DNA of 64,000 nt from the NCBI RefSeq assembly GCF_020165495.1, contig NZ_JAIUIE010000012.1:1-64000 (forward strand), read 5' to 3'. Position numbers and translations under genes: made by a program. How positions within the stretch are numbered: the stretch's first letter is position 1; every line of letters starts with the position of its first letter. Shown piece after piece: positions 1-64,000 of the stretch. The stretch comes from Mesorhizobium sp. BR1-1-16. Its GTDB lineage: Bacteria; Pseudomonadota; Alphaproteobacteria; Rhizobiales; Kaistiaceae. The notes under the pieces are model-generated. The model saw only the letters and a program-made list of their open reading frames with translations. It made no database searches and was not told where the DNA came from.

Positions 1-702
1 GCCGGGACCGCCATAGCCCAGGGCCCGGCCATTGCTGCCGTCCCCGGTCGAGCCCCCTCCGCCGCCGCCGCCATAGGAGCCAAGTGCACTATAGATGCTG
101 CCTCCCTCGCCACCGGTGGAATTGTTGCTGGAGAAGGAGACGTTCGACACCGTCACATTGGCGCCCGGACCGACATAGAGCCCGCCGCCGAGGGCTGCGC
201 CGCCACCGCCGCCACCACCGCCGAGCCCGCCATTGGAATTTCCCGCATAGGAGTCGCCGCCCTTGCCGCCGACGGCCTTGGTGTCGGCGATCGTCAGATT
301 GTTGATGGCGACGGAAATCGGCCCCGGCTGGATGTTCGGGTTTGGTTCGACGGAGAGGCCGCGATACTGGCCGGCGCCCGAGAGCGTGTAGTTGCCACCG
401 TTGATGGTGACGTTCTTCGACAGATAAGTGAGGTTCGACGTCAGCGTGATGTTGGACGTGAACGTAATCGTGTCGCCATTCCTGGCATTAGCCACGGCAC
501 GATAGAGCCCGTTCGAATCCGAGACATTCCAGTTGTCGGCGAGCGCCGGCGAGGCGAGGAGCATGCCCATCGCGGCAAGACCGGCCAACAGGCTCCGGCG
601 ACGACTTATTAGCCAGCCTGTCTGCTGCAAATTTCTGCTGGACCCATTCCGCGCCCCGGAGCCGGCACAATCCTCGATCGGACGGTTGTACGACTGCGCC
701 AT
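1..702 (-). CDS. Secreted glycine-rich surface protein, autotransporter-like, 5' part only
   Basis: The reading frame is open from the ATG at 702 to the window edge, giving 234 codons with no stop, so the C-terminus lies outside. The N-terminus has a long polar stretch of about 35 residues, then an SRRRS basic region, a hydrophobic core and an ALA/DN cleavage site near residue 56. The mature part is rich in Asn, Thr and Ser, with short beta-type repeats such as NLTI and NVSFSSNN and glycine runs (GGGGGGGG). This composition is typical of passenger domains of autotransporter or beta-helix surface proteins. A C-terminal beta-barrel cannot be checked. The long n-region could be an extended signal peptide, or the start may lie further in. 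It is divergent from the regulator at 956. Confidence 0.7.
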   Translation of the reverse strand, partial: MAQSYNRPIEDCAGSGARNGSSRNLQQTGWLISRRRSLLAGLAAMGMLLASPALADNWNVSDSNGLYRAVANARNGDTITFTSNITLTSNLTYLSKNVTINGGNYTLSGAGQYRGLSVEPNPNIQPGPISVAINNLTIADTKAVGGKGGDSYAGNSNGGLGGGGGGGGAALGGGLYVGPGANVTVSNVSFSSNNSTGGEGGSIYSALGSYGGGGGGGSTGDGSNGRALGYGGPG

Positions 703-955
703 AATAATCCCCACTTACTATCAGGCTGGATGCACGGATGCAGGACTGGACCGCCCGGACACGGGGGCCCTGCGGTCACTCTTGGTTAAGGAGGTCCTAT
801 AGCTGGCGATTGTTTGCCTGATATTTGAAAGTCGGCGCCTTCGGAGGCGACGCGGCGCGCTATTCCCTCGACCCGGCGCCGAGCATGGGACATTCTGGCG
901 CTCTGTGATCGGGATGGAGCTGCCGCGTCGACCGGCAGTCTGAGGGCGGGTTCGG

Positions 956-2578
956 ATGAGACGTGAGATACCGCCCACGGGCGGTCTGGTGTTCGGCGAT
1001 GTCGTCCTCGACGACACGTGCCTGTTTGCCCATCGCAAGGGAGAGCAGATCCGCTTCACGCGCAGCGAGCGTGCGCTGCTTCTTGCGCTGACGCGGAACC
1101 CGCACCGCCTGATGCAGCGCAATCAGCTTCTCGACGCGATCGCCCTGACGCAGACAGATGCGTCCGATCGCAATGTCGACTTCCTCGTCAACCGCCTGCG
1201 GACCAAGCTCGGAGACAGCGCGCGGTCTCCGCGCTTCATCGCCACGCAATATGGCGAAGGCTATGTCTGGATCGCAACGAAAGCGTCGGCCGCGACGCCC
1301 GGCGCGAATCCAGCCTCAGTCGGCGATCTGCTGGCGATCCTTCCAGTCATTCCCTCGCAGGACAAGCACCTTGCCGAGCGCGCGGATGCCGTCACCCGGC
1401 AGATGCGCGAGCTGATCGCGGGCCGGCTTGGCGCGGGCGAGACCGTGATCGTCCTCGGGCCTGACGAGAGCGCGGACGTGCAGGGTCTGCGCTACGTCGT
1501 GAAGGTGAGCTTCCAGGACAACGGAGCCAGGCTGGATTGCACGGCCACCCTGCAGGAGGGGCCATCACGGCGGATCGTGCGGGCTTTCCGGCTGGATTTG
1601 GGCGATGCAGCCCCGGCTTCGCTTGTGTCGGAGGTTGAGCGGGCCTCGATCGCCATCGCCGAGGCGATTGAGCGTCAACTGGGCGAGGCTTCGGAGGGGC
1701 TCGGAACGCCTATCGACCAGCCACTCGAGATCCGTCAGCGCAAGGCATCGACGCTTCTGTCGGCGTCCAATCCGAAATGGCTGGAGAAGGGCCGGCAGCT
1801 CAGCGAGGCGCGTGCGCAGAATCCGGCCAGCGCGGACATCGCCCTGCAATGGTGCCTTCATCTCTTCGCGCGCCTCGTCCTCGCAAGTCCCTTCGCCGGC
1901 ATCGGCCGCGATGAACGCGACGAGATCGAGAGCGAGATCGAGGCGACCGTGCTGGATTGCCTGCCCCTGATCGAAGCCAATCCGTTGCTGATGCTGGCGG
2001 CTGCCAAGCTGCTCTATTTCGTCGATCGCGGTCACCTCGCACTCGCCGAGGACCTTGCCGAGCGGGCGTTCTTCCGGATGGTGGAGTCGCCTGCTGCCCT
2101 GCCGTTGCTTGGGCAATTGCGGCAGGCGCGGGGTGACTTCGACGCGGCGCTCGCATTCTACGATCGTGGCATCGAAATGGCCGAACCCAACTCCGAGTTC
2201 GACCTCTATCTGCGTGTTCTCAAATGCATTGCGCTAATGGCGGCAGGCGAGCGGGAGCGGTTGAAAGCCTCGATGGCGGCCTTTTCATTCGACAGTCCCC
2301 ACAACACACCCGAACTCATCGTGGTCAGCGCCGTCCTGTTCACACCGCCCGGCCAAAAGCTGCCGAAGGCAATCTCCGATGTTCTCCTCGCGTCCGGCCC
2401 CAGCGGCGCGAGCAACGCGCTCTCATACATCTACATGACTTCGGCGCGTCACCTGATCTCCCTGCCAGCACGTGCCAACATCATGCGGTGGATGATCGCT
2501 CATTTCACCGAACTCTACGGCGAGGATGTCGTCGCGCCGTTCATCCGAACGGGAACGGGTCTCATCGGGGCCAGCTGA
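956..2578 (+). CDS. Winged-helix (OmpR/PhoB-type) transcriptional regulator with TPR-like C-terminus
   Basis: A protein of 540 residues. Residues about 10-105 match an OmpR-type DNA-binding winged helix: the FTRSERALLLAL helix, the DRNVDFLVNRLRTKLGD recognition-helix region and the YGEGYVW wing. There is no receiver domain in front and no membrane segment, so it is not a classical response regulator or a CadC/ToxR membrane sensor. The middle (about 120-240) resembles the beta-rich region of HilA/CadC-like cytosolic regulators. The C-terminal 280 residues are helical with TPR-like units such as GQLRQARGDFDAALAFYDRG. It is divergent from the surface-protein gene ending at 702, which makes that gene a likely target (inference). 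Confidence 0.75.
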   Translation: MRREIPPTGGLVFGDVVLDDTCLFAHRKGEQIRFTRSERALLLALTRNPHRLMQRNQLLDAIALTQTDASDRNVDFLVNRLRTKLGDSARSPRFIATQYGEGYVWIATKASAATPGANPASVGDLLAILPVIPSQDKHLAERADAVTRQMRELIAGRLGAGETVIVLGPDESADVQGLRYVVKVSFQDNGARLDCTATLQEGPSRRIVRAFRLDLGDAAPASLVSEVERASIAIAEAIERQLGEASEGLGTPIDQPLEIRQRKASTLLSASNPKWLEKGRQLSEARAQNPASADIALQWCLHLFARLVLASPFAGIGRDERDEIESEIEATVLDCLPLIEANPLLMLAAAKLLYFVDRGHLALAEDLAERAFFRMVESPAALPLLGQLRQARGDFDAALAFYDRGIEMAEPNSEFDLYLRVLKCIALMAAGERERLKASMAAFSFDSPHNTPELIVVSAVLFTPPGQKLPKAISDVLLASGPSGASNALSYIYMTSARHLISLPARANIMRWMIAHFTELYGEDVVAPFIRTGTGLIGAS

Positions 2579-2642
2579 CCAGGCCGCTCCTGAACGCTCG
2601 CAATGCGCGCGCCGGGCACGCGCAGCCGAGGTCAGAGACTCT

Positions 2643-3956
2643 TCATGAGCGGGAAACAGACAGCGTTCCGCGCCGCCGCAGCATGGTGCGCAGCACCAGC
2701 GCCAGGAGCCCCGCCGCACAGACGACGGCGGCCAGAAGTTCGAAGCCTGCCGTAAACCGGCCGGTGCTCTCCTTGATGAAGCCGACCGCATAGGGGCCGA
2801 CGAAGCCGCCGAGATTGCCGATCGAATTGATCAGCGCGATGCCGGCTGCAGCCGCGGTACCGCGCAGAAACAGCGGAGGCACGGCCCAGAACGGGCCGAG
2901 AGCCGCATAAATGCTGACGGAGGCGAAGGTCACGGCGACGATGGCAAGGACATGCGAGGAGACATGGACACTGGCGAGAAGACCAACGGCGCCAAGGAAG
3001 GCCGCCGCCGCCACATGCACCACCCGCTCGCCGGTTCGGTCGCTATGCCGGCCCCAGAGCAGCATGGCGAGCGCGCTGACGGCATAGGGCAGAATGAGGA
3101 TGAAGCCGATCTGGCGCGTGTCATAGCCGAGCGCCTGGATGATCTGCGGCAGCCACAAGCCGATGCCATAGAGCCCGACGACGAGCCCGAAATAGATGAG
3201 GCCCAGCATCAGGACGCGCGGATCGCGCAGCGCCGGCCATAGGCCATGGCGGGTCGCCGAACCGCTGGCAGCATGGTCCGCCGAGAGCTTCGCCGCAATG
3301 ACCCGGCGCTCGTCTTCGTCCAGCCAGCGCGCATCGGCGGGGCCGTTGGGGAGCAGGACCAGCACCGCAAGGCCGAGCAGCGTGGCGGGCAGCCCCTCGA
3401 TGATGAACAGCCACTGCCAGCCGGCGAGCCCGAAAAACCCGTGCGTTTCCATCACCAGGGCCGAGAGCGGCGAGCCGACCGCGCTGGCGATGGGCACGGC
3501 CGCCATGAACAGGGCGATGTAGCGCGCCCGCATCGCGAGCGGAAACCAGTAGCCGAGATAGAGGATCATGCCGGGCAGGAAGCCGGCTTCGGCAGCGCCG
3601 AGCAGAAAGCGAAGGATGAAGAACGAGGTCGGGCCGGTCGCGAGGGCCGTGGCGGCGGAGATCAGGCCCCAGGTGATCATGATGCGGCAGATCCACAGCC
3701 GCGCGCCGACCTTCTCGAGCACCAGATTGGACGGCACCTCGAACAGGAAATAGCCGATGAAGAAGATGCCGGCGCCCCAGCCATAAATCTCGGGCGAAAG
3801 GCCGAGATCGGTATTCATGGTGAGGGCGGCGAAGCCGACATTCACCCGGTCGAGGAAACTGACCAGATAGAGCAGCATCATGAACGGAATGAGCCGCCGC
3901 GCCACCTTCGCGTAGATGCGCTGCTCATTCGCCGTCGTTGCCACGCTTGCGTCCAT
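2643..3956 (-). CDS. MFS transporter, anion:cation symporter (tartrate/phthalate permease-like) family
   Basis: A 437-residue carrier with about 12 hydrophobic segments. The first helix carries LYLVSFLDRVNVGFA, a signature of the ACS family of MFS permeases, which import organic anions such as tartrate, phthalate, glucarate and galactonate with protons. The start at 3956 is chosen because GGGGGAGAG sits just upstream; an in-frame ATG at 4037 would add 27 residues without a good ribosome site. It lies 182 bp behind the CUT2 permease on the same strand, after a hairpin, so it may be transcribed separately. A sugar-acid or related anion substrate fits the surroundings but is inferred. Confidence 0.85.
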   Translation of the reverse strand: MDASVATTANEQRIYAKVARRLIPFMMLLYLVSFLDRVNVGFAALTMNTDLGLSPEIYGWGAGIFFIGYFLFEVPSNLVLEKVGARLWICRIMITWGLISAATALATGPTSFFILRFLLGAAEAGFLPGMILYLGYWFPLAMRARYIALFMAAVPIASAVGSPLSALVMETHGFFGLAGWQWLFIIEGLPATLLGLAVLVLLPNGPADARWLDEDERRVIAAKLSADHAASGSATRHGLWPALRDPRVLMLGLIYFGLVVGLYGIGLWLPQIIQALGYDTRQIGFILILPYAVSALAMLLWGRHSDRTGERVVHVAAAAFLGAVGLLASVHVSSHVLAIVAVTFASVSIYAALGPFWAVPPLFLRGTAAAAGIALINSIGNLGGFVGPYAVGFIKESTGRFTAGFELLAAVVCAAGLLALVLRTMLRRRGTLSVSRS

Positions 3957-4116
3957 GATCGGCTCTCCCCCCGGTATGGCGTAGCGTTCATGGCTGTGCC
4001 GCGCCGGGTCGTCAATGCTTGGCGAGAAGATCCGCACGCCGGTTGCACCCCGGCTGCGCAGAACTCCACAGTTGCGGCCCGGCCCGGTTCAATATCGGGT
4101 GGCGCATCTCGCGAAG

Positions 4117-4134
4117 CCGGCGTCTCAGCGCCGG
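4117..4134 (-). terminator. Hairpin at the end of the CUT2 operon
   Basis: A perfect 6-bp inverted repeat (CCGGCG / CGCCGG) with a 6-nt loop lies 5-22 bp beyond the stop codon of the last permease gene. There is no T-run on the minus strand after it, so it may be Rho-assisted or only stabilise the mRNA end. Confidence 0.4.
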
Positions 4135-4138
4135 GGCC

Positions 4139-5131
4139 TCAACTCCGCGCCTTGGCGCTTCGCCCGTAGATCAGCAGCATCCCGATGATGACGCAGCCAT
4201 AGATCACCTGCCGCCCGGCTTCGGGCATCTGCATCACCGACAGGATGGATTGGAGCAGCGTGATCAGGATGACACCGGCGATGGTGCCGAGATAATTGCC
4301 GCGCCCGCCGAGAATGTTGGTGCCGCCCAGCACCACGGCCGCGATGGCCGGCAGCAGATAGGCGTCGCCCATGTTCTGATAGGCCTTGTTGGAATAGCCG
4401 GCCAGCAGCACGCCGGCAAAAGCTGCCATGGCGCCGGAAAAGGCGAAGCAGCCGATCAGAACGCGGTTGGTGTTGACGCCGGAGAGATAGGCCGCGGATT
4501 CCCGGTTGCCGACGGCATAGACGGCCCGGCCGAAGGCCGTCCTCTTCAGCACATAGATGACGAAACAGCCGACCAGCGCCCAGACGAACAGCGCGTTGGG
4601 AATGCCGAACAGGCTGCGCTGCACGGCGATGAAATGCATCGCCTCCGTCGCCTGGTCGAGCGGCGCGAAACCGCCCGTATGCAGCACCATCAGGCCCTGG
4701 ACGACCGCGTTCATGCCGAGCGTGAAGATCATCGACGGCAGCCGCAGATAGGCTACGCCGAGACCGTTCAGCACCCCGATCACCGCGCCGCAGAAGACGC
4801 CGAACGGAATGCACAGCCAGACGCCGGCAGCGCCCCCCCAGCCGACCATCGCGGTTGCCATCATCGCGCCGAGCGTCACCACCCAGGGAATGGAAAGGTC
4901 GATATGGCCGAGCAGGATCACCATCATCGCGCCCGAAGCGATGATGCCGAGGAACGCACCAACCTGCAATTGCTGCAACAGATACTCCGGCGACAGAAAC
5001 TCGCGGGAATACATGGCCCCACCTGCCAGGATGAGCAGGATGCAGCCAAACGCGATCGCGACCGAGCGATCGATGCCGAGCCGCTCGGCGAGCGTCGGGG
5101 CGCGCGCGGATCCGATATCGACGCCGGTCAC
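4139..5131 (-). CDS. CUT2-type sugar ABC transporter permease (second)
   Basis: A 330-residue inner-membrane protein of the RbsC/BPD_transp_2 family with 8-10 hydrophobic segments. Family features include ILLGHIDLSIPWVVTLGAM near residue 75, where ribose-type permeases have a GxxDLSVG-like stretch, and AVVLGGTNILGGRGNYLGT near residue 260. The GTG start overlaps the stop codon of the upstream permease by 4 nt (GTGA), which implies translational coupling. It should form the channel with the neighbouring permease for the binding protein at 7736-8863. The substrate class is pentose, deoxyhexose or a related sugar; the exact sugar is unknown. Confidence 0.9.
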   Translation of the reverse strand: MTGVDIGSARAPTLAERLGIDRSVAIAFGCILLILAGGAMYSREFLSPEYLLQQLQVGAFLGIIASGAMMVILLGHIDLSIPWVVTLGAMMATAMVGWGGAAGVWLCIPFGVFCGAVIGVLNGLGVAYLRLPSMIFTLGMNAVVQGLMVLHTGGFAPLDQATEAMHFIAVQRSLFGIPNALFVWALVGCFVIYVLKRTAFGRAVYAVGNRESAAYLSGVNTNRVLIGCFAFSGAMAAFAGVLLAGYSNKAYQNMGDAYLLPAIAAVVLGGTNILGGRGNYLGTIAGVILITLLQSILSVMQMPEAGRQVIYGCVIIGMLLIYGRSAKARS

Positions 5132-6138
5132 GAGAAGAGCTCCAGACGATTACGGACACGCAAAATGCGGTAGGCGCCGAGGCTGACCGCGATCAGCAGC
5201 ACGACGCCCTGGAACAGCGGTTGCCAGAGCGGCGGCAGATCGAAGACGAACAGGAGGTCCTCGATCGTCCGCAGGACGAAGGCGCCGAAGATCGAGCCGA
5301 TGGCCGAGCCCCAGCCGCCAAACAGCGAGGTGCCGCCGATGACGACGGCCGCAATCGAGTTCAGCGTATAGCTGCCGGCGATCGGCGCCGATGCCTCGCC
5401 CGAATAGGTGTTGAATGTGAGCATCAACCCGGCGATCGACGCGAGCAGACCGGCCAGCGTATAGGCCAGCAGCTTGGCCCTCTGAACCGGGACGCCGGAC
5501 ATGTAGGCCGCCTGCTCGTTCGATCCGACGGCATAGGCGGCGCGGCCGAGGACGGAGCGGCGATAGGGGATCCACACCACCAGAACCACGACGAGAAGCA
5601 CGACCAGGGCGGCCGGAATGACGTCGAAGACCTGTCCTGTCAGCAGATCGGCGATGTCGGACTGGACGTCGCCGCCCGGCCCCGGTCGAACGAACAGCGA
5701 GATGCCGTAATAGACCGCGCCGGTCGCGAGCGTCGTGATGATCGGCTGCAGGCGGCCCCAGACGACGATGGCGCCGTTGATGAAACCGGCCAGCGCGCCG
5801 ATCGCCAGCACGGCGAGAATGCCCAGCATGCCCTCCCCCACTGTGCCGACGACGATGACCGAGGCGATGCAGTTGGCCATCACGAAAACCATGCCGACCG
5901 AAAGATCGAGGCCGCGGGTCAGGACCGGAAGGGTCTGCGCCATGGCGACCAGCGCCAACAGCACCGCCTTGTTGGCGGCCGTGGTGGCGACGGCCGGCGT
6001 CAGTCCGGCGCTATGGTTGGAGATGTAGAGCGTGAACATCGCCAGGAAGAGCACTGCGGCAGTGAGGACGCCGGAATTGTGAGCGAGCCAGAAGCGCCAG
6101 TTGCCGAGGGCACCGCGCCTAACGCCACTTGATGTCAT
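5128..6138 (-). CDS. CUT2-type sugar ABC transporter permease (first)
   Basis: A 336-residue RbsC-family permease. It shows TRGLDLSVGMVFVMANC near residue 75, the DLS-VG signature of ribose/xylose/rhamnose permeases, and AVVIGGTSLFGGWGSAIGS near residue 270. ATG at 6138 overlaps the stop of the ATPase gene by 4 nt. Two non-identical permeases in one operon suggest a heterodimeric channel, as in rhamnose and autoinducer-2 type systems (family knowledge). Confidence 0.9.
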   Translation of the reverse strand: MTSSGVRRGALGNWRFWLAHNSGVLTAAVLFLAMFTLYISNHSAGLTPAVATTAANKAVLLALVAMAQTLPVLTRGLDLSVGMVFVMANCIASVIVVGTVGEGMLGILAVLAIGALAGFINGAIVVWGRLQPIITTLATGAVYYGISLFVRPGPGGDVQSDIADLLTGQVFDVIPAALVVLLVVVLVVWIPYRRSVLGRAAYAVGSNEQAAYMSGVPVQRAKLLAYTLAGLLASIAGLMLTFNTYSGEASAPIAGSYTLNSIAAVVIGGTSLFGGWGSAIGSIFGAFVLRTIEDLLFVFDLPPLWQPLFQGVVLLIAVSLGAYRILRVRNRLELFS

Positions 6139-7661
6139 GCGGCCTGCTCCGTCGCGTCGATATTGAGGGCGCTTTGCAGCAGATTGCGCTCGTTGAGCTC
6201 GTCTCCGGCCAGCTCGCGGCGGATGCGGCCGTCATAGATGACGAGCACGCGGTCGCAGCAGCCGATCAATTCTGCATAATCGGTCGAATAGAACAGGATC
6301 GCCGCCCCCTGATTGGCCAGCTCGCGCATCAGGCGATAGATTTCCTGCTTGGTCCCGACATCGATGCCGCGCGTCGGATCATTCAGCAGGATGATGCCGG
6401 GCTCCGTCATCAGCCATTTCGCCAGCACGACCTTCTGCTGGTTGCCACCCGACAAGGCCGAGACAGGCGCCAGCAAGTCCGGCGTCTTCACCCGCAGCCG
6501 ATCGACCATCAACTGCACGGCGGCATTTTCCTTGTCGGCATCGACACCGAAGCGCCCGGCGAGACGTGGCAGCGCGGCGAGGGTCATGTTGTCCCTGACG
6601 CTCATCGGCAGCATCAGGCCTTCGGTCTTGCGATCCTCGGGGATCAGCGCCATCGGCAGCGGCGCCTGCATGGCCTTGCGCGGGCCATCGAGCATCAACG
6701 GTTTGCCATCGACGGCGACGGTTCCCGAAACGCCCTTGAGCACGCCGAACAGCGCCAGCAGCAACTCGCGCTGACCCTGGCCATCGAGGCCGCCAAGGCC
6801 GACGATCTCGCCCTTCCTCAGGGTGAACGAGATGTCCTGGATCTCACGGCCCCAGGCGAGATGGGCGGCGGCCAGCGCGACCGACCTGTCGGCCGCCGGC
6901 TGTGGCTTTTCCGGATATTGGTGCGTGACCTCGCGGCCGATCATCATCTCGATGATGGCATCGACGGAGCGCGCCCCCTTCGGGAAGGTCTCGATCTTGC
7001 GGCCATTGCGGAAGACGGTCGCCGTATCGGCCAGCGCCTCGATCTCGCGCATGCGATGCGACACATAGAGAATGCCGACGCCGGACGCCTTCAGCTCCCG
7101 GATGATGCCGTAGACGCGTTCGACATCATCGGCCGTGAGGGCCGAAGTCGCCTCATCGAGGATGAGAATGCGCGGATTGCGGCCGAGCGCCTTGGCTATC
7201 TCGACCATCTGACGACGCGACAGCGGCAGGTCGCGCACCAGTTCGAGCGGATGAACATCCTCGCAGCCGACACGCTTCAACAGCGACCGGGCGCGCTCGC
7301 GCTGCCCCTTGGCATCGATCATGCCGAACCATTTCGGCGGGTCGACGATCGACAGATTGTCGGCGACCGTCATTTCCGGCAGCAGCGACAGTTCCTGGAA
7401 CACGCAGACGACGCCGGCACGCATCGCCTCGGTCGGCGACTTGAAGCGGACGGGCTTGCCCTCGATCAGGACCTCGCCCTCGGTCGGATCAGTGACGCCG
7501 GAAGCGATCTTGATCAGCGTGGACTTGCCGGCGCCATTCTCGCCAAGAACGGCCTGGATCTCGCCGGGATAGACCGAGAAATCGACGTCCGTCAGCGCAG
7601 CAACGCCGCCATAGCGCTTCGAGATCTGCTTCAGCTCGAGATAGGGCTTCCGGTCATGCAA
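6135..7661 (-). CDS. CUT2-type sugar ABC transporter ATP-binding protein, two nucleotide-binding domains
   Basis: A 508-residue ATPase of the RbsA/MglA type. The first domain has a complete Walker A (GENGAGKST, about 38-46), an LSRRQMVEIAKAL signature region and Walker B ILILDEATSALT. In the second domain (about 250-500) the Walker A region is replaced by GLDGQGQRELLLALFG, while LSGGNQQKVVLAKWL and GIILLNDPTRGIDVG are kept. A degenerate second site is usual in this family. The start is a TTG at 7661 with no clear Shine-Dalgarno, so the N-terminus is slightly uncertain. It lies 74 bp after the binding-protein gene, with a hairpin between. Confidence 0.9.
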   Translation of the reverse strand: MHDRKPYLELKQISKRYGGVAALTDVDFSVYPGEIQAVLGENGAGKSTLIKIASGVTDPTEGEVLIEGKPVRFKSPTEAMRAGVVCVFQELSLLPEMTVADNLSIVDPPKWFGMIDAKGQRERARSLLKRVGCEDVHPLELVRDLPLSRRQMVEIAKALGRNPRILILDEATSALTADDVERVYGIIRELKASGVGILYVSHRMREIEALADTATVFRNGRKIETFPKGARSVDAIIEMMIGREVTHQYPEKPQPAADRSVALAAAHLAWGREIQDISFTLRKGEIVGLGGLDGQGQRELLLALFGVLKGVSGTVAVDGKPLMLDGPRKAMQAPLPMALIPEDRKTEGLMLPMSVRDNMTLAALPRLAGRFGVDADKENAAVQLMVDRLRVKTPDLLAPVSALSGGNQQKVVLAKWLMTEPGIILLNDPTRGIDVGTKQEIYRLMRELANQGAAILFYSTDYAELIGCCDRVLVIYDGRIRRELAGDELNERNLLQSALNIDATEQAA

Positions 7662-7693
7662 GGGAGCAATCCGCTGCGCTGGAGGACAAGAGA

Positions 7694-7720
7694 ACCGGCG
7701 GGCCGAAGCGGCCCGCCGGT
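7694..7720 (-). promoter_or_regulatory. Intercistronic hairpin between binding-protein and ATPase genes
   Basis: A perfect 11-bp inverted repeat (ACCGGCGGGCC / GGCCCGCCGGT) with a 5-nt loop. It lies directly after the stop of the binding-protein gene and is not followed by a T-run. Such hairpins commonly protect or attenuate transcripts so that the binding protein is made in excess of the membrane parts. Confidence 0.6.
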
Positions 7721-7735
7721 CGAGGCCAGCAGGAT

Positions 7736-8863
7736 CTACTGGTTCTCTTTGCTCTGCCCCATGATCTCCTGCGCGGTGAAGTTGATGCCGCAGTCAGGGA
7801 AGGCGTTGCCGACGAAGAAGTTGTCGGATTCCTTCGAGTAGAAGTTCACGCCATCCTTGAAGTCGGGATCGTGATCGATGGCGAGCGGCAGCGCGATCGA
7901 CTGCGGCACGACATCGCCTTCAAGCGCCGCAATGGCCGTCTTGATCGCGACGGCGACCTGGGCCGGGCCGCTGCCGGCCGACGTGCATTTCAGGCCATCG
8001 GCCGAATGCTCCGCGCACAGCTTGCGAAAGCCGTTCTCCGTCTCGCCGCCAACGGGGACGAACGGATGGCCTGCATCCATCAGCGCGCGCACGGTGCCGG
8101 TCGAGCCGCCCTGCACGGTGACGCCATCGAACTTCTTGTGCACCGCAACCGCGTCGGCCGTCACCTTCTGGGCCGTGCCATCGTCCCAGCGGCCGATGAC
8201 CTCGACCGTCTCGAACTTCTTGCCCGACTTGCCGAGAACCTCCTGGATACCCTCATGCCGGTCGCGATCGACCGAGGTTCCGGTCACGCCGCGCACCTCG
8301 AGCACCTTGCCGCCATCGGGCAGATGATCGACCAGCCACTGGCCCCAGAGCTCGCCGAGCCCCTTCTGGTTGACGTTGACGTTGATCGCCTCGTCGGTGT
8401 CGAGCGTGTTGTCGAATGCGACGAGCACGACGCCGGCAGCCTTGGCGCGCTTGATCACCGGCTTGAAGGAGGTCGGGTTCTGGGCGTTGACGATGATCGC
8501 GTCGTAGCCGGAGTTGATGAAGTTGTCGACGGCGGCAATCTGCGCGGCGACGTCGTCACCGGTTGATACGACCTTGAATTCCTTGAGCTTTGCCTTGACG
8601 TCCGGCTGCTCGGCATAAGCCTTGGCGGTCTGGATCATCTGGATGCGCCAGGTATTGCCGATGAACCCGTTGGCGAGCGCGATCCGGTATGGCCCTTCCT
8701 TCTTCGGGAACTTGAAGAATTTGGTCTCCGCCGCCCACGGCTTGAAGCACATGGGGTCGGCACTCGGGCCCGCGACGATTTCAGGACCGGCCGCATGCGC
8801 GACCGTCGCCAATGCGCCCACGGCGATCGTCGTCGCCAAGAGCTGTCGGATGTGCTTCACCAT
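7736..8863 (-). CDS. CUT2-type sugar ABC transporter periplasmic binding protein
   Basis: A 375-residue precursor. MVKHIRQLLATTIAVGALATVAHA is a standard Sec signal peptide cut after AHA. The mature part has the ribose-binding-protein fold (Peripla_BP_4): DNFINSGYDAIIVNAQN, AKAAGVVLVAFDN and RGVTGTSVDRDRHEGIQ. The start at 8863 is chosen because GGAGG precedes it closely; an ATG five codons earlier would overlap that ribosome site. It is the first gene of the transporter operon and is followed by an intercistronic hairpin. The ligand is not identifiable by eye. Confidence 0.9.
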   Translation of the reverse strand: MVKHIRQLLATTIAVGALATVAHAAGPEIVAGPSADPMCFKPWAAETKFFKFPKKEGPYRIALANGFIGNTWRIQMIQTAKAYAEQPDVKAKLKEFKVVSTGDDVAAQIAAVDNFINSGYDAIIVNAQNPTSFKPVIKRAKAAGVVLVAFDNTLDTDEAINVNVNQKGLGELWGQWLVDHLPDGGKVLEVRGVTGTSVDRDRHEGIQEVLGKSGKKFETVEVIGRWDDGTAQKVTADAVAVHKKFDGVTVQGGSTGTVRALMDAGHPFVPVGGETENGFRKLCAEHSADGLKCTSAGSGPAQVAVAIKTAIAALEGDVVPQSIALPLAIDHDPDFKDGVNFYSKESDNFFVGNAFPDCGINFTAQEIMGQSKENQ

Positions 8864-8910
8864 GCTGTTTCCTCCCATTCATGGTTTCTTGTTTGCCGGA
8901 TGACCAACGG

Positions 8911-8974
8911 TCGCGCCATTGGCGCGATTCCTCCCGATGATCATCCGTCTTGATTGGCCTGCTTCGATCGAAGC
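8911..8974. promoter_or_regulatory. Two perfect palindromes, candidate operators of the CUT2 operon
   Basis: TCGCGCC-ATT-GGCGCGA occupies 8911-8927 and GCTTCGATCGAAGC occupies 8961-8974. Both are perfect inverted repeats about 50-110 bp upstream of the binding-protein start. No local regulator gene for this operon is present in the window, so the protein that would bind is unknown. Confidence 0.45.
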
Positions 8975-9129
8975 TCCCGCCCACGCTCCCTCGGAATCAC
9001 CATCACTCAACCGGCAGTGCTTCTTCGATGAAAGATGCTTCGGCGCGGCATCGCAGTCCAGAACTTCTTCGGCCTGACGGTTCGACCGAAAGAATAACGC
9101 CAGCCATGGGCGGATTTCGTTGTGTGGGT

Positions 9130-9169
9130 GGCCTGATCTTCACTGGACTCCGCCAGCGAACATCAGGCC
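9130..9169 (-). terminator. Long hairpin after the sugar isomerase gene
   Basis: An inverted repeat of about 16 paired positions: GGCCTGAT / ATCAGGCC, one mismatch, TTC / GAA, a G-U wobble, then CTGG / CCAG around a 6-nt loop. It lies 29 bp beyond the stop of the isomerase gene. There is no T-run, so factor-independent termination is not certain. Confidence 0.5.
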
Positions 9170-9197
9170 CGTCGTCACGACCGGGCAGGCGATGCCC

Positions 9198-10037
9198 TCA
9201 GTCGAGCGCCTTGTGGAGGTTCGTCAAGGCGACGCGGTGGCCTTCGCGGCGGGCGTCGAGATCCTTCTTCGGCCAGCCGAAGTCGTTGTCCTCGTGCTCG
9301 ATGGAAAGCACGTCGTCGAAGCCGTCGGCGCGGGCCTCAGCCAGGAACGCCTTCCAGTCCAGCAGGCCCCGGCCGGGCAGGACATAGCGGAACCAGGGAT
9401 TGCCAGCCTCCTCAATGATCTCGCGGTTGAGGACCGTGTCCTTGGCATGCAGGATGGCGATGCGGCCGGCGAATTCCTTGCGCGCGGCCATCGGGTCGAT
9501 ATCCTGCCAGATCAGATGCGACGGATCGAATTCGAGGCCGAGCCGCGGGTCCGGCACGAGCGCGAACAATTTGCGCCAGCCGACCGGATTGACGGCGATG
9601 AACTTCTTGTCCGGGCCCGGCCAATTCTCGAGCACCAGCCGGATCGGCGAATCCTTCGTCTCCGCGAGCAGTTCCCTCGTCCAGGCCGCGAACCCGGCAT
9701 AGTTATCGTCTTCCGAGACATTCGGGTCGCGGCCGGCGAAGAAGACGAAGATCGGCACATTGGCATCCGCCGCGGCGCGGAGATAGGCCCTGGTCGTTGA
9801 CCGGAGTTCGGCACGCGCCCCGGCGTCCGGTTCCATCTGGTTGCCGAACAGCGTTACCGAGGAGACGGTGAGCCCCTTGGCGCGGGCCTTCTCGACGATC
9901 GGGCCGAGATCGGCCGGTGACGGGATATGGCTGCGAACATCGATCTCGATCGCTTCGAAACCCTCATCCACCGCAAAATCAATCACTTCGTCGATCGGGC
10001 GATCGCCGAGGGTCGATGTATAGAATCCGATTTTCAT
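9198..10037 (-). CDS. Sugar phosphate isomerase/epimerase-like TIM-barrel protein
   Basis: A 279-residue protein of the xylose-isomerase-like TIM-barrel (AP_endonuc_2) superfamily. It starts MKIGFYTSTLGDRPIDEV and carries GFEAIEIDVRSH, LGLEFDPSHLIWQDIDP and IAILHAKDTVLN, where acidic and His residues usually bind a divalent metal. Members interconvert or dehydrate sugars and inositols. The start at 10037 is preceded by GGTGG; the frame runs open further upstream but that stretch has no protein-like features. It lies upstream of the CUT2 transporter on the same strand and probably acts on the imported sugar (inference). Confidence 0.85.
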   Translation of the reverse strand: MKIGFYTSTLGDRPIDEVIDFAVDEGFEAIEIDVRSHIPSPADLGPIVEKARAKGLTVSSVTLFGNQMEPDAGARAELRSTTRAYLRAAADANVPIFVFFAGRDPNVSEDDNYAGFAAWTRELLAETKDSPIRLVLENWPGPDKKFIAVNPVGWRKLFALVPDPRLGLEFDPSHLIWQDIDPMAARKEFAGRIAILHAKDTVLNREIIEEAGNPWFRYVLPGRGLLDWKAFLAEARADGFDDVLSIEHEDNDFGWPKKDLDARREGHRVALTNLHKALD

Positions 10038-10482
10038 AGGTTTGGTTTCCACCCTTGTTGCTGTCCGGTTCGGGCGGCTGTCGTCAGTCCGCGAGCCGCC
10101 TGTCGAGCGCGTTCCGGTACTGCGAACGACGGTCTCCGCCGGCTCGACCCAACACTCCTCCCGGAACATCGCGCCAGAGAAAGCCGTCATAGCCCATCTC
10201 GCGCCAGAATCGCATATCGCGATTGAGCGGCAAGATGCCCCGTTTGACAGGAAGCCGGTGGCCGTCACGCGTTCCTCGACGGCCTGTCCTCGCCGCCGTG
10301 AAATCGGGCAGACTCATCTATTTCGTCTCGGAGGACATCGGCTAAGGCGCGCCCCGCCTCGCCACGCTCCGCAGCGGCGTGGCGGCGAATGCAAATATCC
10401 TAAGAGAAACTCTATTGCACATTAAAGAGAAAACAAGTTACCCTTTTGCGGCCTTCCCAATGAGCTCAAAAGGAGCCTTTCA
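10038..10482. other. Intergenic region between the isomerase and the amino-acid ABC operon
   Basis: 445 bp of divergent upstream DNA. No recognised gene; the short frames on both strands look like chance. It holds AATCGC-N5-GCGATT (10208-10224), a hairpin CGCCACGC / GCGTGGCG (10360-10384), and an AT-rich stretch from about 10395 to 10445 just before the operon at 10483. A TTGCAC at 10415 could be a -35 element, but no good -10 follows. Confidence 0.4.
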
Positions 10483-11385
10483 ATGAATGTTCTCGCCATG
10501 CGAGGCGGCCTCGTCCGCATTCTCGGTGCTGCGACCGTTGCCCTGCTGTCGACCGGAGCTGCGCTCGCGCAGACCGTCACGATCACACCCAACATGCCGG
10601 CGACGCCGGATATGGTGAAGCACCTGCCGGAAGCGGTGAAGAGCCGCGGCACGCTCAACGTCGCGACCACCGACGGCAATGCACCCTGGGTCTTCGTCGA
10701 TGCGGCGAGTGGCGAGGTGAAGGGCGTCGACGCGGATCTCATCAACGAAGCCGCCAAGCGCCTCGGCCTCAACGTCAAATGGGACGTCATCCAGTTCACG
10801 GCCGGCATTCCGGGCGTCGAATCCGGACGTTATGACTTCTATCTGAGCGCCATGGCCGACACGAAGAAGCGCGAAGACGTCGTGAACTTCATTGCCTATT
10901 CGCAGGAAGGCTCCGGCGTCATCGTGCCGAAGGGCAATCCTCACGGCATCAAGGTGATGGAAGATCTCTGCGGCAAGCGCGTCGCCATCGTCACCGGCTC
11001 GCTGTTCCCCGACATCGTCGAGAAGTTGAACAAGACCTGCAAGAGCCCCGTCATCCTGTCGGAAACCGCCGACCAGACCGGCCCCTACCTCGCCGTGGCC
11101 AGCGGCCAGGCGGATGCGACGATGAATACCTATGGCGTCAGCAACTATACGCTGAAGACCGCAACGGAAGGCATCCAGACCCAGCTGGAACTCTCGCCCG
11201 TTCCGCTGTTCGCCCCGGCCAACCAGGGCATCGCCTTCTCGAAATCGCAGACCGATCTCATGGCGGCCGTTGGCGGCGCCATGCAGGCGATGAAGGAAGA
11301 CGGCAGCTACCAGAAGATCATGGACAAGTGGAGCGTCGGCGACGGTGCCGTCGAGGCCTTCACCTTCAACGCGCCGCTGTTCTGA
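10483..11385 (+). CDS. Polar amino-acid ABC transporter periplasmic binding protein
   Basis: A 300-residue precursor with a Sec signal peptide ending ...GAALAQ near residue 30. The mature part has SBP_bac_3 (PAAT family) features: KSRGTLNVATTDGNAPWVF, GVDADLINEAAKRLGLN, the SGRYDFYLSAMADTKKRE region and a C-terminal DGSYQKIMDKW. AAAGGAG stands in front of the ATG. It is the first gene of the plus-strand unit and is followed after 23 bp by the permease. PAAT proteins bind amino acids or opine-like compounds; the ligand is unknown here. Confidence 0.9.
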   Translation: MNVLAMRGGLVRILGAATVALLSTGAALAQTVTITPNMPATPDMVKHLPEAVKSRGTLNVATTDGNAPWVFVDAASGEVKGVDADLINEAAKRLGLNVKWDVIQFTAGIPGVESGRYDFYLSAMADTKKREDVVNFIAYSQEGSGVIVPKGNPHGIKVMEDLCGKRVAIVTGSLFPDIVEKLNKTCKSPVILSETADQTGPYLAVASGQADATMNTYGVSNYTLKTATEGIQTQLELSPVPLFAPANQGIAFSKSQTDLMAAVGGAMQAMKEDGSYQKIMDKWSVGDGAVEAFTFNAPLF

Positions 11386-11408
11386 TCGAACGCCGCCGCG
11401 GGGTCGTG

Positions 11409-12278
11409 ATGAGTCCCATGAAAACTGCCAATACCGGTCTGCGGATCCACCGCAGGCTGGCCCCGCGCCTCGCGAACGCCGCTCTGGCGGCGCTCGCGCT
11501 CATCGTCGTGCTCGGCATGGCAGAGATCGTCATCGGCAGCGGCCGGATCCGCTGGAACATCATCGTCGAATATCTCTTCGCTCCCGCCGTCCTCAACGGT
11601 GTGGCGATGACGCTGATGCTGACCCTCGTATCCCTGCTCGGTTCCATGATGCTGGGTACGATCCTCGCGGCGATGCGCATCTCGCGCAACCGGGTGCTCG
11701 AAACCATAGCCTCCGCCTATGTCTGGTTCTTTCGGGGCACGCCGGTCCTTGTCCAGGTCGTGTTCTGGTTCAATCTCGGCCTGTTCCTGCCGCAAGTGAC
11801 GATCGGCAGCCTTTCGCTGCCCATCAACAGCCTCGTGACCCCGACGACGGCGGCCCTGCTCGGATTGCTGCTGAATGTCAGCGCCTTCATGTGCGAAGTC
11901 ATACGCGGCGGCCTGATCGCGGTCGACAATGGCCAGACCGAAGCAGCGCTCTCGATCGGCATGACGCCGACCCGCGCACTGCTGCGCATCGTGCTGCCAC
12001 AGGCGGTTCGGGTCATCGTTCCGGCAGCCGGCAACCTCGCCATCGATCTCCTGAAGGCAACCTCGCTGGTCTATGTCATCGGGACACGCGAAATCCTCGG
12101 CACGACGCAAAGCATCGCCTCGCAGACCTTCTATGTCATCGAGATGCTGATCGTCGCCTCGCTCTGGTACCTGTTTCTCGTCTCCATCGCCTCGTTTGGC
12201 CAGTCCCGCCTGGAGACCTATCTCGCACGCGGCCTCAGCACCGCCGGTCGCGAGTTGCCGCGGGCCAATCTCGGATGA
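11409..12278 (+). CDS. Polar amino-acid ABC transporter permease
   Basis: A 289-residue inner-membrane protein of the HisM/GlnP family with about five to six hydrophobic segments. The family signature appears as AYVWFFRGTPVLVQVVFW near residue 105 and EAALSIGMTPTRALLRIVLPQA near residue 180, the EAA loop that contacts the ATPase. The ATG at 11409 lies 23 bp after the binding-protein stop; ATG 11418 is an alternative. Its end overlaps the ATPase start by 4 nt. Only one permease is encoded, so a homodimeric channel is likely. Confidence 0.9.
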   Translation: MSPMKTANTGLRIHRRLAPRLANAALAALALIVVLGMAEIVIGSGRIRWNIIVEYLFAPAVLNGVAMTLMLTLVSLLGSMMLGTILAAMRISRNRVLETIASAYVWFFRGTPVLVQVVFWFNLGLFLPQVTIGSLSLPINSLVTPTTAALLGLLLNVSAFMCEVIRGGLIAVDNGQTEAALSIGMTPTRALLRIVLPQAVRVIVPAAGNLAIDLLKATSLVYVIGTREILGTTQSIASQTFYVIEMLIVASLWYLFLVSIASFGQSRLETYLARGLSTAGRELPRANLG

Positions 12279-13060
12279 CGTTCGTGCAGGAAAACCATCA
12301 GGACGACATCGTTCGCATGAAGGGCCTGACCAAGGCCTTCGGCGCGCATCTGGTGCTGAAGGGTGTCGATCTCACGGTTCGCCGCGGCGAGGCATCGTTC
12401 ATCATCGGCCCTTCGGGATCGGGCAAAAGCACGCTGCTTCGCTGCGTCAACAGCCTCGAAACCTACAATGACGGCGAGTTGTGGGTGGAGGATTATCTGG
12501 TTGGAGCCGAGAAGCGGGGCGATGCGTGGTACGAGGCGCGCCCACGCGTCACCGCCGCGCGGCGGGCACGCATCGGCATGGTGTTCCAGCGCTTCAACCT
12601 CTTCCCCAACATGACGGCGCTCGACAACGTCACCTCGGGCCTCCGCATGGTGCTGGGTCAGGGGCGCCGCGAGGCCGAGGACCGCGGCCGCGAACTGCTC
12701 GACCGCGTCGGTCTGCTCGACCGCGCCGGCGCCTATCCGGCCCAACTTTCGGGCGGCCAGCAGCAGCGCGTGGCCATTGCCCGCGCTATCGCCGCGCGTC
12801 CCTCACTCATCCTGTTCGACGAACCGACCTCCGCGCTTGATCCCGAACTGGTCGGCGAAGTGCTGGCCGTCATGCGCGATCTGGTGCGGGAGGGGATGAC
12901 GATGATGGTGGTGACACATGAGATCCAGTTTGCCGAGGAGGTTGGCGACACCGTCCACTTCATCGATGGCGGCCGCGTCGCCGAGTCCGGCACGCCAGCC
13001 GACGTGATCCGCGCTTCCCGCAATGCTCGCACGAGCGAATTCCTGGCCCGCATCCGATAG
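12275..13060 (+). CDS. Polar amino-acid ABC transporter ATP-binding protein
   Basis: A 261-residue ATPase of the GlnQ/HisP type. Walker A is GPSGSGKST (about 43-51), the Q-loop is [12 protein letters not shown], the signature is [14 protein letters not shown], Walker B is [14 protein letters not shown] and the H-loop is VVTHE. The ATG overlaps the permease stop (ATGA). An insertion after Walker A (about 70-95, rich in Arg and Trp) is longer than in many GlnQ proteins. The next gene starts 4 bp after the stop. Confidence 0.92.
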
Positions 13061-13064
13061 TCCG

Positions 13065-14189
13065 ATGCTTTCCGAGCAGAGAATGACCAGCCCTTATATC
13101 TATGTGAATGCAGCCCTCCCGCGCCGGTTCGATCCCCCGGTCGTCGCATCCCGGCTCGATCTCGACGCGGCGGCGCTGAATGCGCTGCTGCTGAGCAATG
13201 ATGCTCCGATCGCCGCAGAGGCGAGCGGCACCGTCGCCGAGCGGATTCTGTCGATCTTCGAACATCCCGAAGTGCTGTTCGGCGATCCCTCCTTCATTCC
13301 TGCGAACCGGACGGCCTGGCTCGAGCGGCTCGATTATTTCATCGCGCGCGACGAGCCGATCCAGTTCGTCTCGATGGCGTTCCCCTACAAGGTGCCGAAT
13401 CCGCTGAAGAACGAGCGGGCGGCGCCGGATCTCGGCGAGGCTCTGATGCTGCGCCGCTTCCAGGCTGTGCTCGACGCCATCGCTGCGGTCTACCCGCCCG
13501 GCGGCGTGCTGACGATCCTCGAAGAGGGTATCCTTGGCCGTTGCCAGGGGGTCGATCCGCGCCGGATCGCCGCCTATCGGGCCGGCATCGACAATGTCGT
13601 GCGGGTGTCGGGGGTCGACCCCGAACGTGTGACCTTCCACAGCCTCGACGACATGGTGACCGAAATCCCCAATTTCGAGGCGCGCTGGATTCACGAGCAG
13701 GAGCGGCTGCGTGAACTCTGGCAGCAGGGCGATCCGGCGATCCGCGCGGCCTATGACACGACGACGGCAGCATCACGGACCTCCGTGCCGACGCTCGACT
13801 ATGATCCCGACGTGCTGGCAGCCGCTTATGACCGCGACCAGACAGATTCGGCGCTGCGCTATCCGCGTGACTTCATCGACAAGGTCGCGCATCGGCAGTT
13901 CTTCGCTTATCGCGCTCTGCTGGCGCTCCGGGATTCGACCGGCTATCTGCATGACCTCCGGCCCTATGCGCTAAAACTGACGGTCTCGCCGAAGCCCGAG
14001 AACCTCGCGGTGCTGCCGGTCAATACCTGGTCGCGCATCCTGCCCTATCATGGCATTCCCGTGCGCGATGGCGACGGCCGCTGGTCGATCATCTATCGCG
14101 CCGCGATGGGCTCGCTCGGTCCGCTCGAGGCGCTGCATCTCTCAGGCGACCCTGACCCTGCCCCCATCGGCTACCGGATCAGCGAATGA
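13065..14189 (+). CDS. Isonitrile synthase (DIT1/PvcA) family protein
   Basis: A 374-residue protein if started at 13065; 13083 is an equally plausible start. Residues about 103-155 match the isocyanide-synthase family by eye: [11 protein letters not shown] where characterised members have FPxKSPN, then [12 protein letters not shown], then [13 protein letters not shown] where they have YxPGxxxxIxSDG. Known members (PvcA, IsnA, Dit1-related) use ribulose 5-phosphate to turn the amino group of L-Tyr or L-Trp into an isonitrile. Here SDG is replaced by EEG. The usual partner oxygenase (PvcB type) is absent. It sits 4 bp after an amino-acid transporter ATPase gene and overlaps the next gene by 4 nt. 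Family membership is fairly sure, the chemistry is not. Confidence 0.65.
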
Positions 14190-15061
14190 GCCAAAGCCTC
14201 GGAGTTGATATCGGCGGCACCAAGATCCAGTTCTGCGCGATCGACGCGGAGCTGCGCGCGACGCCGCTTGGCATGACACCGACGGCGCTGATGCGGCGCG
14301 GCACCACCGCCTTCGCCAGCGACCTCGCCGCGCTCATCCGCGCCATGTGTCCGCCGGATGTGAAGCGTATCGGCCTGTCGCTGAACGGCATCCTCGACCA
14401 GGGCCATGTTGTCTACAGCTCGCTGATGGGCGGCCGGGTCGGCTTCCCGCTCGAGGCGTTCCTGCGCGAGCAGCTGCGCCTCCCCGTTTTTGTCGACGAC
14501 GACATTCACGCCATGGCCATCGCGGAAGCGTCCCTGGGTGCCGGCCGCGACGGGGCGCCCTTCGCCATGCTCAATCTTGGAACCGGGATCGGCGTCGGCG
14601 TCTTCGAGAATGGTCGCGTCTTGCGCGGCGCCTACGCCGCCGGCCTCATTTCCGAACAGACGCTCTATGTCGAGGAACTCGGCAGCTATCGCTCGCTCGA
14701 CCGCACAGTGTGCGGGCGCGGACTGCGCGAGGTCTATGCCGAGATCGCGGGTGAGACCGCCGATGCCGTGACAATCTTCGAGCGCGCCCGCAATGGCGAG
14801 CCGGCCGCCGCAGAGACCGTCGCCATCTTCTGCCGCTATCTCGGCGAGGCGATGCAGATGATTTCGCGTTTCTACCATCCCGTTCGTATCGTCCTGAATG
14901 GCTCGATCAAGCGTGCAGCGGATGTGTTTCTCAATCCGGCATTGCAGCGCTATCACAGCGGTCTGGAGCAATCGTTTCGGGCCGAGATCATCGTCTCGGA
15001 ACTCGAACACGCCGCAGAACTCGGCACGCTGGCGGGAAGGGAGCTGGGAGGCCCACAATGA
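14186..15061 (+). CDS. ROK-family protein lacking the zinc-binding motif
   Basis: A 291-residue protein. The ATP-binding part is clear: GVDIGGTKIQF at the N-terminus and MLNLGTGIGVGVFENG near residue 130. The catalytic aspartate region reads VDDDIHAMAIAE where most ROK sugar kinases have ENDANAAALAE. The ROK zinc cluster (GEIGH followed by CxCGxxGCxE) is missing; the corresponding stretch reads AYAAGLISEQTLYVEELGS. It could be a divergent sugar kinase or a non-catalytic sensor without a DNA-binding domain. It overlaps both neighbours by 4 nt, so it is made together with the PvcA-like protein and the regulator. Confidence 0.75.
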   Translation: MSQSLGVDIGGTKIQFCAIDAELRATPLGMTPTALMRRGTTAFASDLAALIRAMCPPDVKRIGLSLNGILDQGHVVYSSLMGGRVGFPLEAFLREQLRLPVFVDDDIHAMAIAEASLGAGRDGAPFAMLNLGTGIGVGVFENGRVLRGAYAAGLISEQTLYVEELGSYRSLDRTVCGRGLREVYAEIAGETADAVTIFERARNGEPAAAETVAIFCRYLGEAMQMISRFYHPVRIVLNGSIKRAADVFLNPALQRYHSGLEQSFRAEIIVSELEHAAELGTLAGRELGGPQ

Positions 15062-15897
15062 GCACCGACGCACCCAAACGAAAACGGGCCAAGGATCCCG
15101 CTGACGGCCATTCCTCGGCCCGCATCTTCGCGCCCATCAAGGCTCATCGGACGTTCGAGACGGTGATCGAGCGGATCATCGATGCCATCGACGCCAGGGG
15201 TTTGAGCGAGGGCGACCGCCTGCCGAACGAAACCGAGATGGCGAAACTGCTCGAAGTGTCGCGCCCGACACTGCGCCAGGCCCTGCGCATCCTCGAAAAC
15301 TCCGGCGTGCTCCGCATTAGGGCCGGACAGGCCGGCGGCGTCTTCGTCGCGACCGGAATGATCCCGCTCGACCTCGTCGGCAAGAACATCGCGCATGAGG
15401 CGCATCACGCGGCCGAACTCATCGCAACGCGCCGCATGCTGGAGCCGATCGTCTATCACCTCGCTGCCGAAAATGCCTCCGAGGAGGAACTCGACCAGAT
15501 CGCCGACACGATCCGCCTTATGGAGCGCCATCTCGGCGACCCCGGAATGGTGCAGCGGGCGGACGGCATGTTCCATCGCCGCGTCGCGCATGCCGCCGGC
15601 AACCAGTTCCTGCTGCGGACGATGACCTCGATCTATCGCGACCTCAATCCGCTGCGCGGCGCGCTCAACAACGATGCGGAGCATGGGCGCCACATGATCG
15701 ACGTGCATAGCCGCCAACTCGCCGCGATCCGTGCGCGCGACCATGACGCGATCGAGCGGCTGCTGCAGGAGACCTTTGTCGACCTCGAGGAAGAATTCCA
15801 CGTCGCAACACGCTTCTCGGTGCGCTGGACAGCGATCGAGGGCGCGCCGCCCTCCCCGTCTCCGACCGCCGGAAAGGGTGGCGGCAAGAGACGCTGA
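15058..15897 (+). CDS. FadR-type GntR transcriptional regulator
   Basis: A 279-residue protein. Residues about 30-100 are a GntR winged helix (GDRLPNETEMAKLLEVSRPT, LRQALRILENSGVL, AGQAGGVFV). Residues about 115-260 form an FCD ligand-binding domain with the metal-type residues seen in FadR relatives (RRMLEP, FHRRVAHAAGN, HSRQLAAIRARD). The C-terminus is a low-complexity Ser/Pro/Gly/Lys tail. ATG overlaps the ROK stop. It probably controls the operon starting at 10483 in response to an imported or derived metabolite (inference). Confidence 0.88.
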   Translation: MSTDAPKRKRAKDPADGHSSARIFAPIKAHRTFETVIERIIDAIDARGLSEGDRLPNETEMAKLLEVSRPTLRQALRILENSGVLRIRAGQAGGVFVATGMIPLDLVGKNIAHEAHHAAELIATRRMLEPIVYHLAAENASEEELDQIADTIRLMERHLGDPGMVQRADGMFHRRVAHAAGNQFLLRTMTSIYRDLNPLRGALNNDAEHGRHMIDVHSRQLAAIRARDHDAIERLLQETFVDLEEEFHVATRFSVRWTAIEGAPPSPSPTAGKGGGKRR

Positions 15898-16040
15898 GAT
15901 CCTGATGCCCTGATCACCGGCTCGGCGACCGATCCGAGCCACCGAAGGCCATGACGCAGCGGACCCGCTTCCGCAGCGAATGATGCTGCTCGTGGCAAAT
16001 CTGGCGCCGCTCAAGGCGCCGCAAGCAAGGAAATTCGACC

Positions 16041-16811
16041 ATGGAAAAGCTGAAATATGGCGAACTGGAAGTCCTCGTGGCGCCGACCGACCAGGCGCTC
16101 GGTGAAGCTGCCGCCGAGGCGCTGGCCGCTGTGTGCAAAGCCGAACTCGCCAAGAAGGACGAGATCGCCATCATCATGGCGCTCGGCGCGGCACAGGCAC
16201 CGTTCTATACCGCGCTGCGGGCCCGCACCGATATCGAATGGTCGAAGATCACGATCCTGCATGTCGACACCTATATGGGCGTCGCGGAGAGCCGCGTCGA
16301 AAGCGGCGCATCTCGCATGCGCAAGCATCTGCTCGATCACGTGAAGCCCAAGGCTTTCTTCCCGATGCAGGGCGACCATGAGCCGGTCGAGGAGGAACTC
16401 GCGCGCTACACGAAGCTCTACAACGAGCTCCAGCCCGTGCTCTGCGTGGTCGGGATCGGTGATAGCGGCCATCTCGCCTTCAATGACCCGCCGGCCGACT
16501 TCGATACCAAGGACATCATCCGCGTCGTCTTCCTCGACGAGGTGACGCGCAACCAGGTCAAGAAGGCCGGCATCTTCCAGAAGGTTGAAGATGTTCCGCA
16601 TTACGGCCTCTCGCTGACGATGCATGCGCTGCTGAAGCCCAGCCGCGTCCTTGCCCTCGTGCACGACGCGGACAAGGCGGGAACGATCAAGCGCGTGTTG
16701 GAAGGCCCGGTCACGTTCATGTGCCCGGCGTCGCTGCTGCAGACGGCGCCGCATGCGACGCTCTACCTCAACGAGCCGGCGGCCGCGCTGCTGGATCGCC
16801 CGGCCACCTGA
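16041..16811 (+). CDS. Glucosamine-6-phosphate isomerase/6-phosphogluconolactonase-like protein
   Basis: A 256-residue protein of the NagB/SOL superfamily. It has HVDTYMG where NagB has LDEYVG, and GIGDSGHLAFNDPP where NagB has GxGxDGHIAFNEP. The general-base Asp and His are kept, but the second Asp of the NagB relay is Ser and the Glu is Asp, so classic GlcN6P deamination is not certain. AAGGAAA precedes the ATG. It lies 143 bp after the GntR gene on the same strand. It may process an amino-sugar phosphate or a related sugar phosphate linked to the upstream operon. Confidence 0.75.
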   Translation: MEKLKYGELEVLVAPTDQALGEAAAEALAAVCKAELAKKDEIAIIMALGAAQAPFYTALRARTDIEWSKITILHVDTYMGVAESRVESGASRMRKHLLDHVKPKAFFPMQGDHEPVEEELARYTKLYNELQPVLCVVGIGDSGHLAFNDPPADFDTKDIIRVVFLDEVTRNQVKKAGIFQKVEDVPHYGLSLTMHALLKPSRVLALVHDADKAGTIKRVLEGPVTFMCPASLLQTAPHATLYLNEPAAALLDRPAT

Positions 16812-16865
16812 CCGGCGACGTCCAGACTCTTCGCTCCGGCTGCGGAATTCAGGCTGGGGCGGGAT

Positions 16866-16897
16866 CCCGAGGTCGGCGGCATCCTGCCGCCCTCGGG
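16866..16897. terminator. Bidirectional terminator-like hairpin
   Basis: CCCGAG / CTCGGG encloses a 3-nt bulge and GGCGGCA / TGCCGCC with a 3-nt loop, a 13-bp stem in total. It lies between two converging genes (plus-strand stop at 16811, minus-strand stop at 16935). No T-run on either side. Confidence 0.5.
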
Positions 16898-16934
16898 GCC
16901 GTTCGAGCGAATCCGGCCGGCGCTTCGACCGTGA

Positions 16935-17699
16935 TCAGCTTTTCTGCTGCGCACTCCGCCAGGCCTGATACTCGGCTTCGGCTTCAGGGCTCAGCGGATA
17001 GTATTTCCTGAGATCGCCGCCTTCCGAGAGTCGGATGCGGGCGAACTCCTCCCACTCCACATGCCGGTCGGCGATTGCCACCAGTTGCTCGGCGAGCGCG
17101 GCCGGCACCACGACGACGCCGTCGTCATCGGCGACGATGATGTCACCCGGGATCACCAGCACATTGGCGCAAGCGATCGGCACGTTGACGGCAAAGGGAA
17201 TGATGTTGGTTTGGGCATGGTAGTTGGGCGTCACGTCCTTGACCCAGATACCGATGTCGAGTTTGGCGGCCTCCGCTGAATCGCGGATGCAGCCATCGAT
17301 GACGACGCCGGCACCGCCCCGTCCCGCGAAGAAGGTCAGCATCATCTCACCGAAGATGCCACTGCCGAGATCGCCGCGCGCGTCGACGACGATGACGTCG
17401 CCCGGCTGGGTGGGATACATCACATGCCGGTGCAGCTGCTTTTCCGGATCCTCGTATTCGGCCGCGCCATAGAGATCCTCTCGCTTCGGCATGCATTGCA
17501 GCGTCAGTGCGGGCCCCGCCACCGTCCGGCCCTTGACCAGCGGGCGCGGCCCCCGGATCTGCGGGTCGCGGATGCCGAGATGCTGCGCGAGTTCGCTGGC
17601 GAGCGTCGCCGATCCGATCCGCGCCAATGCATCGACGACCGCGCGCGGCGGCCGGACGATGTCCTTGTAGTCGAAAGGATTGTCCAATCTTGCCTCCAT
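16935..17699 (-). CDS. RraA/HMG-aldolase-like protein (first copy)
   Basis: A 254-residue protein of the RraA-like family, which includes 4-hydroxy-4-methyl-2-oxoglutarate aldolases and related pyruvate-releasing aldolases. The active-site region reads QPGDVIVVDARGD, FGEMMLTFFAGRGGAGVVIDG and CIRD, giving the glycine-rich loop and the Arg-Asp pair that binds the metal. The start at 17699 is preceded by GGAGAA; ATG 17732 would add 11 residues. It follows the CUT1 permease on the same strand after a 102-bp gap. Its paralogue at 46518-47264 also lies next to sugar-acid genes, which suggests cleavage of a sugar-derived 2-keto acid (inference). Confidence 0.82.
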   Translation of the reverse strand: MEARLDNPFDYKDIVRPPRAVVDALARIGSATLASELAQHLGIRDPQIRGPRPLVKGRTVAGPALTLQCMPKREDLYGAAEYEDPEKQLHRHVMYPTQPGDVIVVDARGDLGSGIFGEMMLTFFAGRGGAGVVIDGCIRDSAEAAKLDIGIWVKDVTPNYHAQTNIIPFAVNVPIACANVLVIPGDIIVADDDGVVVVPAALAEQLVAIADRHVEWEEFARIRLSEGGDLRKYYPLSPEAEAEYQAWRSAQQKS

Positions 17700-17764
17700 T
17701 TCTCCGCCCGCCTCCGGCCGCGCCGTGAACAAGCGGGGCCAGTGACTGCGTTAACCTGATGGGC

Positions 17765-17784
17765 GGCCCGGCGAGCGCCGGACC
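17765..17784 (-). terminator. Hairpin after the CUT1 permease gene
   Basis: GGTCCGGC / GCCGGGCC on the minus strand (8 bp including one G-U) with a 4-nt loop, 17 bp past the stop codon. It lies between the CUT1 permease and the RraA-like gene and has no T-run, so read-through to the RraA-like gene is possible. Confidence 0.4.
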
Positions 17785-17801
17785 AAGTGTGAATGCCAGG
17801 A

Positions 17802-18686
17802 TCAGCCGCGGACCGCGCCCGAGACGAGGCCCTTCACGAGCAACCCTTGCGCAAACCAGACGAAGATCAGCGTCGGGATCACCATGAGCACGCCGGCGGC
17901 CGACATGGCGCCCCAGTCGATGCCGAACTGCGACACGAAATTGGTGAGGCCCACCGGTAGCGTTTGGGCTGCCTCCGACGAGGACAGCGTCAAGGCCAGC
18001 AGCAGGTCGTTCCAGGTGAAGAGGAATGTGATGACGGCCGTGGCGCCGATGCCGGGGGCGATCAGGGGCGAGACGATCTGGACGATGATACGCAGCGTGC
18101 TCGCACCGTCCATCTGCGCCGATTCCTCGATCTCCTTCGGCAGATCCTGGATGAACCCCATCAGCAGCCAGATCGCGACCGGCAGCTTTGAGGCGGTGTG
18201 CGCCAGCACCAGCGCCGTCAGCGTATCGAGCAGGCCGATCGCCGCGAACACGGCGAAGAGCGGGATGGCGAGAGCCACCACAGGGATCATGCGCATGATG
18301 AGCAGGATGCTCACGATCACCTTTGCGCCCGGCAGGCGGAAGCGGGCCATCGAATAGGCGCAGGGGACGGCCAGCAGGATCACCAGCACGACCGTCGCAA
18401 ACGAGACAATGATCGTGTTCCAGAGATAGCCATCAAGACCATACTGGCTGAACACCGCGACATACTGGCCGAACGTGATCGATGCCGGCAGGATGCGCAC
18501 CGGCACCGCGAAGATGTCGGCCGAGTTTCGCAGCGAGGTCAAGACCAGCCAGGCGAGCGGGAAGATGGTCAGGAGCACCGTCCCGATCAGCACCAGATAA
18601 CGGATGACGAGACCGGCGGTCACGCCCTCGCGAAGCTTCGGGCGCCTCCGGCGCATGCCCATGCGATGTTGCGCGATATCGGTCAT
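17802..18686 (-). CDS. CUT1-type sugar ABC transporter permease (MalG-like)
   Basis: A 294-residue inner-membrane protein with six hydrophobic segments. The EAA loop reads PKEIEESAQMDGASTLRIIV, and the region after it (TAVITFLFTWNDLLLALTL) is typical of MalG-type permeases. ATG at 18686 overlaps the stop of the MalF-like gene by 4 nt. It pairs with that protein; no ATPase gene is in this operon, so a shared MsmK/UgpC-type ATPase encoded elsewhere must energise it (inference from absence). Confidence 0.9.
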   Translation of the reverse strand: MTDIAQHRMGMRRRRPKLREGVTAGLVIRYLVLIGTVLLTIFPLAWLVLTSLRNSADIFAVPVRILPASITFGQYVAVFSQYGLDGYLWNTIIVSFATVVLVILLAVPCAYSMARFRLPGAKVIVSILLIMRMIPVVALAIPLFAVFAAIGLLDTLTALVLAHTASKLPVAIWLLMGFIQDLPKEIEESAQMDGASTLRIIVQIVSPLIAPGIGATAVITFLFTWNDLLLALTLSSSEAAQTLPVGLTNFVSQFGIDWGAMSAAGVLMVIPTLIFVWFAQGLLVKGLVSGAVRG

Positions 18687-19609
18687 GAATTTCTCCGCAG
18701 CTTCCTTGCCGCCCATGGCGCGCCGTAAAGCAGCGCAAGGAACAGCAGCGACATGGCAAGGGCGACATAAGACACGGCAGAGGCGTGGCCGAACGAGGCG
18801 CTCTGGAAGGCCGATTGGTAGGCGTTGACGGTGATGAGGCTGGTAGCGCCGCCTGGACCGCCCTGCGTCATCAGCCAGACAACGTCGAAGGTGCGGAAGG
18901 TATCGATGATCCGCAGCATCAGCGCGATCATGAGGATCGGACGCATCAGCGGCAGCGTGATGTGCCAGAAGATGCCCCATGACGAGGCGCCGTCGACCTG
19001 CGCCGCCTCGATCGGCTCCTGCGGCAGCGATTGCAGGCCGGCGAGGAAGAGGAGCACCAGCAGCGGCGTGTTCTGCCAGATGTCGGCGATCATGACCGAC
19101 GCCAGCGCCCAGTTGGGATCGGAGAGCCACGGCGCTTCCGGCAAGCCGAGAAAGCGGAGAATGCCGTTGACGAGGCCGTACTGTCCGTTGAACAGCCAGC
19201 GGAAATTTAGGCCGACAACGGCAGGCGCGATCATTGGCGGCACGAGGAGCAATGTCCGCGCCAGCTTCAGCCCGCGCAGGCGGCCATTGACCAGCACCGC
19301 GACGCCCATGCCGGCAGCCACCTCCACGACGATGGTGACGGCGGAAAAGATGAGCTGGACACGCAGTGTCTGCTTGAAGCCGAGGGAGTTGAAGGTATCG
19401 CGATAGTTGGAAAGACCGACGAAATATTGCGATGGAGAGCTGAGGTCCCAGCGATAGAAACTCATCACGAATGAGTAGATCAGCGGATAGATCAGGATCG
19501 CGATCATCACGATCAGCGCCGGACTCGCGAACAGATATCCCTTCTGCCAGGAAGGAGCCAGTGGCGAACCTCGCCACCGGCGCCCCGCCGGCTGTGCGGC
19601 GGCTGTCAT
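18683..19609 (-). CDS. CUT1-type sugar ABC transporter permease (MalF-like)
   Basis: A 308-residue inner-membrane protein with about six hydrophobic segments. The EAA loop is LPQEPIEAAQVDGASSWGIF near residue 200, followed by TFRTFDVVWLMTQGGPGG, a hallmark of MalF/UgpA-type permeases. It starts one base after the binding-protein stop and overlaps the MalG-like gene by 4 nt. Confidence 0.92.
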   Translation of the reverse strand: MTAAAQPAGRRWRGSPLAPSWQKGYLFASPALIVMIAILIYPLIYSFVMSFYRWDLSSPSQYFVGLSNYRDTFNSLGFKQTLRVQLIFSAVTIVVEVAAGMGVAVLVNGRLRGLKLARTLLLVPPMIAPAVVGLNFRWLFNGQYGLVNGILRFLGLPEAPWLSDPNWALASVMIADIWQNTPLLVLLFLAGLQSLPQEPIEAAQVDGASSWGIFWHITLPLMRPILMIALMLRIIDTFRTFDVVWLMTQGGPGGATSLITVNAYQSAFQSASFGHASAVSYVALAMSLLFLALLYGAPWAARKLRRNS

Positions 19610-19610
19610 G

Positions 19611-20894
19611 CTAGTTGTATGCCCCTGCCTGCGTCATGATCTGCAAGGCTTCGGCTGATGCCTGGTTAAGGGCGTCCTCGGGTGACTGCTGGTTGCTGAG
19701 CGCGCGCTCGATGGTCGAGAACATCAGCGTGCAGACACGCGAGAAGCCGGGGAGCTTCGGCCATTCCTTGCCGGTGGCGATCGTCTGCTCGAGTTGAGCC
19801 AGCCACTCTGCCTTGGCGCCGCTCGCTTCCGAAACGACCTGCTTCGCGACCGAAAGACGGCTCGGGAAGTTGGAGTAGTCGTTGAAGTTGAGAAGCTGCG
19901 CCTCAGGGCTCACCGTGTATTTGATGAACTCGACAGCAGCGTCCTTCTTCTTGGACATGCTGTTGAGCGCCATCGCATGCGAGATCGCGCAGGAAATAGC
20001 GGTCTTGTTGCGCACATAAGGCGCCGTCGACCACTTGCCGACCACCTTCGACGTCTCGGGATTGGAGAGCGTCGAGAAGGCGCCGGGCCAGTCGAACGTG
20101 TCCATCACGGCACCGGATGAGAACTGGGTCGAGTTCTCGTTCCACTGGTAGGAAACCGCGTCCGGCGGCACGACCTTCCACTTCTGGATCAGGTCGCGGT
20201 AATAGGTCAGCGCTTCGATGCCGGGTGCCGCGTTGAAGGATGGCTTGCCCGCATCGTCGACCCAGTCGCCGCCAGCCTGCCACAAGAGGTCGGAGAAGGT
20301 GCGCTGCGCCGGATCACCCTGACCCGGCACGACAAGGCCGTAATAGCCATTGCCCGTCAGTTTCTGGCTGACATCGACGAGATCCTCCCAGGTCACCGCA
20401 GCCTTGAGACCATGCTCGGCATAGACGTCCGAGCGGTAATACTGCGTCCGCGCATCCATGTTGCGCGGAATTGCGGCGAGACCCTTGGTCTTCGGATTGA
20501 CGAGGTAGTCGACGCCGACCTGATAGAAATCCTTCAGCTCGTCTTCCGTGAAATATTCATTGAGCGGCGCGAAATAATTGAAGAACGAGTCGATCTGCGC
20601 GGTATGCGTGCTGAAGACGTCGTAAAGGTTGCTCCTGGCAGCACCAAGGGTCACGACCTTGGTCGTGAGCGGCGTGAATTCGAGCAGGTCATACTTGACC
20701 TTGATGCCGGTCTTCGCCGTGAAGTCGGCGACGACCTTCTCCCAGTATTTTGGATAGAGCGGGCCGCCGGTGATCAGCAAAGCCCGGATCTCGGTCGTTT
20801 CCGCTCTCGCGATCCGCGGAGCAAAAGTTCCCGCTCCAAGAACCGCTGCGGAACCACCCAGGAATCCGCGCCTGGAAAGCCTGTCAAAAGCCAT
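19611..20894 (-). CDS. CUT1-type sugar ABC transporter binding protein, Tat signal
   Basis: A 427-residue extracellular solute-binding protein (family 1). The N-terminus MAFDRLSRRGFLGGSAAVLG carries a twin-arginine motif (SRRGFLGG) and ends in an ARA cleavage site, so it is probably exported folded by Tat. GGGAGG precedes the ATG at 20894. The frame stays open upstream to 21215 but that part is not protein-like. It heads the operon with two permeases directly behind it. Transcription probably begins at the operator-containing promoter near 21307-21336, giving a leader of about 400 nt. Confidence 0.92.
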   Translation of the reverse strand: MAFDRLSRRGFLGGSAAVLGAGTFAPRIARAETTEIRALLITGGPLYPKYWEKVVADFTAKTGIKVKYDLLEFTPLTTKVVTLGAARSNLYDVFSTHTAQIDSFFNYFAPLNEYFTEDELKDFYQVGVDYLVNPKTKGLAAIPRNMDARTQYYRSDVYAEHGLKAAVTWEDLVDVSQKLTGNGYYGLVVPGQGDPAQRTFSDLLWQAGGDWVDDAGKPSFNAAPGIEALTYYRDLIQKWKVVPPDAVSYQWNENSTQFSSGAVMDTFDWPGAFSTLSNPETSKVVGKWSTAPYVRNKTAISCAISHAMALNSMSKKKDAAVEFIKYTVSPEAQLLNFNDYSNFPSRLSVAKQVVSEASGAKAEWLAQLEQTIATGKEWPKLPGFSRVCTLMFSTIERALSNQQSPEDALNQASAEALQIMTQAGAYN

Positions 20895-21743
20895 TCTTAC
20901 CTCCCTATTTTCGCTTGGTTGTTGGTTGCTCGCCGCCGACATGCTCCTCCACGGCGATGGCGTCGTTCTATGACTTCGCGTGTCTCGGCCACGCTCGCCG
21001 AGCCTTGATCCGATCTGCCACCATGTCTGGTGCGCTGCAGGAAAGTGCCGGAGACGACGCGCCGCAGACGGCTGTGTTGCCCGCTGCTGACGGTCATGAG
21101 GCGTTGCGGAGACCCGGTGTCTCCGGAGGGCAAGGCTGCCCGCGCGCAAGTCGGCGGAAATGTCGACGGCGTGGCCGGCGAACGCGGCCGGCTGTCGATG
21201 CCACAGTGCCGGCATATGAAGGGTCGTTCTCGACGAACATCAGGCGTTGCTCCTCCCCACCGTGCCAATGGCCAGTGCGAGCGACGGACAGCGTTGCGCT
21301 CAAGCGCTTATATGCTTATCGACTTGTCCGATAAGATGATGCTACTATCGCATTGAGCGGCGGTCAAGTATCACCAGCCCATGAACAGCCACGGATCGCC
21401 GAAAGGGGATCGGTTGGCGCCGGGGGGCGATCGATGCGAGCAAAAGACAGCGCAAGGCGATCCGCAGGTCCGCGTGCGATTGCGGGACCGGCGGCTCATG
21501 TCGGCCGGGACAGGGCCGCGCCGACACGACATCGCAGCCCTCACGGCGTGACATCACCAGACCTGCAGAGCGAGAGCACCGGCGATTGGGCGCCTGTCGC
21601 ATGGCGGTCGGCATTTCTGCCTCGCCCAGCGGTGGCGCACATCGTCCAGCCGGCTCCGTCCGACGCTTTTCCGGCAGTGACGCGCGCCGTGCATCACCGT
21701 AGTCTGGCGCAACCAGTCATTCCCAGAGTTTGAGGCGCACCCA
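20895..21743. other. Long intergenic region upstream of the CUT1 operon and its regulator
   Basis: 849 bp with no gene that can be supported on either strand; frames present are short or Arg/Pro-rich shadows. It holds the minus-strand promoter/operator at 21307-21336. The 405 bp between that promoter and the binding-protein start would be an untranslated leader. Confidence 0.5.
21307..21336 (-). promoter_or_regulatory. Promoter and operator of the CUT1 operon
   Basis: On the minus strand the order is CTTATC (-35, 21330-21335), 17 bp, TATAAG (-10, 21307-21312). The -35 box lies inside the palindrome CTTATC-G-GACAAG. 26 of the 32 positions from the palindrome to the -10 match the site at 22608-22637 in front of the aldo/keto reductase. 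This suggests repression of both units by one palindrome-binding protein, most likely the adjacent FadR-type regulator. Confidence 0.65.
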
Positions 21744-22457
21744 TTGCCGATAAAGGTCCAGCTCCGCACCCTGCCGACACAAGTCGCCGGCGTCCTGATC
21801 CGGCGCATCGCCACCGATGCGTATCCGGACGGGCTGGTGCCTTCTGAACTGCAGATCTCGATGGAATTCGGCGTGTCGCGCGCCGTCGCCCGTGAGGCGC
21901 TGAAGATCCTGAGCTCGCTGGATATGGTCGACATCGCCCAAGGCCGCCGCGTCACGCTGCGGCCGATCGCCGAATGGGATTATCTGAGCCCACTTTTGAT
22001 CGAGTGGCTGCCGAAACCCCAGGTGCGCGAACTGCTGCATGAATTGCGCGACGCGCGCCTCATTCTCGAGCCTGCAATCGCGGCGGAGGCTGCTGTCCGC
22101 GTCACGGGAGAAGATCTCGAGCGCCTGCGCGGGATCCTTGATGCGATGGCCAAGCATGAAGACGATCCCGACGGGTATCTCCGCGTCGATCTGGAATTCC
22201 ACATGGAGATCTGCCGTGCGACCCGCAATCGCATCCTCGATCGCTTCATGTATTCCTCGCGCTGGTGGCAACTCGCCAGCCGGCGGGTCAGCAACCAGGC
22301 GCCGCACGCGCTGCCGATCGCCACGCAGCAGCACCGCGCGGTGTTCGAATCATTGGCTGCGCGCGATCCGCGCCGCGCTGAGGACGCGATGCGGGTGCAT
22401 CTCGAGGCGAATCTGGTCGGCATCATGATGGTCGACGAAGGCGCCGACTTCCAATAG
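21744..22457 (+). CDS. FadR-type GntR transcriptional regulator of the CUT1/dehydratase gene set
   Basis: A 237-residue protein with a GntR winged helix (DGLVPSELQISMEFGVSRAV, AREALKILSSLDMVDI, QGRRVTLRP) and an FCD domain from about residue 80 (RDARLILEPAIAAEAAVR, DLEFHMEICRATRN, QQHRAVFESLAARD). The start is a TTG at 21744 with GAGG 8 bp upstream; no better in-frame ATG is near. It lies between two promoters that share the operator CTTRTC-N-GAYAAG and is their likely repressor. Confidence 0.88.
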   Translation: MPIKVQLRTLPTQVAGVLIRRIATDAYPDGLVPSELQISMEFGVSRAVAREALKILSSLDMVDIAQGRRVTLRPIAEWDYLSPLLIEWLPKPQVRELLHELRDARLILEPAIAAEAAVRVTGEDLERLRGILDAMAKHEDDPDGYLRVDLEFHMEICRATRNRILDRFMYSSRWWQLASRRVSNQAPHALPIATQQHRAVFESLAARDPRRAEDAMRVHLEANLVGIMMVDEGADFQ

Positions 22458-22607
22458 CCGGGAAGTCCGCTCCAGGCCTACGCGCAGCTGCTTTCCCGGC
22501 TGTGGCAAGGCGAGGCCGAAGCGCGGGCAGCGCCGGCACGGCCCGTCGGCATACCTCCCTGGCCGCCATGGCGACGACCCAAAGGCCGAACGATTCTGCT
22601 CAAGTCC

Positions 22608-22637
22608 ACTTGTCAGATAAGTCGATCAGCGTATAAA
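22608..22637 (+). promoter_or_regulatory. Promoter and operator of the aldo/keto reductase operon
   Basis: CTTGTC (-35, 22609-22614), 17 bp, TATAAA (-10, 22632-22637). The palindrome CTTGTC-A-GATAAG overlaps the -35 box. The GTCGAT following the palindrome and the spacing to -10 are the same as at the CUT1 promoter. Confidence 0.68.
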
Positions 22638-22687
22638 CCTATCACAAAAGCGGCGCATGGAACGGCCGCTGGAATGGGAGGATGAAT

Positions 22688-23665
22688 ATGCAGCAGCGCC
22701 GTCTTGGGTCGTCGCCTGTTTCCGTCTCGGAGATCGGCTTGGGAACATGGGGCATGTCCGGCGCTTTCTGGGGCGCCGCGAACGATGCGGAATCGATCCG
22801 CGTCATCCATCGCGCGCTGGAACTGGGCGTCACGCTGATCGACACGGCCGAGGCCTATGGCAACGGACACTCGGAAGAGGTCCTTGGCGAGGCGCTGAAG
22901 GATCGCCGCTCCAAGGCCGTCATCGCGACCAAGGTCGCCCCGAACCATCTCGATCCGCGCGAACTCGAATCGGCTCTTGAAGGATCGCTGAAGCGCCTCC
23001 AGACCGACTATGTCGATGTCTATTTCATCCATTGGCCCAATCCGGATTTTCCGGTCGGACCGACAATGGAGGCCATGGAGCGCCTGCGCGCCGCCGGCAA
23101 GATCCGCGCTGTCGGCGTCTCCAACTTCTCGCCCGCCGAAATGGACAAGGCGCGTGAACACGGCACGATCGACGTTCTTCAGCCGCCTTACAACATGCTC
23201 TGGCGCGAGGTCGAGGCGGCAACGCTCCCCTATTGCCGAAAGAATAATATCGGCGTCATGCCCTATAGCGGCCTCGCGCAGGGCCTGCTCACCGCGACAT
23301 TGTCGCGAGACACAGTCTTTGCCGAAGGTGACCAGCGCCGCACGACGCTGCTGTTTCAGCCCGGCACCTATGAGCAATCGCTCGATGCAGTCGAGGGCCT
23401 TCGCCCCATCGCAGCGAAATACGGAAAGTCGGTGCCGCAGCTGGCCGTGCAGTGGCTGACGAGCCGCCCCGGCGTCAGCTCGCCGCTCCTCGGCGCGCGC
23501 ACCGTCGCTGAAATGGATGAGAACGCCGCAAGCGTCGGCTGGGCGATCTCGGAAGAGGACATCGCCGCGATCGACCGGGTGACCAAGCCGATCTGGGCGT
23601 CCATCGCCGGCAAGGGCAACATGTTCGGCTACATCGTCAGCCCCACCAAGGCGAAGTCGGCCTGA
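22688..23665 (+). CDS. Aldo/keto reductase
   Basis: A 325-residue TIM-barrel NAD(P)H oxidoreductase. The catalytic tetrad is visible: Asp in LIDTAEAYG, Tyr in the same stretch, Lys in VIATKVAPN and His in FIHWPNPD. The cofactor region includes GVSNFSPAEMDK and LGARTVAEMDEN. The start at 22688 is chosen because GGGAGG ends 6 nt upstream; the ATG at 22682 touches that site. It follows the FadR-type regulator and precedes a sugar-acid dehydratase, so it may oxidise a sugar to a lactone or reduce an aldehyde sugar (inference). Confidence 0.9.
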   Translation: MQQRRLGSSPVSVSEIGLGTWGMSGAFWGAANDAESIRVIHRALELGVTLIDTAEAYGNGHSEEVLGEALKDRRSKAVIATKVAPNHLDPRELESALEGSLKRLQTDYVDVYFIHWPNPDFPVGPTMEAMERLRAAGKIRAVGVSNFSPAEMDKAREHGTIDVLQPPYNMLWREVEAATLPYCRKNNIGVMPYSGLAQGLLTATLSRDTVFAEGDQRRTTLLFQPGTYEQSLDAVEGLRPIAAKYGKSVPQLAVQWLTSRPGVSSPLLGARTVAEMDENAASVGWAISEEDIAAIDRVTKPIWASIAGKGNMFGYIVSPTKAKSA

Positions 23666-23669
23666 CCAC

Positions 23670-23736
23670 ATCCGCGGCCGGAGTGGCCGTCTCGATCCTG
23701 TAGGCGAGACGTGCCCTCCTCCCTCCGGCCGCGGAT
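23670..23736. promoter_or_regulatory. Nested hairpin between aldo/keto reductase and dehydratase genes
   Basis: A perfect outer 14-bp inverted repeat (ATCCGCGGCCGGAG / CTCCGGCCGCGGAT, 23670-23683 and 23723-23736) encloses an inner 7-bp repeat (CGTCTCG / CGAGACG, 23688-23694 and 23705-23711). It starts five bases after the reductase stop. It may terminate, attenuate or stabilise the transcript; there is no T-run. Confidence 0.65.
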
Positions 23737-23896
23737 ACGTCTTCCGTCCGGCGGATGATGCGCGAGCATGCGCCGGTTGCCGCCCTGCCGGCGCCGCGCA
23801 TTCGCATCACCGCATCGCGGACCGCGAACCGTTCAAACCGATCCATCGACACGCATGAACGCGTCGAGACCCAAGGCACAAGGGAGAGAGCAAGAG

Positions 23897-25054
23897 ATGA
23901 AAATCGTCGACATCAAGACGGCCGTCGTGGCCTATCACGGCCATGCGACGCTGGTCCGCATTGATACCGACGAGGGCATCGTCGGCTATGGCGAGGCCAA
24001 TCCGGACGCCGGCGCGGGGTCGATTGTCGGCCTCATCAATGACCTGAAGCACGAGCTGATCGGCGAAGATCCCCGCAATGTCGACTATTGCTGGGACAAG
24101 CTGCGCCGCAATCACGTCTTCTCCGGCGCGCAATCGGGCATCTTCCTGATCGCTCTCTCCGGCATCGAGATCGCGCTCTGGGACATTGCCGCCAAGGCCG
24201 CTGGCCAGCCGCTCTACCGCATGTTCGGCGGAAAATATCGCGACAAGGTCCGCCTCTATGCCGATTGCGGTGATGGCGACGACGCGTCGGGCTCGCCCGC
24301 CGGCTGCGCTGCCCGTGCCAAGCGCATGGTCGCGGAAGGCTTCACCGCGCTGAAATTCGACATCGACAATCTGAAGCATCCCGCGAAATTCGACGAGATG
24401 AACCCGACGGCCAACGCCGCCGAAATCCGCACCATGGTCGAGCGCGTCGCCGCGGTGCGCCAGGCCGTCGGACCCGACATCGACCTCTGCATCGACCTGC
24501 ACGCCCGGTACGACGTGCCGAGCGCCAGCCGCATCGCGTGGGAGATGGAGCCGTTCAACCTTCTCTGGCTGGAAGAACCTATCCCGGCCGAGAATGTCGA
24601 CGCCCTTCGCCAGGTGCGCAATCGCAGCCGCACGCCGATCTGCATCGGCGAGAACCTCTATACCCGCTGGGGCTTCCGCGAGGCGCTGCAGCAGCAGGTC
24701 TGCGACGTGGTCATGCCCGACGTGCCGAAATGCGGCGGCCTTTCCGAAAGCCGAAAGATCGCGCAGCTCGCCGAGACCTATTACATTCCGTTCGCGCCGC
24801 ATCTCGTGTCGTCGCCGCTTGGCACGATGGCGACCTGCCATGTCTGCGCCTCGGTGCCCAATTTCCTCGTTCTGGAATGGCACGCCCTCGAGGAGCGCGA
24901 GGTCTGGGACAGCTATGTGAAGCTGCCGAAAGGCGCCAAGTCGATCGTCGAGGACGGCCATATCGTCATACCGGAAGTCCCCGGCATTGGCGTCGAGCTC
25001 GACATGGACAATGTGCGCCGCCACGCGGTGGCCGGCTACGGCGTCTTCGAATAG
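23897..25054 (+). CDS. Enolase-superfamily acid-sugar dehydratase (mandelate racemase subgroup)
   Basis: A 385-residue protein, normal length for the family. The N-terminal cap (MKIVDIKTAVVAYHG...) is followed by the barrel with Lys in GFTALKFDID, metal ligands Asp in CIDLHARYD, Glu in WLEEP and Glu in IGEN, and the His of APHLVSSPLG. The Asp-x-His in IDLHAR resembles galactonate- and gluconate-dehydratase-like members. AGGGAGAGAG precedes the ATG at 23897; the frame is open further upstream without family features. It should dehydrate a hexonate or hexarate to a 2-keto-3-deoxy acid; the exact substrate is unknown. Confidence 0.88.
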   Translation: MKIVDIKTAVVAYHGHATLVRIDTDEGIVGYGEANPDAGAGSIVGLINDLKHELIGEDPRNVDYCWDKLRRNHVFSGAQSGIFLIALSGIEIALWDIAAKAAGQPLYRMFGGKYRDKVRLYADCGDGDDASGSPAGCAARAKRMVAEGFTALKFDIDNLKHPAKFDEMNPTANAAEIRTMVERVAAVRQAVGPDIDLCIDLHARYDVPSASRIAWEMEPFNLLWLEEPIPAENVDALRQVRNRSRTPICIGENLYTRWGFREALQQQVCDVVMPDVPKCGGLSESRKIAQLAETYYIPFAPHLVSSPLGTMATCHVCASVPNFLVLEWHALEEREVWDSYVKLPKGAKSIVEDGHIVIPEVPGIGVELDMDNVRRHAVAGYGVFE

Positions 25055-25108
25055 CAGGCCGAGGGGGCCAGGATCGGCCGCTCCCGCCTGGGACGGCCGG
25101 CAAGAAAG

Positions 25109-25130
25109 CGGCAGGGCTCTGGCCCTGCCG
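25109..25130. promoter_or_regulatory. Intercistronic hairpin before the epimerase/dehydrogenase gene
   Basis: A perfect 9-bp inverted repeat (CGGCAGGGC / GCCCTGCCG) with a 4-nt loop, 33 bp before the next start codon and 55 bp after the dehydratase stop. No T-run. Confidence 0.5.
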
Positions 25131-25162
25131 GACGCATGACATCCCTCGCATCGGAGCCAGCC

Positions 25163-26068
25163 ATGGGCAAGCGCGTGATCTTCACCGGCGGCAGCGGCAG
25201 GGTCGGCCGCACTGTTCTTCCCTATCTGCAGTCGCAAGGTCACCAGATCCTCAATCTGGATCTCACGCCAGTCGACATCCCCGGCATCAACACGATGATC
25301 GTCGACCTCGCCGACAGCGGCCAAGCCTTCAACGCTCTCTCGACGCATTTTGGCTTCGAGGAGTATTTCGCCGGCACCGGCCTGCCTCCCGTCGACGCCG
25401 TCGTCCACTTCGCGGCCATCCCGCGGATCTTCGCGCGCCCCGACAACACGATGTTCGCGGCCAATGTCCTCTCCACCTACAATGTCATCGAGGCGGCCAC
25501 GAAGCTTGGCATCCGCAAGGTGATCACCGCCTCGAGCGAAACCGTCTATGGCGTCTGCTTCGCCGAAGGCCGCCGCGAATTCGACAGTTTTCCCGTGGAC
25601 GAGGACCACGACACGGATCCGACCGACAGCTACGGGCTGTCGAAGGTCGTCGGCGAGAAGATCGCCCGCTCCTTCGCCACGCGGAGCGGCGCCGATATCT
25701 ATGCGCTCAGGATCGGCGCCGTCACGCTGCCTGAGGACTATGAGCGCTTCCCGGCCCAGGCGCTTGATCCGGAGCGGCGGCATCGCGATGCGTGGAGCTA
25801 TATCGACGCGCGCGATCTTGGGCAGATCGTGCATCGCTGCATCGAAACCGACGGGCTCGGCTTCCAGGTGTTCAACGCCACCAATGACCGGATCATCGCC
25901 AACGAGCCGACGGCGGAATTTCTTGCCCGCGTCGCGCCCGAAACCCCGATAACGCGTGCCATGGGGGAGTACGAAGCACCGCTTTCCAACCGCAAGGTCC
26001 GGGAAATGCTGGGCTTCGAGGAGCAGTATCGCTGGACGGACATCGTCGCGAAGGACAAGCCGAGCTGA
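25163..26068 (+). CDS. NAD-dependent epimerase/dehydratase family protein, uronate-dehydrogenase-like
   Basis: A 301-residue short-chain (extended SDR) protein. The NAD-binding motif is FTGGSGRVGRT, the active-site Ser is in TASSETVYG and the Tyr-Lys pair is in DSYGLSKVVGE. GGAG precedes the ATG at 25163. Proteins of this type next to acid-sugar dehydratases are often uronate dehydrogenases that make aldarolactones from hexuronates. It ends the reductase-dehydratase operon. A sugar epimerase role remains possible. Confidence 0.85.
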   Translation: MGKRVIFTGGSGRVGRTVLPYLQSQGHQILNLDLTPVDIPGINTMIVDLADSGQAFNALSTHFGFEEYFAGTGLPPVDAVVHFAAIPRIFARPDNTMFAANVLSTYNVIEAATKLGIRKVITASSETVYGVCFAEGRREFDSFPVDEDHDTDPTDSYGLSKVVGEKIARSFATRSGADIYALRIGAVTLPEDYERFPAQALDPERRHRDAWSYIDARDLGQIVHRCIETDGLGFQVFNATNDRIIANEPTAEFLARVAPETPITRAMGEYEAPLSNRKVREMLGFEEQYRWTDIVAKDKPS

Positions 26069-26368
26069 ACGGCGCGTGTCGACCTACTCCATTTGCCATG
26101 CGGACGCGCGGACCTAGACTTCCAAAGCCACGCCTAAGCTTTCGGTGAATATTTCGATTTCATGCCGATACGCTCGCGGAACCTCGGCGCCATCCGACCC
26201 TTGTATTGGTTGACCATGCCAATCTAGAGGAACGCGGATGGCTCGACTTGCGGTTGCATCACCTGAGCATCGACGGACTTCGGTCGAGGAGCCCGCCAGC
26301 GCCCACCCCGCTCCGGCCGGGCGGCGACGCGATCGCCTCCCCATGCGGACAGAACAGGGGGATGCATC
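26069..26368. other. Intergenic region before the zinc alcohol dehydrogenase
   Basis: 300 bp without a credible gene. Two GGAAC boxes (26178, 26229) resemble the -35 of alphaproteobacterial EcfG promoters, but the expected -10 at 16-17 bp is poor for both. Confidence 0.35.
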
Positions 26369-27544
26369 GTGAAAGCGCTCGTCTGGCACGGCAAGGAGGA
26401 TATCCGCTGCGACAGCGTCACCGATCCCACGATCGAGGATCCGCGTGACGCGATCATCAAGGTGACGAGTTGCGCCATCTGCGGATCTGATCTCCACCTC
26501 TTCCACAATCTGGTTCCGGCCATGCTGCCCGGCGACATCATGGGCCATGAAACGATGGGCGAGGTCGTCGAGGTCGGATCCGGGATTGGCAATCATCTCA
26601 AAAAAGGCGACCGGATCGTCGTACCCTTTACAATCACCTGCGGCGAGTGCGACCAGTGCCGGCGCGGCAATTTCTCGGTATGCGAGCGGACCAACCGTCG
26701 CAAGGATCTCGCCGACAAAGTCTTCGGACATACGACGGCCGGGCTGTTCGGCTACTCCCATCTGACGGGCGGCTATCCGGGCGGCCAGGCGGAATATCTC
26801 CGCATTCCCTTCGCGGACTCGACGCATATCAAGGTGCCCGACAGCCTTTCGGACGAGCAGGCCTTGTTCCTCAGCGACATTCTGCCGACCGGCTGGCAGG
26901 CCGCCGTCCAATGCGACATCGAGCCGACGGACACCGTTGCCGTCTGGGGCTGCGGGCCGGTCGGCCAGATGGCGATCCGCAGCGCCATCCTGCTCGGTGC
27001 CCGGCAAGTGATCGCCATCGATCGTCTGCCCGAGCGTCTCAGCATGGCGGAGGCGGCCGGCGCGATCACGATCGACCGCGACCAGGAGAGCGTCGTCGAG
27101 CGGCTGAACGAGCTGACAGGCGGCAAGGGTCCCGAAAAGTGCATCGACGCGGTCGGCACGGAGAGCCATGTCGCGCTTTCGTTGCCTGACACGATCTACG
27201 ACCGCGGCATGCAGATGCTGATGATGGAGAATGACCGCCCGCACGTGCTGCGCGAGATCATCTATGTCTGCCGTCCCGCGGGGATCGTCTCGGTTCCTGG
27301 CGTCTATACCGGGCTCGTCGACAAGATCCCGCTGGGCGCCGCAATGAACAAGGGCCTGACTTTCCGCATGGGGCAAACTCATGTGAAGCGCTGGACGGAT
27401 GATCTCGTCCGCCGCATCGAGGAAGAGGAGATCGACCCTTCCTTCGTCATCACCCACACGGCCGGCCTGGAAGAAGGCCCGGAGATGTACGGCCTGTTCC
27501 GCGACAAGCGCGACAGCTGCATCAAGGTCGTCCTCAAGCCGTAA
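26369..27544 (+). CDS. Zinc-dependent alcohol dehydrogenase (formaldehyde-dehydrogenase-like)
   Basis: A 391-residue medium-chain dehydrogenase. Catalytic zinc ligands are in CAICGSDLHLFHN and GHETMGEVVE; the structural-zinc cysteines are in CGECDQCRRGNFSVC; the nucleotide-binding motif is VWGCGPVGQMA. The GTG start has AGGGGG about 8 bp upstream. The length and the GYPGGQAEYLRIP and GLTFRMGQTHVKRW stretches resemble the glutathione-independent formaldehyde dehydrogenase/threonine dehydrogenase-like group that often sits beside stress genes. The next gene follows after 12 bp. Confidence 0.88.
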   Translation: MKALVWHGKEDIRCDSVTDPTIEDPRDAIIKVTSCAICGSDLHLFHNLVPAMLPGDIMGHETMGEVVEVGSGIGNHLKKGDRIVVPFTITCGECDQCRRGNFSVCERTNRRKDLADKVFGHTTAGLFGYSHLTGGYPGGQAEYLRIPFADSTHIKVPDSLSDEQALFLSDILPTGWQAAVQCDIEPTDTVAVWGCGPVGQMAIRSAILLGARQVIAIDRLPERLSMAEAAGAITIDRDQESVVERLNELTGGKGPEKCIDAVGTESHVALSLPDTIYDRGMQMLMMENDRPHVLREIIYVCRPAGIVSVPGVYTGLVDKIPLGAAMNKGLTFRMGQTHVKRWTDDLVRRIEEEEIDPSFVITHTAGLEEGPEMYGLFRDKRDSCIKVVLKP

Positions 27545-27556
27545 CGAGGTAATCCG

Positions 27557-28282
27557 ATGTTCTCGCTCGCCAATCTGACGCGTCCCGCCGCAGACCCCAA
27601 GATCATCGCCACCGGCCCTTCCAGCCTGCCAGGCTCCGACAGGCTCGCGCGCGGTCTTGGCTGGTTCAGCATCGGGCTCGGCCTGACGGAATTGCTCGCG
27701 CCCAAAGCCTTGACGCGCTGGCTCGGCATGTCTGGCATGGAGGGTCTCGTCCGCTGTGTCGGCGTTCGCGAAATCGCAGCGGGCGTGCTGACCCTTTCAA
27801 CGGAAAAGCGGACGGGCGTCGCCAGCCGCATCTTCGGCGATGGGCTGGACATCGCCGCCCTGGCGACGGCGCTTGGACCCCATAATCCCAAGCGGCACAA
27901 TGCCGGACTGGCACTCGCCCTTGTCGCTGGCGTGACTTTGCTCGACATCGCCACCAGCAAAGCGCTCGCCGATAGCCATGCGCGCCGCGAAAAGCCACGC
28001 AGCTTCAGCGATCGCAGCGGCTTTCCGAAGGGAACAGCAGCTGCGCACGGTGCGGCGCGGCAGGAGCGGCAACGGAAATCGGATCAGGAGTCAGCCAGAG
28101 AACAGCCACGGCAGGCAGGCCCTCATCCCGGACCGAAGACGGACGGCCCCACAGCGGCTGCAAGCGGCCATCCCCCGGAGCGCACCAAGGCGTCCGAGCA
28201 GGCACGGAGTGACCGGCCGAACGGCCCGGAGAGTGCGTCAACCACACCGACCTCGCACGAGCCGAAACTATACCCCGGGTGA
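27557..28282 (+). CDS. Conserved membrane protein with a long disordered tail
   Basis: A 241-residue protein. Residues about 25-140 carry hydrophobic segments and the pattern SDRLARGLGWFSIGLGL, LVRCVGVREIAAGVLTL and GDGLDIAALATAL, which recurs in small membrane proteins often next to cyclase/dehydrase-like proteins. The last 100 residues are polar and low in complexity (Gln, Arg, Pro, Ser), probably disordered. It lies 12 bp behind the alcohol dehydrogenase and is likely co-transcribed. Function not known. Confidence 0.7.
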   Translation: MFSLANLTRPAADPKIIATGPSSLPGSDRLARGLGWFSIGLGLTELLAPKALTRWLGMSGMEGLVRCVGVREIAAGVLTLSTEKRTGVASRIFGDGLDIAALATALGPHNPKRHNAGLALALVAGVTLLDIATSKALADSHARREKPRSFSDRSGFPKGTAAAHGAARQERQRKSDQESAREQPRQAGPHPGPKTDGPTAAASGHPPERTKASEQARSDRPNGPESASTTPTSHEPKLYPG

Positions 28283-28364
28283 TCGCTGCCAAAAGCTACG
28301 GCACTGCGGCATCAGCGGAACGTCTCGCACAACGAACCGCAGCCCAAGCACAGCGAAAAGCCAG

Positions 28365-29084
28365 TCAGTGCTTGTGGAGCGGACCCAGCAACCGGACATA
28401 TTCGGCCTCGGGCACACCATAGGCGTCGGCGGCAAAGGCCTTCAGCCCTTCCCGATCACGGATCGTCACCAATCCGCGGGTCGAGTGGATGAAGCGGTTT
28501 CCCTCAAGCACATGCAAGGCTGTCGTGACGCTGGGTCGCCGCACGGCGAGCATGATGGAAATATATTCGTGGGTCAGCGCGATCTGATTTCCGTCGACGC
28601 GATCGTGACACATCAGCAACCATCGTGCCAACCGCTCCTCTACGTGGTGAACGGCGTTGGAAAGAGCAGTATAGGCGGATTGCGTCGATAGAACTTGTAC
28701 AAATCGAAGAAAGACAGCGTGCAGACCGGGATTATTGCTCAGGACTTTTTTGAATTGTTCAGCCTCGACGCGATAACCATGCCCGGCGACCTGAACGGTT
28801 ATGTCGTGAACGATCGAATCGGAACCGAGGATCGCGGCCGTCGGCATGATGCCGTCCCGGCCGACAAGCCCGACTTCGGCTTTCAGACCCTCCGGTGATC
28901 GGCCGACGATCGAGCCAATTCCCGACTCGATAAAATAGTAATGGGTGATCGGCTTTTCAGCCTCCACAACGATATAGCTTTTCGGCAGATCGACAGGTTC
29001 GAGATGAGACGCCAGGGCCTCGAAGTCTGCGGGCTCGAGAAGGGTCAGGATCTGATTCTGCAGGGCGGATTGCCGGAGGCGCAT
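28365..29084 (-). CDS. Crp/Fnr-family transcriptional regulator
   Basis: A 239-residue protein with a cyclic-nucleotide-binding-like domain (about 15-130; SYIVVEAEKPITHYYFIESG) and a Crp-type helix-turn-helix (about 145-220; LTHEYISIMLAVRRPSVTTA). There are no N-terminal cysteines for an Fe-S cluster, so it is not a classic oxygen-sensing FNR. The start at 29084 is chosen for AAGGG upstream; ATG 29108 or 29171 would add 8 or 29 residues. It is divergent from the receiver protein at 29282. Confidence 0.85.
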   Translation of the reverse strand: MRLRQSALQNQILTLLEPADFEALASHLEPVDLPKSYIVVEAEKPITHYYFIESGIGSIVGRSPEGLKAEVGLVGRDGIMPTAAILGSDSIVHDITVQVAGHGYRVEAEQFKKVLSNNPGLHAVFLRFVQVLSTQSAYTALSNAVHHVEERLARWLLMCHDRVDGNQIALTHEYISIMLAVRRPSVTTALHVLEGNRFIHSTRGLVTIRDREGLKAFAADAYGVPEAEYVRLLGPLHKH

Positions 29085-29281
29085 TGAAGGCCCTTCTCGC
29101 GGGAGCATGGGAGCTCGGTCGTAGTCGCTGGAAGGCCAAGCAATCGAAGCCCTCTCGTAGTTCTGCAACATGTCCCATTCAAGGCAGGGTCAGCCAGCGT
29201 ACAGTGCATTGACCAGCGGCCGTCACACACTACGGTCGTGGAAGCACATGTTCTGGATGCTTGAGCGCGAGACCACGACGA

Positions 29282-29671
29282 ATGCAGGCCGATGGGTTTC
29301 GTCTCATCATCGTCGAAGACGAGCCGATCATTGCGATGATGGTTGAGGAGATGGCCATCGAGCTTGGATGGCGAGTCGAGGGCCTGGCCGATTCCGAGGC
29401 TGGCGCCGCCGCATTGCTCAACACTTCAAAACCGGACCTCGCTCTGCTCGATATCCATCTGGGCAGCGACTCCGGCCTGCGCGTTGCGGAGATATGTCGA
29501 GGTCGCGGTGTTCCGGTCGTCTTCATGACAGGATATCCGGAGACCGACATCCCGCCGCGATGCGGCGACGCGCCGATCCTGTTGAAGCCGTTTCTGCCGG
29601 CTGAACTGGGGCGCGCGGCAAAGCGCAGCCTTCAGTCGGGAAGCGCTACCTCGCCCTGCGATCATTCCTGA
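29282..29671 (+). CDS. Single-domain response regulator (receiver only)
   Basis: A 129-residue receiver domain and nothing else. The acidic pair is in LIIVEDEP, the phosphoacceptor Asp in LALLDIHLG, the Thr in VVFMTGYPE and the Lys in ILLKPF. A TTG at 29261 could add seven residues. No kinase gene is adjacent. In alphaproteobacteria such proteins often belong to stress or phosphorelay circuits; the neighbouring stress genes fit that. Confidence 0.85.
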   Translation: MQADGFRLIIVEDEPIIAMMVEEMAIELGWRVEGLADSEAGAAALLNTSKPDLALLDIHLGSDSGLRVAEICRGRGVPVVFMTGYPETDIPPRCGDAPILLKPFLPAELGRAAKRSLQSGSATSPCDHS

Positions 29672-29825
29672 CGGCGCGGATCGGGCAGCTCACAATGCGA
29701 ACGCGCCGCCGGCATGATCTCGCGCCAAACGAGCCGGCTCGCACTGTCAGCGACAGCGCCATTCAGCGTCCTGCCGGAGAGGCGGCACCGCGAGCTAGCG
29801 CCAAGGTCCGCTATCGAACCAAGCG

Positions 29826-29850
29826 GGAACACCGGCCCGTCGAGGTCATT
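29826..29850 (+). promoter_or_regulatory. Candidate EcfG-type (general stress) promoter
   Basis: GGAAC, 16 bp, CATT; 51 bp before the KGG-like gene. The alphaproteobacterial EcfG consensus is GGAAC-N16/17-CGTT, so one -10 base differs. The same form occurs before the manganese catalase gene. Confidence 0.4.
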
Positions 29851-29900
29851 GATTTTCCGCAGCCTGGGAGATGGTTCCGGGTCATGTGAGGAAACCCAAA

Positions 29901-30227
29901 ATGGGAAATCAAAGCAATCAGAGCGGCGGCTCCACCCGTGGCGGCACGCCGGAACAGCATGCCGAGGCCGGCCGCCAGAGCCACAAGAACGACGACGCCA
30001 AGAGCAGCGCGGGCAGCAAGTCATCAGGCGCTCAGCAGGGTGGCTCGACCCGTGGCGGCACGCCCGAGCAGCACGCCGAGGCTGGGCGCCAGAGCCACAA
30101 GAACGATGACAACAAGAGCAGCGGCGAGAGCCGTTCGTCGGGCGGCCAGCAGGGTGGCTCGACCCGCGGCAGTTCGACCGAACAGCACGGCGGCACAGGC
30201 CGTCAGAGCCACAAGACCGACAAGTAA
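29901..30227 (+). CDS. KGG-like stress-repeat protein
   Basis: A 108-residue, highly polar, probably disordered protein. It is made of near-identical units beginning GGSTRGGTPEQHAEAGRQSH, which resemble the KGG / stress-induced acidophilic repeat motif (GG-x-R-G-G ... E ... G-x-K/Q-S/G-G/H). GAGGAAA precedes the ATG at 29901. It is followed by a strong terminator and preceded by a candidate EcfG promoter, so it is probably a single-gene stress transcript. Confidence 0.8.
   Translation: MGNQSNQSGGSTRGGTPEQHAEAGRQSHKNDDAKSSAGSKSSGAQQGGSTRGGTPEQHAEAGRQSHKNDDNKSSGESRSSGGQQGGSTRGSSTEQHGGTGRQSHKTDK
29925..30227 (+). repeat. 114-bp tandem repeat within the KGG-like gene
   Basis: Units start at 29925, 30039 and 30153, exactly 114 bp (38 codons) apart. 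The first two are nearly identical at protein level; the third is diverged and cut short by the stop codon. Confidence 0.85.
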
Positions 30228-30235
30228 TCGACCTT

Positions 30236-30268
30236 GGCCCATCCCCGCGAAGGGGATGGGCCTTTCTT
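30236..30268 (+). terminator. Rho-independent terminator of the KGG-like gene
   Basis: A perfect 11-bp stem (GGCCCATCCCC / GGGGATGGGCC) with a 5-nt loop followed by TTTCTT, 9 bp after the stop codon. Confidence 0.9.
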
Positions 30269-30321
30269 CGCGCGAAATGCGCACCGGCACATGCTTCAGT
30301 TCAGGTTGGCCTGAGTAAAGG

Positions 30322-30756
30322 TCAACGACAGGCGATGAGAGGTTGCCAGCCAAGCCTCGCCGCGCGCCTTCGGGCGAAGGCCTTGAAGCGCACGATCACC
30401 ATGGCGAGGATCGCCGTCACCCGCTCCTGCCGCAACCCGTCGACGACATAGGCCGAGACGCCGGCATCAACAGCCGCCTCGATCGTCGCGAGGCCCGAGC
30501 GATCGACGAACATCGCGATCGGACGCTTCACTGCAAGCGAAAGCTGGAACATGTTTTCCAGCATGTCACGATTGGGATTTTCGAGATTGATGACGATGAC
30601 ATCGGGTTCGAGCTCGGCGATTCGCCTGGCGATGCCCGGCACGTCATGGACCAGCGTGGCACGCTCATGCCCGGCATCGCGCAGTCCCGCTTCGATGATC
30701 GAAGCGCGGATGCGGGTCTCGTCGATGACCAGGATTGTGAGCGGGGCTGGATTCAT
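30322..30756 (-). CDS. NasT/AmiR-type response regulator lacking the ANTAR domain
   Basis: A 144-residue protein that matches the pseudo-receiver part of NasT-like antiterminators: ILVIDETRIRASIIEAGLRD, VIVINLENPNRDMLENMFQL and KRPIAMFVDRSG, then AVDAGVSAYVVDGLRQERV. Intact relatives continue after a RFxAFA stretch with a coiled coil and an RNA-binding ANTAR domain of about 60 residues. Here the match stops at RFKAFARRR and a 17-residue unrelated end follows; no ANTAR coding was found downstream in any frame. It is therefore truncated: either a pseudogene remnant or a receiver-only protein. ATG 30798 is an alternative start. Confidence 0.75.
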   Translation of the reverse strand: MNPAPLTILVIDETRIRASIIEAGLRDAGHERATLVHDVPGIARRIAELEPDVIVINLENPNRDMLENMFQLSLAVKRPIAMFVDRSGLATIEAAVDAGVSAYVVDGLRQERVTAILAMVIVRFKAFARRRAARLGWQPLIACR

Positions 30757-30950
30757 GCAGCCATAGTGCCGAGAAGGACGCTTTGCACGATGCGGCAAAG
30801 CCGGCTCTGTCGATCAAGGCGCAATGTCGGCATCCGCCCTGCTGGTTCGTTCTTGGGAAGGAAGCTGCAAACTGGCGCGTTCGGCCTCGAGAGGCCCGGC
30901 CATCACGGCAGTATCCTCGACAGCGTCCCTCGAGCAACCGGAGCCTCGGC

Positions 30951-31601
30951 ATGCCCCCCGTCATCACAGCCTTTGAAAAATCCCCCGACCGCGGCCGCGG
31001 GCAGGCGCGCGACATGCGGGTCCGCTGGGCGTTTGAAGAGGTGGGGCAGCCTTATGAGGTTCGCCTCGTCTCTTTCGCCGACATGAAGGAGCCGGCCCAT
31101 CGCGCGCTCCATCCTTTCGGGCAGATTCCGACCTATGAGGAGGACGGCCTCGCGCTTTTTGAGTCCGGCGCCATCGTGCTGCATATCGCGGAGCGCCATG
31201 ACGGGCTGCTGCCGGGCGATGCGATGGCCCGGGCGCGGGCGATCACATGGATGTTCGCTGCACTCAGCACCCTGGAGCCGCCAATCCTTGATCTTACCTA
31301 TGCAAAGATCGTCGAGCGCGCCGAGCCCTGGTATGCGCAGCGCCTGCCGATCGTCGAAGATCGGATTCGCGTGCGGCTCAACGAGCTCTCCCTGCGTCTC
31401 GGCGATGCCGAATGGCTCGATGGCGATTTCAGCGCTGGCGATCTGATGATGGTAACGGTGGTGCGCCGGCTGAACGGATCTGGCCTTCTGGAGGACTATC
31501 CCCGTCTCCTTGCCTATGTTGCGCGCGGCGAAGCGCGGCCGGCTTTCCAGCGCGCCTTCGACGACCAATTGGCGGTCTTCACCGCCGCGTCGGCTGGTTG
31601 A
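30951..31601 (+). CDS. Glutathione S-transferase family protein
   Basis: A 216-residue protein with a thioredoxin-like N-terminal domain (ARDMRVRWAFEEVGQPYEVR; HPFGQIPTYEEDGLALFESG with the cis-Pro and the Glu-Ser pair that binds glutathione) and an all-helical C-terminal domain (about 95-210; FSAGDLMMVTVVRRL). GGAG precedes the ATG. The substrate cannot be told. It is divergent from the truncated NasT-like gene. Confidence 0.85.
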   Translation: MPPVITAFEKSPDRGRGQARDMRVRWAFEEVGQPYEVRLVSFADMKEPAHRALHPFGQIPTYEEDGLALFESGAIVLHIAERHDGLLPGDAMARARAITWMFAALSTLEPPILDLTYAKIVERAEPWYAQRLPIVEDRIRVRLNELSLRLGDAEWLDGDFSAGDLMMVTVVRRLNGSGLLEDYPRLLAYVARGEARPAFQRAFDDQLAVFTAASAG

Positions 31602-31706
31602 CTGGAACGCGCCGGATGGAGCTGCCGCGTTGACTGCGGGCAGAAGCGGCCCGACACTCGGTCGCGCCGCCTTCACCGCCGCCGCAGACCAGCAAGAGAG
31701 AGCATC

Positions 31707-31922
31707 ATGACCGTCAAGGAACTCATTGCGAAGCTCGAAGCCCTCAACCTGCCCGATGCCGAGGTGATGATCGCCGGGGAGGATGACGGCTTCGACCTCG
31801 TCCGGCGCGTCGACACGCGCAACGTCAAGGAGACGCCCGTAGAGACCTGGACAGCGAGCGATCTTGAGCTCGCGGATGCGTCTGACGGCGTGACGTTCGC
31901 CTATTTGAGCACGAGCGCCTGA
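31707..31922 (+). CDS. Small acidic protein of unknown function
   Basis: 71 residues, starting MTVKELIAKLEALNLPDAEV, acidic, no signal peptide or membrane segment. AGAGAGAG precedes the ATG. Only 6 bp separate it from the DUF1801-like gene, so both are likely one unit. Not recognised beyond that. Confidence 0.6.
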   Translation: MTVKELIAKLEALNLPDAEVMIAGEDDGFDLVRRVDTRNVKETPVETWTASDLELADASDGVTFAYLSTSA

Positions 31923-31928
31923 CCTCCG

Positions 31929-32351
31929 ATGACCGACAAGGATGACAAGGACAGCGGCGCGGCGTCGCGGCTGATCGACCAGCGCATCAGCGAGCTCGGC
32001 GATTGGCGCGGTGAACGGCTCGCACATATGCGGATGCTGATCCGCGCGGCCGAACCGGGCATCATTGAGGAATGGAAATGGCGCGGTGTGCCGGTCTGGT
32101 CGCATGCCGGCATCATCTGCACCGGGGAAACCTATAAGGAGGTCGTGAAGCTGACCTTCGCCAAGGGCGCATCGCTGCCGGACCCCTCAGGCCTCTTCAA
32201 TGCCAGCCTCACCGGCAACACGCGCCGGGCGATCGATATTCGCGTCGGCGACACCATCGACGATGAAGACTTCAAGGCCCTCGTCCGTGCGGCGGCCGCG
32301 CTGAACAGCGCACCACGCCCTGCCCGCACCAGAACGCCGGCCGCGCGGTAG
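31929..32351 (+). CDS. DUF1801-type protein (YdhG-like)
   Basis: 140 residues with the DUF1801 pattern: WRGERLAHMRMLIRAAEPGI followed by IEEWKWRGVPVWSHAGIICTG and YKEVVKLTFAKGA. The family has a small alpha/beta fold of unknown biochemical role. The C-terminal 15 residues are Ala/Arg/Pro-rich. Confidence 0.75.
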   Translation: MTDKDDKDSGAASRLIDQRISELGDWRGERLAHMRMLIRAAEPGIIEEWKWRGVPVWSHAGIICTGETYKEVVKLTFAKGASLPDPSGLFNASLTGNTRRAIDIRVGDTIDDEDFKALVRAAAALNSAPRPARTRTPAAR

Positions 32352-32535
32352 CGGCCGGGAATTTCGCGTGCGCCCGGTCAGCCGGTGCCGCACGCCGATC
32401 GTCCTCCATCATTTCCGAAGTCGTGAGCAAGGACTCGACGGATACGCTCGACTCCGCTAGAAATCGTACACGAAATGAATTGCATTGTGCGCTAAGCTGC
32501 TGACGCGCGGATCTTGGGACATACGAAGCCGGTCG

Positions 32536-33240
32536 ATGAACACGCTTGCCAGCCTCGATGCGCCGCTGTTCCAACCGCTCGACCGCGAGGCCTCGATTTA
32601 TGAGGCGATCCGCGAGGACATCATCTCCGGCCGCCTGCCCGCTAATGCCCGCCTGATCGTCGCCGACCTGGCTGCCCAGCACGGTACGTCAACCAATCCG
32701 GTGCGCGAGGCGCTGCAGCAGCTTCGCGGCGAAGGCTTCGTCGTGATGGCGCAGAACCGCGGCGCGCGCGTGCGGCCGATCGACGAGGACTTCATTCGCG
32801 ACATCTACGAGATCGAGGTGCTGATCGAGCCGGCATTGACGCGCTGGTTTGTCGGCATCGCCACCGACCCCGATATCGAGACGCTCGAAGCGCTGCACGC
32901 CGAAATGGTCGCGCTGAACTACGCCGACCCGATCCGTCACGGCCTACTCGATACGCAGTTCCATCACACGATGTATCAGCGCCACTACAACCGCCACGCT
33001 GTCGATCTGTGGTGGAAGCATCGCGAGATCCTGCGCGCGATCAGCCGCCGGCATCGGACCTCGCTCGGCCGCCAGGCCGCCGTCATGCGGGAGCATGCGG
33101 AAGTGCTTGAGGCGATCAAGGCACACGACGATCAGGCCGCTGCAGCGATCATCGCGCGGCATGTCGAAGGATCCGGCCGGCACATCATCGAGCAAATGCG
33201 CGCGTCGCGGCACAATATCCATAAAGACAAGGTGGAATAA
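32536..33240 (+). CDS. FCD-domain GntR transcriptional regulator
   Basis: A 234-residue protein: GntR winged helix (about 20-85; LIVADLAAQHGTSTNPVREA, LQQLRGEGFVV, QNRGARVRP) and an FCD domain (about 95-225; IYEIEVLIEPALTRWFV, DTQFHHTMYQRHYN, REHAEVLEAIKAHD). ATG 32536 is used; an in-frame TTG at 32485 is the earliest start. It lies 31 bp before a sugar-acid dehydratase gene on the same strand and is the likely local regulator of that pair. Confidence 0.88.
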   Translation: MNTLASLDAPLFQPLDREASIYEAIREDIISGRLPANARLIVADLAAQHGTSTNPVREALQQLRGEGFVVMAQNRGARVRPIDEDFIRDIYEIEVLIEPALTRWFVGIATDPDIETLEALHAEMVALNYADPIRHGLLDTQFHHTMYQRHYNRHAVDLWWKHREILRAISRRHRTSLGRQAAVMREHAEVLEAIKAHDDQAAAAIIARHVEGSGRHIIEQMRASRHNIHKDKVE

Positions 33241-33271
33241 CCACCATGATTAATCCTATGGAGGGAATGTC

Positions 33272-34597
33272 TTGTCCATTGCGTCAGAGCCACTGGAGCT
33301 AGTCGAGAGCGTCGAGAACGGCATTCGCACGGCCTCGCAGCCATCAAAGCTTCGGATTACAGATGTCCGCGTGGCGACGATTGTCGGGCACGGCTATTAT
33401 CCGATCCTCCGGATCGATACGAACCAGGGCATCTATGGCCTTGGCGAAGTGCGCGATGGCGCCCATCCGGACACCGCGCTTAGGCTGAAGCATCTGCTGA
33501 TCGGCCAGAACCCGTGCAATGTCGACTACCTCTTCAAGTCAATCAAACGCTATGGCGGCGACAGCCGCGAGGCCGGCGGCGTCTGCGGCATCGAGATCGC
33601 GCTGATGGATCTCGTCGGCAAGGTCTATGGCATCCCCTGCTATCAGCTGCTCGGCGGCAAATATCGCGACAAGGTTCGGCTCTATGGCGATACCCCCGCG
33701 CCGCGCAATCAGACGCCCGAGGGCTATGTCGAGGTCGTGATGAAGCGCAAGGCGCTCGGCCTCACCTTCATCAAGTTCGATCTTCCGGCGCGGCTGTTCG
33801 AAAAGACGCCGGGCGCGCTGGTCGGCAGCGCGACCAAGCATGAGTATTATCAATATAATCAATGGTATGTGCCGGGCCGTGGCGCGGGTCCGCGTATCAG
33901 CGAGCGCGGCGTGGAACTTGCGGCGGAAATCTGCGGCGCGGTCCGCGCGGCCGTCGGCGACGAGATCTCGCTCTGCACCGATCATTTCGGTGAAGGTTAT
34001 GTCACCGCCGACGAGGCGATCCGTATCGGCAAGGCGATCGAGCCCTATAATCTCGCCTGGATCGAGGATGTCATGCCCTGGCGCGACATCGCCGGGCACA
34101 AGAAGGTGGCCGATGCGCTGCTGACGCCGGTCGCAGCCGGCGAAGATCTCTATCTCTTCGAGGGCTTCCGCGAGGCGATCGAGACCCGCGCCTTCGACAT
34201 CATTCATCCCGACATGCTGTCCTCGGGCGGCCTTTCCGAGACCAAGCGCATCGCCGACCATGCCGAGCGCTACGGCATCCCGACCGCGCTGCATGCCTGC
34301 TGCTCGCCGGTCGGCTTCATGGCGAATGTTCATCTCGGCGCATCGATCGCAAGCCTTGTCGCCGTCGAGCATCACGGTCTCGACCTGCCGTTCTTCCGCG
34401 ATCTCGTGAAGGGTCTCGACGCCAACTACATGGCCGACGGCTATGTGACCGTGCCGGATGCGCCGGGTCTCGGCATCGACCTCAACGAGGACGTGATCCG
34501 CGAGAACCTTCGCAAGACCGCCAGCTATTTCAACGACACCACCGAATGGAACGAACTGCGCGTCGGCGCCGACTTCCGAGGACATGAGGACGACTGA
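33272..34597 (+). CDS. Enolase-superfamily acid-sugar dehydratase with N-terminal extension
   Basis: A 441-residue protein. About 27 extra residues precede the usual start of the family (LRITDVRVATIVGHGYYPIL). Barrel residues: Lys in FIKFDLPAR, Asp-His in LCTDHFGEGY, Glu in WIEDVMPW, Glu in AGEDLYLF, His in ALHACCSP. An insertion around residues 180-215 is rich in Tyr and Gly. The start is a TTG at 33272 with GGAGGG 6 nt upstream, which decides it. It follows the GntR gene and precedes another dehydratase. Substrate unknown. Confidence 0.85.
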   Translation: MSIASEPLELVESVENGIRTASQPSKLRITDVRVATIVGHGYYPILRIDTNQGIYGLGEVRDGAHPDTALRLKHLLIGQNPCNVDYLFKSIKRYGGDSREAGGVCGIEIALMDLVGKVYGIPCYQLLGGKYRDKVRLYGDTPAPRNQTPEGYVEVVMKRKALGLTFIKFDLPARLFEKTPGALVGSATKHEYYQYNQWYVPGRGAGPRISERGVELAAEICGAVRAAVGDEISLCTDHFGEGYVTADEAIRIGKAIEPYNLAWIEDVMPWRDIAGHKKVADALLTPVAAGEDLYLFEGFREAIETRAFDIIHPDMLSSGGLSETKRIADHAERYGIPTALHACCSPVGFMANVHLGASIASLVAVEHHGLDLPFFRDLVKGLDANYMADGYVTVPDAPGLGIDLNEDVIRENLRKTASYFNDTTEWNELRVGADFRGHEDD

Positions 34598-34642
34598 ACC
34601 GATGCCTCCGTCCAAAAGGCATGCTCAGCGCGAAAGACATCC

Positions 34643-35839
34643 ATGAAAATCAAAGACGTGAAATGCGCGGTTATCGGCCGCCATCCTATTGTCCGCATCA
34701 CGACTGACGAGGGCCTGCACGGGCTTGGCGAGGTTGAATGGACCAAGCCCTATCTGAAGCCATTCGTGCTGCAGTTTCGCGAGGCACTGATCGGCGAGGA
34801 TCCGACCGATGTCGAGCGCTGCATGCTGAAGATCCGCCAGCGCGGCAGCTTCAAGCCCTATGGCGCCGCGGTGAGCGCCATCGAGCACGCCCTGTGGGAC
34901 ATCGCCGGCAAGGCGGCCAATGTGCCCGTCTACAAGCTCCTTGGCGGCAAGGTGCGCGACAAGGTCCGCGTCTATAATGGCTCGGTCCGGCGGCCGATGA
35001 CGGGTACCCGCCCCGAGGACTATGCCGCCGAATGCAAGTGGATGATGGAGCAGCCCGAAAACTTCTTCATGGTGAAGCAGGGCATCAGCTTCCATTCGTC
35101 CATGAAGCGCGACTTCCCCGATTTCCATTACGGCATCCCGCAGAACAGCATATTCCACGGCGCCATGGATACCGGCCTCATCAGCGAGCGTGGCTTCAAC
35201 CATATGCTCGATTGCGTTGCGGCGATGAAGGAAGTGCTCGGCGACAAGGTCAGCCTGGCGCTCGATTGCGGCCCCGGCTGGATGCTGCCGGACGCGATCC
35301 GCTTTGCCCGTGCGGTCGAGAAATACAACCTCATGTGGCTCGAGGACATGCTGACCGGCGACTATACGCCCTGGGTCAATCCGCAGCTCTATCGCGAATT
35401 GACGACATCGACATCGACGCCGATCCACACCGGCGAGCAGATCTATCTGCGCAACAATTTCAAGGAATTGATCGAGACGCAGGCGGTCAATGTCGTCGGT
35501 CCCGATCCCGCGGATGTCGGCGGCATCGCCGAGCTCAAATGGATCGCGGAACACGCGCAGATGCACTCGATCCTGATGGCGCCGCACGGCACAGCCAACG
35601 GCCTGCTCGGCCTCGGCGCGCTGATCAATGTCGCCGCGACTTTGCCGGCAAACTACATCGCGTTTGAATATCCGAGCGCTTCCGACCCGTGGTGGCACGA
35701 CCTGGTCGAAGGCCTCCCGGAGAGGATCGTCACCGACAGCATGGTCGATCTCCTGGCAGCGCCAGGGCTCGGCCTCGACATCAATGCGGACGCCGCCAGG
35801 AAATATCTCCATGAAGATGACGCGGCCTTCTTCGACTGA
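34643..35839 (+). CDS. Enolase-superfamily acid-sugar dehydratase, second of a tandem pair
   Basis: A 398-residue protein: MKIKDVKCAVIGRHPIVRI at the N-terminus, AIEHALWDIAGKAANVPVYK (barrel entry), Lys in FFMVKQGIS, Asp in LALDCGPGW, Glu in WLEDML, Glu in TGEQIYL, His in MAPHGTANG. The metal-ligand Asp is followed by Cys-Gly-Pro, not by the Asp-x-His of gluconate/galactonate dehydratases, so the acid/base set differs from its neighbour. The stop codon lies inside the loop region of the terminator hairpin. Confidence 0.85.
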   Translation: MKIKDVKCAVIGRHPIVRITTDEGLHGLGEVEWTKPYLKPFVLQFREALIGEDPTDVERCMLKIRQRGSFKPYGAAVSAIEHALWDIAGKAANVPVYKLLGGKVRDKVRVYNGSVRRPMTGTRPEDYAAECKWMMEQPENFFMVKQGISFHSSMKRDFPDFHYGIPQNSIFHGAMDTGLISERGFNHMLDCVAAMKEVLGDKVSLALDCGPGWMLPDAIRFARAVEKYNLMWLEDMLTGDYTPWVNPQLYRELTTSTSTPIHTGEQIYLRNNFKELIETQAVNVVGPDPADVGGIAELKWIAEHAQMHSILMAPHGTANGLLGLGALINVAATLPANYIAFEYPSASDPWWHDLVEGLPERIVTDSMVDLLAAPGLGLDINADAARKYLHEDDAAFFD

Positions 35840-35856
35840 GAAGGCCGCGCCTTTTT
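35821..35856. terminator. Bidirectional terminator overlapping the dehydratase stop codon
   Basis: An 11-bp perfect stem (35821-35831 and 35839-35849, CGCGGCCTTCT / AGAAGGCCGCG) with a 7-nt loop, followed by CC and TTTTT (35852-35856). It ends the plus-strand dehydratase pair; the facing UxuA-like gene stops at 35856. Confidence 0.85.
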
Positions 35857-36905
35857 CAGGCGGCGGCGCGCTCGGCCATGCTGAGGAGACCCTGCATGTA
35901 GCCGATCGCATGGGCGCGGCCGCGATGGTTCCAGCTCGTGTCGCCATCCATCTGGGGCACGTGATCATCGAGCAGAAAGCCGGTGAAGCCGCTCGCATGC
36001 AGCAGCGTCATGATCTCGGCCGGATCGAAATTGCCCTCGCCGATGAAGCATTCGGTGAAATCCGGCACCGTGCCTTGCACATCGCGGAAATGGACGTAGA
36101 AGATCCGGCCCTTCGGTCCGAAGAAGCTGATCATCTCGCGCACATTGTCGGCGCCGCCGGGCATTTCGGAGCAGCAGCCGAGGCAGAGATCGAGGCCCCA
36201 GGCGGGGCTGTCGGCATAGCGGGCATAGGCACGCTTGAAGTCAGTCGTGTCCTTGAAGATGCGGGCGACGCCGCCCAGCATCGGCACGGGCGGATCATCC
36301 GGATGCAGCGCGATCTTCACCCCCGCCTCGGTCGCGACCGGCAGCACGGCATCCATGAAATAGAAGTAGTTCGCCCACATCATCTCGGCGGTGACGATGC
36401 CGTCCTCCTCCTCGAAGAGGGGCATGGAATCGGCGCGGCCGAGCGTCGTCGGCATGAAGGAGCGCCAGGCGTCCTTGGACGCGCCCTCGACCTTCGCCAT
36501 CTCGAAGCGCGTGTTGCCGGCGCCGCCGCGGCCGGGCGCCCGCCGATCGGTCCGCCAGACCGAATTCGGCATGAAATGCAGGCCGAGGATCGGCACGCCG
36601 GCGCGGCCGACATTCCTGAGCGTGCGGCAATAGTTCTCGATCTGCTCGTCACGCCCGGGAAGGCCGAGCATGGCCTTGTTGTAGAAATGGGTCGGGACAT
36701 TCTCGATCGCCTCGAAGACCAGCCCCGCTGCTTCGACTTTCTCGACGAGACGGCGGATGTCGGCCTCTTCCCAGAAGAGATCGCCCGGCAGCGTCGGGTT
36801 GTTCATCTGGATGCCTTTGACGCCGATCTGCGCCGCAAAGCGCAGCTTCTCGTCCGTGAGCTCATGGAACTGGCCCACGGCAATGCGCATCGCGGGTTTC
36901 GACAT
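35856..36905 (-). CDS. uxuA: Mannonate dehydratase (UxuA-like)
   Basis: A 349-residue TIM-barrel protein. Features of the UxuA family: KGIQMNNPTLPG, LPGRDEQIENYCRTLRNVG, GVKIALHPDDPPVPMLGGVA, LDLCLGCCSEM and FYVHFRDVQGTVPDFTECFI, where His, Cys, Asp and His residues sit around the Mn/Fe site. UxuA dehydrates D-mannonate to 2-keto-3-deoxygluconate in hexuronate breakdown. GGAG precedes the ATG at 36905; ATG 36947 is unlikely. It is divergent from the Opp-type operon. A second UxuA-like gene lies at 43376. Confidence 0.8.
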   Translation of the reverse strand: MSKPAMRIAVGQFHELTDEKLRFAAQIGVKGIQMNNPTLPGDLFWEEADIRRLVEKVEAAGLVFEAIENVPTHFYNKAMLGLPGRDEQIENYCRTLRNVGRAGVPILGLHFMPNSVWRTDRRAPGRGGAGNTRFEMAKVEGASKDAWRSFMPTTLGRADSMPLFEEEDGIVTAEMMWANYFYFMDAVLPVATEAGVKIALHPDDPPVPMLGGVARIFKDTTDFKRAYARYADSPAWGLDLCLGCCSEMPGGADNVREMISFFGPKGRIFYVHFRDVQGTVPDFTECFIGEGNFDPAEIMTLLHASGFTGFLLDDHVPQMDGDTSWNHRGRAHAIGYMQGLLSMAERAAA

Positions 36906-37429
36906 CGTTCTTCTCCATTTCATCGACAGAGCTTGGGGGATATCCAACGCAGGAAAGAGCCGCTCGGAAGTGCGTTTCGCGATTGACCGAGTTGTAAAAC
37001 TGACGTAACCCTATTGGAAACAATAGACAATAAGCGGATTGCTTTCAAATGGGCAATATCGCGAGGGAAGGAAAGATCGACAAGCTTGACATGGCGCTTG
37101 TAGCGCAATGGATTTCTATTGAGCGCGGCCACGAATACTTATTCGTCGCGCCAGGGATATCTATGTCCAAGCATTCATCGTCGTGGCGCTTGGTTGACAT
37201 CCTCTGCCACGCCCGCGGCAACTGCCCGAAGCTTCGACCGCGCCTCACTGAAGAGCGCGCTGTCGCGACCAGATCCGAGCAGGCGAACAAGATCCCAAAG
37301 GGGACATCGCCATTATGATTTCGTTGTTGTCGTGAGGAGGGAAGCGGTCAACTGCGCCTGATCGGCGCCAAGCGGACGCAGATCATCGCATCTGCTTCAG
37401 TCAAACAGCTCAGGGAGGAGTTTCATCAT
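36906..37429. other. Divergent control region between uxuA-like gene and Opp-type operon
   Basis: 524 bp, less GC-rich than its surroundings, without a convincing gene; an 89-codon frame at 37049-37318 has no family features. It contains the palindrome at 37011-37026 and ATTGC-N10-GCAAT (37038-37057), so it probably carries both divergent promoters. Confidence 0.5.
37011..37026. promoter_or_regulatory. Palindrome, candidate operator
   Basis: CTATTG-GAAA-CAATAG is a perfect 6-bp inverted repeat in the divergent region, about 105 bp upstream of the uxuA-like start. The protein that would bind is unknown. Confidence 0.4.
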
Positions 37430-39229
37430 ATGGTCAAACTGACAAAACTTGCCGGCCTCGCGCTGGCAGCGGCGGCGTTTCTTGCGCCGGCCGCGTCTTA
37501 TGCCGAGAGCCCCGGCTTGCCGGCGGCTCAGGAAATCGTTCCGAAGGGCCCGCTGCCCACCGTTCCGCGCAACCAGACGCTCAATCTCGCCTGGGGCGTT
37601 TCAGGCGGCACTTCGATCGGCACCACCAATCCGTGGGTGCTGCCGGGCTACACGCATCAGGAAGGCAACAACCTGCTGTTCGAGCCGCTGATGTATTTCG
37701 GCATCTTCAAGGATGGCGGCCAGTTCATTCCATGGCTCGCCGACAGCATGGAATACACGAAGCCTGATTTCACGGAACTCGAGATCAAGCTCAACAAGGA
37801 CGCGAAGTGGAGCGACGGCAAGCCGGTAACGGCCAAGGACGTCGTCTACACCTTCGAAGGGCAGATGAAGTATGAAACGCTGCCTTATCACGCCCATTTC
37901 GACCAGTTCGTCGACAGCGTCACGGCCAAGGACGACCTGACGGTCGAGGTGAAGTTCAAGCAGCCGGCGCCGCGCTTCAAGTTCGAGGTGCTGACCGAGA
38001 AGTTCGATACCGGCCTGCCGATCGTGCCGGCGGAATGGGAATCGGCGCAGTCCAATCCCACGGCAGCCGTCGGCCTCGATCAGATCCCGCATTCCGGCCC
38101 TTATGATGTCGTCGCCTGGAATGCGAACCAGAAGATCCTCGACCTCCGACCCGACTGGTGGGCGGTCAAGGCTGGGCGCGCCGCCGAACCTGCGGTCAAG
38201 CGCGTCGTCATCGTCAACATCCTGAACCAGCCGATCGACACCGTGGCCCAGCGGATCGTGAACAACGAGTTCGATAGCTCGGTCGACATGCGCGCGCAGG
38301 TCATCGGCAACATCCTCGAGCAGAACAAGGACGTGCAGTCCTGGACCGGCACCGAGTCGCCCTATGGCTATCTCGACTGGTGGCCCAACTCGCTCTGGAT
38401 GAACACCCAGCTCGCGCCCTACAACGATCCGAATATCCGCAAGGCGATCAGCCTCGCGATCGACCGCGACCGCATCAACGAAGTCCTCTACGACGGCGCC
38501 AAGATCGCGACGATCTATCCCTTCCCGCTCTATCCGAACCTGCAGAAGTTCGCCGATTCGGACGCGGTGAAGGCCGAAGCCGCCAAGTATGAGCCCGGCA
38601 AGTTCGATCCCGAAGAGAGCGCCAAGCTCATGACGGCGGCCGGCTGGACCAAGAATGGCGACGGACTGTGGGAGAAGGACGGCAAGACGTTCGACGCCAC
38701 GATCCAGGCCTTCGAGACCATCCATGGCGATATCGCGCCGGTGCTGGCGGAAATGCTGCGGCAGGCGGGCTTCGACTCGAATGTCAATTTCGGCACCGAC
38801 GCCTACCAGAACATGGTCGATGGCAAGGCCGGCCTCTATCTCTTCGGCCATGGCGCGAGCCTCTACGATCCCTTCGAGGCGCTGAACCTGTTCCACGGCA
38901 AATACAGCGAGTCGATCGGCTCGGCCGCGGGCAACAACCGCTTCTCGCGTTACAAGAACCCCGAGTTCGACAAGATCCTCGACGAGATCTCGCCGCTCGG
39001 TTCTGACGATCCGAAGTTCCAGGAAGGCGCCGCGAAGGCTCTCGGCATCTACTGGCGCGACACGATCGACGTGCCGATCATCCAGTGGCTGCACCGCATT
39101 CCCTACAACAACCACTACTGGAAGAACTGGCCGAGCTCCACGAACGTCGCCCAAGGCACCAATGGCGCGTTCTGGGCCCATACCGGCCTCCTGGTGATCA
39201 CCGGTCTCCAGCCCTCCGGCGCGCAATAG
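37430..39229 (+). CDS. Opp/Dpp-type ABC transporter binding protein (SBP family 5), first system
   Basis: A 599-residue precursor with a Sec signal peptide ending ASYA near residue 25. SBP_bac_5 features: QEGNNLLFEPLMYFGIF, LNKDAKWSDGKPVTAKDVVY and NDPNIRKAISLAIDRDRINE. GGGAGGAG precedes the ATG. Proteins of this family bind peptides but also oligosaccharides such as cellobiose or xyloglucan fragments. The sugar-acid genes that follow on the same strand suggest an oligosaccharide or uronide ligand (inference). Confidence 0.9.
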   Translation: MVKLTKLAGLALAAAAFLAPAASYAESPGLPAAQEIVPKGPLPTVPRNQTLNLAWGVSGGTSIGTTNPWVLPGYTHQEGNNLLFEPLMYFGIFKDGGQFIPWLADSMEYTKPDFTELEIKLNKDAKWSDGKPVTAKDVVYTFEGQMKYETLPYHAHFDQFVDSVTAKDDLTVEVKFKQPAPRFKFEVLTEKFDTGLPIVPAEWESAQSNPTAAVGLDQIPHSGPYDVVAWNANQKILDLRPDWWAVKAGRAAEPAVKRVVIVNILNQPIDTVAQRIVNNEFDSSVDMRAQVIGNILEQNKDVQSWTGTESPYGYLDWWPNSLWMNTQLAPYNDPNIRKAISLAIDRDRINEVLYDGAKIATIYPFPLYPNLQKFADSDAVKAEAAKYEPGKFDPEESAKLMTAAGWTKNGDGLWEKDGKTFDATIQAFETIHGDIAPVLAEMLRQAGFDSNVNFGTDAYQNMVDGKAGLYLFGHGASLYDPFEALNLFHGKYSESIGSAAGNNRFSRYKNPEFDKILDEISPLGSDDPKFQEGAAKALGIYWRDTIDVPIIQWLHRIPYNNHYWKNWPSSTNVAQGTNGAFWAHTGLLVITGLQPSGAQ

Positions 39230-39267
39230 GCGCAGGAGCCGCGGATCACTGTCCGCTTTGCGAAGAA

Positions 39268-39291
39268 GGTGCGCGCCGTCAGGCGCGCGCC
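39268..39291 (+). promoter_or_regulatory. Intercistronic hairpin after the binding-protein gene
   Basis: GGTGCGCGCC / GGCGCGCGCC, 10 bp including one G-U, with a 4-nt loop. It lies between the binding-protein stop and the first permease start, without a T-run. Hairpins in the same place occur in the CUT2 operon and the second Opp-type operon. Confidence 0.6.
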
Positions 39292-39335
39292 GCCTCCACC
39301 GCAAACGACACGGCAAGCGACGTCAGGATCTTCAC

Positions 39336-40334
39336 GTGAGCCTCAAACTCGTCATTCGGCGGCTGCTCTTCCTCGTCCTGGTGATATGGGCGGCCTCGAC
39401 TATCGTCTTCTTTATTCCGCGCCTGTCCAATCGCAACGCGCTGCGCGAGCGGTTTGGCGAACTTGCGCGGACCGGCGGCTTCTCGCCGGCCGACCTCGAG
39501 AAGATCATCGCCTCGATGAACCAGCAGTTCGGCCTCGACCGGCCGCTCTACGAGCAATACTGGACCTATCTCGGCAATATCCTGCATCTCGATTTCGGCT
39601 ATTCGCTCTACCGTTATCCTACGACGGTGGCCGAACTGATCGCGCAGTCGCTGCCCTGGACGCTGGGCCTGTTGCTCGTCACGACCATCCTTTCCTTCAT
39701 CATCGGCAATCTGCTCGGCGCCGTCGCCGCCTGGCCGCGCGCGCCGCATTGGCTGCGCGCCTTCGCAACCCCCTTCATCCTCCTGACGGGCGTTCCGCCG
39801 GTCATCATGGGCATCCTGCTGCTGTTCTTCATCGGCTTCCGCCTCAAATGGCTACCGCTTGGCGGCGCCTATTCGGTCGGCGTGGTGCCGACCTGGACCT
39901 GGACCTTCTTCTTCGACTTGATGCAACACCAGATACTGCCGGCGCTGGCCCTGATCTTCGGCTCGGTCGGCGGCTGGGTGCTCTCGATGCGCGGCATGGG
40001 GGTGACGATCCAGGGTGAGGATTATGTCAATTTCGCCGAGCACAAGGGGCTGACCGGCGGCCGGATCTTCCGCGACTACTATCTTCGCAACGCCATGCTG
40101 CCGCAGGTCACCGGCCTTGCCCTGGCGCTCGGCACCATGGTGACATCGGCGATCATCGTCGAGGGCCTGTTCGGGCTTCCCGGCATCGGGACGATGCTGA
40201 ACCTCGCCATCCGCGCCAACGACTTCCCGACGATCTACGGCATCGTGCTGTTCATCACCATCGCGGTCGCGGTGCTGATGACGATCGTCGAGTTCATCTA
40301 TCCCCTGCTCGACCCCCGCGTCCGCAGTTCATAA
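39336..40334 (+). CDS. Opp/Dpp-type ABC transporter permease (DppB-like), first system
   Basis: A 332-residue inner-membrane protein: N-terminal segment RRLLFLVLVIWAASTIVFFI, a periplasmic part with QQFGLDRPLYEQYWTYLG and DFGYSL, and the EAA-like loop near GRIFRDYYLRNAMLPQVTGL. The GTG at 39336, with AGGA upstream, is chosen because the preceding frame is only Arg-rich. Partner of the next permease. Confidence 0.9.
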   Translation: MSLKLVIRRLLFLVLVIWAASTIVFFIPRLSNRNALRERFGELARTGGFSPADLEKIIASMNQQFGLDRPLYEQYWTYLGNILHLDFGYSLYRYPTTVAELIAQSLPWTLGLLLVTTILSFIIGNLLGAVAAWPRAPHWLRAFATPFILLTGVPPVIMGILLLFFIGFRLKWLPLGGAYSVGVVPTWTWTFFFDLMQHQILPALALIFGSVGGWVLSMRGMGVTIQGEDYVNFAEHKGLTGGRIFRDYYLRNAMLPQVTGLALALGTMVTSAIIVEGLFGLPGIGTMLNLAIRANDFPTIYGIVLFITIAVAVLMTIVEFIYPLLDPRVRSS

Positions 40335-40346
40335 GGAGCGAAACGC

Positions 40347-41255
40347 ATGTCGACCGTCGCGCTGTCGCCCCCGATTGAAAAGCGGATCGAGCGGCCTGGC
40401 CGTTTCATCCTGCTCCTTCGCTATCTGCGCCGAAACAAGGGCCTTGCCCTCGGCGTCGTCATCTTGCTCGGCCTCGTCGCCTTCACCGTCATCGGCCTGA
40501 TGACGGTCGATCTCAAGCAGGCCTATCCGCTCTCGGTCGCCGCCAAGAAGCCGCCTTCTTGGAAATACCCGTTCGGCACGGACTTCTTCGGCCGCAACCT
40601 GCTCGCCGCGATGGTGGTGGGCATGTGGCAGACCGCCTTCATCGGCGTGTTCGCTGGCGGCCTCGGCACGCTGATCGGCGTCGTGCTCGGCTTCATATCC
40701 GCCTATTTCGGCAAATGGATCGATGCCACCATCCGCACGGTCTGCCAGATCCTGACGCCGATCCCGGTTCTCCTGATTCAGGTCGTCATCGCCGGTTCGC
40801 TCGACAAGCGCGACGTCACGATTGTCACAATGGCGCTCATCGTCGTGCTCCTCGCCTGGATGGGCCCGACGTTGGTGATCCGTGCGCAGGTGCTGACGAT
40901 GAAGGAACGTCAATTCGTCGCCGTCGCCAAGCTTTCGGGCGTCAGCGATCTCGGCATCATCTTCAAGGAGATCCTGCCGTGCCTGCTGCCCTTTATCGCG
41001 GCAGCTTTCGTGGCGCAGGTCTTCTCGGCGGTGTTCGCCGCCTTCTATCTGGCGGTGCTCGGCCTCGGGCCGCTGCGCGAGCCGCTGCTCGGCAATATCA
41101 TCTGGGCCGCGCAGTCGCAGGGCGCCTTCTTCAACGGCTGGTGGTGGTGGCCGATCATCCCCTCGGTCGCGATGATCCTCATCCTCGGCTCGCTGGCCCT
41201 CATCAATATGGGCCTCGACGAACTCGCCAATCCCCGCGTGCGCAGGTCGGAGTGA
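40347..41255 (+). CDS. Opp/Dpp-type ABC transporter permease (DppC-like), first system
   Basis: A 302-residue inner-membrane protein with an N-terminal segment (GLALGVVILLGLVAFTVIGL), the FGTDFFGRNLLAAMVVG motif typical of DppC/OppC, and the EAA-like loop (VAVAKLSGVSDLGIIFKEIL). AAGGAG precedes the ATG, 12 bp after the first permease. Confidence 0.9.
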   Translation: MSTVALSPPIEKRIERPGRFILLLRYLRRNKGLALGVVILLGLVAFTVIGLMTVDLKQAYPLSVAAKKPPSWKYPFGTDFFGRNLLAAMVVGMWQTAFIGVFAGGLGTLIGVVLGFISAYFGKWIDATIRTVCQILTPIPVLLIQVVIAGSLDKRDVTIVTMALIVVLLAWMGPTLVIRAQVLTMKERQFVAVAKLSGVSDLGIIFKEILPCLLPFIAAAFVAQVFSAVFAAFYLAVLGLGPLREPLLGNIIWAAQSQGAFFNGWWWWPIIPSVAMILILGSLALINMGLDELANPRVRRSE

Positions 41256-41260
41256 CGCAG

Positions 41261-42295
41261 ATGAACGAAATGCTCGCAACGGCTCCGGCGCGGCCATCGG
41301 CTGGGCTCGGACCCCGTCATGCCGCAAGCGACGGCCCCATTCTTCGCGTCAGCAATCTGGAGGTCACCTATTACACGGATAGCGGCCGCGCCAAGGCGCT
41401 CGACGATGTCAGCTTCACGCTGAATTCCGGCGAGAAGCTCGGCATGGTCGGCGAAAGTGGCTCCGGCAAGAGCACACTGGCGCTCGCCATGATGCGCATG
41501 ATCAAGGCGCCGGGTCGCATCGAAGGCGGCTCCGTCGTCGTCGGCGGTGGCGATCTAATGACGCTCGGCGCCGAGGACATGCGCAAGGCCCGGCTCTCGC
41601 GCATCGCCTATATCCCGCAGGGCGCGATGAACTCGCTCAATCCCGTGATGCGGATCGGCGCGCAGATGATCGACGCCGTGAAATCGCATCTGCCGCGTGA
41701 GGGCCGCGCTGCGATCGAGGCCCGCTGCAAGCGCGCACTGCAATCGGTCGATCTCGACGCCGGCGTCTTCCGCATGTATGCCCACGAGCTTTCGGGCGGC
41801 ATGAAGCAGCGCGTCTGCATCGCGATCGGCATCCTGCTCGATCCGCATGTGATCATCGCCGACGAGCCGACCAGCGCGCTAGACGTCGTCACCCAGCGCC
41901 AGGTGATGGAGACAATCGACAACGTCCAGAAGGCGATCAACGCGGCCGTCATCCTGATCGGCCACGACATGGGCCTGATGGCGCAGTTCGTCGACAAGGT
42001 CGCGGTGATGTATGCGGGCCGCCTCGTCGAGGTGAGCACGGTCCGCGAGATGTTCACCGACCCGAAGCATCCCTATTCGCGTGCGCTGATCTCCAGCCTG
42101 CCGAGCCTCGGCAACAAAGGCGTCTTCCAGGGCATTCCCGGGCTCGCGCCATCCCTCCTCCGCCTTCCGAGCGGCTGCGCCTTCCATCCGCGCTGCGAAA
42201 GCGCAATGCCTCATTGCAGCACGATCCGGCCCCAGCAGCAGGTCCTGCCCGGCGGCAGGCGCGTGACCTGCCATCTCTATGACGGAGAAGCATGA
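41261..42295 (+). CDS. Opp/Dpp-type ABC transporter ATP-binding protein (OppD-like), first system
   Basis: A 344-residue ATPase. Walker [10 protein letters not shown] near residue 66, Q-loop YIPQGAMNSLNPVM, signature LSGGMKQRVCIAI, Walker [15 protein letters not shown], and a C-terminal oligopeptide-type cysteine stretch (CAFHPRCESAMPHC). The ATG at 41261 has GGAG 8 nt upstream; a GTG at 41252 would overlap the permease stop. Confidence 0.9.
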   Translation: MNEMLATAPARPSAGLGPRHAASDGPILRVSNLEVTYYTDSGRAKALDDVSFTLNSGEKLGMVGESGSGKSTLALAMMRMIKAPGRIEGGSVVVGGGDLMTLGAEDMRKARLSRIAYIPQGAMNSLNPVMRIGAQMIDAVKSHLPREGRAAIEARCKRALQSVDLDAGVFRMYAHELSGGMKQRVCIAIGILLDPHVIIADEPTSALDVVTQRQVMETIDNVQKAINAAVILIGHDMGLMAQFVDKVAVMYAGRLVEVSTVREMFTDPKHPYSRALISSLPSLGNKGVFQGIPGLAPSLLRLPSGCAFHPRCESAMPHCSTIRPQQQVLPGGRRVTCHLYDGEA

Positions 42296-42296
42296 C

Positions 42297-43301
42297 ATGG
42301 CCGATCTGCTCCGGCTCGAGAATGTCTCGAAGGTCTATTCGCACGGCATCATCAACGCTCATTCGACCATCGCGCTCCGCAACTTCTCGCTGACGTTGAA
42401 GGAGGACGAACCGACCATCCTCACCGTCGCCGGCGAGAGCGGCAGCGGCAAGACGACGCTCGCCATGCTGCTGCTCGGGTTCATCACGGCCTCGGCGGGA
42501 CAGATCATCTATCGCGGCAAGAACATCGCCTCGCTGCATGGCGCGGAGAAGATGGCCTATCGCCGCGAGGTCCAGGCCGTATTCCAGGACCCGTTCGCGG
42601 TGTTCAACCCGTTCTATCCCGTCGACCACCTGCTGACGGTCCCGATCAAGCGTTTCGGCCTCGCCAAGTCGAAGGCCGATGCCCGCAACAAGATGGAAGA
42701 GGCGCTGACGGCGGTCGGCCTACGCCCCGAAGACATCCTGGGGCGCTTTCCGCACCAGCTCTCGGGCGGCCAGCGCCAGCGCATCAATGTCGCGCGGGCG
42801 CTACTTTTGAAGCCGCGCCTGCTCATCGCCGACGAGCCCGTCTCGATGGTCGATGCCTCGCTGCGCGCAACGATCCTCGAGACACTGCGCAACCTGCAAC
42901 GCGACCATGGCGTCTCGATCATCTACATCACGCATGATCTGACGACCGCCTATCACATCGCGAAATCGATCATCGTGCTCTATCGCGGCTCGGTCATGGA
43001 GGCGGGCGACGTGGACCGCGTGATCACCGATCCGCAGCATCCCTACACGCAGCTTCTGGTCGATTCGATCCCCTGGCCCAATCTCGACCAGCGCTGGGGC
43101 GCGCAGCCGATCAAGGCGCGCGAGGCCGGCGGCAGCAGTGATGGCTGCCGCTTCCGATCGCGCTGCCCGATGGCGATGGAGATCTGCAAAGAGGATCCGC
43201 CGCTCTTCCGCATCGACGAACGCCATGCCGCGTCCTGCTTCCTGCACGAGAAACGCCCCGAAATCGCGAAGGCTGCGCTTTCCGAACTCCTGCCCGTCTG
43301 A
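42297..43301 (+). CDS. Opp/Dpp-type ABC transporter ATP-binding protein (OppF-like), first system
   Basis: A 334-residue ATPase. Walker A GESGSGKTT, Q-loop VFQDPFAVFNPF, signature LSGGQRQRINVARA, Walker B LLIADEPVSMVDAS, and the C-terminal CRFRSRCPMAMEIC stretch. ATG 42297 lies one base after the OppD-like stop with GGAG upstream; ATG 42279 would overlap that gene. It is followed after 74 bp by sugar-acid enzymes on the same strand. Confidence 0.9.
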   Translation: MADLLRLENVSKVYSHGIINAHSTIALRNFSLTLKEDEPTILTVAGESGSGKTTLAMLLLGFITASAGQIIYRGKNIASLHGAEKMAYRREVQAVFQDPFAVFNPFYPVDHLLTVPIKRFGLAKSKADARNKMEEALTAVGLRPEDILGRFPHQLSGGQRQRINVARALLLKPRLLIADEPVSMVDASLRATILETLRNLQRDHGVSIIYITHDLTTAYHIAKSIIVLYRGSVMEAGDVDRVITDPQHPYTQLLVDSIPWPNLDQRWGAQPIKAREAGGSSDGCRFRSRCPMAMEICKEDPPLFRIDERHAASCFLHEKRPEIAKAALSELLPV

Positions 43302-43375
43302 CCCCCTCCACATGCGCGCCAGCGCATCCGTCACAGCCGGTCCGCGATCGGCACGATCATGGGAATATCCTGCGA

Positions 43376-44338
43376 ATGCTCGAAATCGCTGAATTCATCA
43401 GCCCGACGCCATCACCGGTCTGGCGGCTGGCGCAGCAGGCCGGCGTCACCCTCGCCGTCGGCGGATTGCCGCCGGAGGATCTCCTCGAAGGCGAAGCGCC
43501 GTGGGACTACGCGCCGCTGCAGCGGCTGAAGCAGCGCTACGAGGCCGGCGGCTTCAAGCTAGTGGTCATCGAGGCGCGGCCGCCGCTCAACAAGGCGAAG
43601 CGGGGGCTGCCGGGCCGGGACGCCGAAATCGAGACCGTCTGCCGTCTCCTGACCAATATGGGCCGGCTCGGCATTCCGGTCTGGTGCTACGAATGGATGA
43701 CCGACTTCAATTGGGTCCGCACCAATCTCGCGACGCCGTCGCGCGGCGGATCGGTGGTCACGAGCTTCAATGCCGCCGATGTGCGCGCCGATCTCACCGA
43801 CCAGCCGCCGATCGACGAGGAAGCGCTCTGGACGCATCTCGACTATTTCCTGAAAAAGGTGCTGCCCGTCGCCGAGAAGGCCGGCGTCAAGATCTCCATG
43901 CATCCCGACGACCCGCCGCTGTCCCCGATCCGCGGCGTTGGCCGGATCATGCGATCAATCGACAATTATCAGCGTCTGATCGAACTCGTCCCCAGCCCGA
44001 TGAACACGATCACGCTCTGCCAGGGCAACTTCACGCTGATGACGGACGACCTGCCGGCTGACATCCGCAAGTTCGGCAAGAAAATCTCCTTCGTGCATTT
44101 CCGCGATGTCCGCGGCACGCCATCGGCCTTCGAGGAGACATGGCACGATGCCGGCAAGACCGACATGCTGGCCTGCATGAAGGCCTATCGCGACATCGGC
44201 TTTGACGGCGTTCTCAGGCCTGACCATGTCCCGACGGTCGAGGGCGACAGCAACGACAATGCCGGTTACTCGGCGTTTGGGCGGCTCTACGCCATCGGCT
44301 ATATCCGCGGCCTGCATCAGGCCGTCTACGCATCTTGA
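43376..44338 (+). CDS. UxuA-like mannonate dehydratase family protein, second copy
   Basis: A 320-residue TIM-barrel protein sharing blocks with the protein at 35856-36905: KRGLPGRDAEIETVCRLLTN, GVKISMHPDDPPLSPIRGVG, ITLCQGNFTLM and ISFVHFRDVRGTPSAFEETW. It lacks the N-terminal MNNPTLPG stretch of the first copy and is shorter, so substrate or state may differ. First enzyme gene after the transporter; spaced 17 bp from the next gene. Confidence 0.8.
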   Translation: MLEIAEFISPTPSPVWRLAQQAGVTLAVGGLPPEDLLEGEAPWDYAPLQRLKQRYEAGGFKLVVIEARPPLNKAKRGLPGRDAEIETVCRLLTNMGRLGIPVWCYEWMTDFNWVRTNLATPSRGGSVVTSFNAADVRADLTDQPPIDEEALWTHLDYFLKKVLPVAEKAGVKISMHPDDPPLSPIRGVGRIMRSIDNYQRLIELVPSPMNTITLCQGNFTLMTDDLPADIRKFGKKISFVHFRDVRGTPSAFEETWHDAGKTDMLACMKAYRDIGFDGVLRPDHVPTVEGDSNDNAGYSAFGRLYAIGYIRGLHQAVYAS

Positions 44339-44354
44339 GCGCCGGAGCGCAGCC

Positions 44355-45239
44355 ATGACCGATATCGACAACACCGCCGCCGAAGCCGAGGGCGCGACCA
44401 AGCCGCCGCGGACCATCGCGGTCACCGGCGCCACCGGCCGGATCGGCAGCGCCATCGTCGAGGAAGCGCTTCGCCGCGGCCATCATGTGGTCGCGATCGA
44501 CCGCGTCGCGCCGAAAGAACCGCATCCGAACCCGCATCTGCGCTTCGTCGTCGCCGATGTCGCCGATTATGACGCGCTGGTCGAAGCCTTCAGGGGCTGC
44601 CAGGATCTCGTGCATATGGCGGCGATCCCGGCGCCCGGCCGCCACGCTGACCATGTCATCCACAACAACAATGTCGTCGGCAGCTACAACGCCATGCGCG
44701 CGGCCGTTGAGGTCGGCATCTTCAGGATTGTCCAGGCCTCAAGCGTCAATGCGATCGGCCTCTCCTTCAGCCGCGAACCACATTTCGAATATTTCCCGAT
44801 CGACGAACTGCACCCGACATCGGTCGAGGAGCCCTACAGCCTGTCGAAATGGATCTGCGAGCAGCAGGCGGACAGCTTCGCCCGCCGCCACGAGAATATC
44901 CGCATCGCAAGCATGCGCTTCCACCTCGTCGTCGACGACCGCGCCCGCGCCGTCGAATTCTATGGCGAGGCGACGGCCGAAAAGGCCAAGCATCTCTGGG
45001 CCTATACGCTGACGAGCGCCGCGGCGCGCGCCTGTCTCGACGCGCTCGATGCGCCTTTCACCGGGCACGAGGTCTTCTACATCGCGGCGCCCGACACGGT
45101 AATGGACATCCCGACGCTCGAACTCGCGGAGCGCTTCTTTCCAGGACTGCCGATCCACGGCGATCTCTCGGGAACGCGCAGCTTCTTCTCGTCAGCCAAG
45201 GCCGAACGAATGCTCGGCTGGCGCCACGACCTCACCTGA
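44355..45239 (+). CDS. NAD-dependent epimerase/dehydratase family protein
   Basis: A 294-residue extended SDR. NAD motif VTGATGRIGSAIVE, Ser in VQASSVNAIGL, Tyr-Lys in EPYSLSKWICE. The first 18 residues are a polar leader. CGGAG precedes the ATG. In this sugar-acid operon a uronate or aldose dehydrogenase is likely, an epimerase possible. Distinct from the SDR at 25163, with which it shares only the general pattern. Confidence 0.85.
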   Translation: MTDIDNTAAEAEGATKPPRTIAVTGATGRIGSAIVEEALRRGHHVVAIDRVAPKEPHPNPHLRFVVADVADYDALVEAFRGCQDLVHMAAIPAPGRHADHVIHNNNVVGSYNAMRAAVEVGIFRIVQASSVNAIGLSFSREPHFEYFPIDELHPTSVEEPYSLSKWICEQQADSFARRHENIRIASMRFHLVVDDRARAVEFYGEATAEKAKHLWAYTLTSAAARACLDALDAPFTGHEVFYIAAPDTVMDIPTLELAERFFPGLPIHGDLSGTRSFFSSAKAERMLGWRHDLT

Positions 45240-45266
45240 CGTCCCGCTCTCGCAAGGTCCATTTCG

Positions 45267-46478
45267 ATGAAGATCACCGACGTCAAAGTCATCGTCTGCT
45301 CGCCCGGGCGGAATTTCGTCACCGTCAAGATCATGACGGACGAAGGCCTCTACGGTATCGGCGACGGTACGGTGAACGGCCGCGAACTCGCAGTCGTCAG
45401 CTATTTGCAGGATCATGTCGCGCCGCTGCTGATCGGCCGCGATCCCGCGCGGATCGAGGATATCTGGCAGTATCTCTATCGCGGTGCCTATTGGCGGCGC
45501 GGCCCGATCACCATGGCCGCGATCTCGGCTGTCGACATGGCGCTGTGGGACATCAAGGGCAAGGCGGCCAACATGCCGCTTTACCAGCTTCTCGGCGGCG
45601 CCTCGCGCGAGAAGGTGATGGTCTATACGCATGCCCAGGGCATGACGATCGAGGAAGCGGTCGAAGCCGTCGGCAAGAAACGCGACGAAGGCTATGCCGC
45701 TGTTCGCGCGCAGGTCGGCATCCCCGGCCTGCCGGCGATCTACGGCACCGGCAAGGGCTCGGTGCAGGGCACCGGCGGCATGGTCGACACGCTACCGAAC
45801 GAGGAAGTGTGGTCCACATCCAAATACATGGTCCACATTCCCAAGCTGTTCCAGAAGCTGCGCGACACCTATGGCGACGAACCGCATTTCCTGCACGACA
45901 CGCATCACCGCCTGACGCCGATCGAAGCCGCGCGGCTCGGCAAGGACCTCGAGCCGTTCCGCCTGTTCTGGCTGGAGGACCCCGTTCCGGCCGAACTGCA
46001 GGAGGGCTACCGGCTGATCCGGCAGCACACGACGACGCCGATCGCGCTCGGCGAGGTGTTCAACACGATCTGGGACGCCAAGCTCCTGATGGAGGAGCAG
46101 CTCATCGACTATATCCGCGCCACATCAGTGCATGCCGGCGGCGTCACCGGGCTTCGGCGCATCTTCGATTTCGCGTCCGTCTATCACATCCGCACGGCCT
46201 GCCACGGGCCGATGGACGTCTCGCCAGTCGCGATGGGCGCCAATGTCCATATCGATCTCTGGGTGCCGAATTTCGGCATCCAGGAATTCTCCGGCTACAC
46301 GCCGCTGATGCATGAGGTCTTCCCCCATGCCTGGCAGCAGGATGGCGGCTATCTGCATCCGGGCGAGGCGCCGGGCCATGGCGTCGACATCGACGAGGAT
46401 CTCGCGGCGAAACACCCCTATGAGCGCGCCTATCTGCCGGTCAACCGGCTCGAAGACGGCACGATCTGGCACTGGTAG
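45267..46478 (+). CDS. manD: D-mannonate/gluconate dehydratase of the enolase superfamily (ManD/RspA type)
   Basis: A 403-residue protein with clear ManD-subgroup marks: [20 protein letters not shown], the long loop containing [17 protein letters not shown], His-rich [54 protein letters not shown] and the C-terminal [17 protein letters not shown]. ManD-type enzymes dehydrate D-mannonate or D-gluconate to 2-keto-3-deoxygluconate; some members are slow. It coexists with two UxuA-type genes of an unrelated fold for the same reaction. Confidence 0.88.
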
Positions 46479-46517
46479 CACACCGCGCACACGACAGAAG
46501 GTTTGGAGGAAGTGACC

Positions 46518-47264
46518 ATGATCGAGACGAAGGACATCGTGCGGCCGCCACGTGAGCTGGTTGAGAGGCTGCAAGCGCTCGGTTGCGCGACGGCCTGCAG
46601 CACGCTGCATCATATGGGCGTGCGCGACACCTTCATCGAAGGCCCCGTCGCCTGGACGCCGGGCCGCGCCGTCGCGGGACCGGCGCTGACGCTGCAGTTC
46701 ATGCCGAAGCGCGAGGACCTCTATGGCGACGGCGAATATCTCGATCCCGAGATGCAGCTGCACCGCCATGTGCTCTACCACACGCAGCCGGGCGACATCG
46801 TCGTCGTCGACGCCCGCGGCGACATGCGCTCAGGCATCTTCGGCGAGATGATGCTGACCTATTTCAAGGGCCGCGGCGGCGCCGGCGTCGTCATCGACGG
46901 CTGTATCCGCGACTTCCCGCATGCCAAGGAAATCGATCTCGGCTATTGGCTGCGCGGCGTGACGCCGAACTTTCACACCCAGACCAAGCTGATGCCGTTC
47001 GCGGTCAACACGCCGATAGCCTGCGGCGGCGTCACGGTGATGCCGGGCGACATCATCGTTGCCGATGATGATGGGGCCTGCGTCGTTCCGGCCGCGCTCG
47101 GCTATCAGGTGCTGGAACATGCCGGCACGCATCACGACTGGGAAGACTTCTCCAAGGCCATGCTTCTCCAGGGCGGTTCGCTGCAGCGCTACTACCCGCT
47201 CTCCGACGCCGCGCGCCCGGAATATGAAGAATGGCGGAAGTTGAACCCGCTGAAGAACGGCTGA
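46518..47264 (+). CDS. RraA/HMG-aldolase-like protein (second copy)
   Basis: A 248-residue RraA-like protein, close paralogue of 16935-17699: both have DIVRPPR near the start, AGPALTLQ-MPKREDLYG, and the active-site stretch VVDARGD...FGEMMLT, GRGGAGVVIDGCIRD. GGAGGAAG precedes ATG 46518; the ATG at 46503 overlaps it. Placed between two dehydratases that make 2-keto-3-deoxy acids, it may cleave such an acid to pyruvate and an aldehyde (inference). Confidence 0.83.
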   Translation: MIETKDIVRPPRELVERLQALGCATACSTLHHMGVRDTFIEGPVAWTPGRAVAGPALTLQFMPKREDLYGDGEYLDPEMQLHRHVLYHTQPGDIVVVDARGDMRSGIFGEMMLTYFKGRGGAGVVIDGCIRDFPHAKEIDLGYWLRGVTPNFHTQTKLMPFAVNTPIACGGVTVMPGDIIVADDDGACVVPAALGYQVLEHAGTHHDWEDFSKAMLLQGGSLQRYYPLSDAARPEYEEWRKLNPLKNG

Positions 47265-47293
47265 ATATCCTCGCAACCCCGGACGGGACCATC

Positions 47294-48445
47294 ATGAAGA
47301 TCACGGAAATCCGCGCCTATCCCGTCTGGGTCGGCACGCGCAACCAGCTCCTCGTCAAGATCGAAACCGACGATGGTGTGTTCGGTTGGGGCGAGAGCGG
47401 CCTTTCGGGGCGTGAAAAGGCCGTGGTCGGCGCTCTCGAGCATTATCGCGAGTTCCTGATCGGCCGCGATCCGTTCCGGATCGGCGCGCTCTGGCAGGAG
47501 ATGTATCGCAGCCAGTATTTCGAGGGCGGCCGCGTGCTGCAGGCGGCGATCTCGGCCATCGACATCGCGCTCTACGATATTCTCGGCAAGGCGCTCGGCG
47601 TGCCGGTCCATCAGCTTCTCGGCGGCAAGCAGCGCGACCGCATTCCGACCTTCGCCTCGACGACGGCCGCGCCCGGCGAGGCGATGATCGAACAGGCGAA
47701 GGAGCTGGTCGCCGCCGGCTGGGTCGCCATGCGCCTGTCGCCCTCGGGCCACGGCAACCCGAACGTCTATGAGCCGCGCGAGCATATCGCGACGACCGCA
47801 AAATGGTGCGTCAAGGCCCGCGAGGAACTGGGCGGCGATGTCGTGCTCGGCGTCGACTATCACCACCGCCTCTCGGTCGCCGAAGCCGCGAGCTTCTGCC
47901 AGAAAATGCCATCCGGCACCCTAGATTTCCTGGAGGAGCCGATCCGCGACGAGACGCCGGAGGCCTATGAAGCGCTCCGGCGCATGGTCGACGTGCCCTT
48001 CGCGATCGGCGAGGAATTCGCCTCGAAATGGCAGTTCCTGCCCTTCATCGAGCGCGACATCCACCAGTTCAACCGCATCGACATCTGCAATGTCGGCGGG
48101 CTGACCGAGGCGATGAAGGTCGCCGGCTGGAGCGAGGCCCACTACGTCGACATGATGCCGCATAACCCGCTTGGCCCCATCTGCACCGCGGCGACCGTGC
48201 ATTTCGCGGCGGCGGTGGCGAACTTCTCCTGGCTGGAGACCCGCACCTCGACCGCCGAACAGCTCGGCTTCGACAATTCGGAGTTCTTCCCGGTGCAGCC
48301 GCGCATCGACAAGGCGCACTACGCCGTCACGGATACGCCCGGCCTCGGCGTCGAGGTCAATGAAGAGCTGATCAAGCAGCAGAGCTTCAAGTTCTGGGAA
48401 GCGCCGCATCTGAAGCGCCATGACGGCTCGGTGACAAATTGGTAG
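47294..48445 (+). CDS. Enolase-superfamily dehydratase, galactonate-dehydratase-like
   Basis: A 383-residue protein: MKITEIRAYPVWVGTRNQLL, FGWGESGLSGRE, AISAIDIALYDILGKALGVP, Asp-His in GVDYHHRLS, Glu in FLEEPIRDE, Glu in IGEEFASKW and MMPHNPLGPICTAA with the catalytic His. The DYHHR and PHNPLGP stretches resemble DgoD-type galactonate dehydratases. The usual KxK region reads AMRLSPSGHG, so the Lys base of the barrel seems absent. Start 47294 has GGGA upstream; a start at 47231 would overlap the aldolase gene. Confidence 0.85.
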   Translation: MKITEIRAYPVWVGTRNQLLVKIETDDGVFGWGESGLSGREKAVVGALEHYREFLIGRDPFRIGALWQEMYRSQYFEGGRVLQAAISAIDIALYDILGKALGVPVHQLLGGKQRDRIPTFASTTAAPGEAMIEQAKELVAAGWVAMRLSPSGHGNPNVYEPREHIATTAKWCVKAREELGGDVVLGVDYHHRLSVAEAASFCQKMPSGTLDFLEEPIRDETPEAYEALRRMVDVPFAIGEEFASKWQFLPFIERDIHQFNRIDICNVGGLTEAMKVAGWSEAHYVDMMPHNPLGPICTAATVHFAAAVANFSWLETRTSTAEQLGFDNSEFFPVQPRIDKAHYAVTDTPGLGVEVNEELIKQQSFKFWEAPHLKRHDGSVTNW

Positions 48446-49368
48446 CCGAGAAGCCGCTTGGGCCGCTCCCCGGCCCCGTTTTCGAGATCATCGATCCGCG
48501 CTTCGCCGCCTGCACGGTGGCGGATGCGCGGGTCGAGCGCATCTGGACCGGCAGCCGCTGGACGGAGGGGCCGGCCTGGCTGGCCGATCGCGGCCTCCTC
48601 GTCTGGTCGGATATCCCCGGCGACCGAATGCTGTGCTATGAGCCCGCCAGCGGCCGCATCGCGACCTTCCGTGCGCCGGCGATGAGTCCCAACGGCAACA
48701 CGGTCGACCGAGAGGGCCGGCTCGTCACCTGCGAGCAGACGCCGCATCGCATCGCGCGGACCGAACCGGACGGCACGATCACCCCGCTCGTCGACCGCAT
48801 CGACGGGCGCCCGTTCAATTCGCCCAACGATGTCGTGGTGACGCGGGACGGCGTGATCTGGTTCAGCGACCCGTCCTATGGCCGCGACCGTTCACGTCCG
48901 GCCGATGATGGGGTCGAGGGCTGCCACGTTTACCGCTTCGATCCGGCGACGGGCGATGTACGGCAGATGACGCATGATTTCGTCATGCCGAACGGCCTCG
49001 CCTTCTCGCCAGACGAAAGCCTGCTCTACATCGTCGATACCGGCAGCACAGAGCGGCCTGACGGGCCCAACCATCTGCGGCGTTTCGCGGCTTCCGCCGA
49101 CGGTGCGCTGACGGGCGGCGATGTGCTGGTCGATGCCGATGGTGGCCATTTCGACGGTCTGCGCGTCGATACCGAAGGGCGGCTCTGGCTCGCCGACGAT
49201 CACGGCATCCGCTGCCATCTTCCAGACGGTACGCTGATCGGCCGCCTCCGCCTGCCCGAGCGCGCCGCGAACCTCACCTTTGGCGGCGCTGACGGCCGTC
49301 TCCTGATGATGACGGCGACGACGTCCGTGTATATCTGCAGGGTCAACGCCGCCGGCGCAGCGCGCTGA
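48439..49368 (+). CDS. SMP-30/gluconolactonase family protein
   Basis: A 309-residue beta-propeller lactonase. Motifs: WTEGPAWLADRGLLVWSDIP with the metal-ligand Glu, MSPNGNTVDREGRLVTCEQ, NSPNDVVVTRDGVIWFSDPSY with Asn and Asp ligands, and MPNGLAFSPDESLLYIVDTG. It opens sugar lactones such as those made by aldose or uronate dehydrogenases. The start is a TTG at 48439 overlapping the stop of the dehydratase gene. Last gene of the sugar-acid run. Confidence 0.88.
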   Translation: MVAEKPLGPLPGPVFEIIDPRFAACTVADARVERIWTGSRWTEGPAWLADRGLLVWSDIPGDRMLCYEPASGRIATFRAPAMSPNGNTVDREGRLVTCEQTPHRIARTEPDGTITPLVDRIDGRPFNSPNDVVVTRDGVIWFSDPSYGRDRSRPADDGVEGCHVYRFDPATGDVRQMTHDFVMPNGLAFSPDESLLYIVDTGSTERPDGPNHLRRFAASADGALTGGDVLVDADGGHFDGLRVDTEGRLWLADDHGIRCHLPDGTLIGRLRLPERAANLTFGGADGRLLMMTATTSVYICRVNAAGAAR

Positions 49369-49624
49369 GCGGCGGACCAACAGACGGCGTAGCGCCCTCC
49401 AAACTTTTCACTTTTTCGTGACGACAGGCGTGACACCAGCCGCGACGGATTTCCGATGGCGTCGGAACCGCCTGTCGCGCATGGGCCGCTTTGCGGCGAC
49501 TTTGTGTCTGCCGCATCACGCGGCGCAGCATCCCCATTTTCGCACCGCACAACCTTACGCGGATTTAATGGAGGGCCCTTGCGCAGCCGGTTCATAGCTG
49601 TCGGCGGAAACAGGGAATCTCGTC

Positions 49625-50932
49625 ATGCGGAAAGCAGCTGTTCTGGCTGTCGGCGTCGCTGCAATCATCGCAGCGGGGGCAATGGGCTTGGGCTATTGGC
49701 GTCCGCCCTTCCTGTTCGGAGCGGCCCGCGCGGCGGATGGAGCAACATCGCAAGCGCAAGGGGCCGATGCCAAGGGCGCGGCGCCCACGGGCGGCAAGGG
49801 CGGCCGGCGCGGCGGCGGTGCCGTTTCGGTGACCGTCGCCACGGCCACGGCCGGCGATCTGCCAGTCCGGCGCTCGACCATTGGATGGATCGCCTCGACG
49901 GCTTCGACCACCGTGACGACCCAGCAGCAGGGGATCGTGACACGATTGCTGGCGGCCAACGGGCAGGAGGTCAAGGCCGGCGATGTGCTGGTCGAACTCG
50001 ACGATCGCGCCGCTCAGGCGACGCTCGATCGCGACACTGCGGCCATGACGCGCGACGAGGCGGCGGTCACTTCGACCAAGGCCGACCTGACACGGGCCCA
50101 GGATCTCTTCGGACGCAAATTCGACAGTCAGCAGCAGCTCGACCAGGCGACGGCAGCCGCCGCCAGCGCCGAAGCGGTCGTGAAGCTGGACGAGGCCAAC
50201 ATCGCCGCCGACAAGGTCGTGCTCGACGAAATGCGCATCAAGGCGCCGCATGATGGACGCCTCGGCGCCTTCGCGATCACCGTCGGCAGCCTGATCCAGC
50301 CGGGTAATGCCGTCGTCACGCTGACCGATATCGACAATATCGAGGCGCTCTTTGCGGTCTCGGATGCCGATGTCGATCTTCTGCGCCAGTCCCTGGCGAA
50401 AGGGCCCGTGGCGGTGCAGCTTTCCGCCGCCGATCCGGGCGTCGCGCCGGCAAGCGGCACCGGTTCTGCGAAAGTCAGCGCGGCCGCGCCATCCACCGAT
50501 GTTGCCGGGCAGATCGATTTCATCGACAGCACGATCGTCCAGGGTTCGGGCACGATGTCGGTCCGCGCGGCGGTCTCCAACAAGGATCGCGCGTTCTGGC
50601 CGGGCCAGGCGGTCAAGGTCGATGTCGACCTTGGAACCAACCGCGGCATTGTCATCGTGCCGACAGTCGCGGTGCAGCAGGGCCAGGGCGGAGCCAACGT
50701 CTTCGTCGTCAAGCCGGACAAGACCATCGACGTTCGGCCCGTCACGGTTGCCGGCATCGTCGGTGACAAGGCCGGCATCAGCGCGGGGCTCAGCGCCGGG
50801 GATCAGGTCGTCACCGAGGGCCAGCTCTCATTGGCCGAGGGCATGACCGTCAATGTGCGTGATGGCAAGGGCGCAAAGGCCGGCGACCCCGCGGCAAAGA
50901 CCAAGCCTACCGTCGTTGGAGACGCGTCGTGA
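49625..50932 (+). CDS. RND efflux periplasmic adaptor
   Basis: A 435-residue membrane-fusion protein of the MdtA/AcrA type. N-terminal hydrophobic anchor, a Gly-rich linker (GGKGGRRGGG near residue 60), the lipoyl/barrel-sandwich region (GIVTRLLAANGQEVKAGDVL), a coiled-coil hairpin with LTRAQDLFGRKFDSQQQLDQ, and the beta-barrel and membrane-proximal domains (FWPGQAVKVDVDL; ITVGSLIQPGNAVVTLTDID). Its stop overlaps the GTG of the RND gene. Confidence 0.9.
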   Translation: MRKAAVLAVGVAAIIAAGAMGLGYWRPPFLFGAARAADGATSQAQGADAKGAAPTGGKGGRRGGGAVSVTVATATAGDLPVRRSTIGWIASTASTTVTTQQQGIVTRLLAANGQEVKAGDVLVELDDRAAQATLDRDTAAMTRDEAAVTSTKADLTRAQDLFGRKFDSQQQLDQATAAAASAEAVVKLDEANIAADKVVLDEMRIKAPHDGRLGAFAITVGSLIQPGNAVVTLTDIDNIEALFAVSDADVDLLRQSLAKGPVAVQLSAADPGVAPASGTGSAKVSAAAPSTDVAGQIDFIDSTIVQGSGTMSVRAAVSNKDRAFWPGQAVKVDVDLGTNRGIVIVPTVAVQQGQGGANVFVVKPDKTIDVRPVTVAGIVGDKAGISAGLSAGDQVVTEGQLSLAEGMTVNVRDGKGAKAGDPAAKTKPTVVGDAS

Positions 50933-53900
50933 ATATCTCGGAGTTCTGGATCCGCCGGCCGGTCGCCACCACGCTGCTGTTCCTCGGCATCGCGATGGGC
51001 GGAATCTTCGCCTATCAGCAATTGCCGGTCGCGGCCTTGCCCGAGGTCAGCTTTCCGACGATCAGTGTCAACGCGCAGTTGCCCGGCGCCTCGCCGCAGA
51101 CCATGGCGACCGCCGTCGCGACGCCGCTGATCAAGCAGTTCGAGACGATCTCCGGCATCGACACGATCAGCGCGACCAGTTCGCTCGGCAGTTCGCAGAT
51201 CGTGCTGCAATTCGCGCTCAGCCAGAACATCGATACCGCCGCCGGAGACGTTCAGGCGGCGATCGACCGGGCGCAGCGTCAGCTTCCGGCGAACATGCAG
51301 AACCCGCCGAGCTACCGAAAGGTCAACCCGGCTGATGCGCCGGTGCTCTTCCTGGCGGTTCAAAGCCCGACGTTGCCGATGTCGACGATCGACGACTTCG
51401 CGGAGAACGTCATCTCGCCAAGCCTTTCGACGCTGCCGGGCGTGGCGCAGGTCAGCGTTTACGGCGGCCAGACCTATGCCGTGCGCGTCCAGGTCGATCC
51501 GAGCAAGCTGGCCACGCGCGGCATCGGGCTCGACCAGGTCTCGACGGCGCTGGCCGGTGCCAATGACCAGACGCCGGTTGGTACGCTGACCAACAAGAGC
51601 CAGGCGCTCGTCATCGACGCGCCGACGCAGATGACCAATGCCGATCAGTTCAAGCAGCTGATTATTGCCGGCTCCAGCGGCACCCCCGTCCGCCTCATGG
51701 ACGTCGCGAATGTCGTCGACAGCGTCGAGAACACGCAGACGGCCGGCTGGTATGATGGATCGCGCTCCATCGTGCTCGCGATCCAGCGCCAGCCAAGTGC
51801 CAATACCGTCGCCGTCGTCGATGCCGTCAACGCAGAGCTGCCAAAGCTCGAAGCCTCGATGCCGGCCTCGATGACCATCCACGTCATGAACGATCGCTCG
51901 ACCTCCATCCGCGCGGCGATTTCGGACGTGCAGATGACGCTTGGCATCACCATCGTGCTGGTGGTGCTGGTCATCTACCTGTTCCTCGGCAAGCTTTCGG
52001 CGACGATCATTCCGGCGCTGGCCGTGCCGCTCTCGCTCGTCGCGGCCTTCGGCGGCATGTACTGGCTCGGCTTCAGCGTCGACAACATCTCGCTGCTCGG
52101 CCTGACGCTCGCAGTGGGCCTCGTCGTCGACGACGCTATCGTCATGCTCGAAAACATTATGCGGCATGTCGAGGAGGGGGAGAAGCCGTTCGCGGCGGCG
52201 CTCAAGGGCAGTTCCGAAATCGGCGCCACCATCATCTCGATGACGCTCTCGCTCGTCGCCGTCTTCCTGCCGATCCTCCTGATGGGCGGCGTCGTCGGGC
52301 GGCTCTTCAACGAGTTCGGCATCGTCGTGACGCTGGCGATCGGCGCTTCGGCAGTGGTCTCGCTGACCCTGACGCCGATGCTCGCGGCCCGGCTGCCGAA
52401 ATCGGCCGCCGAACCCGGCCGCTGGGGACCCGCCGCCTGGTTCGAAAGGGCCTTCCTCTGGATCGAGCATCGCTACGACCGCGGCGTCGGCTGGTGCCTC
52501 GCGCATCGCTTCATCATCATTTGCGTCTTCTTCGCGACGGTCGCAGCATCCGCCTGGCTCTTCGCGACATTGCCGAAGGGCTTCTTCCCGCAGGAAGACA
52601 TCAGCCAGCTCTCGGTCTCCACACAGGCGCGGCAGGACATCTCCTTCGATGCCATGAGCGGCTTGCAGCGCCAGGTCGAGGCCGTGCTGGGCGCCTCGCC
52701 CTACGTCCAGCATGTCGCGTCCTTCGTCGGCGGCGGGCCGGGCTCGGCCACCATGAATGCCGGATCGCTCTCGGTGCAGTTGAAGCCGAAGGATGAGCGT
52801 CCGCCGCTTGATGTGCTTACAGCCGATCTTCGTCAGCAGCTCGGCCGCATTGCCGGCATCCGCAGCTATATCGTGCCGGTCCAGAATCTCCGCGTCGGCG
52901 GCATGAGTTCGCAGAGCCAGTATCAGCTCGTCGTCCAGTCGCTCGACCAGCCGACGCTGAACGACTGGACCACGAAGCTGACCGCCGCCATGCGGGCCGA
53001 TCCGCATTTCGTCGACGTCGCCAACAACCTGCAGAACAACGCGCTTCAGGCCCGTCTGGTGATCGACCGGGACAAGGCATCCTCGCTCGGCATCACCGCC
53101 GCGACCTTGCGGCAGACTCTGGAGGACGGTTTCGGCACCGCGACGGCCGCGACGATCCAGAGCACCGGCTCCAGCTATGACGTCATTCTCGAATACGACC
53201 CGGATCTTGCCTGGTCCGACGATCTGCTGTCGACCATTCGCATCCGCTCTGCTTCAGGCACCCTGGTGCCGCTATCGAGCATCGCCCGGGTCGATCGCGT
53301 GTCCGGTCCGGTGACGGTCAACCAGCTCGGCCAGCTTCCGGCCGCGACGATTTCGTTCAACCTGCCCGAAGGTGTCGCGCTCGGCCAGGCCACGGATCAG
53401 GTCACGATATTGAAGCAGGACATCGGCCTGCCGGCGAATGTCTACACGTCCTATGCCGGTACCGCGCAAGTGTTCCAGGATTCGCTCTCGACTCAGGGCA
53501 TCCTGATCCTCGCAGCGATCCTGACGATCTATGTCGTGCTCGGCATGCTCTATGAAAGCTTCATCCATCCGCTGACCATCCTCTCCGGCCTGCCCGCGGC
53601 GGCGCTCGGCGCGCTGGTGGCGCTGAAATTTGCCGGGCTCGACCTGTCGGTGATCGCCCTGATCGGCATCCTGATGCTGATCGGCATCGTGAAGAAGAAC
53701 GCGATCATGATGGTCGACGTCGCCATCGCCGGCCAGCGCGAGGAAAACCTCGAACCATCGCCGGCAATCCATCGCGCGGCCGTCCGACGATTCCGCCCGA
53801 TCATGATGACGACCTTCGCCGCCCTGCTCGGAGCGTTGCCGATCGCGCTCGGAACGGGCGCCAGCGCCGAACTCCGCCAGCCGCTCGGCATCGCCGTCGT

Positions 53901-54072
53901 CGGTGGCCTCATCGTCTCACAATTGCTGACGCTGTTCATCACGCCGGTGATCTTCGTCGAGATGGAGCAGTTCAGCCGCTGGCTCGGCCGGCTTTTCCAC
54001 GGCCGCACAACGGCGCGTTCTGAACAGGCCGAGCCCGTCGGCGACGCAGCGCTGCAGCCGGCGGGCGAATGA
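50929..54072 (+). CDS. RND efflux transporter, hydrophobe/amphiphile (MdtB/AcrB-like) family
   Basis: A 1047-residue inner-membrane proton antiporter, full length for the family. It begins NISEFWIRRPVATTLLFLGI, carries the proton-relay Asp pair in LAVGLVVDDAIVMLENIMRH and the paired large periplasmic domains. The C-terminal half repeats the pattern (GILMLIGIVKKNAIMMVDVA). GTG start overlapping the adaptor stop (GTGA). No outer-membrane channel or local regulator gene is next to it, so it probably uses a TolC-like partner encoded elsewhere. Confidence 0.93.
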   Translation: MNISEFWIRRPVATTLLFLGIAMGGIFAYQQLPVAALPEVSFPTISVNAQLPGASPQTMATAVATPLIKQFETISGIDTISATSSLGSSQIVLQFALSQNIDTAAGDVQAAIDRAQRQLPANMQNPPSYRKVNPADAPVLFLAVQSPTLPMSTIDDFAENVISPSLSTLPGVAQVSVYGGQTYAVRVQVDPSKLATRGIGLDQVSTALAGANDQTPVGTLTNKSQALVIDAPTQMTNADQFKQLIIAGSSGTPVRLMDVANVVDSVENTQTAGWYDGSRSIVLAIQRQPSANTVAVVDAVNAELPKLEASMPASMTIHVMNDRSTSIRAAISDVQMTLGITIVLVVLVIYLFLGKLSATIIPALAVPLSLVAAFGGMYWLGFSVDNISLLGLTLAVGLVVDDAIVMLENIMRHVEEGEKPFAAALKGSSEIGATIISMTLSLVAVFLPILLMGGVVGRLFNEFGIVVTLAIGASAVVSLTLTPMLAARLPKSAAEPGRWGPAAWFERAFLWIEHRYDRGVGWCLAHRFIIICVFFATVAASAWLFATLPKGFFPQEDISQLSVSTQARQDISFDAMSGLQRQVEAVLGASPYVQHVASFVGGGPGSATMNAGSLSVQLKPKDERPPLDVLTADLRQQLGRIAGIRSYIVPVQNLRVGGMSSQSQYQLVVQSLDQPTLNDWTTKLTAAMRADPHFVDVANNLQNNALQARLVIDRDKASSLGITAATLRQTLEDGFGTATAATIQSTGSSYDVILEYDPDLAWSDDLLSTIRIRSASGTLVPLSSIARVDRVSGPVTVNQLGQLPAATISFNLPEGVALGQATDQVTILKQDIGLPANVYTSYAGTAQVFQDSLSTQGILILAAILTIYVVLGMLYESFIHPLTILSGLPAAALGALVALKFAGLDLSVIALIGILMLIGIVKKNAIMMVDVAIAGQREENLEPSPAIHRAAVRRFRPIMMTTFAALLGALPIALGTGASAELRQPLGIAVVGGLIVSQLLTLFITPVIFVEMEQFSRWLGRLFHGRTTARSEQAEPVGDAALQPAGE

Positions 54073-54093
54073 TCGGTTCGATGATGACTGGAG

Positions 54094-54109
54094 GCCGAGC
54101 TAGCTCGGC
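54094..54109. terminator. Hairpin between the converging RND and DUF4142 genes
   Basis: GCCGAG-CTAG-CTCGGC is a perfect 16-bp palindrome that includes the DUF4142 stop codon. It has no real T-run. It could end transcription from both sides. Confidence 0.4.
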
Positions 54110-54627
54110 TTCAGCGCGCCGGCCATCTCCTGATGGTGCTGGAGCGTCGGTAGCAGCTTGGCCGCCAGTCCGCGCAACGCGCCGTTCGGGCCGGTCTCGG
54201 AAAAGCCGGTAAACAGCGCCACCGCTTCCTTGTGCGCGGCGATCTGTTGCTCGACATAGAGCGCATCGAAGTTCGGCCCCGCCGCCTTCAGCGCCTCGAT
54301 CAACGCCTGATGGGGCGGATCCAGCGTTTTCGGCAGTGTCATGGTGCCTGCCGTCTGGCGAAGTTCGCCGTCGGCCTTGGTATGGTCGGTGATCATTATC
54401 TGGGCAAATTCCCGGATGGCCGCATCCTTCGAGCGTTCCAGCGCCAGTTGGCTCGCCTGCACTTCGTAAAGGCCGGAGACCGCTGCCGTCCGTGCAAAGG
54501 CTTCAGCTGCGTCCGACGTTTCAGCGCGTACGGCACCGCCGCTGTCATTTGCCGCCTGAGCGAAGGAAACCGATGGCACGAAGGCTATCCAAGCGAGTGC
54601 CAGAGCCTTTGTCGTAATTGAACGCAT
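54100..54627 (-). CDS. DUF4142 family secreted protein
   Basis: A 175-residue protein with a Sec signal peptide ending SFAQ near residue 24 and the DUF4142 ferritin-like helical pattern: AVSGLYEVQASQLALERSKD, IREFAQIMITDHTKADGELR and YVEQQIAAHKEAVALFTGFS. Such proteins are frequent in alphaproteobacterial stress regulons; function unknown. AAGGAG precedes the ATG and a candidate EcfG promoter lies 70 bp upstream. Confidence 0.88.
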   Translation of the reverse strand: MRSITTKALALAWIAFVPSVSFAQAANDSGGAVRAETSDAAEAFARTAAVSGLYEVQASQLALERSKDAAIREFAQIMITDHTKADGELRQTAGTMTLPKTLDPPHQALIEALKAAGPNFDALYVEQQIAAHKEAVALFTGFSETGPNGALRGLAAKLLPTLQHHQEMAGALKPS

Positions 54628-54696
54628 CGTTCACTCCTTGATGAAATGCCAGCCCTACCGGCGGGCGACAGCGGCGCCCGGCGTCCAGATCAAGCC

Positions 54697-54721
54697 AACG
54701 ATTCCCAGCCAGATTTGTTCG
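54697..54721 (-). promoter_or_regulatory. Candidate EcfG-type promoter of the DUF4142 gene
   Basis: On the minus strand CGAAC, 16 bp, CGTT. One base differs from the consensus GGAAC in the -35 box; the -10 box is exact. Confidence 0.4.
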
Positions 54722-54738
54722 ATGGATTCGGAAGAATT

Positions 54739-54779
54739 TATAAGCACAGCATGAGCTTATAGTAGAGCTTACGCTTATA
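54739..54779. repeat. Triple GCTTATA motif, candidate operator
   Basis: TATAAGC (54739-54745) and GCTTATA (54755-54761) form a perfect inverted repeat with a 9-bp spacer. A third GCTTATA stands at 54773-54779, 18 bp after the second. It lies in the divergent region between DUF4142 and the catalase gene; GTACG-AAAC-CGTAC follows at 54782-54795. Confidence 0.5.
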
Positions 54780-54798
54780 TTGTACGAAACCGTACTTT

Positions 54799-54823
54799 GG
54801 AACTGCCATTGGTGAAAGGCATT
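54799..54823 (+). promoter_or_regulatory. Candidate EcfG-type promoter of the catalase gene
   Basis: GGAAC, 16 bp, CATT, 36 bp before the start codon. Same form as at the KGG-like gene. Confidence 0.4.
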
Positions 54824-54858
54824 GCGTGAGTGGGGACCACTGAACACGCGGGACTATA

Positions 54859-56124
54859 ATGTATCACCATATCAAGAAGCTGATGTTCACCGTCAGGGTT
54901 GACGAGCCCGATCCGCGCTTCGGCAACATGTTGCTGGAACAATTCGGCGGCGCGAACGGCGAGTTGGCGGCTGCCATGCAGTATTCGATCCAGGGGCTCA
55001 ATTGCGAGGATCCGGAGCGCAAGGACCTCCTCATGGATATCGGCACGGAGGAACTGAGCCATCTCGAGGTTGTCGGCTCGCTCGCCCGGATGCATCTGAA
55101 GCCGTCCAAATTCGACCGCGAAGCGGCGGAGGCGGATCCGCTAATCGCGATTGCCGGCGGCGGCGGCGTTAGCCTCTTCAACTCGCAGGGCAATCCCTGG
55201 ACGGCCGACTACCTCAAGATCACGGGCGAACTCGATGTCGATCTGCGCAGCAATATCGCCGCCGAGGCCCGCGCCAAGATTGTCTATGAGCGGCTGATCA
55301 ACTTCACCGACGATGCCGGCACGAAGGATGCGCTGCAATTCCTGATGACGCGCGAGATCACGCATATGAAGGCATTCTCGGCGGCGCTCGAAAGCATGAA
55401 GAAGCCGACCTTCTCGATCGGCCGCCTGCCGCCGACACCGGGTCTCGTCGACCAGTATTTCAACGATTCGACCGGTTCGGGTGATTATGGCGAGTTCGAT
55501 GCCCGCGGTCCGTGGAATGAGGGCGGCGACTGGGAGTACATGACTTCTCCGGTGATCTCGGAAGAAAGCGCTGCGGAGGATGGCGCGATGGTCCGGGTCG
55601 AAACGACGCCCGATGTCGCCGACGCGGCGCTGCAGGCGCTCCTCGTCGATCAGCTCAAGGACATTCTACACGCCGAGAAGCAGCTGGTGAAAGCACTGCC
55701 GAAGCTTGCCTCGGCGGCGCGGGCGATGCAGGTCCGCGATCTCTTCGAGCGCCACCTCGCCGAGACCGAGCAGCAGGTCGAGCGGCTCGAAAGCTGCTTC
55801 GCGTTGCTCGACATCAAGGCACAGGCGAAGCCGTGCAAGGGCATGGCCGGACTGATCGAGGAGGGCCAGGAGGTGATTGGGGAAGCCGGCGAGAAGGACG
55901 ATGCCTCGGCCGACCTGGCGCTGATCGGCGCTGCCCAGCGCGTCGAGAACTACGAGATTTCGGCCTACAAAACGGCGCGCAATCTCGCGCAGCAGCTACG
56001 GCTGCCGCCGCTCGTCGCGCTGCTTGCCGCCTCGCTCTCGGAAGAGGAAAACGCCGACCAGTTGCTCGCCCAGGCGGCGCAGTCGCTGATGTCGGTCGCC
56101 AAAATGCCGGCAGCCATCAACTGA
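54859..56124 (+). CDS. Manganese catalase fused to a DUF892 (YciE/YciF-like) domain
   Basis: A 421-residue protein with two ferritin-like domains. Residues about 1-225 match non-haem manganese catalase: Glu35 in GANGELAAAM, Glu65 and His68 in TEELSHLE, Glu136 in NIAAEARAK, Glu166 and His169 in REITHMKAF, followed by the PTPGLVDQYFNDS tail. Residues about 245-421 match the DUF892 family: LLVDQLKDILHAEKQLVKAL, AKPCKGMAGLIEEGQEVIGE, AAQRVENYEISAYKTARNLA and LSEEENADQLL. The two are usually separate genes. A catalytic hydrogen-peroxide function is likely; the role of the extra domain is open. A candidate EcfG promoter lies upstream. Confidence 0.85.
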   Translation: MYHHIKKLMFTVRVDEPDPRFGNMLLEQFGGANGELAAAMQYSIQGLNCEDPERKDLLMDIGTEELSHLEVVGSLARMHLKPSKFDREAAEADPLIAIAGGGGVSLFNSQGNPWTADYLKITGELDVDLRSNIAAEARAKIVYERLINFTDDAGTKDALQFLMTREITHMKAFSAALESMKKPTFSIGRLPPTPGLVDQYFNDSTGSGDYGEFDARGPWNEGGDWEYMTSPVISEESAAEDGAMVRVETTPDVADAALQALLVDQLKDILHAEKQLVKALPKLASAARAMQVRDLFERHLAETEQQVERLESCFALLDIKAQAKPCKGMAGLIEEGQEVIGEAGEKDDASADLALIGAAQRVENYEISAYKTARNLAQQLRLPPLVALLAASLSEEENADQLLAQAAQSLMSVAKMPAAIN

Positions 56125-56178
56125 TGGGAGGCAAACGGCGCGCGCGCCGCCGCGCGCCCGCCGCAATGGGAGCATGAC

Positions 56179-56394
56179 ATGACCGATCGGAACAGGAAGG
56201 TTGCCGTGCCGTCGACGTCTACCGTCAAGGGCGACGCCAAAGGCCAGTTCGCGCCGGTTCAATCGGGCGAAAATAATGACGGTGCCGCAAGCGCCGAGCC
56301 GCGCGTGCTCAGGGATGGCGAGGCTATGGCCAGCGACTGGGACGAGGACGAGGACGCGAGCGGCAGCCCTTCGCTGCCGAACCGGCCGAGATAG
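56179..56394 (+). CDS. Small hydrophilic protein of unknown function
   Basis: 71 residues, polar and acidic in its second half (SDWDEDEDASGS), probably disordered. GGGAG precedes the ATG, 54 bp after the catalase stop, so it is probably in the same stress transcript. Not recognised. Confidence 0.6.
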   Translation: MTDRNRKVAVPSTSTVKGDAKGQFAPVQSGENNDGAASAEPRVLRDGEAMASDWDEDEDASGSPSLPNRPR

Positions 56395-56518
56395 CAGCAA
56401 TCACGCCCGGTCGCGGCTCGTCGGTGCGGCCACAGCTTTGCCGTCGTTTCGTACGGCACTTCCGGCGACCCCAACCATCCTCCACTTCAAGAAAATTCGG
56501 CTTTTGACCGGCAACTGC

Positions 56519-56544
56519 TGCGGGACCGCTTGTGCTGTCCCGCA
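56519..56544 (+). terminator. Hairpin after the catalase unit
   Basis: TGCGGGAC / GTCCCGCA, a perfect 8-bp stem with a 10-nt loop, 125 bp past the small gene and 72 bp before the next binding-protein gene. No T-run; it may be part of the next operon's leader instead. Confidence 0.35.
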
Positions 56545-56615
56545 GACTTTGTCAGTCATATGTCATTGGGCTACCGGACGGGGAAACGCCGCTGCCCATC
56601 AACAAGGAGGACTGG

Positions 56616-58226
56616 ATGAACGCGCTGCATAGATTGCTCGGTGCGGTTCTCGTGGCTTCGAGCCTGTCGCTGCCGGCGGTCGCCCATGCCGACAGCACCG
56701 TGACAGGGCCCGGCGGCACCACCAGCGGCACCTACATGGACTACATGAAGACCGTGTATGACCGCGCCGGGGCACCCGAGATCACCTCGCTGCCGCTGAC
56801 CGAATTCGACAGCGAATACAAGCTCAACCCGATGGGCGCCAAGAGCTGGTCGCAATCGGCCGACGGTTTGACATGGACCTTCAAGCTTCAGGACGGATTG
56901 GTCTGGAGCGACGGCGAGCCATTGACCGCTGAAGACTATGTGTTCGCGCTGCAGCGCGCGGCCAAGGAAGGTTACGACTTCAACTGGTACTGGTCGTTCG
57001 CCGGCGGCATCAAGGGCTGGTCCGACGTTACTGACAAGGGCGCCGATCCCTCGACGCTCGGCATCAAGGCCGTTGACGCGACGACCATCGAGGTCACGAC
57101 CGACGCGCCGAAGTCCTATTTCCCGGGCGTCGCCAGCCTCTGGTACCCGGTCCCCAAGCATGTCGTCGACAAGATCGGTGACGATTACGCCTTGAGCGTC
57201 GACACGCTGGTCGCCTCCGGCCCCTTCATGGTGAAGAGCTGGGAGAAGTCCAACAACACGATGACCCTGGTCAAGAACCCGAAATATAACGGTCCCTGGC
57301 CGGCGCAGATCGAGACACTCGTTCTCGACACGCAGATCGGACCGCCGGAAGTCGGTTTCCCGGCCTTCATGGCTGGCGAAGCGGACTGGACGACGCTGAA
57401 CGCAGGCCAGGTGCCCGTCGTCCAGCAGCAGTTTCCGGACGGCATCCGCAAGAATGCGGTGTTCGCGCTCTATTATCTCGCCTTCGACACCGACAAGGCG
57501 CCGTTCGACAACGTCCATGTCCGCAAGGCTTTCCAGGCGGCCATCAACCGTGACGAGCTGACCTCGACGGTCTTGAAGGACACCGCCGTTCCCGCCAAGT
57601 CGATCCTCGCGCCGAGCTATCCGGGCTTCCAGCAGTCGATCGCCGACAAGACGGCGTTCGATCCGAAGCTCGCCAAGGAAGAACTGGCCAAGGCCGGCTT
57701 CCCCGATGGCAAGGGCTTCCCGCCGATCGAGATCTGGTATCGCGAGCAGGGCGGATACAATGCGGCGATCGCAGCGCCGATGCTCCAGTACCTGCAGGCG
57801 CAGTTCAAGGACATCCTCGGGATCGACATGGGCATCAAGTCGATGCCGACCAAGGATTGGACGGCGGCCCTGAAGGCGCGGTCGAACGGCCTGTTCCTCG
57901 CCCCTTACGAATATGACTATCTCGACCCGTCGAACTTCTATGACCTGTTCAAGTCGGGCGGACGTCATCACTACGCCTATCCTGAATACGACAAGCTCGT
58001 CGACGCAGGCGACGCAGGCGCCGACTGGGACAAGCGCCTTGCCGACTATGCCAAGGCCGAGCAGGTCTTGACCGACAACGCCGCGCTGGTGCCGCTGGTC
58101 CATCCTGTGACCATCGCCGCCGTCAGCGACAAGCTGAAGGGCGAGGGCGTGACGCCCAATTCGAAGGGCTTCACCCCGCTCGATCGCCTCTCCGGCTACC
58201 TCTACACGCACGTCACCAAAGAGTGA
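56616..58226 (+). CDS. Opp/Dpp-type ABC transporter binding protein (SBP family 5), second system
   Basis: A 536-residue precursor with a Sec signal peptide ending AHA near residue 24. SBP_bac_5 features: FKLQDGLVWSDGEPLTAEDY, DNVHVRKAFQAAINRDELTS, ALKARSNGLFLAPYEYDYLD and the OppA-like pairing of WYPVPKHVVDKIG with GPFMVKSWEKSNNTMTLVKN. These resemble peptide-binding OppA proteins more than the sugar-type member at 37430. AAGGAGG precedes the ATG 5 bp upstream, a near-ideal ribosome site. Confidence 0.92.
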   Translation: MNALHRLLGAVLVASSLSLPAVAHADSTVTGPGGTTSGTYMDYMKTVYDRAGAPEITSLPLTEFDSEYKLNPMGAKSWSQSADGLTWTFKLQDGLVWSDGEPLTAEDYVFALQRAAKEGYDFNWYWSFAGGIKGWSDVTDKGADPSTLGIKAVDATTIEVTTDAPKSYFPGVASLWYPVPKHVVDKIGDDYALSVDTLVASGPFMVKSWEKSNNTMTLVKNPKYNGPWPAQIETLVLDTQIGPPEVGFPAFMAGEADWTTLNAGQVPVVQQQFPDGIRKNAVFALYYLAFDTDKAPFDNVHVRKAFQAAINRDELTSTVLKDTAVPAKSILAPSYPGFQQSIADKTAFDPKLAKEELAKAGFPDGKGFPPIEIWYREQGGYNAAIAAPMLQYLQAQFKDILGIDMGIKSMPTKDWTAALKARSNGLFLAPYEYDYLDPSNFYDLFKSGGRHHYAYPEYDKLVDAGDAGADWDKRLADYAKAEQVLTDNAALVPLVHPVTIAAVSDKLKGEGVTPNSKGFTPLDRLSGYLYTHVTKE

Positions 58227-58233
58227 GGCTTGA

Positions 58234-58257
58234 GGCGGGCGCTTCCCGGCGCCCGCC
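58234..58257 (+). promoter_or_regulatory. Intercistronic hairpin after the binding-protein gene
   Basis: GGCGGGCGC / GCGCCCGCC, a perfect 9-bp stem with a 6-nt loop, 8 bp after the stop, followed by TTCCCTTTT. It could partially terminate transcription and so favour the binding protein. Confidence 0.65.
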
Positions 58258-58288
58258 TTCCCTTTTCCCGGTCAGGAGACGTGTGCCG

Positions 58289-59269
58289 ATGCGGCTGGTA
58301 GAAATCGAAGATCTCGCGGTGAGCTTTCGCCAGTACGAGGGCGTCGTGCAGGCGGTTCGCGGCGTCAGCTTCGATCTCGAGCGCGGCGAAAGCCTCGGTA
58401 TCGTCGGCGAATCCGGCTCCGGCAAGTCGGTCACCTGCTCGGCGTTGCTGCGCCTTCTGCGCGAGCCGCCGGCAACCATTTCCGCGAAGAAGCTCACCCT
58501 CGGCGGCCAGGACATGCTCCGCGCCGACAAGAAGGCGCTCGCCTCCATCCGCGGCCGCGTCGCCGCCATGGTGTTCCAGGACCCGATGACGTCGCTGGAC
58601 CCGGTCTTCACCATCGGCCACCAGATCACCGAGACCATCACCGCCCATCGCGACATCTCCAAGAAGGAAGCGATGCAGAGGGCCGTGACGCTCTTGAAGC
58701 GCGTCGAGATCAAGAACGCCGAAGCCGTCGTGCGCTATTATCCGCACCAGCTTTCCGGCGGCATGCTGCAGCGCGTGATGATCGCGATGGCGCTCTCCTG
58801 CGAACCGGCTGTGCTCATCGCCGACGAGCCGACGACGGCGCTCGACGTGACGATCCAGGCGCAGATCCTCCAGCTCATCAAGGATATCCAGGCGGAGACC
58901 GGCATGGGCCTCGTGATGATCACCCATGATCTCGGCGTCATCGCCGAAACGGTTGATCGGGTAGTCGTGATGTATGGTGGCCGCGTGATGGAGACCGGGC
59001 CGGTCGAGGCAATCTTCGAAGCGCCGCTGCATCCCTATACGCGCGCGCTTCTCGCCAGCATCCCCGGACAGAAACCTGGCAAGCAGCGCCTGACCGAGAT
59101 TCCCGGCGCCTCGCCCAACCCGGCCAATCCGCCGCCGGGCTGCCCTTTTCATCCGCGCTGTCCGATGGCCATCGAGGCCTGCAGCATGACGACGCCGGCA
59201 CTCGAGGCGAAGCTGGGCGGCCGCATGGCTGCCTGCATCCGCGTCCCCGCCGAACGGGTTGCGGCATGA
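58289..59269 (+). CDS. Opp/Dpp-type ABC transporter ATP-binding protein (OppD-like), second system
   Basis: A 326-residue ATPase. Walker [11 protein letters not shown]-loop [13 protein letters not shown], signature [16 protein letters not shown], Walker [16 protein letters not shown]-terminal [17 protein letters not shown] 58289 is used; a GTG at 58283 lies closer to the AGGAG at 58274. It overlaps the OppF-like gene by 4 nt. Confidence 0.92.
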
Positions 59270-60195
59270 CCGGGCCCGCTCTCGAACTTCGCCAGATCAC
59301 CAAGCGTTTCGACACGCAGACGGTCGTCGATCGGGTCGACCTCGTCGTGCCGCGCAACGAGGTCGTCGCGCTGGTCGGCGAATCCGGATCCGGCAAGACC
59401 ACGACCGGACTGATGGCGCTTCGCCTTGTCGAGCCGACGGCGGGACGCATCCTCTTGGGCGGCGAGGACATCACCGATCTCAGCCAGAAGGATTTGAAGC
59501 CCTTCCGCCGGCAGATGCAGGTCGTGTTCCAGGACAGCTATTCCTCGCTCGATCCGATGATGACGCTTGGCGAGATCATCGCCGAGCCGCTCGCAATCCA
59601 TGCGATCGGTTCGCCCGCCGAACGGCGCGATCAGGCGCGGCACTGGCTGGAGCGGGTCGGCCTCGATGGCAGCTATGCGACGCGCTATCCGCACGAGCTG
59701 TCCGGCGGCCAGCGCCAGCGCATCTCGGTGGCGCGGGCGCTGATCCTCGGCGCCTCGGTACTCGTCGCCGACGAGCCGACGTCGGCGCTCGATGTCTCTG
59801 TCAAGGCGCAGATCGTCAACCTGCTGCAGGACCTTCAAGGCGACATGGGGCTGTCGATGTTGTTCATCAGCCACGATCTTTCCGTGGTGCGCTCACTCGC
59901 CGACCAGGTCGTCGTCATGCTGCGCGGCCGTGTGGTCGAGCGCGGTCCGACCGACCGCATCTTCGCCGCGGCTCATCATCCCTATACGCGGGCGCTGCTC
60001 GATGCGGTCCCGGTCGTCGACCCCAAGGCCCGCAGACGGCGCACCTTTCTCACCGCCGATGAGCTGGCGGCGAGCACGCCGCGCTTCCGGTCGCATGAGA
60101 TCGAGCCGCAGCCGCTGCTCGATACCGCCGATCCGCAGCTCGTCGCGTTGGTCGGCAGTCATTTCGTCGAAGCGATCGTGACGGAGGGCCGCTGA
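59266..60195 (+). CDS. Opp/Dpp-type ABC transporter ATP-binding protein (OppF-like), second system
   Basis: A 309-residue ATPase. Walker A GESGSGKTT, Q-loop VFQDSYSSLDPMM, signature LSGGQRQRISVARALI, Walker [15 protein letters not shown]. The usual C-terminal cysteine stretch of OppF is missing. ATG overlaps the OppD-like stop. Confidence 0.92.
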   Translation: MTGPALELRQITKRFDTQTVVDRVDLVVPRNEVVALVGESGSGKTTTGLMALRLVEPTAGRILLGGEDITDLSQKDLKPFRRQMQVVFQDSYSSLDPMMTLGEIIAEPLAIHAIGSPAERRDQARHWLERVGLDGSYATRYPHELSGGQRQRISVARALILGASVLVADEPTSALDVSVKAQIVNLLQDLQGDMGLSMLFISHDLSVVRSLADQVVVMLRGRVVERGPTDRIFAAAHHPYTRALLDAVPVVDPKARRRRTFLTADELAASTPRFRSHEIEPQPLLDTADPQLVALVGSHFVEAIVTEGR

Positions 60196-60197
60196 GC

Positions 60198-61130
60198 ATG
60201 CTGCAATTCATCATCCGCCGCACGCTCTCGATGCTCGCCACCTTCTTCGTGGTGTCGGTCATCATCTTCCTGATGATGCACGCCATTCCCGGCGGGCCGT
60301 TCGACGGCTACGAGATGCCGCTGCCGGACAATATCAAGGCCAAGCTGATGGCGCAGCTCGGCCTCGACAAGCCGCTCTGGGAGCAATACCTCCGCTACAT
60401 GTGGGGCGTCTTCCATCTCGATTTCGGGGTGCCCTACCAGTCGCCCGGCGAAACGGTGATGGGCCTCATTGCCCATGCCTGGGTGCCGAGCCTCGTGCTC
60501 GGCGGCCTCGGCGTCCTGATCGGCGCGCCGATCGGCATCCTGCTCGGCATGGCCGCCGCGCTCAATCGCAACAGCTGGATCGACTATCTCGCTTCGGGCA
60601 TCGCGACGCTTGGCCTGACGATCCCGGTCTTCGTGATCTCGACGCTGCTGATCCTCGTCTTCGCCGTTTGGCTGCACTGGACGCCGGCGAGCGGCTGGGG
60701 TGAGCCGCGGCGCTGGATCCTGCCGATCATGGCCTATGCCGCCGTGCCGCTCGCGACCTATGCCCGCTATGCCCGCTCGGCAATGCTCGACACGCTGAAC
60801 AAGCCCTTCGTGACGGTGCTGCGCGCGAAAGGGCTCAGCGAGCGGCGGATCATCTTCCAGCATGTGCTGCGCAATTCGGCGATCCCGATGATCACCATCT
60901 TCCTGCCGATGTTTGTCGGCATCGCCACCGGCTCGATTTTCGTCGAGGCGATTTTCCGCGTCCCCGGCCTCGGCGCCTATTTCGTCTCGTCGATCCAGAA
61001 GCGCGACTACCCGCTCGAAATGGCGCTGATGCTCATGATCAGCGCGCTCTTCTGCATCTCCTACCTGATCTCGGACATTCTCTATGCGCTGCTCAATCCG
61101 CGCATTCGCCTCGGAGGGAAAGCCCGGTGA
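60198..61130 (+). CDS. Opp/Dpp-type ABC transporter permease (DppB-like), second system
   Basis: A 310-residue inner-membrane protein. N-terminal segment LSMLATFFVVSVIIFLMMHA, then IPGGPFDGY, AQLGLDKPLWEQYLRYMWGV and DFGVPYQS, a typical DppB/OppB start, and the EAA-like loop GLSERRIIFQHVLRNSAIPM. It begins 2 bp after the OppF-like stop and overlaps the next permease (GTGA). Confidence 0.92.
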   Translation: MLQFIIRRTLSMLATFFVVSVIIFLMMHAIPGGPFDGYEMPLPDNIKAKLMAQLGLDKPLWEQYLRYMWGVFHLDFGVPYQSPGETVMGLIAHAWVPSLVLGGLGVLIGAPIGILLGMAAALNRNSWIDYLASGIATLGLTIPVFVISTLLILVFAVWLHWTPASGWGEPRRWILPIMAYAAVPLATYARYARSAMLDTLNKPFVTVLRAKGLSERRIIFQHVLRNSAIPMITIFLPMFVGIATGSIFVEAIFRVPGLGAYFVSSIQKRDYPLEMALMLMISALFCISYLISDILYALLNPRIRLGGKAR

Positions 61131-62029
61131 CCGATCTCAGCGCCGCCAGCCCCGCTTTGCCCCGTCCCGACAGCGCCAAACGGCGGAGCCCGCTCTATCT
61201 CGCCCGGCGCCGCTTCGCCGCCAACAAGGCAGCGCTCGGCGCAGGCATCGTCCTCGTCATCATCATTCTGCTGGCGATCTTCGCGCCGCTGATCTCCAGG
61301 ACCGGGCCCAACGACCAGGCTTTTCTGACGAAGTCACTCGCCTTTCCCTCGTCCGAGCACTGGTTCGGCATCGACGATCTCGGCCGCGATTTCTTTACGC
61401 GCATCATCTATGGCGCCCGGGTCTCGCTCGGCATCGGCCTCTCGGCAGCCGTGTTCAGCCTCGTGCTCGGCCTGCCGCTCGGCGCGCTGGCCGGCTATCT
61501 CGGCGGACGCTTCGACTGGGCGATCATGCGCATCATCGAGCTGTTTTCAGTGGTGCCGCCGCTGCTCGCCGCGCTGCTGCTTGCGACGCTGACGCGTGGC
61601 GGCGTCTGGGCGATCGTTCTGATCGCCGGCCTGTTCGGCTGGGTCAATGTCTGCCTGCTGGTCCGCGCCCAGGTGAAATCCTTCCGCGAGAAGGAGTTCA
61701 TCATGGCGGCGCAGGCGCTCGGCGCCTCGCCCTGGCATATCGTCTGGCGCCATCTCATTCCAAATTCGGTTTCGCCGGTGATCGTCGGCTTCGTGCTGGC
61801 CATCCCGCTTGCCATGATGCTGGAGGCGTCGCTCTCCTTCCTCGGCATCGGCGTGCAGCCACCGACGCCAAGCTGGGGCCAGATGATCAATGTCGGCATG
61901 AACTTCATGTATTTTTACTGGCACATGGCCGTATTCCCCGTCCTGGCCCTTGCCGTCACCATCCTCGCCGCGTCGCTGCTCGGCGACGGACTGCGCGATG
62001 CTCTCGATCCGACCCTGAAAGGGCGCTGA
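61127..62029 (+). CDS. Opp/Dpp-type ABC transporter permease (DppC-like), second system
   Basis: A 300-residue inner-membrane protein with the OppC mark FGIDDLGRDFFTRIIYGARV near residue 85 and the EAA-like loop (AAQALGASPWHIVWRHLIPN). The GTG start overlaps the DppB-like stop. The aminotransferase gene starts one base after its stop. Confidence 0.92.
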   Translation: MTDLSAASPALPRPDSAKRRSPLYLARRRFAANKAALGAGIVLVIIILLAIFAPLISRTGPNDQAFLTKSLAFPSSEHWFGIDDLGRDFFTRIIYGARVSLGIGLSAAVFSLVLGLPLGALAGYLGGRFDWAIMRIIELFSVVPPLLAALLLATLTRGGVWAIVLIAGLFGWVNVCLLVRAQVKSFREKEFIMAAQALGASPWHIVWRHLIPNSVSPVIVGFVLAIPLAMMLEASLSFLGIGVQPPTPSWGQMINVGMNFMYFYWHMAVFPVLALAVTILAASLLGDGLRDALDPTLKGR

Positions 62030-62030
62030 C

Positions 62031-63239
62031 GTGACCACCAATCTGACCCAGCATTTCCTCCTTGATCCCGAGGTCGTGTTCCTCAATCACGGCTCGTTCG
62101 GCGCCTGCCCGCGGCCCGTGTTCGAGGACTATCAGCGCTGGCAGGCGAAGCTGGAACGCCAGCCGGTCGAATTCCTGGATTCCAGGCGGGGTCTCGAGGC
62201 CAATCTGCGCGTGGCTCGCGCGGCCCTCGCGGCGGAAGTCGGCGCATCGGTCGACGATATCGCGCAAGTCACAAACGCGACGACGGGGCTCAACATTGCC
62301 CTGCAATCCTTGCCACTCACGCCCGGCGACGAGATCCTCACCACCAATCACGAATATAACGCGCTCGAAAAGACGCTCGCCTTTGTCGCCCGCCGCACCG
62401 GCGCGCGGATCGTGGTGGCCCAGGTGCCGCTGCCGCTGACTTCGGCGGAGGCCTTTCATGAAGCCGTTCTCGCCGGGGTCACCGATCGCACCCGCGTGCT
62501 CTTCCTGAGCCACATCACCTCGGCCACGGCGCTGGTTTTCCCGATCGAACGGCTGGTCACCGAAGCGAGAGCGCGCGGCATCTGGAGCGTGATCGACGGG
62601 GCGCACGCGCCCGGCCACATACCGCTTGATCTCGATGCGCTCGGCGCGGACGTCTATTCCGGCAATTGCCATAAATGGATGATGTCGCCCAAAGGGTCCG
62701 CCTTCGTGCATGTGCGGCCGGAATTGCAGTCGATGATCGATCCGCTCGTCGTCAGCCATGGCTGGACAGCGAACAACAAGGAACCGGGCGTGCGCGGTCC
62801 GTTCGGCAATTCAGCCTTCGTCGACGAGGTCGAGATGCAGGGGACGCGCGATCCCTCGCCATGGCTCGCCGTGCCGGCGGCGATCGCCTTTCGGCAGGCC
62901 CATGATTGGTGGCGCGTCGCGGCCGAATGCGGCCGCCTCGCCCAGGAAACCGCGGCGCGTGTTCGGGATCTGTTTGGTCTACCCGCCCTGTCGAGCCCCG
63001 AATTCTGCGCGCCGCAGATGGTGGCAATGCCGATCCCGCCCTGCGATCCGCTCGCCATCCACGAGCAGCTCTATCGCGACTATGGCATCGAGATCCCCGT
63101 CTTCGAATGGCAGGGCCACCATATCGCGCGATTGTCTTGCCAAGGCTATAATACTCGCGAACAGATGGATGTGCTGGTGCGCGCGCTCGGTGACTTGCTG
63201 GCGCAGCGGCAGCCGCGCATGAAGCAAAGCCAAGGGTGA
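62031..63239 (+). CDS. Class V aminotransferase, isopenicillin-N-epimerase-like
   Basis: A 402-residue PLP enzyme. NHGSFGACPRPVFEDYQRWQ at the N-terminus, the Asp in VIDGAHAPGHIPLDLDALGA and the PLP lysine in YSGNCHKWMMSPKG are family marks of the isopenicillin N epimerase/cysteine-desulfurase group. C-terminal ARLSCQGYNTREQMDVLVRA. GTG start one base after the permease stop; its own stop overlaps the regulator's GTG. It may epimerise or cleave an amino acid released from the imported peptide (inference). Confidence 0.85.
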   Translation: MTTNLTQHFLLDPEVVFLNHGSFGACPRPVFEDYQRWQAKLERQPVEFLDSRRGLEANLRVARAALAAEVGASVDDIAQVTNATTGLNIALQSLPLTPGDEILTTNHEYNALEKTLAFVARRTGARIVVAQVPLPLTSAEAFHEAVLAGVTDRTRVLFLSHITSATALVFPIERLVTEARARGIWSVIDGAHAPGHIPLDLDALGADVYSGNCHKWMMSPKGSAFVHVRPELQSMIDPLVVSHGWTANNKEPGVRGPFGNSAFVDEVEMQGTRDPSPWLAVPAAIAFRQAHDWWRVAAECGRLAQETAARVRDLFGLPALSSPEFCAPQMVAMPIPPCDPLAIHEQLYRDYGIEIPVFEWQGHHIARLSCQGYNTREQMDVLVRALGDLLAQRQPRMKQSQG

Positions 63240-63997
63240 TTCCCATCGACGATCTTCTCATCGAGCCCGGCCGCCGCGACGCGGTCGAGTATCTCGAACG
63301 CATCAACACGACGACGCGCGGTGTTGCCGTGCTCGACGCGCTGGCGGAAATGATCGAGCGCGCCGGCCTCGGGGTCGGCGACCGGATTCCGCCCGAGCTG
63401 TCGCTCGCGGAAAAGCTCGGCGTCGGGCGGACGACGATCCGTGAGGCGCTCAACCGCTGGGAAGGGCTCGGCATCATCCGCCGACGTCGCGGCGCCGGCA
63501 CCTTCCTCGTCGCGCGCGTTCCCTCCTCGAAGGGTCATGCCCCGACGATGATCCGCCTCGAGGGCGAAGCGCTGCTGCGCCTGATGGAAGTGAGACGGGC
63601 GCTCGAAAGCGACGTCGTGCGCAAGGCGGCGGTGAATGCCAGTGCGGCCCAGCGGCGTGAGATCTCGCGCCTTTGCGACATCCTGATCGACGACGTCGAT
63701 GCGCGCCGCCCCTGGCGCAAGGCCGACGCGGCCTTTCACGGCGCTATCTACGACGCCTCCGGCAATCCGATGTTCGGGCAGATCCTCCTGAGCCTCGATC
63801 ACGCGCTGGAACGCTCGGCGGAATCGCCGTTTGGCCGCGATGGTTTCGGCATCGCCTCGTTCCCGCCGCACCGGACGCTCGCCGACGCGATCCTCGACAG
63901 CGACGCGGACGCGGCCGTCGCGGCGATCAACCATATCCTCGACATCGTCGAGGGCGAGATCCGCGCCGTCATCGCCGGCGATCCCTCCCTCGCCTGA
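63236..63997 (+). CDS. FadR-type GntR regulator of the second Opp-type operon
   Basis: A 253-residue protein. GntR winged helix at about 35-105 (GDRIPPELSLAEKLGVGRTT, IREALNRWEGLGII, RRRGAGTFLV) and an FCD domain after it (LLRLMEVRRALESDVVRKAA, DAAFHGAIYDASGN, PHRTLADAILDSD). GTG start overlapping the aminotransferase stop. Being the last gene of the operon, it probably regulates its own unit. It ends 3 bp before the window edge. Confidence 0.9.
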   Translation: MIPIDDLLIEPGRRDAVEYLERINTTTRGVAVLDALAEMIERAGLGVGDRIPPELSLAEKLGVGRTTIREALNRWEGLGIIRRRRGAGTFLVARVPSSKGHAPTMIRLEGEALLRLMEVRRALESDVVRKAAVNASAAQRREISRLCDILIDDVDARRPWRKADAAFHGAIYDASGNPMFGQILLSLDHALERSAESPFGRDGFGIASFPPHRTLADAILDSDADAAVAAINHILDIVEGEIRAVIAGDPSLA

Positions 63998-64000
63998 AGC

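Follow-up and report, generated by a model that had tools for sequence, protein, structure and literature searches.

The DUF892 (YciF/YciE) proteins are a common family of stress proteins for which, to our knowledge, no biochemical function has been established. In several systems their genes are found beside a gene for a manganese catalase. According to the available part of PMC4458695, katN of Salmonella is regulated by sigma-S and adjoins yciEFG, and katN-yciEFG is also present on a Pantoea element; here the same two families lie side by side as separate genes. On the Pantoea plasmid p33.1_1, which carries two DUF892 genes, and on the Paracoccus plasmid p296221, whose catalase shows an identity of only 32%, both families are likewise adjacent on one strand, but as separate genes. 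A fused form is already in print. The accessible part of PMC6727835 (2019) credits Hindupur et al. 2006 with the finding that bll3758 of Bradyrhizobium japonicum bears a manganese catalase domain along with features of YciF; it was the only mention of the fusion returned by our literature search, which drew on sources available in part. The catalase-DUF892 fusion itself is thus not new. The likeness of bll3758 to the gene described here is one of domain pair, taken from the published description and not from sequence.

A catalase and a DUF892 domain in one reading frame

The gene under study lies in a stretch of 64,000 nucleotides from Mesorhizobium sp. BR1-1-16, the whole of which we call the window. 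Translation of its reading frame on the plus strand gives 421 residues with a single stop at the end, and the protein can be divided into three parts:

54859..56124, plus strand, stop included: fusion gene, 421 amino acids (frame translation)
54859..55545, plus strand: KatB-type manganese catalase domain, residues 1-229 (PF05067, matches to 6j42 and 4r42, conserved ligands)
55546..55629, plus strand: linker of 28 residues, residues 230-257 (sequence comparison; low model confidence at 184-254)
55630..56091, plus strand: YciF-type DUF892 ferritin-like domain, residues 258-411 (PF05974; the model matches YciF structures)

An earlier note on this DNA had proposed that the gene fuses a manganese catalase with a DUF892 domain, and that a full YciE/YciF-like domain follows in the same frame without a stop or frameshift. 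Both points are borne out by the Pfam matches. PF05067 (Mn_catalase) matches residues 1-254 with 214.1 bits (cut-off 27) and PF05974 (DUF892) residues 258-411 with 158.4 bits (cut-off 23.7), the latter profile being covered nearly over its full length (positions 2-154 of 159), and both fall in one frame of 421 codons whose only stop is terminal. The joining of a catalase and a ferritin-like DUF892 domain in one protein is genuine. In a search of solved structures, residues 1-232 matched Anabaena KatB (Alr3090; 6j42, E 6.9e-51, and 4r42, E 1.6e-50), and residues 258-409 matched YciF-type structures, best 4eru and also 7tmv, 2gs4 and 2gyq, which have the matching fold and share 35-41% identity with the DUF892 half. 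Unlike the fusion, however, the solved KatB chain, of 236 residues, lacks a DUF892 half, and the YciF-type structures are stand-alone proteins of 166-173 residues. The NCBIfam equivalog ManCatBAC (NF052557) reached 157.5 bits over positions 1-195 of 268, under its cut-off of 350; in our reading, the model stands for a longer catalase type. In the catalase half the window copy reaches 92% identity with its best matches, in the DUF892 half 72%. A Bradyrhizobium 'DUF892 family protein' (WP_283019012.1, plasmid pCC1502_1) has the same domains in the same order, with 79% identity over residues 1-420; the window copy comes from a different family of the same order.

The metal ligands of the catalase half (E35, E65, H68, E136, E166 and H169) were placed by alignment to 1jku and 6j42, and the assignment builds on the ligands of the L. 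plantarum enzyme. The claim that these ligands are in place in the first half holds across the family. E65, H68, E136, E166 and H169 are identical in all 96 distinct fusion proteins that we collected and E35 is identical in 95, the remaining row showing a gap in a protein that lacks its start. The dimetal site of KatB is of the Glu4His2 type, as stated in the available text of PMC8347308, and the catalase half of the window protein possesses this set, including the fourth glutamate described for KatB. By homology, it is very likely that the first half has Mn-catalase activity.

In the DUF892 half, E273, H299, E302, E335, E363, E395 and E396 are invariant among the 96 fusions; E366 and Q306 are shared by 95 of them and D400 by 92. 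When 41 separate DUF892 proteins are considered, E273, H299, E335, E363, E366 and E396 are found in 97-100% and E302 in 82%, and residue 306, a glutamine in 95 of the 96 fusions, is either glutamine (58%) or histidine (41%). Since the family-typical carboxylates and a histidine have been kept, the DUF892 half probably binds a metal pair of its own, with the conserved residues as putative metal binders. Residue 364 is an asparagine in the window protein, whereas it is a histidine in 95 of 96 fusions and in 97% of the 41 separate proteins.

A structure model of the whole protein was built from a shallow alignment of 34 sequences. Its mean pLDDT is 55.9; the catalase half is poor, and confidence is low at residues 184-254. 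The DUF892 half is modelled better, with ten-residue means of 79-95 over residues 261-410 except for 63-67 at 321-350, and matches the YciF structures with TM scores (by target) of 0.90-0.93 for 2gs4, 4eru and 7tmv and 0.86-0.87 for 2gyq. The model thus predicts a ferritin-like helical bundle for this half. Because of the shallow alignment and the poor catalase half, it makes no statement on packing or oligomers. One scan of viral contigs with the DUF892 half as query, meant to deepen the alignment, confirmed no relative.

Integrity, distribution and common origin of the fusion

A frame of this kind could also arise if a sequencing or assembly error had joined two genes, and the earlier note had named a stop in close relatives as the sign of such an error. 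We compiled 100 loci from genome contigs, plasmids and other genomes, which encode 96 distinct fusion proteins including that of the window; the selection required a match of more than 330 residues, and split copies would have escaped it. Of the 96 proteins, 95 have an uninterrupted frame that runs from the start codon to a stop past residue 417. The 96th (L134, in genome G199) is frameshifted near residue 52, away from the domain join, and represents either a decaying gene or a sequencing error. A scan of contigs with patterns from the catalase end confirmed 249 relatives, and the best 80 of these 249 all match from residue 1 to at least 417. Full-length homologues with 72-79% identity are present on four Bradyrhizobium and Rhizobium plasmid records, and a Pfam scan of six fusion relatives found the same two domains in each. 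For close pairs, which are not independent of each other, the median dN/dS is 0.037 in the catalase half (1948 pairs), 0.137 in the linker (1705) and 0.060 in the DUF892 half (1918); both halves are under purifying selection. The linker varies in sequence and measures 25 to 33 residues across 35 representatives. With the frame open in so many separately sequenced genomes and plasmids, and with both halves under constraint, an error that joined two genes is exceedingly improbable, and we reject a sequencing artefact as the origin of the frame.

Among 61 relatives, the window genome included, the fusion is found in the window genome alone, and none of the 13 other genomes of its genus has it. 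Sampling was extended to the order, class and phylum in overlapping samples that count the window genome (limit E 1e-40). Full-length copies are present in 15 of 397 genomes of the order sample (16 copies from five families), and one genome of a sixth family carries a frameshifted copy. The class sample contains the fusion in two of 385 genomes and the phylum sample in eight of 398, all of them in the window's order. The 30 other matches in these samples are KatB-type catalases without a DUF892 match. Within the samples drawn, the fusion is therefore confined to this order, which the named matches indicate to be the Hyphomicrobiales, and is scattered there. It is an established family common to many root-nodule bacteria and their kin, not a one-off.

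Trees of both halves were calculated from part of the fusions. In the catalase-half tree (21 fusions, 40 separate proteins) all fusions lie on one side of a branch with an SH-aLRT value of 99, and the DUF892-half tree (22 fusions, 41 separate proteins) shows the same with a value of 100; the window row was left out of both, and in both the long branches that meet were flagged. The grouping is the same when the window is added, with values of 100 for the catalase half (32 fusions, 9 separate) and 99 for the DUF892 half (33 and 13), the latter again with meeting long branches flagged. Both domain trees thus unite the fusions in a single clade. In a full-length tree the window copy has no well-supported sister. 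A single fusion event in the Hyphomicrobiales may have given rise to the gene, which would then have spread as a single gene, presumably by transfer. No description of this single clade was found in our literature search, which drew on partly available sources and was not aimed at the clade question.

A promoter-like site and the genomic setting of the window copy

The following features surround the fusion gene in the window:

54799..54823, plus strand: promoter-like site of the EcfG type (EcfG being a general stress sigma factor), GGAAC-N16-CATT, beginning 60 bases ahead of the start codon
54073..56485, no strand assigned: block of 2413 bases absent at the same place in the same-genus genome G001, with the DUF4142 gene, the fusion gene and a small frame
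54100..54627, minus strand: divergent neighbour, DUF4142 protein of 175 amino acids (PF13628, 129.6 bits)
56179-56394: small frame (71 codons) that follows the fusion gene and has an acidic stretch towards its end

The consensus of EcfG1 from Rhizobium etli is GGAAC-N16-CGTT, as given in the available text of PMC3892343. On its own the window site is weak, because it ends in CATT and the loose pattern GGAAC-N15-17-NNTT occurs 13 times in the 64 kb of the window on both strands; it becomes credible only through its conservation in the family. In 92 of 95 orthologues, and in 33 of 34 representatives, a match to the loose pattern begins between -85 and -45 relative to the start codon; a resampled-sequence control gave 0.4%. 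On the same strand the pattern was absent from eight further 40-base bins (0 of 94-95 in each), and nine bins on the other strand gave 0 to 10 occurrences. The three orthologues without a site comprise two in which an upstream frame ends just before the start and one whose upstream stretch reads N. Of the 92 sites, 39 end in CGTT. A stricter pattern, GGAA[C/T]-N15-19-[C/T]GTT anywhere in 250 bases, is found in 51 of 95 orthologues, the window copy not among them, and the strict pattern has no match in the window. No sigma-70 promoter was found on the gene's strand between 54000 and 56600; the one match on the other strand lies inside the fusion gene. Judged from this site, the fusion gene may be under the control of EcfG. 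Our literature search, with most subscription papers outside its reach, found no description of an EcfG-like site for the fusion family.

In G001, the same-genus genome of highest identity in the comparison, only 51 bases separate the RND transporter gene (matched by the window up to 54072) from the region that precedes the solute-binding-protein gene (matched from 56486). From G001 alone, a gain of the 2.4 kb block in the window and a loss in G001 are not separable; we favour a gain, as the fusion is absent from the rest of the genus. The block has no direct repeat at both ends. A weak inverted pair close to its ends, at 53975-53991/56382-56398 (17 bases, 82%), was considered as the ends of a mobile element and dismissed, being one of 22 such pairs and taken as chance. 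Searches of Pfam, NCBIfam and PHROGs assigned the small frame to no family. A comparison of 38 loci, judged from one printed example per frame family, did not yield a conserved operon around the fusion: each of the five families present in at least 10 loci had an example overlapping the fusion gene on the other strand or in a shifted frame, and the other neighbour frame families recurred in 5 or 4 loci.

The genome of the window encodes a second manganese catalase (G000:C24:233036-233815, L177). It is unfused and branches with the long-type catalases; its identity with the catalase half of the fusion is about 31%. The contig of this second catalase also has a DUF892 gene and, at G000:C24:199080-199629 (L203), a second copy of the DUF4142 gene, with 82% identical DNA.

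Separate gene pairs and the role of the DUF892 half

We examined all 30 separate KatB-type loci from the order, class and phylum samples, together with some 6 kb of flanking sequence on either side, as far as the contig reached. A DUF892 gene is present in 12 of them, within 1.3 kb in 11, and in 10 of these 11 on the same strand. Some sequences of the DUF892 profile (41 separate proteins plus three set by coordinates) came from loci that were then searched, so that a few of the hits are partly by construction. Assuming a few DUF892 genes in a genome of 5 Mb, we roughly estimate that the two families would come this close by chance in well under 1 in 20 cases. One locus of the window's genus (G009, L175, reverse complement 6765-8264) has a separate KatB-type gene closely followed by a divergent DUF892 gene, which we call YciE-like for its divergence. 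The statement that the two families are normally separate neighbours therefore needs to be narrowed. It applies to 11 of the 30 loci, to the Pantoea and Paracoccus plasmids and to katN beside yciEFG, as far as the available text of PMC4458695 describes it; it does not apply to the other 19 loci, which lack a DUF892 gene within 1.3 kb, 18 of them in the whole stretch examined. The katN-yciEFG arrangement may be seen as a parallel, in which the same two families come together under a different general stress sigma factor.

A functional tie between the domains, as suggested in the earlier note, gains support from the single clade in both trees, from the selection on both halves and from the 11 loci with close gene pairs. 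We consider a stress-induced two-domain protein for peroxide and metal handling to be the best explanation, with a probability of roughly one half. In this protein the KatB-type dimanganese half would split hydrogen peroxide, and the flexible linker would hold the YciF-type ferritin-like domain beside it. The DUF892 half would bind or oxidise ions of iron or manganese, and peroxide would thereby be dealt with together with reactive iron; EcfG would switch the gene on. What the DUF892 half does is a matter of conjecture; our best guess is that it handles metal or peroxide next to the catalase.

Two other readings of the same evidence need to be weighed. The DUF892 half might serve the catalase in assembly or metal loading, by stabilising or cross-linking the oligomer or by delivering manganese, and have no chemistry of its own. 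The fixed domain order and the single clade would suit such a role, as would the DUF892 genes beside separate catalase genes and the entries 4eru, 7tmv, 2gs4 and 2gyq, whose two chains each would fit a pair. A pure scaffold, however, would not need the DUF892 carboxylates that have been kept, and such a catalase does not obviously need a DUF892 protein encoded nearby, since 18 of the 30 separate KatB-type genes are without one in the stretch examined; we regard this reading as rather unlikely. It is equally doubtful that the two stress functions are simply made together without direct interaction, the fusion merely replacing an operon. The long, variable and less constrained linker and the occurrence of the same pair as adjacent genes elsewhere are in keeping with this idea, but none of the 95 open copies, albeit chosen as full-length matches, is split, and no separate-gene relative falls inside the fusion clade in the trees.

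Within the peroxide and metal-handling reading, a more specific and tentative proposal is a dedicated anti-Fenton protein under general-stress control, in which the KatB site would remove peroxide while the tethered YciF site would capture or oxidise ferrous iron. If true, this would be the first defined role for the DUF892 family. A natural and selected fusion to an enzyme of known reaction offers a handle on DUF892 function, as the halves can be separated for assay, and the conserved EcfG-like site would make the gene part of the general stress response of Alphaproteobacteria.
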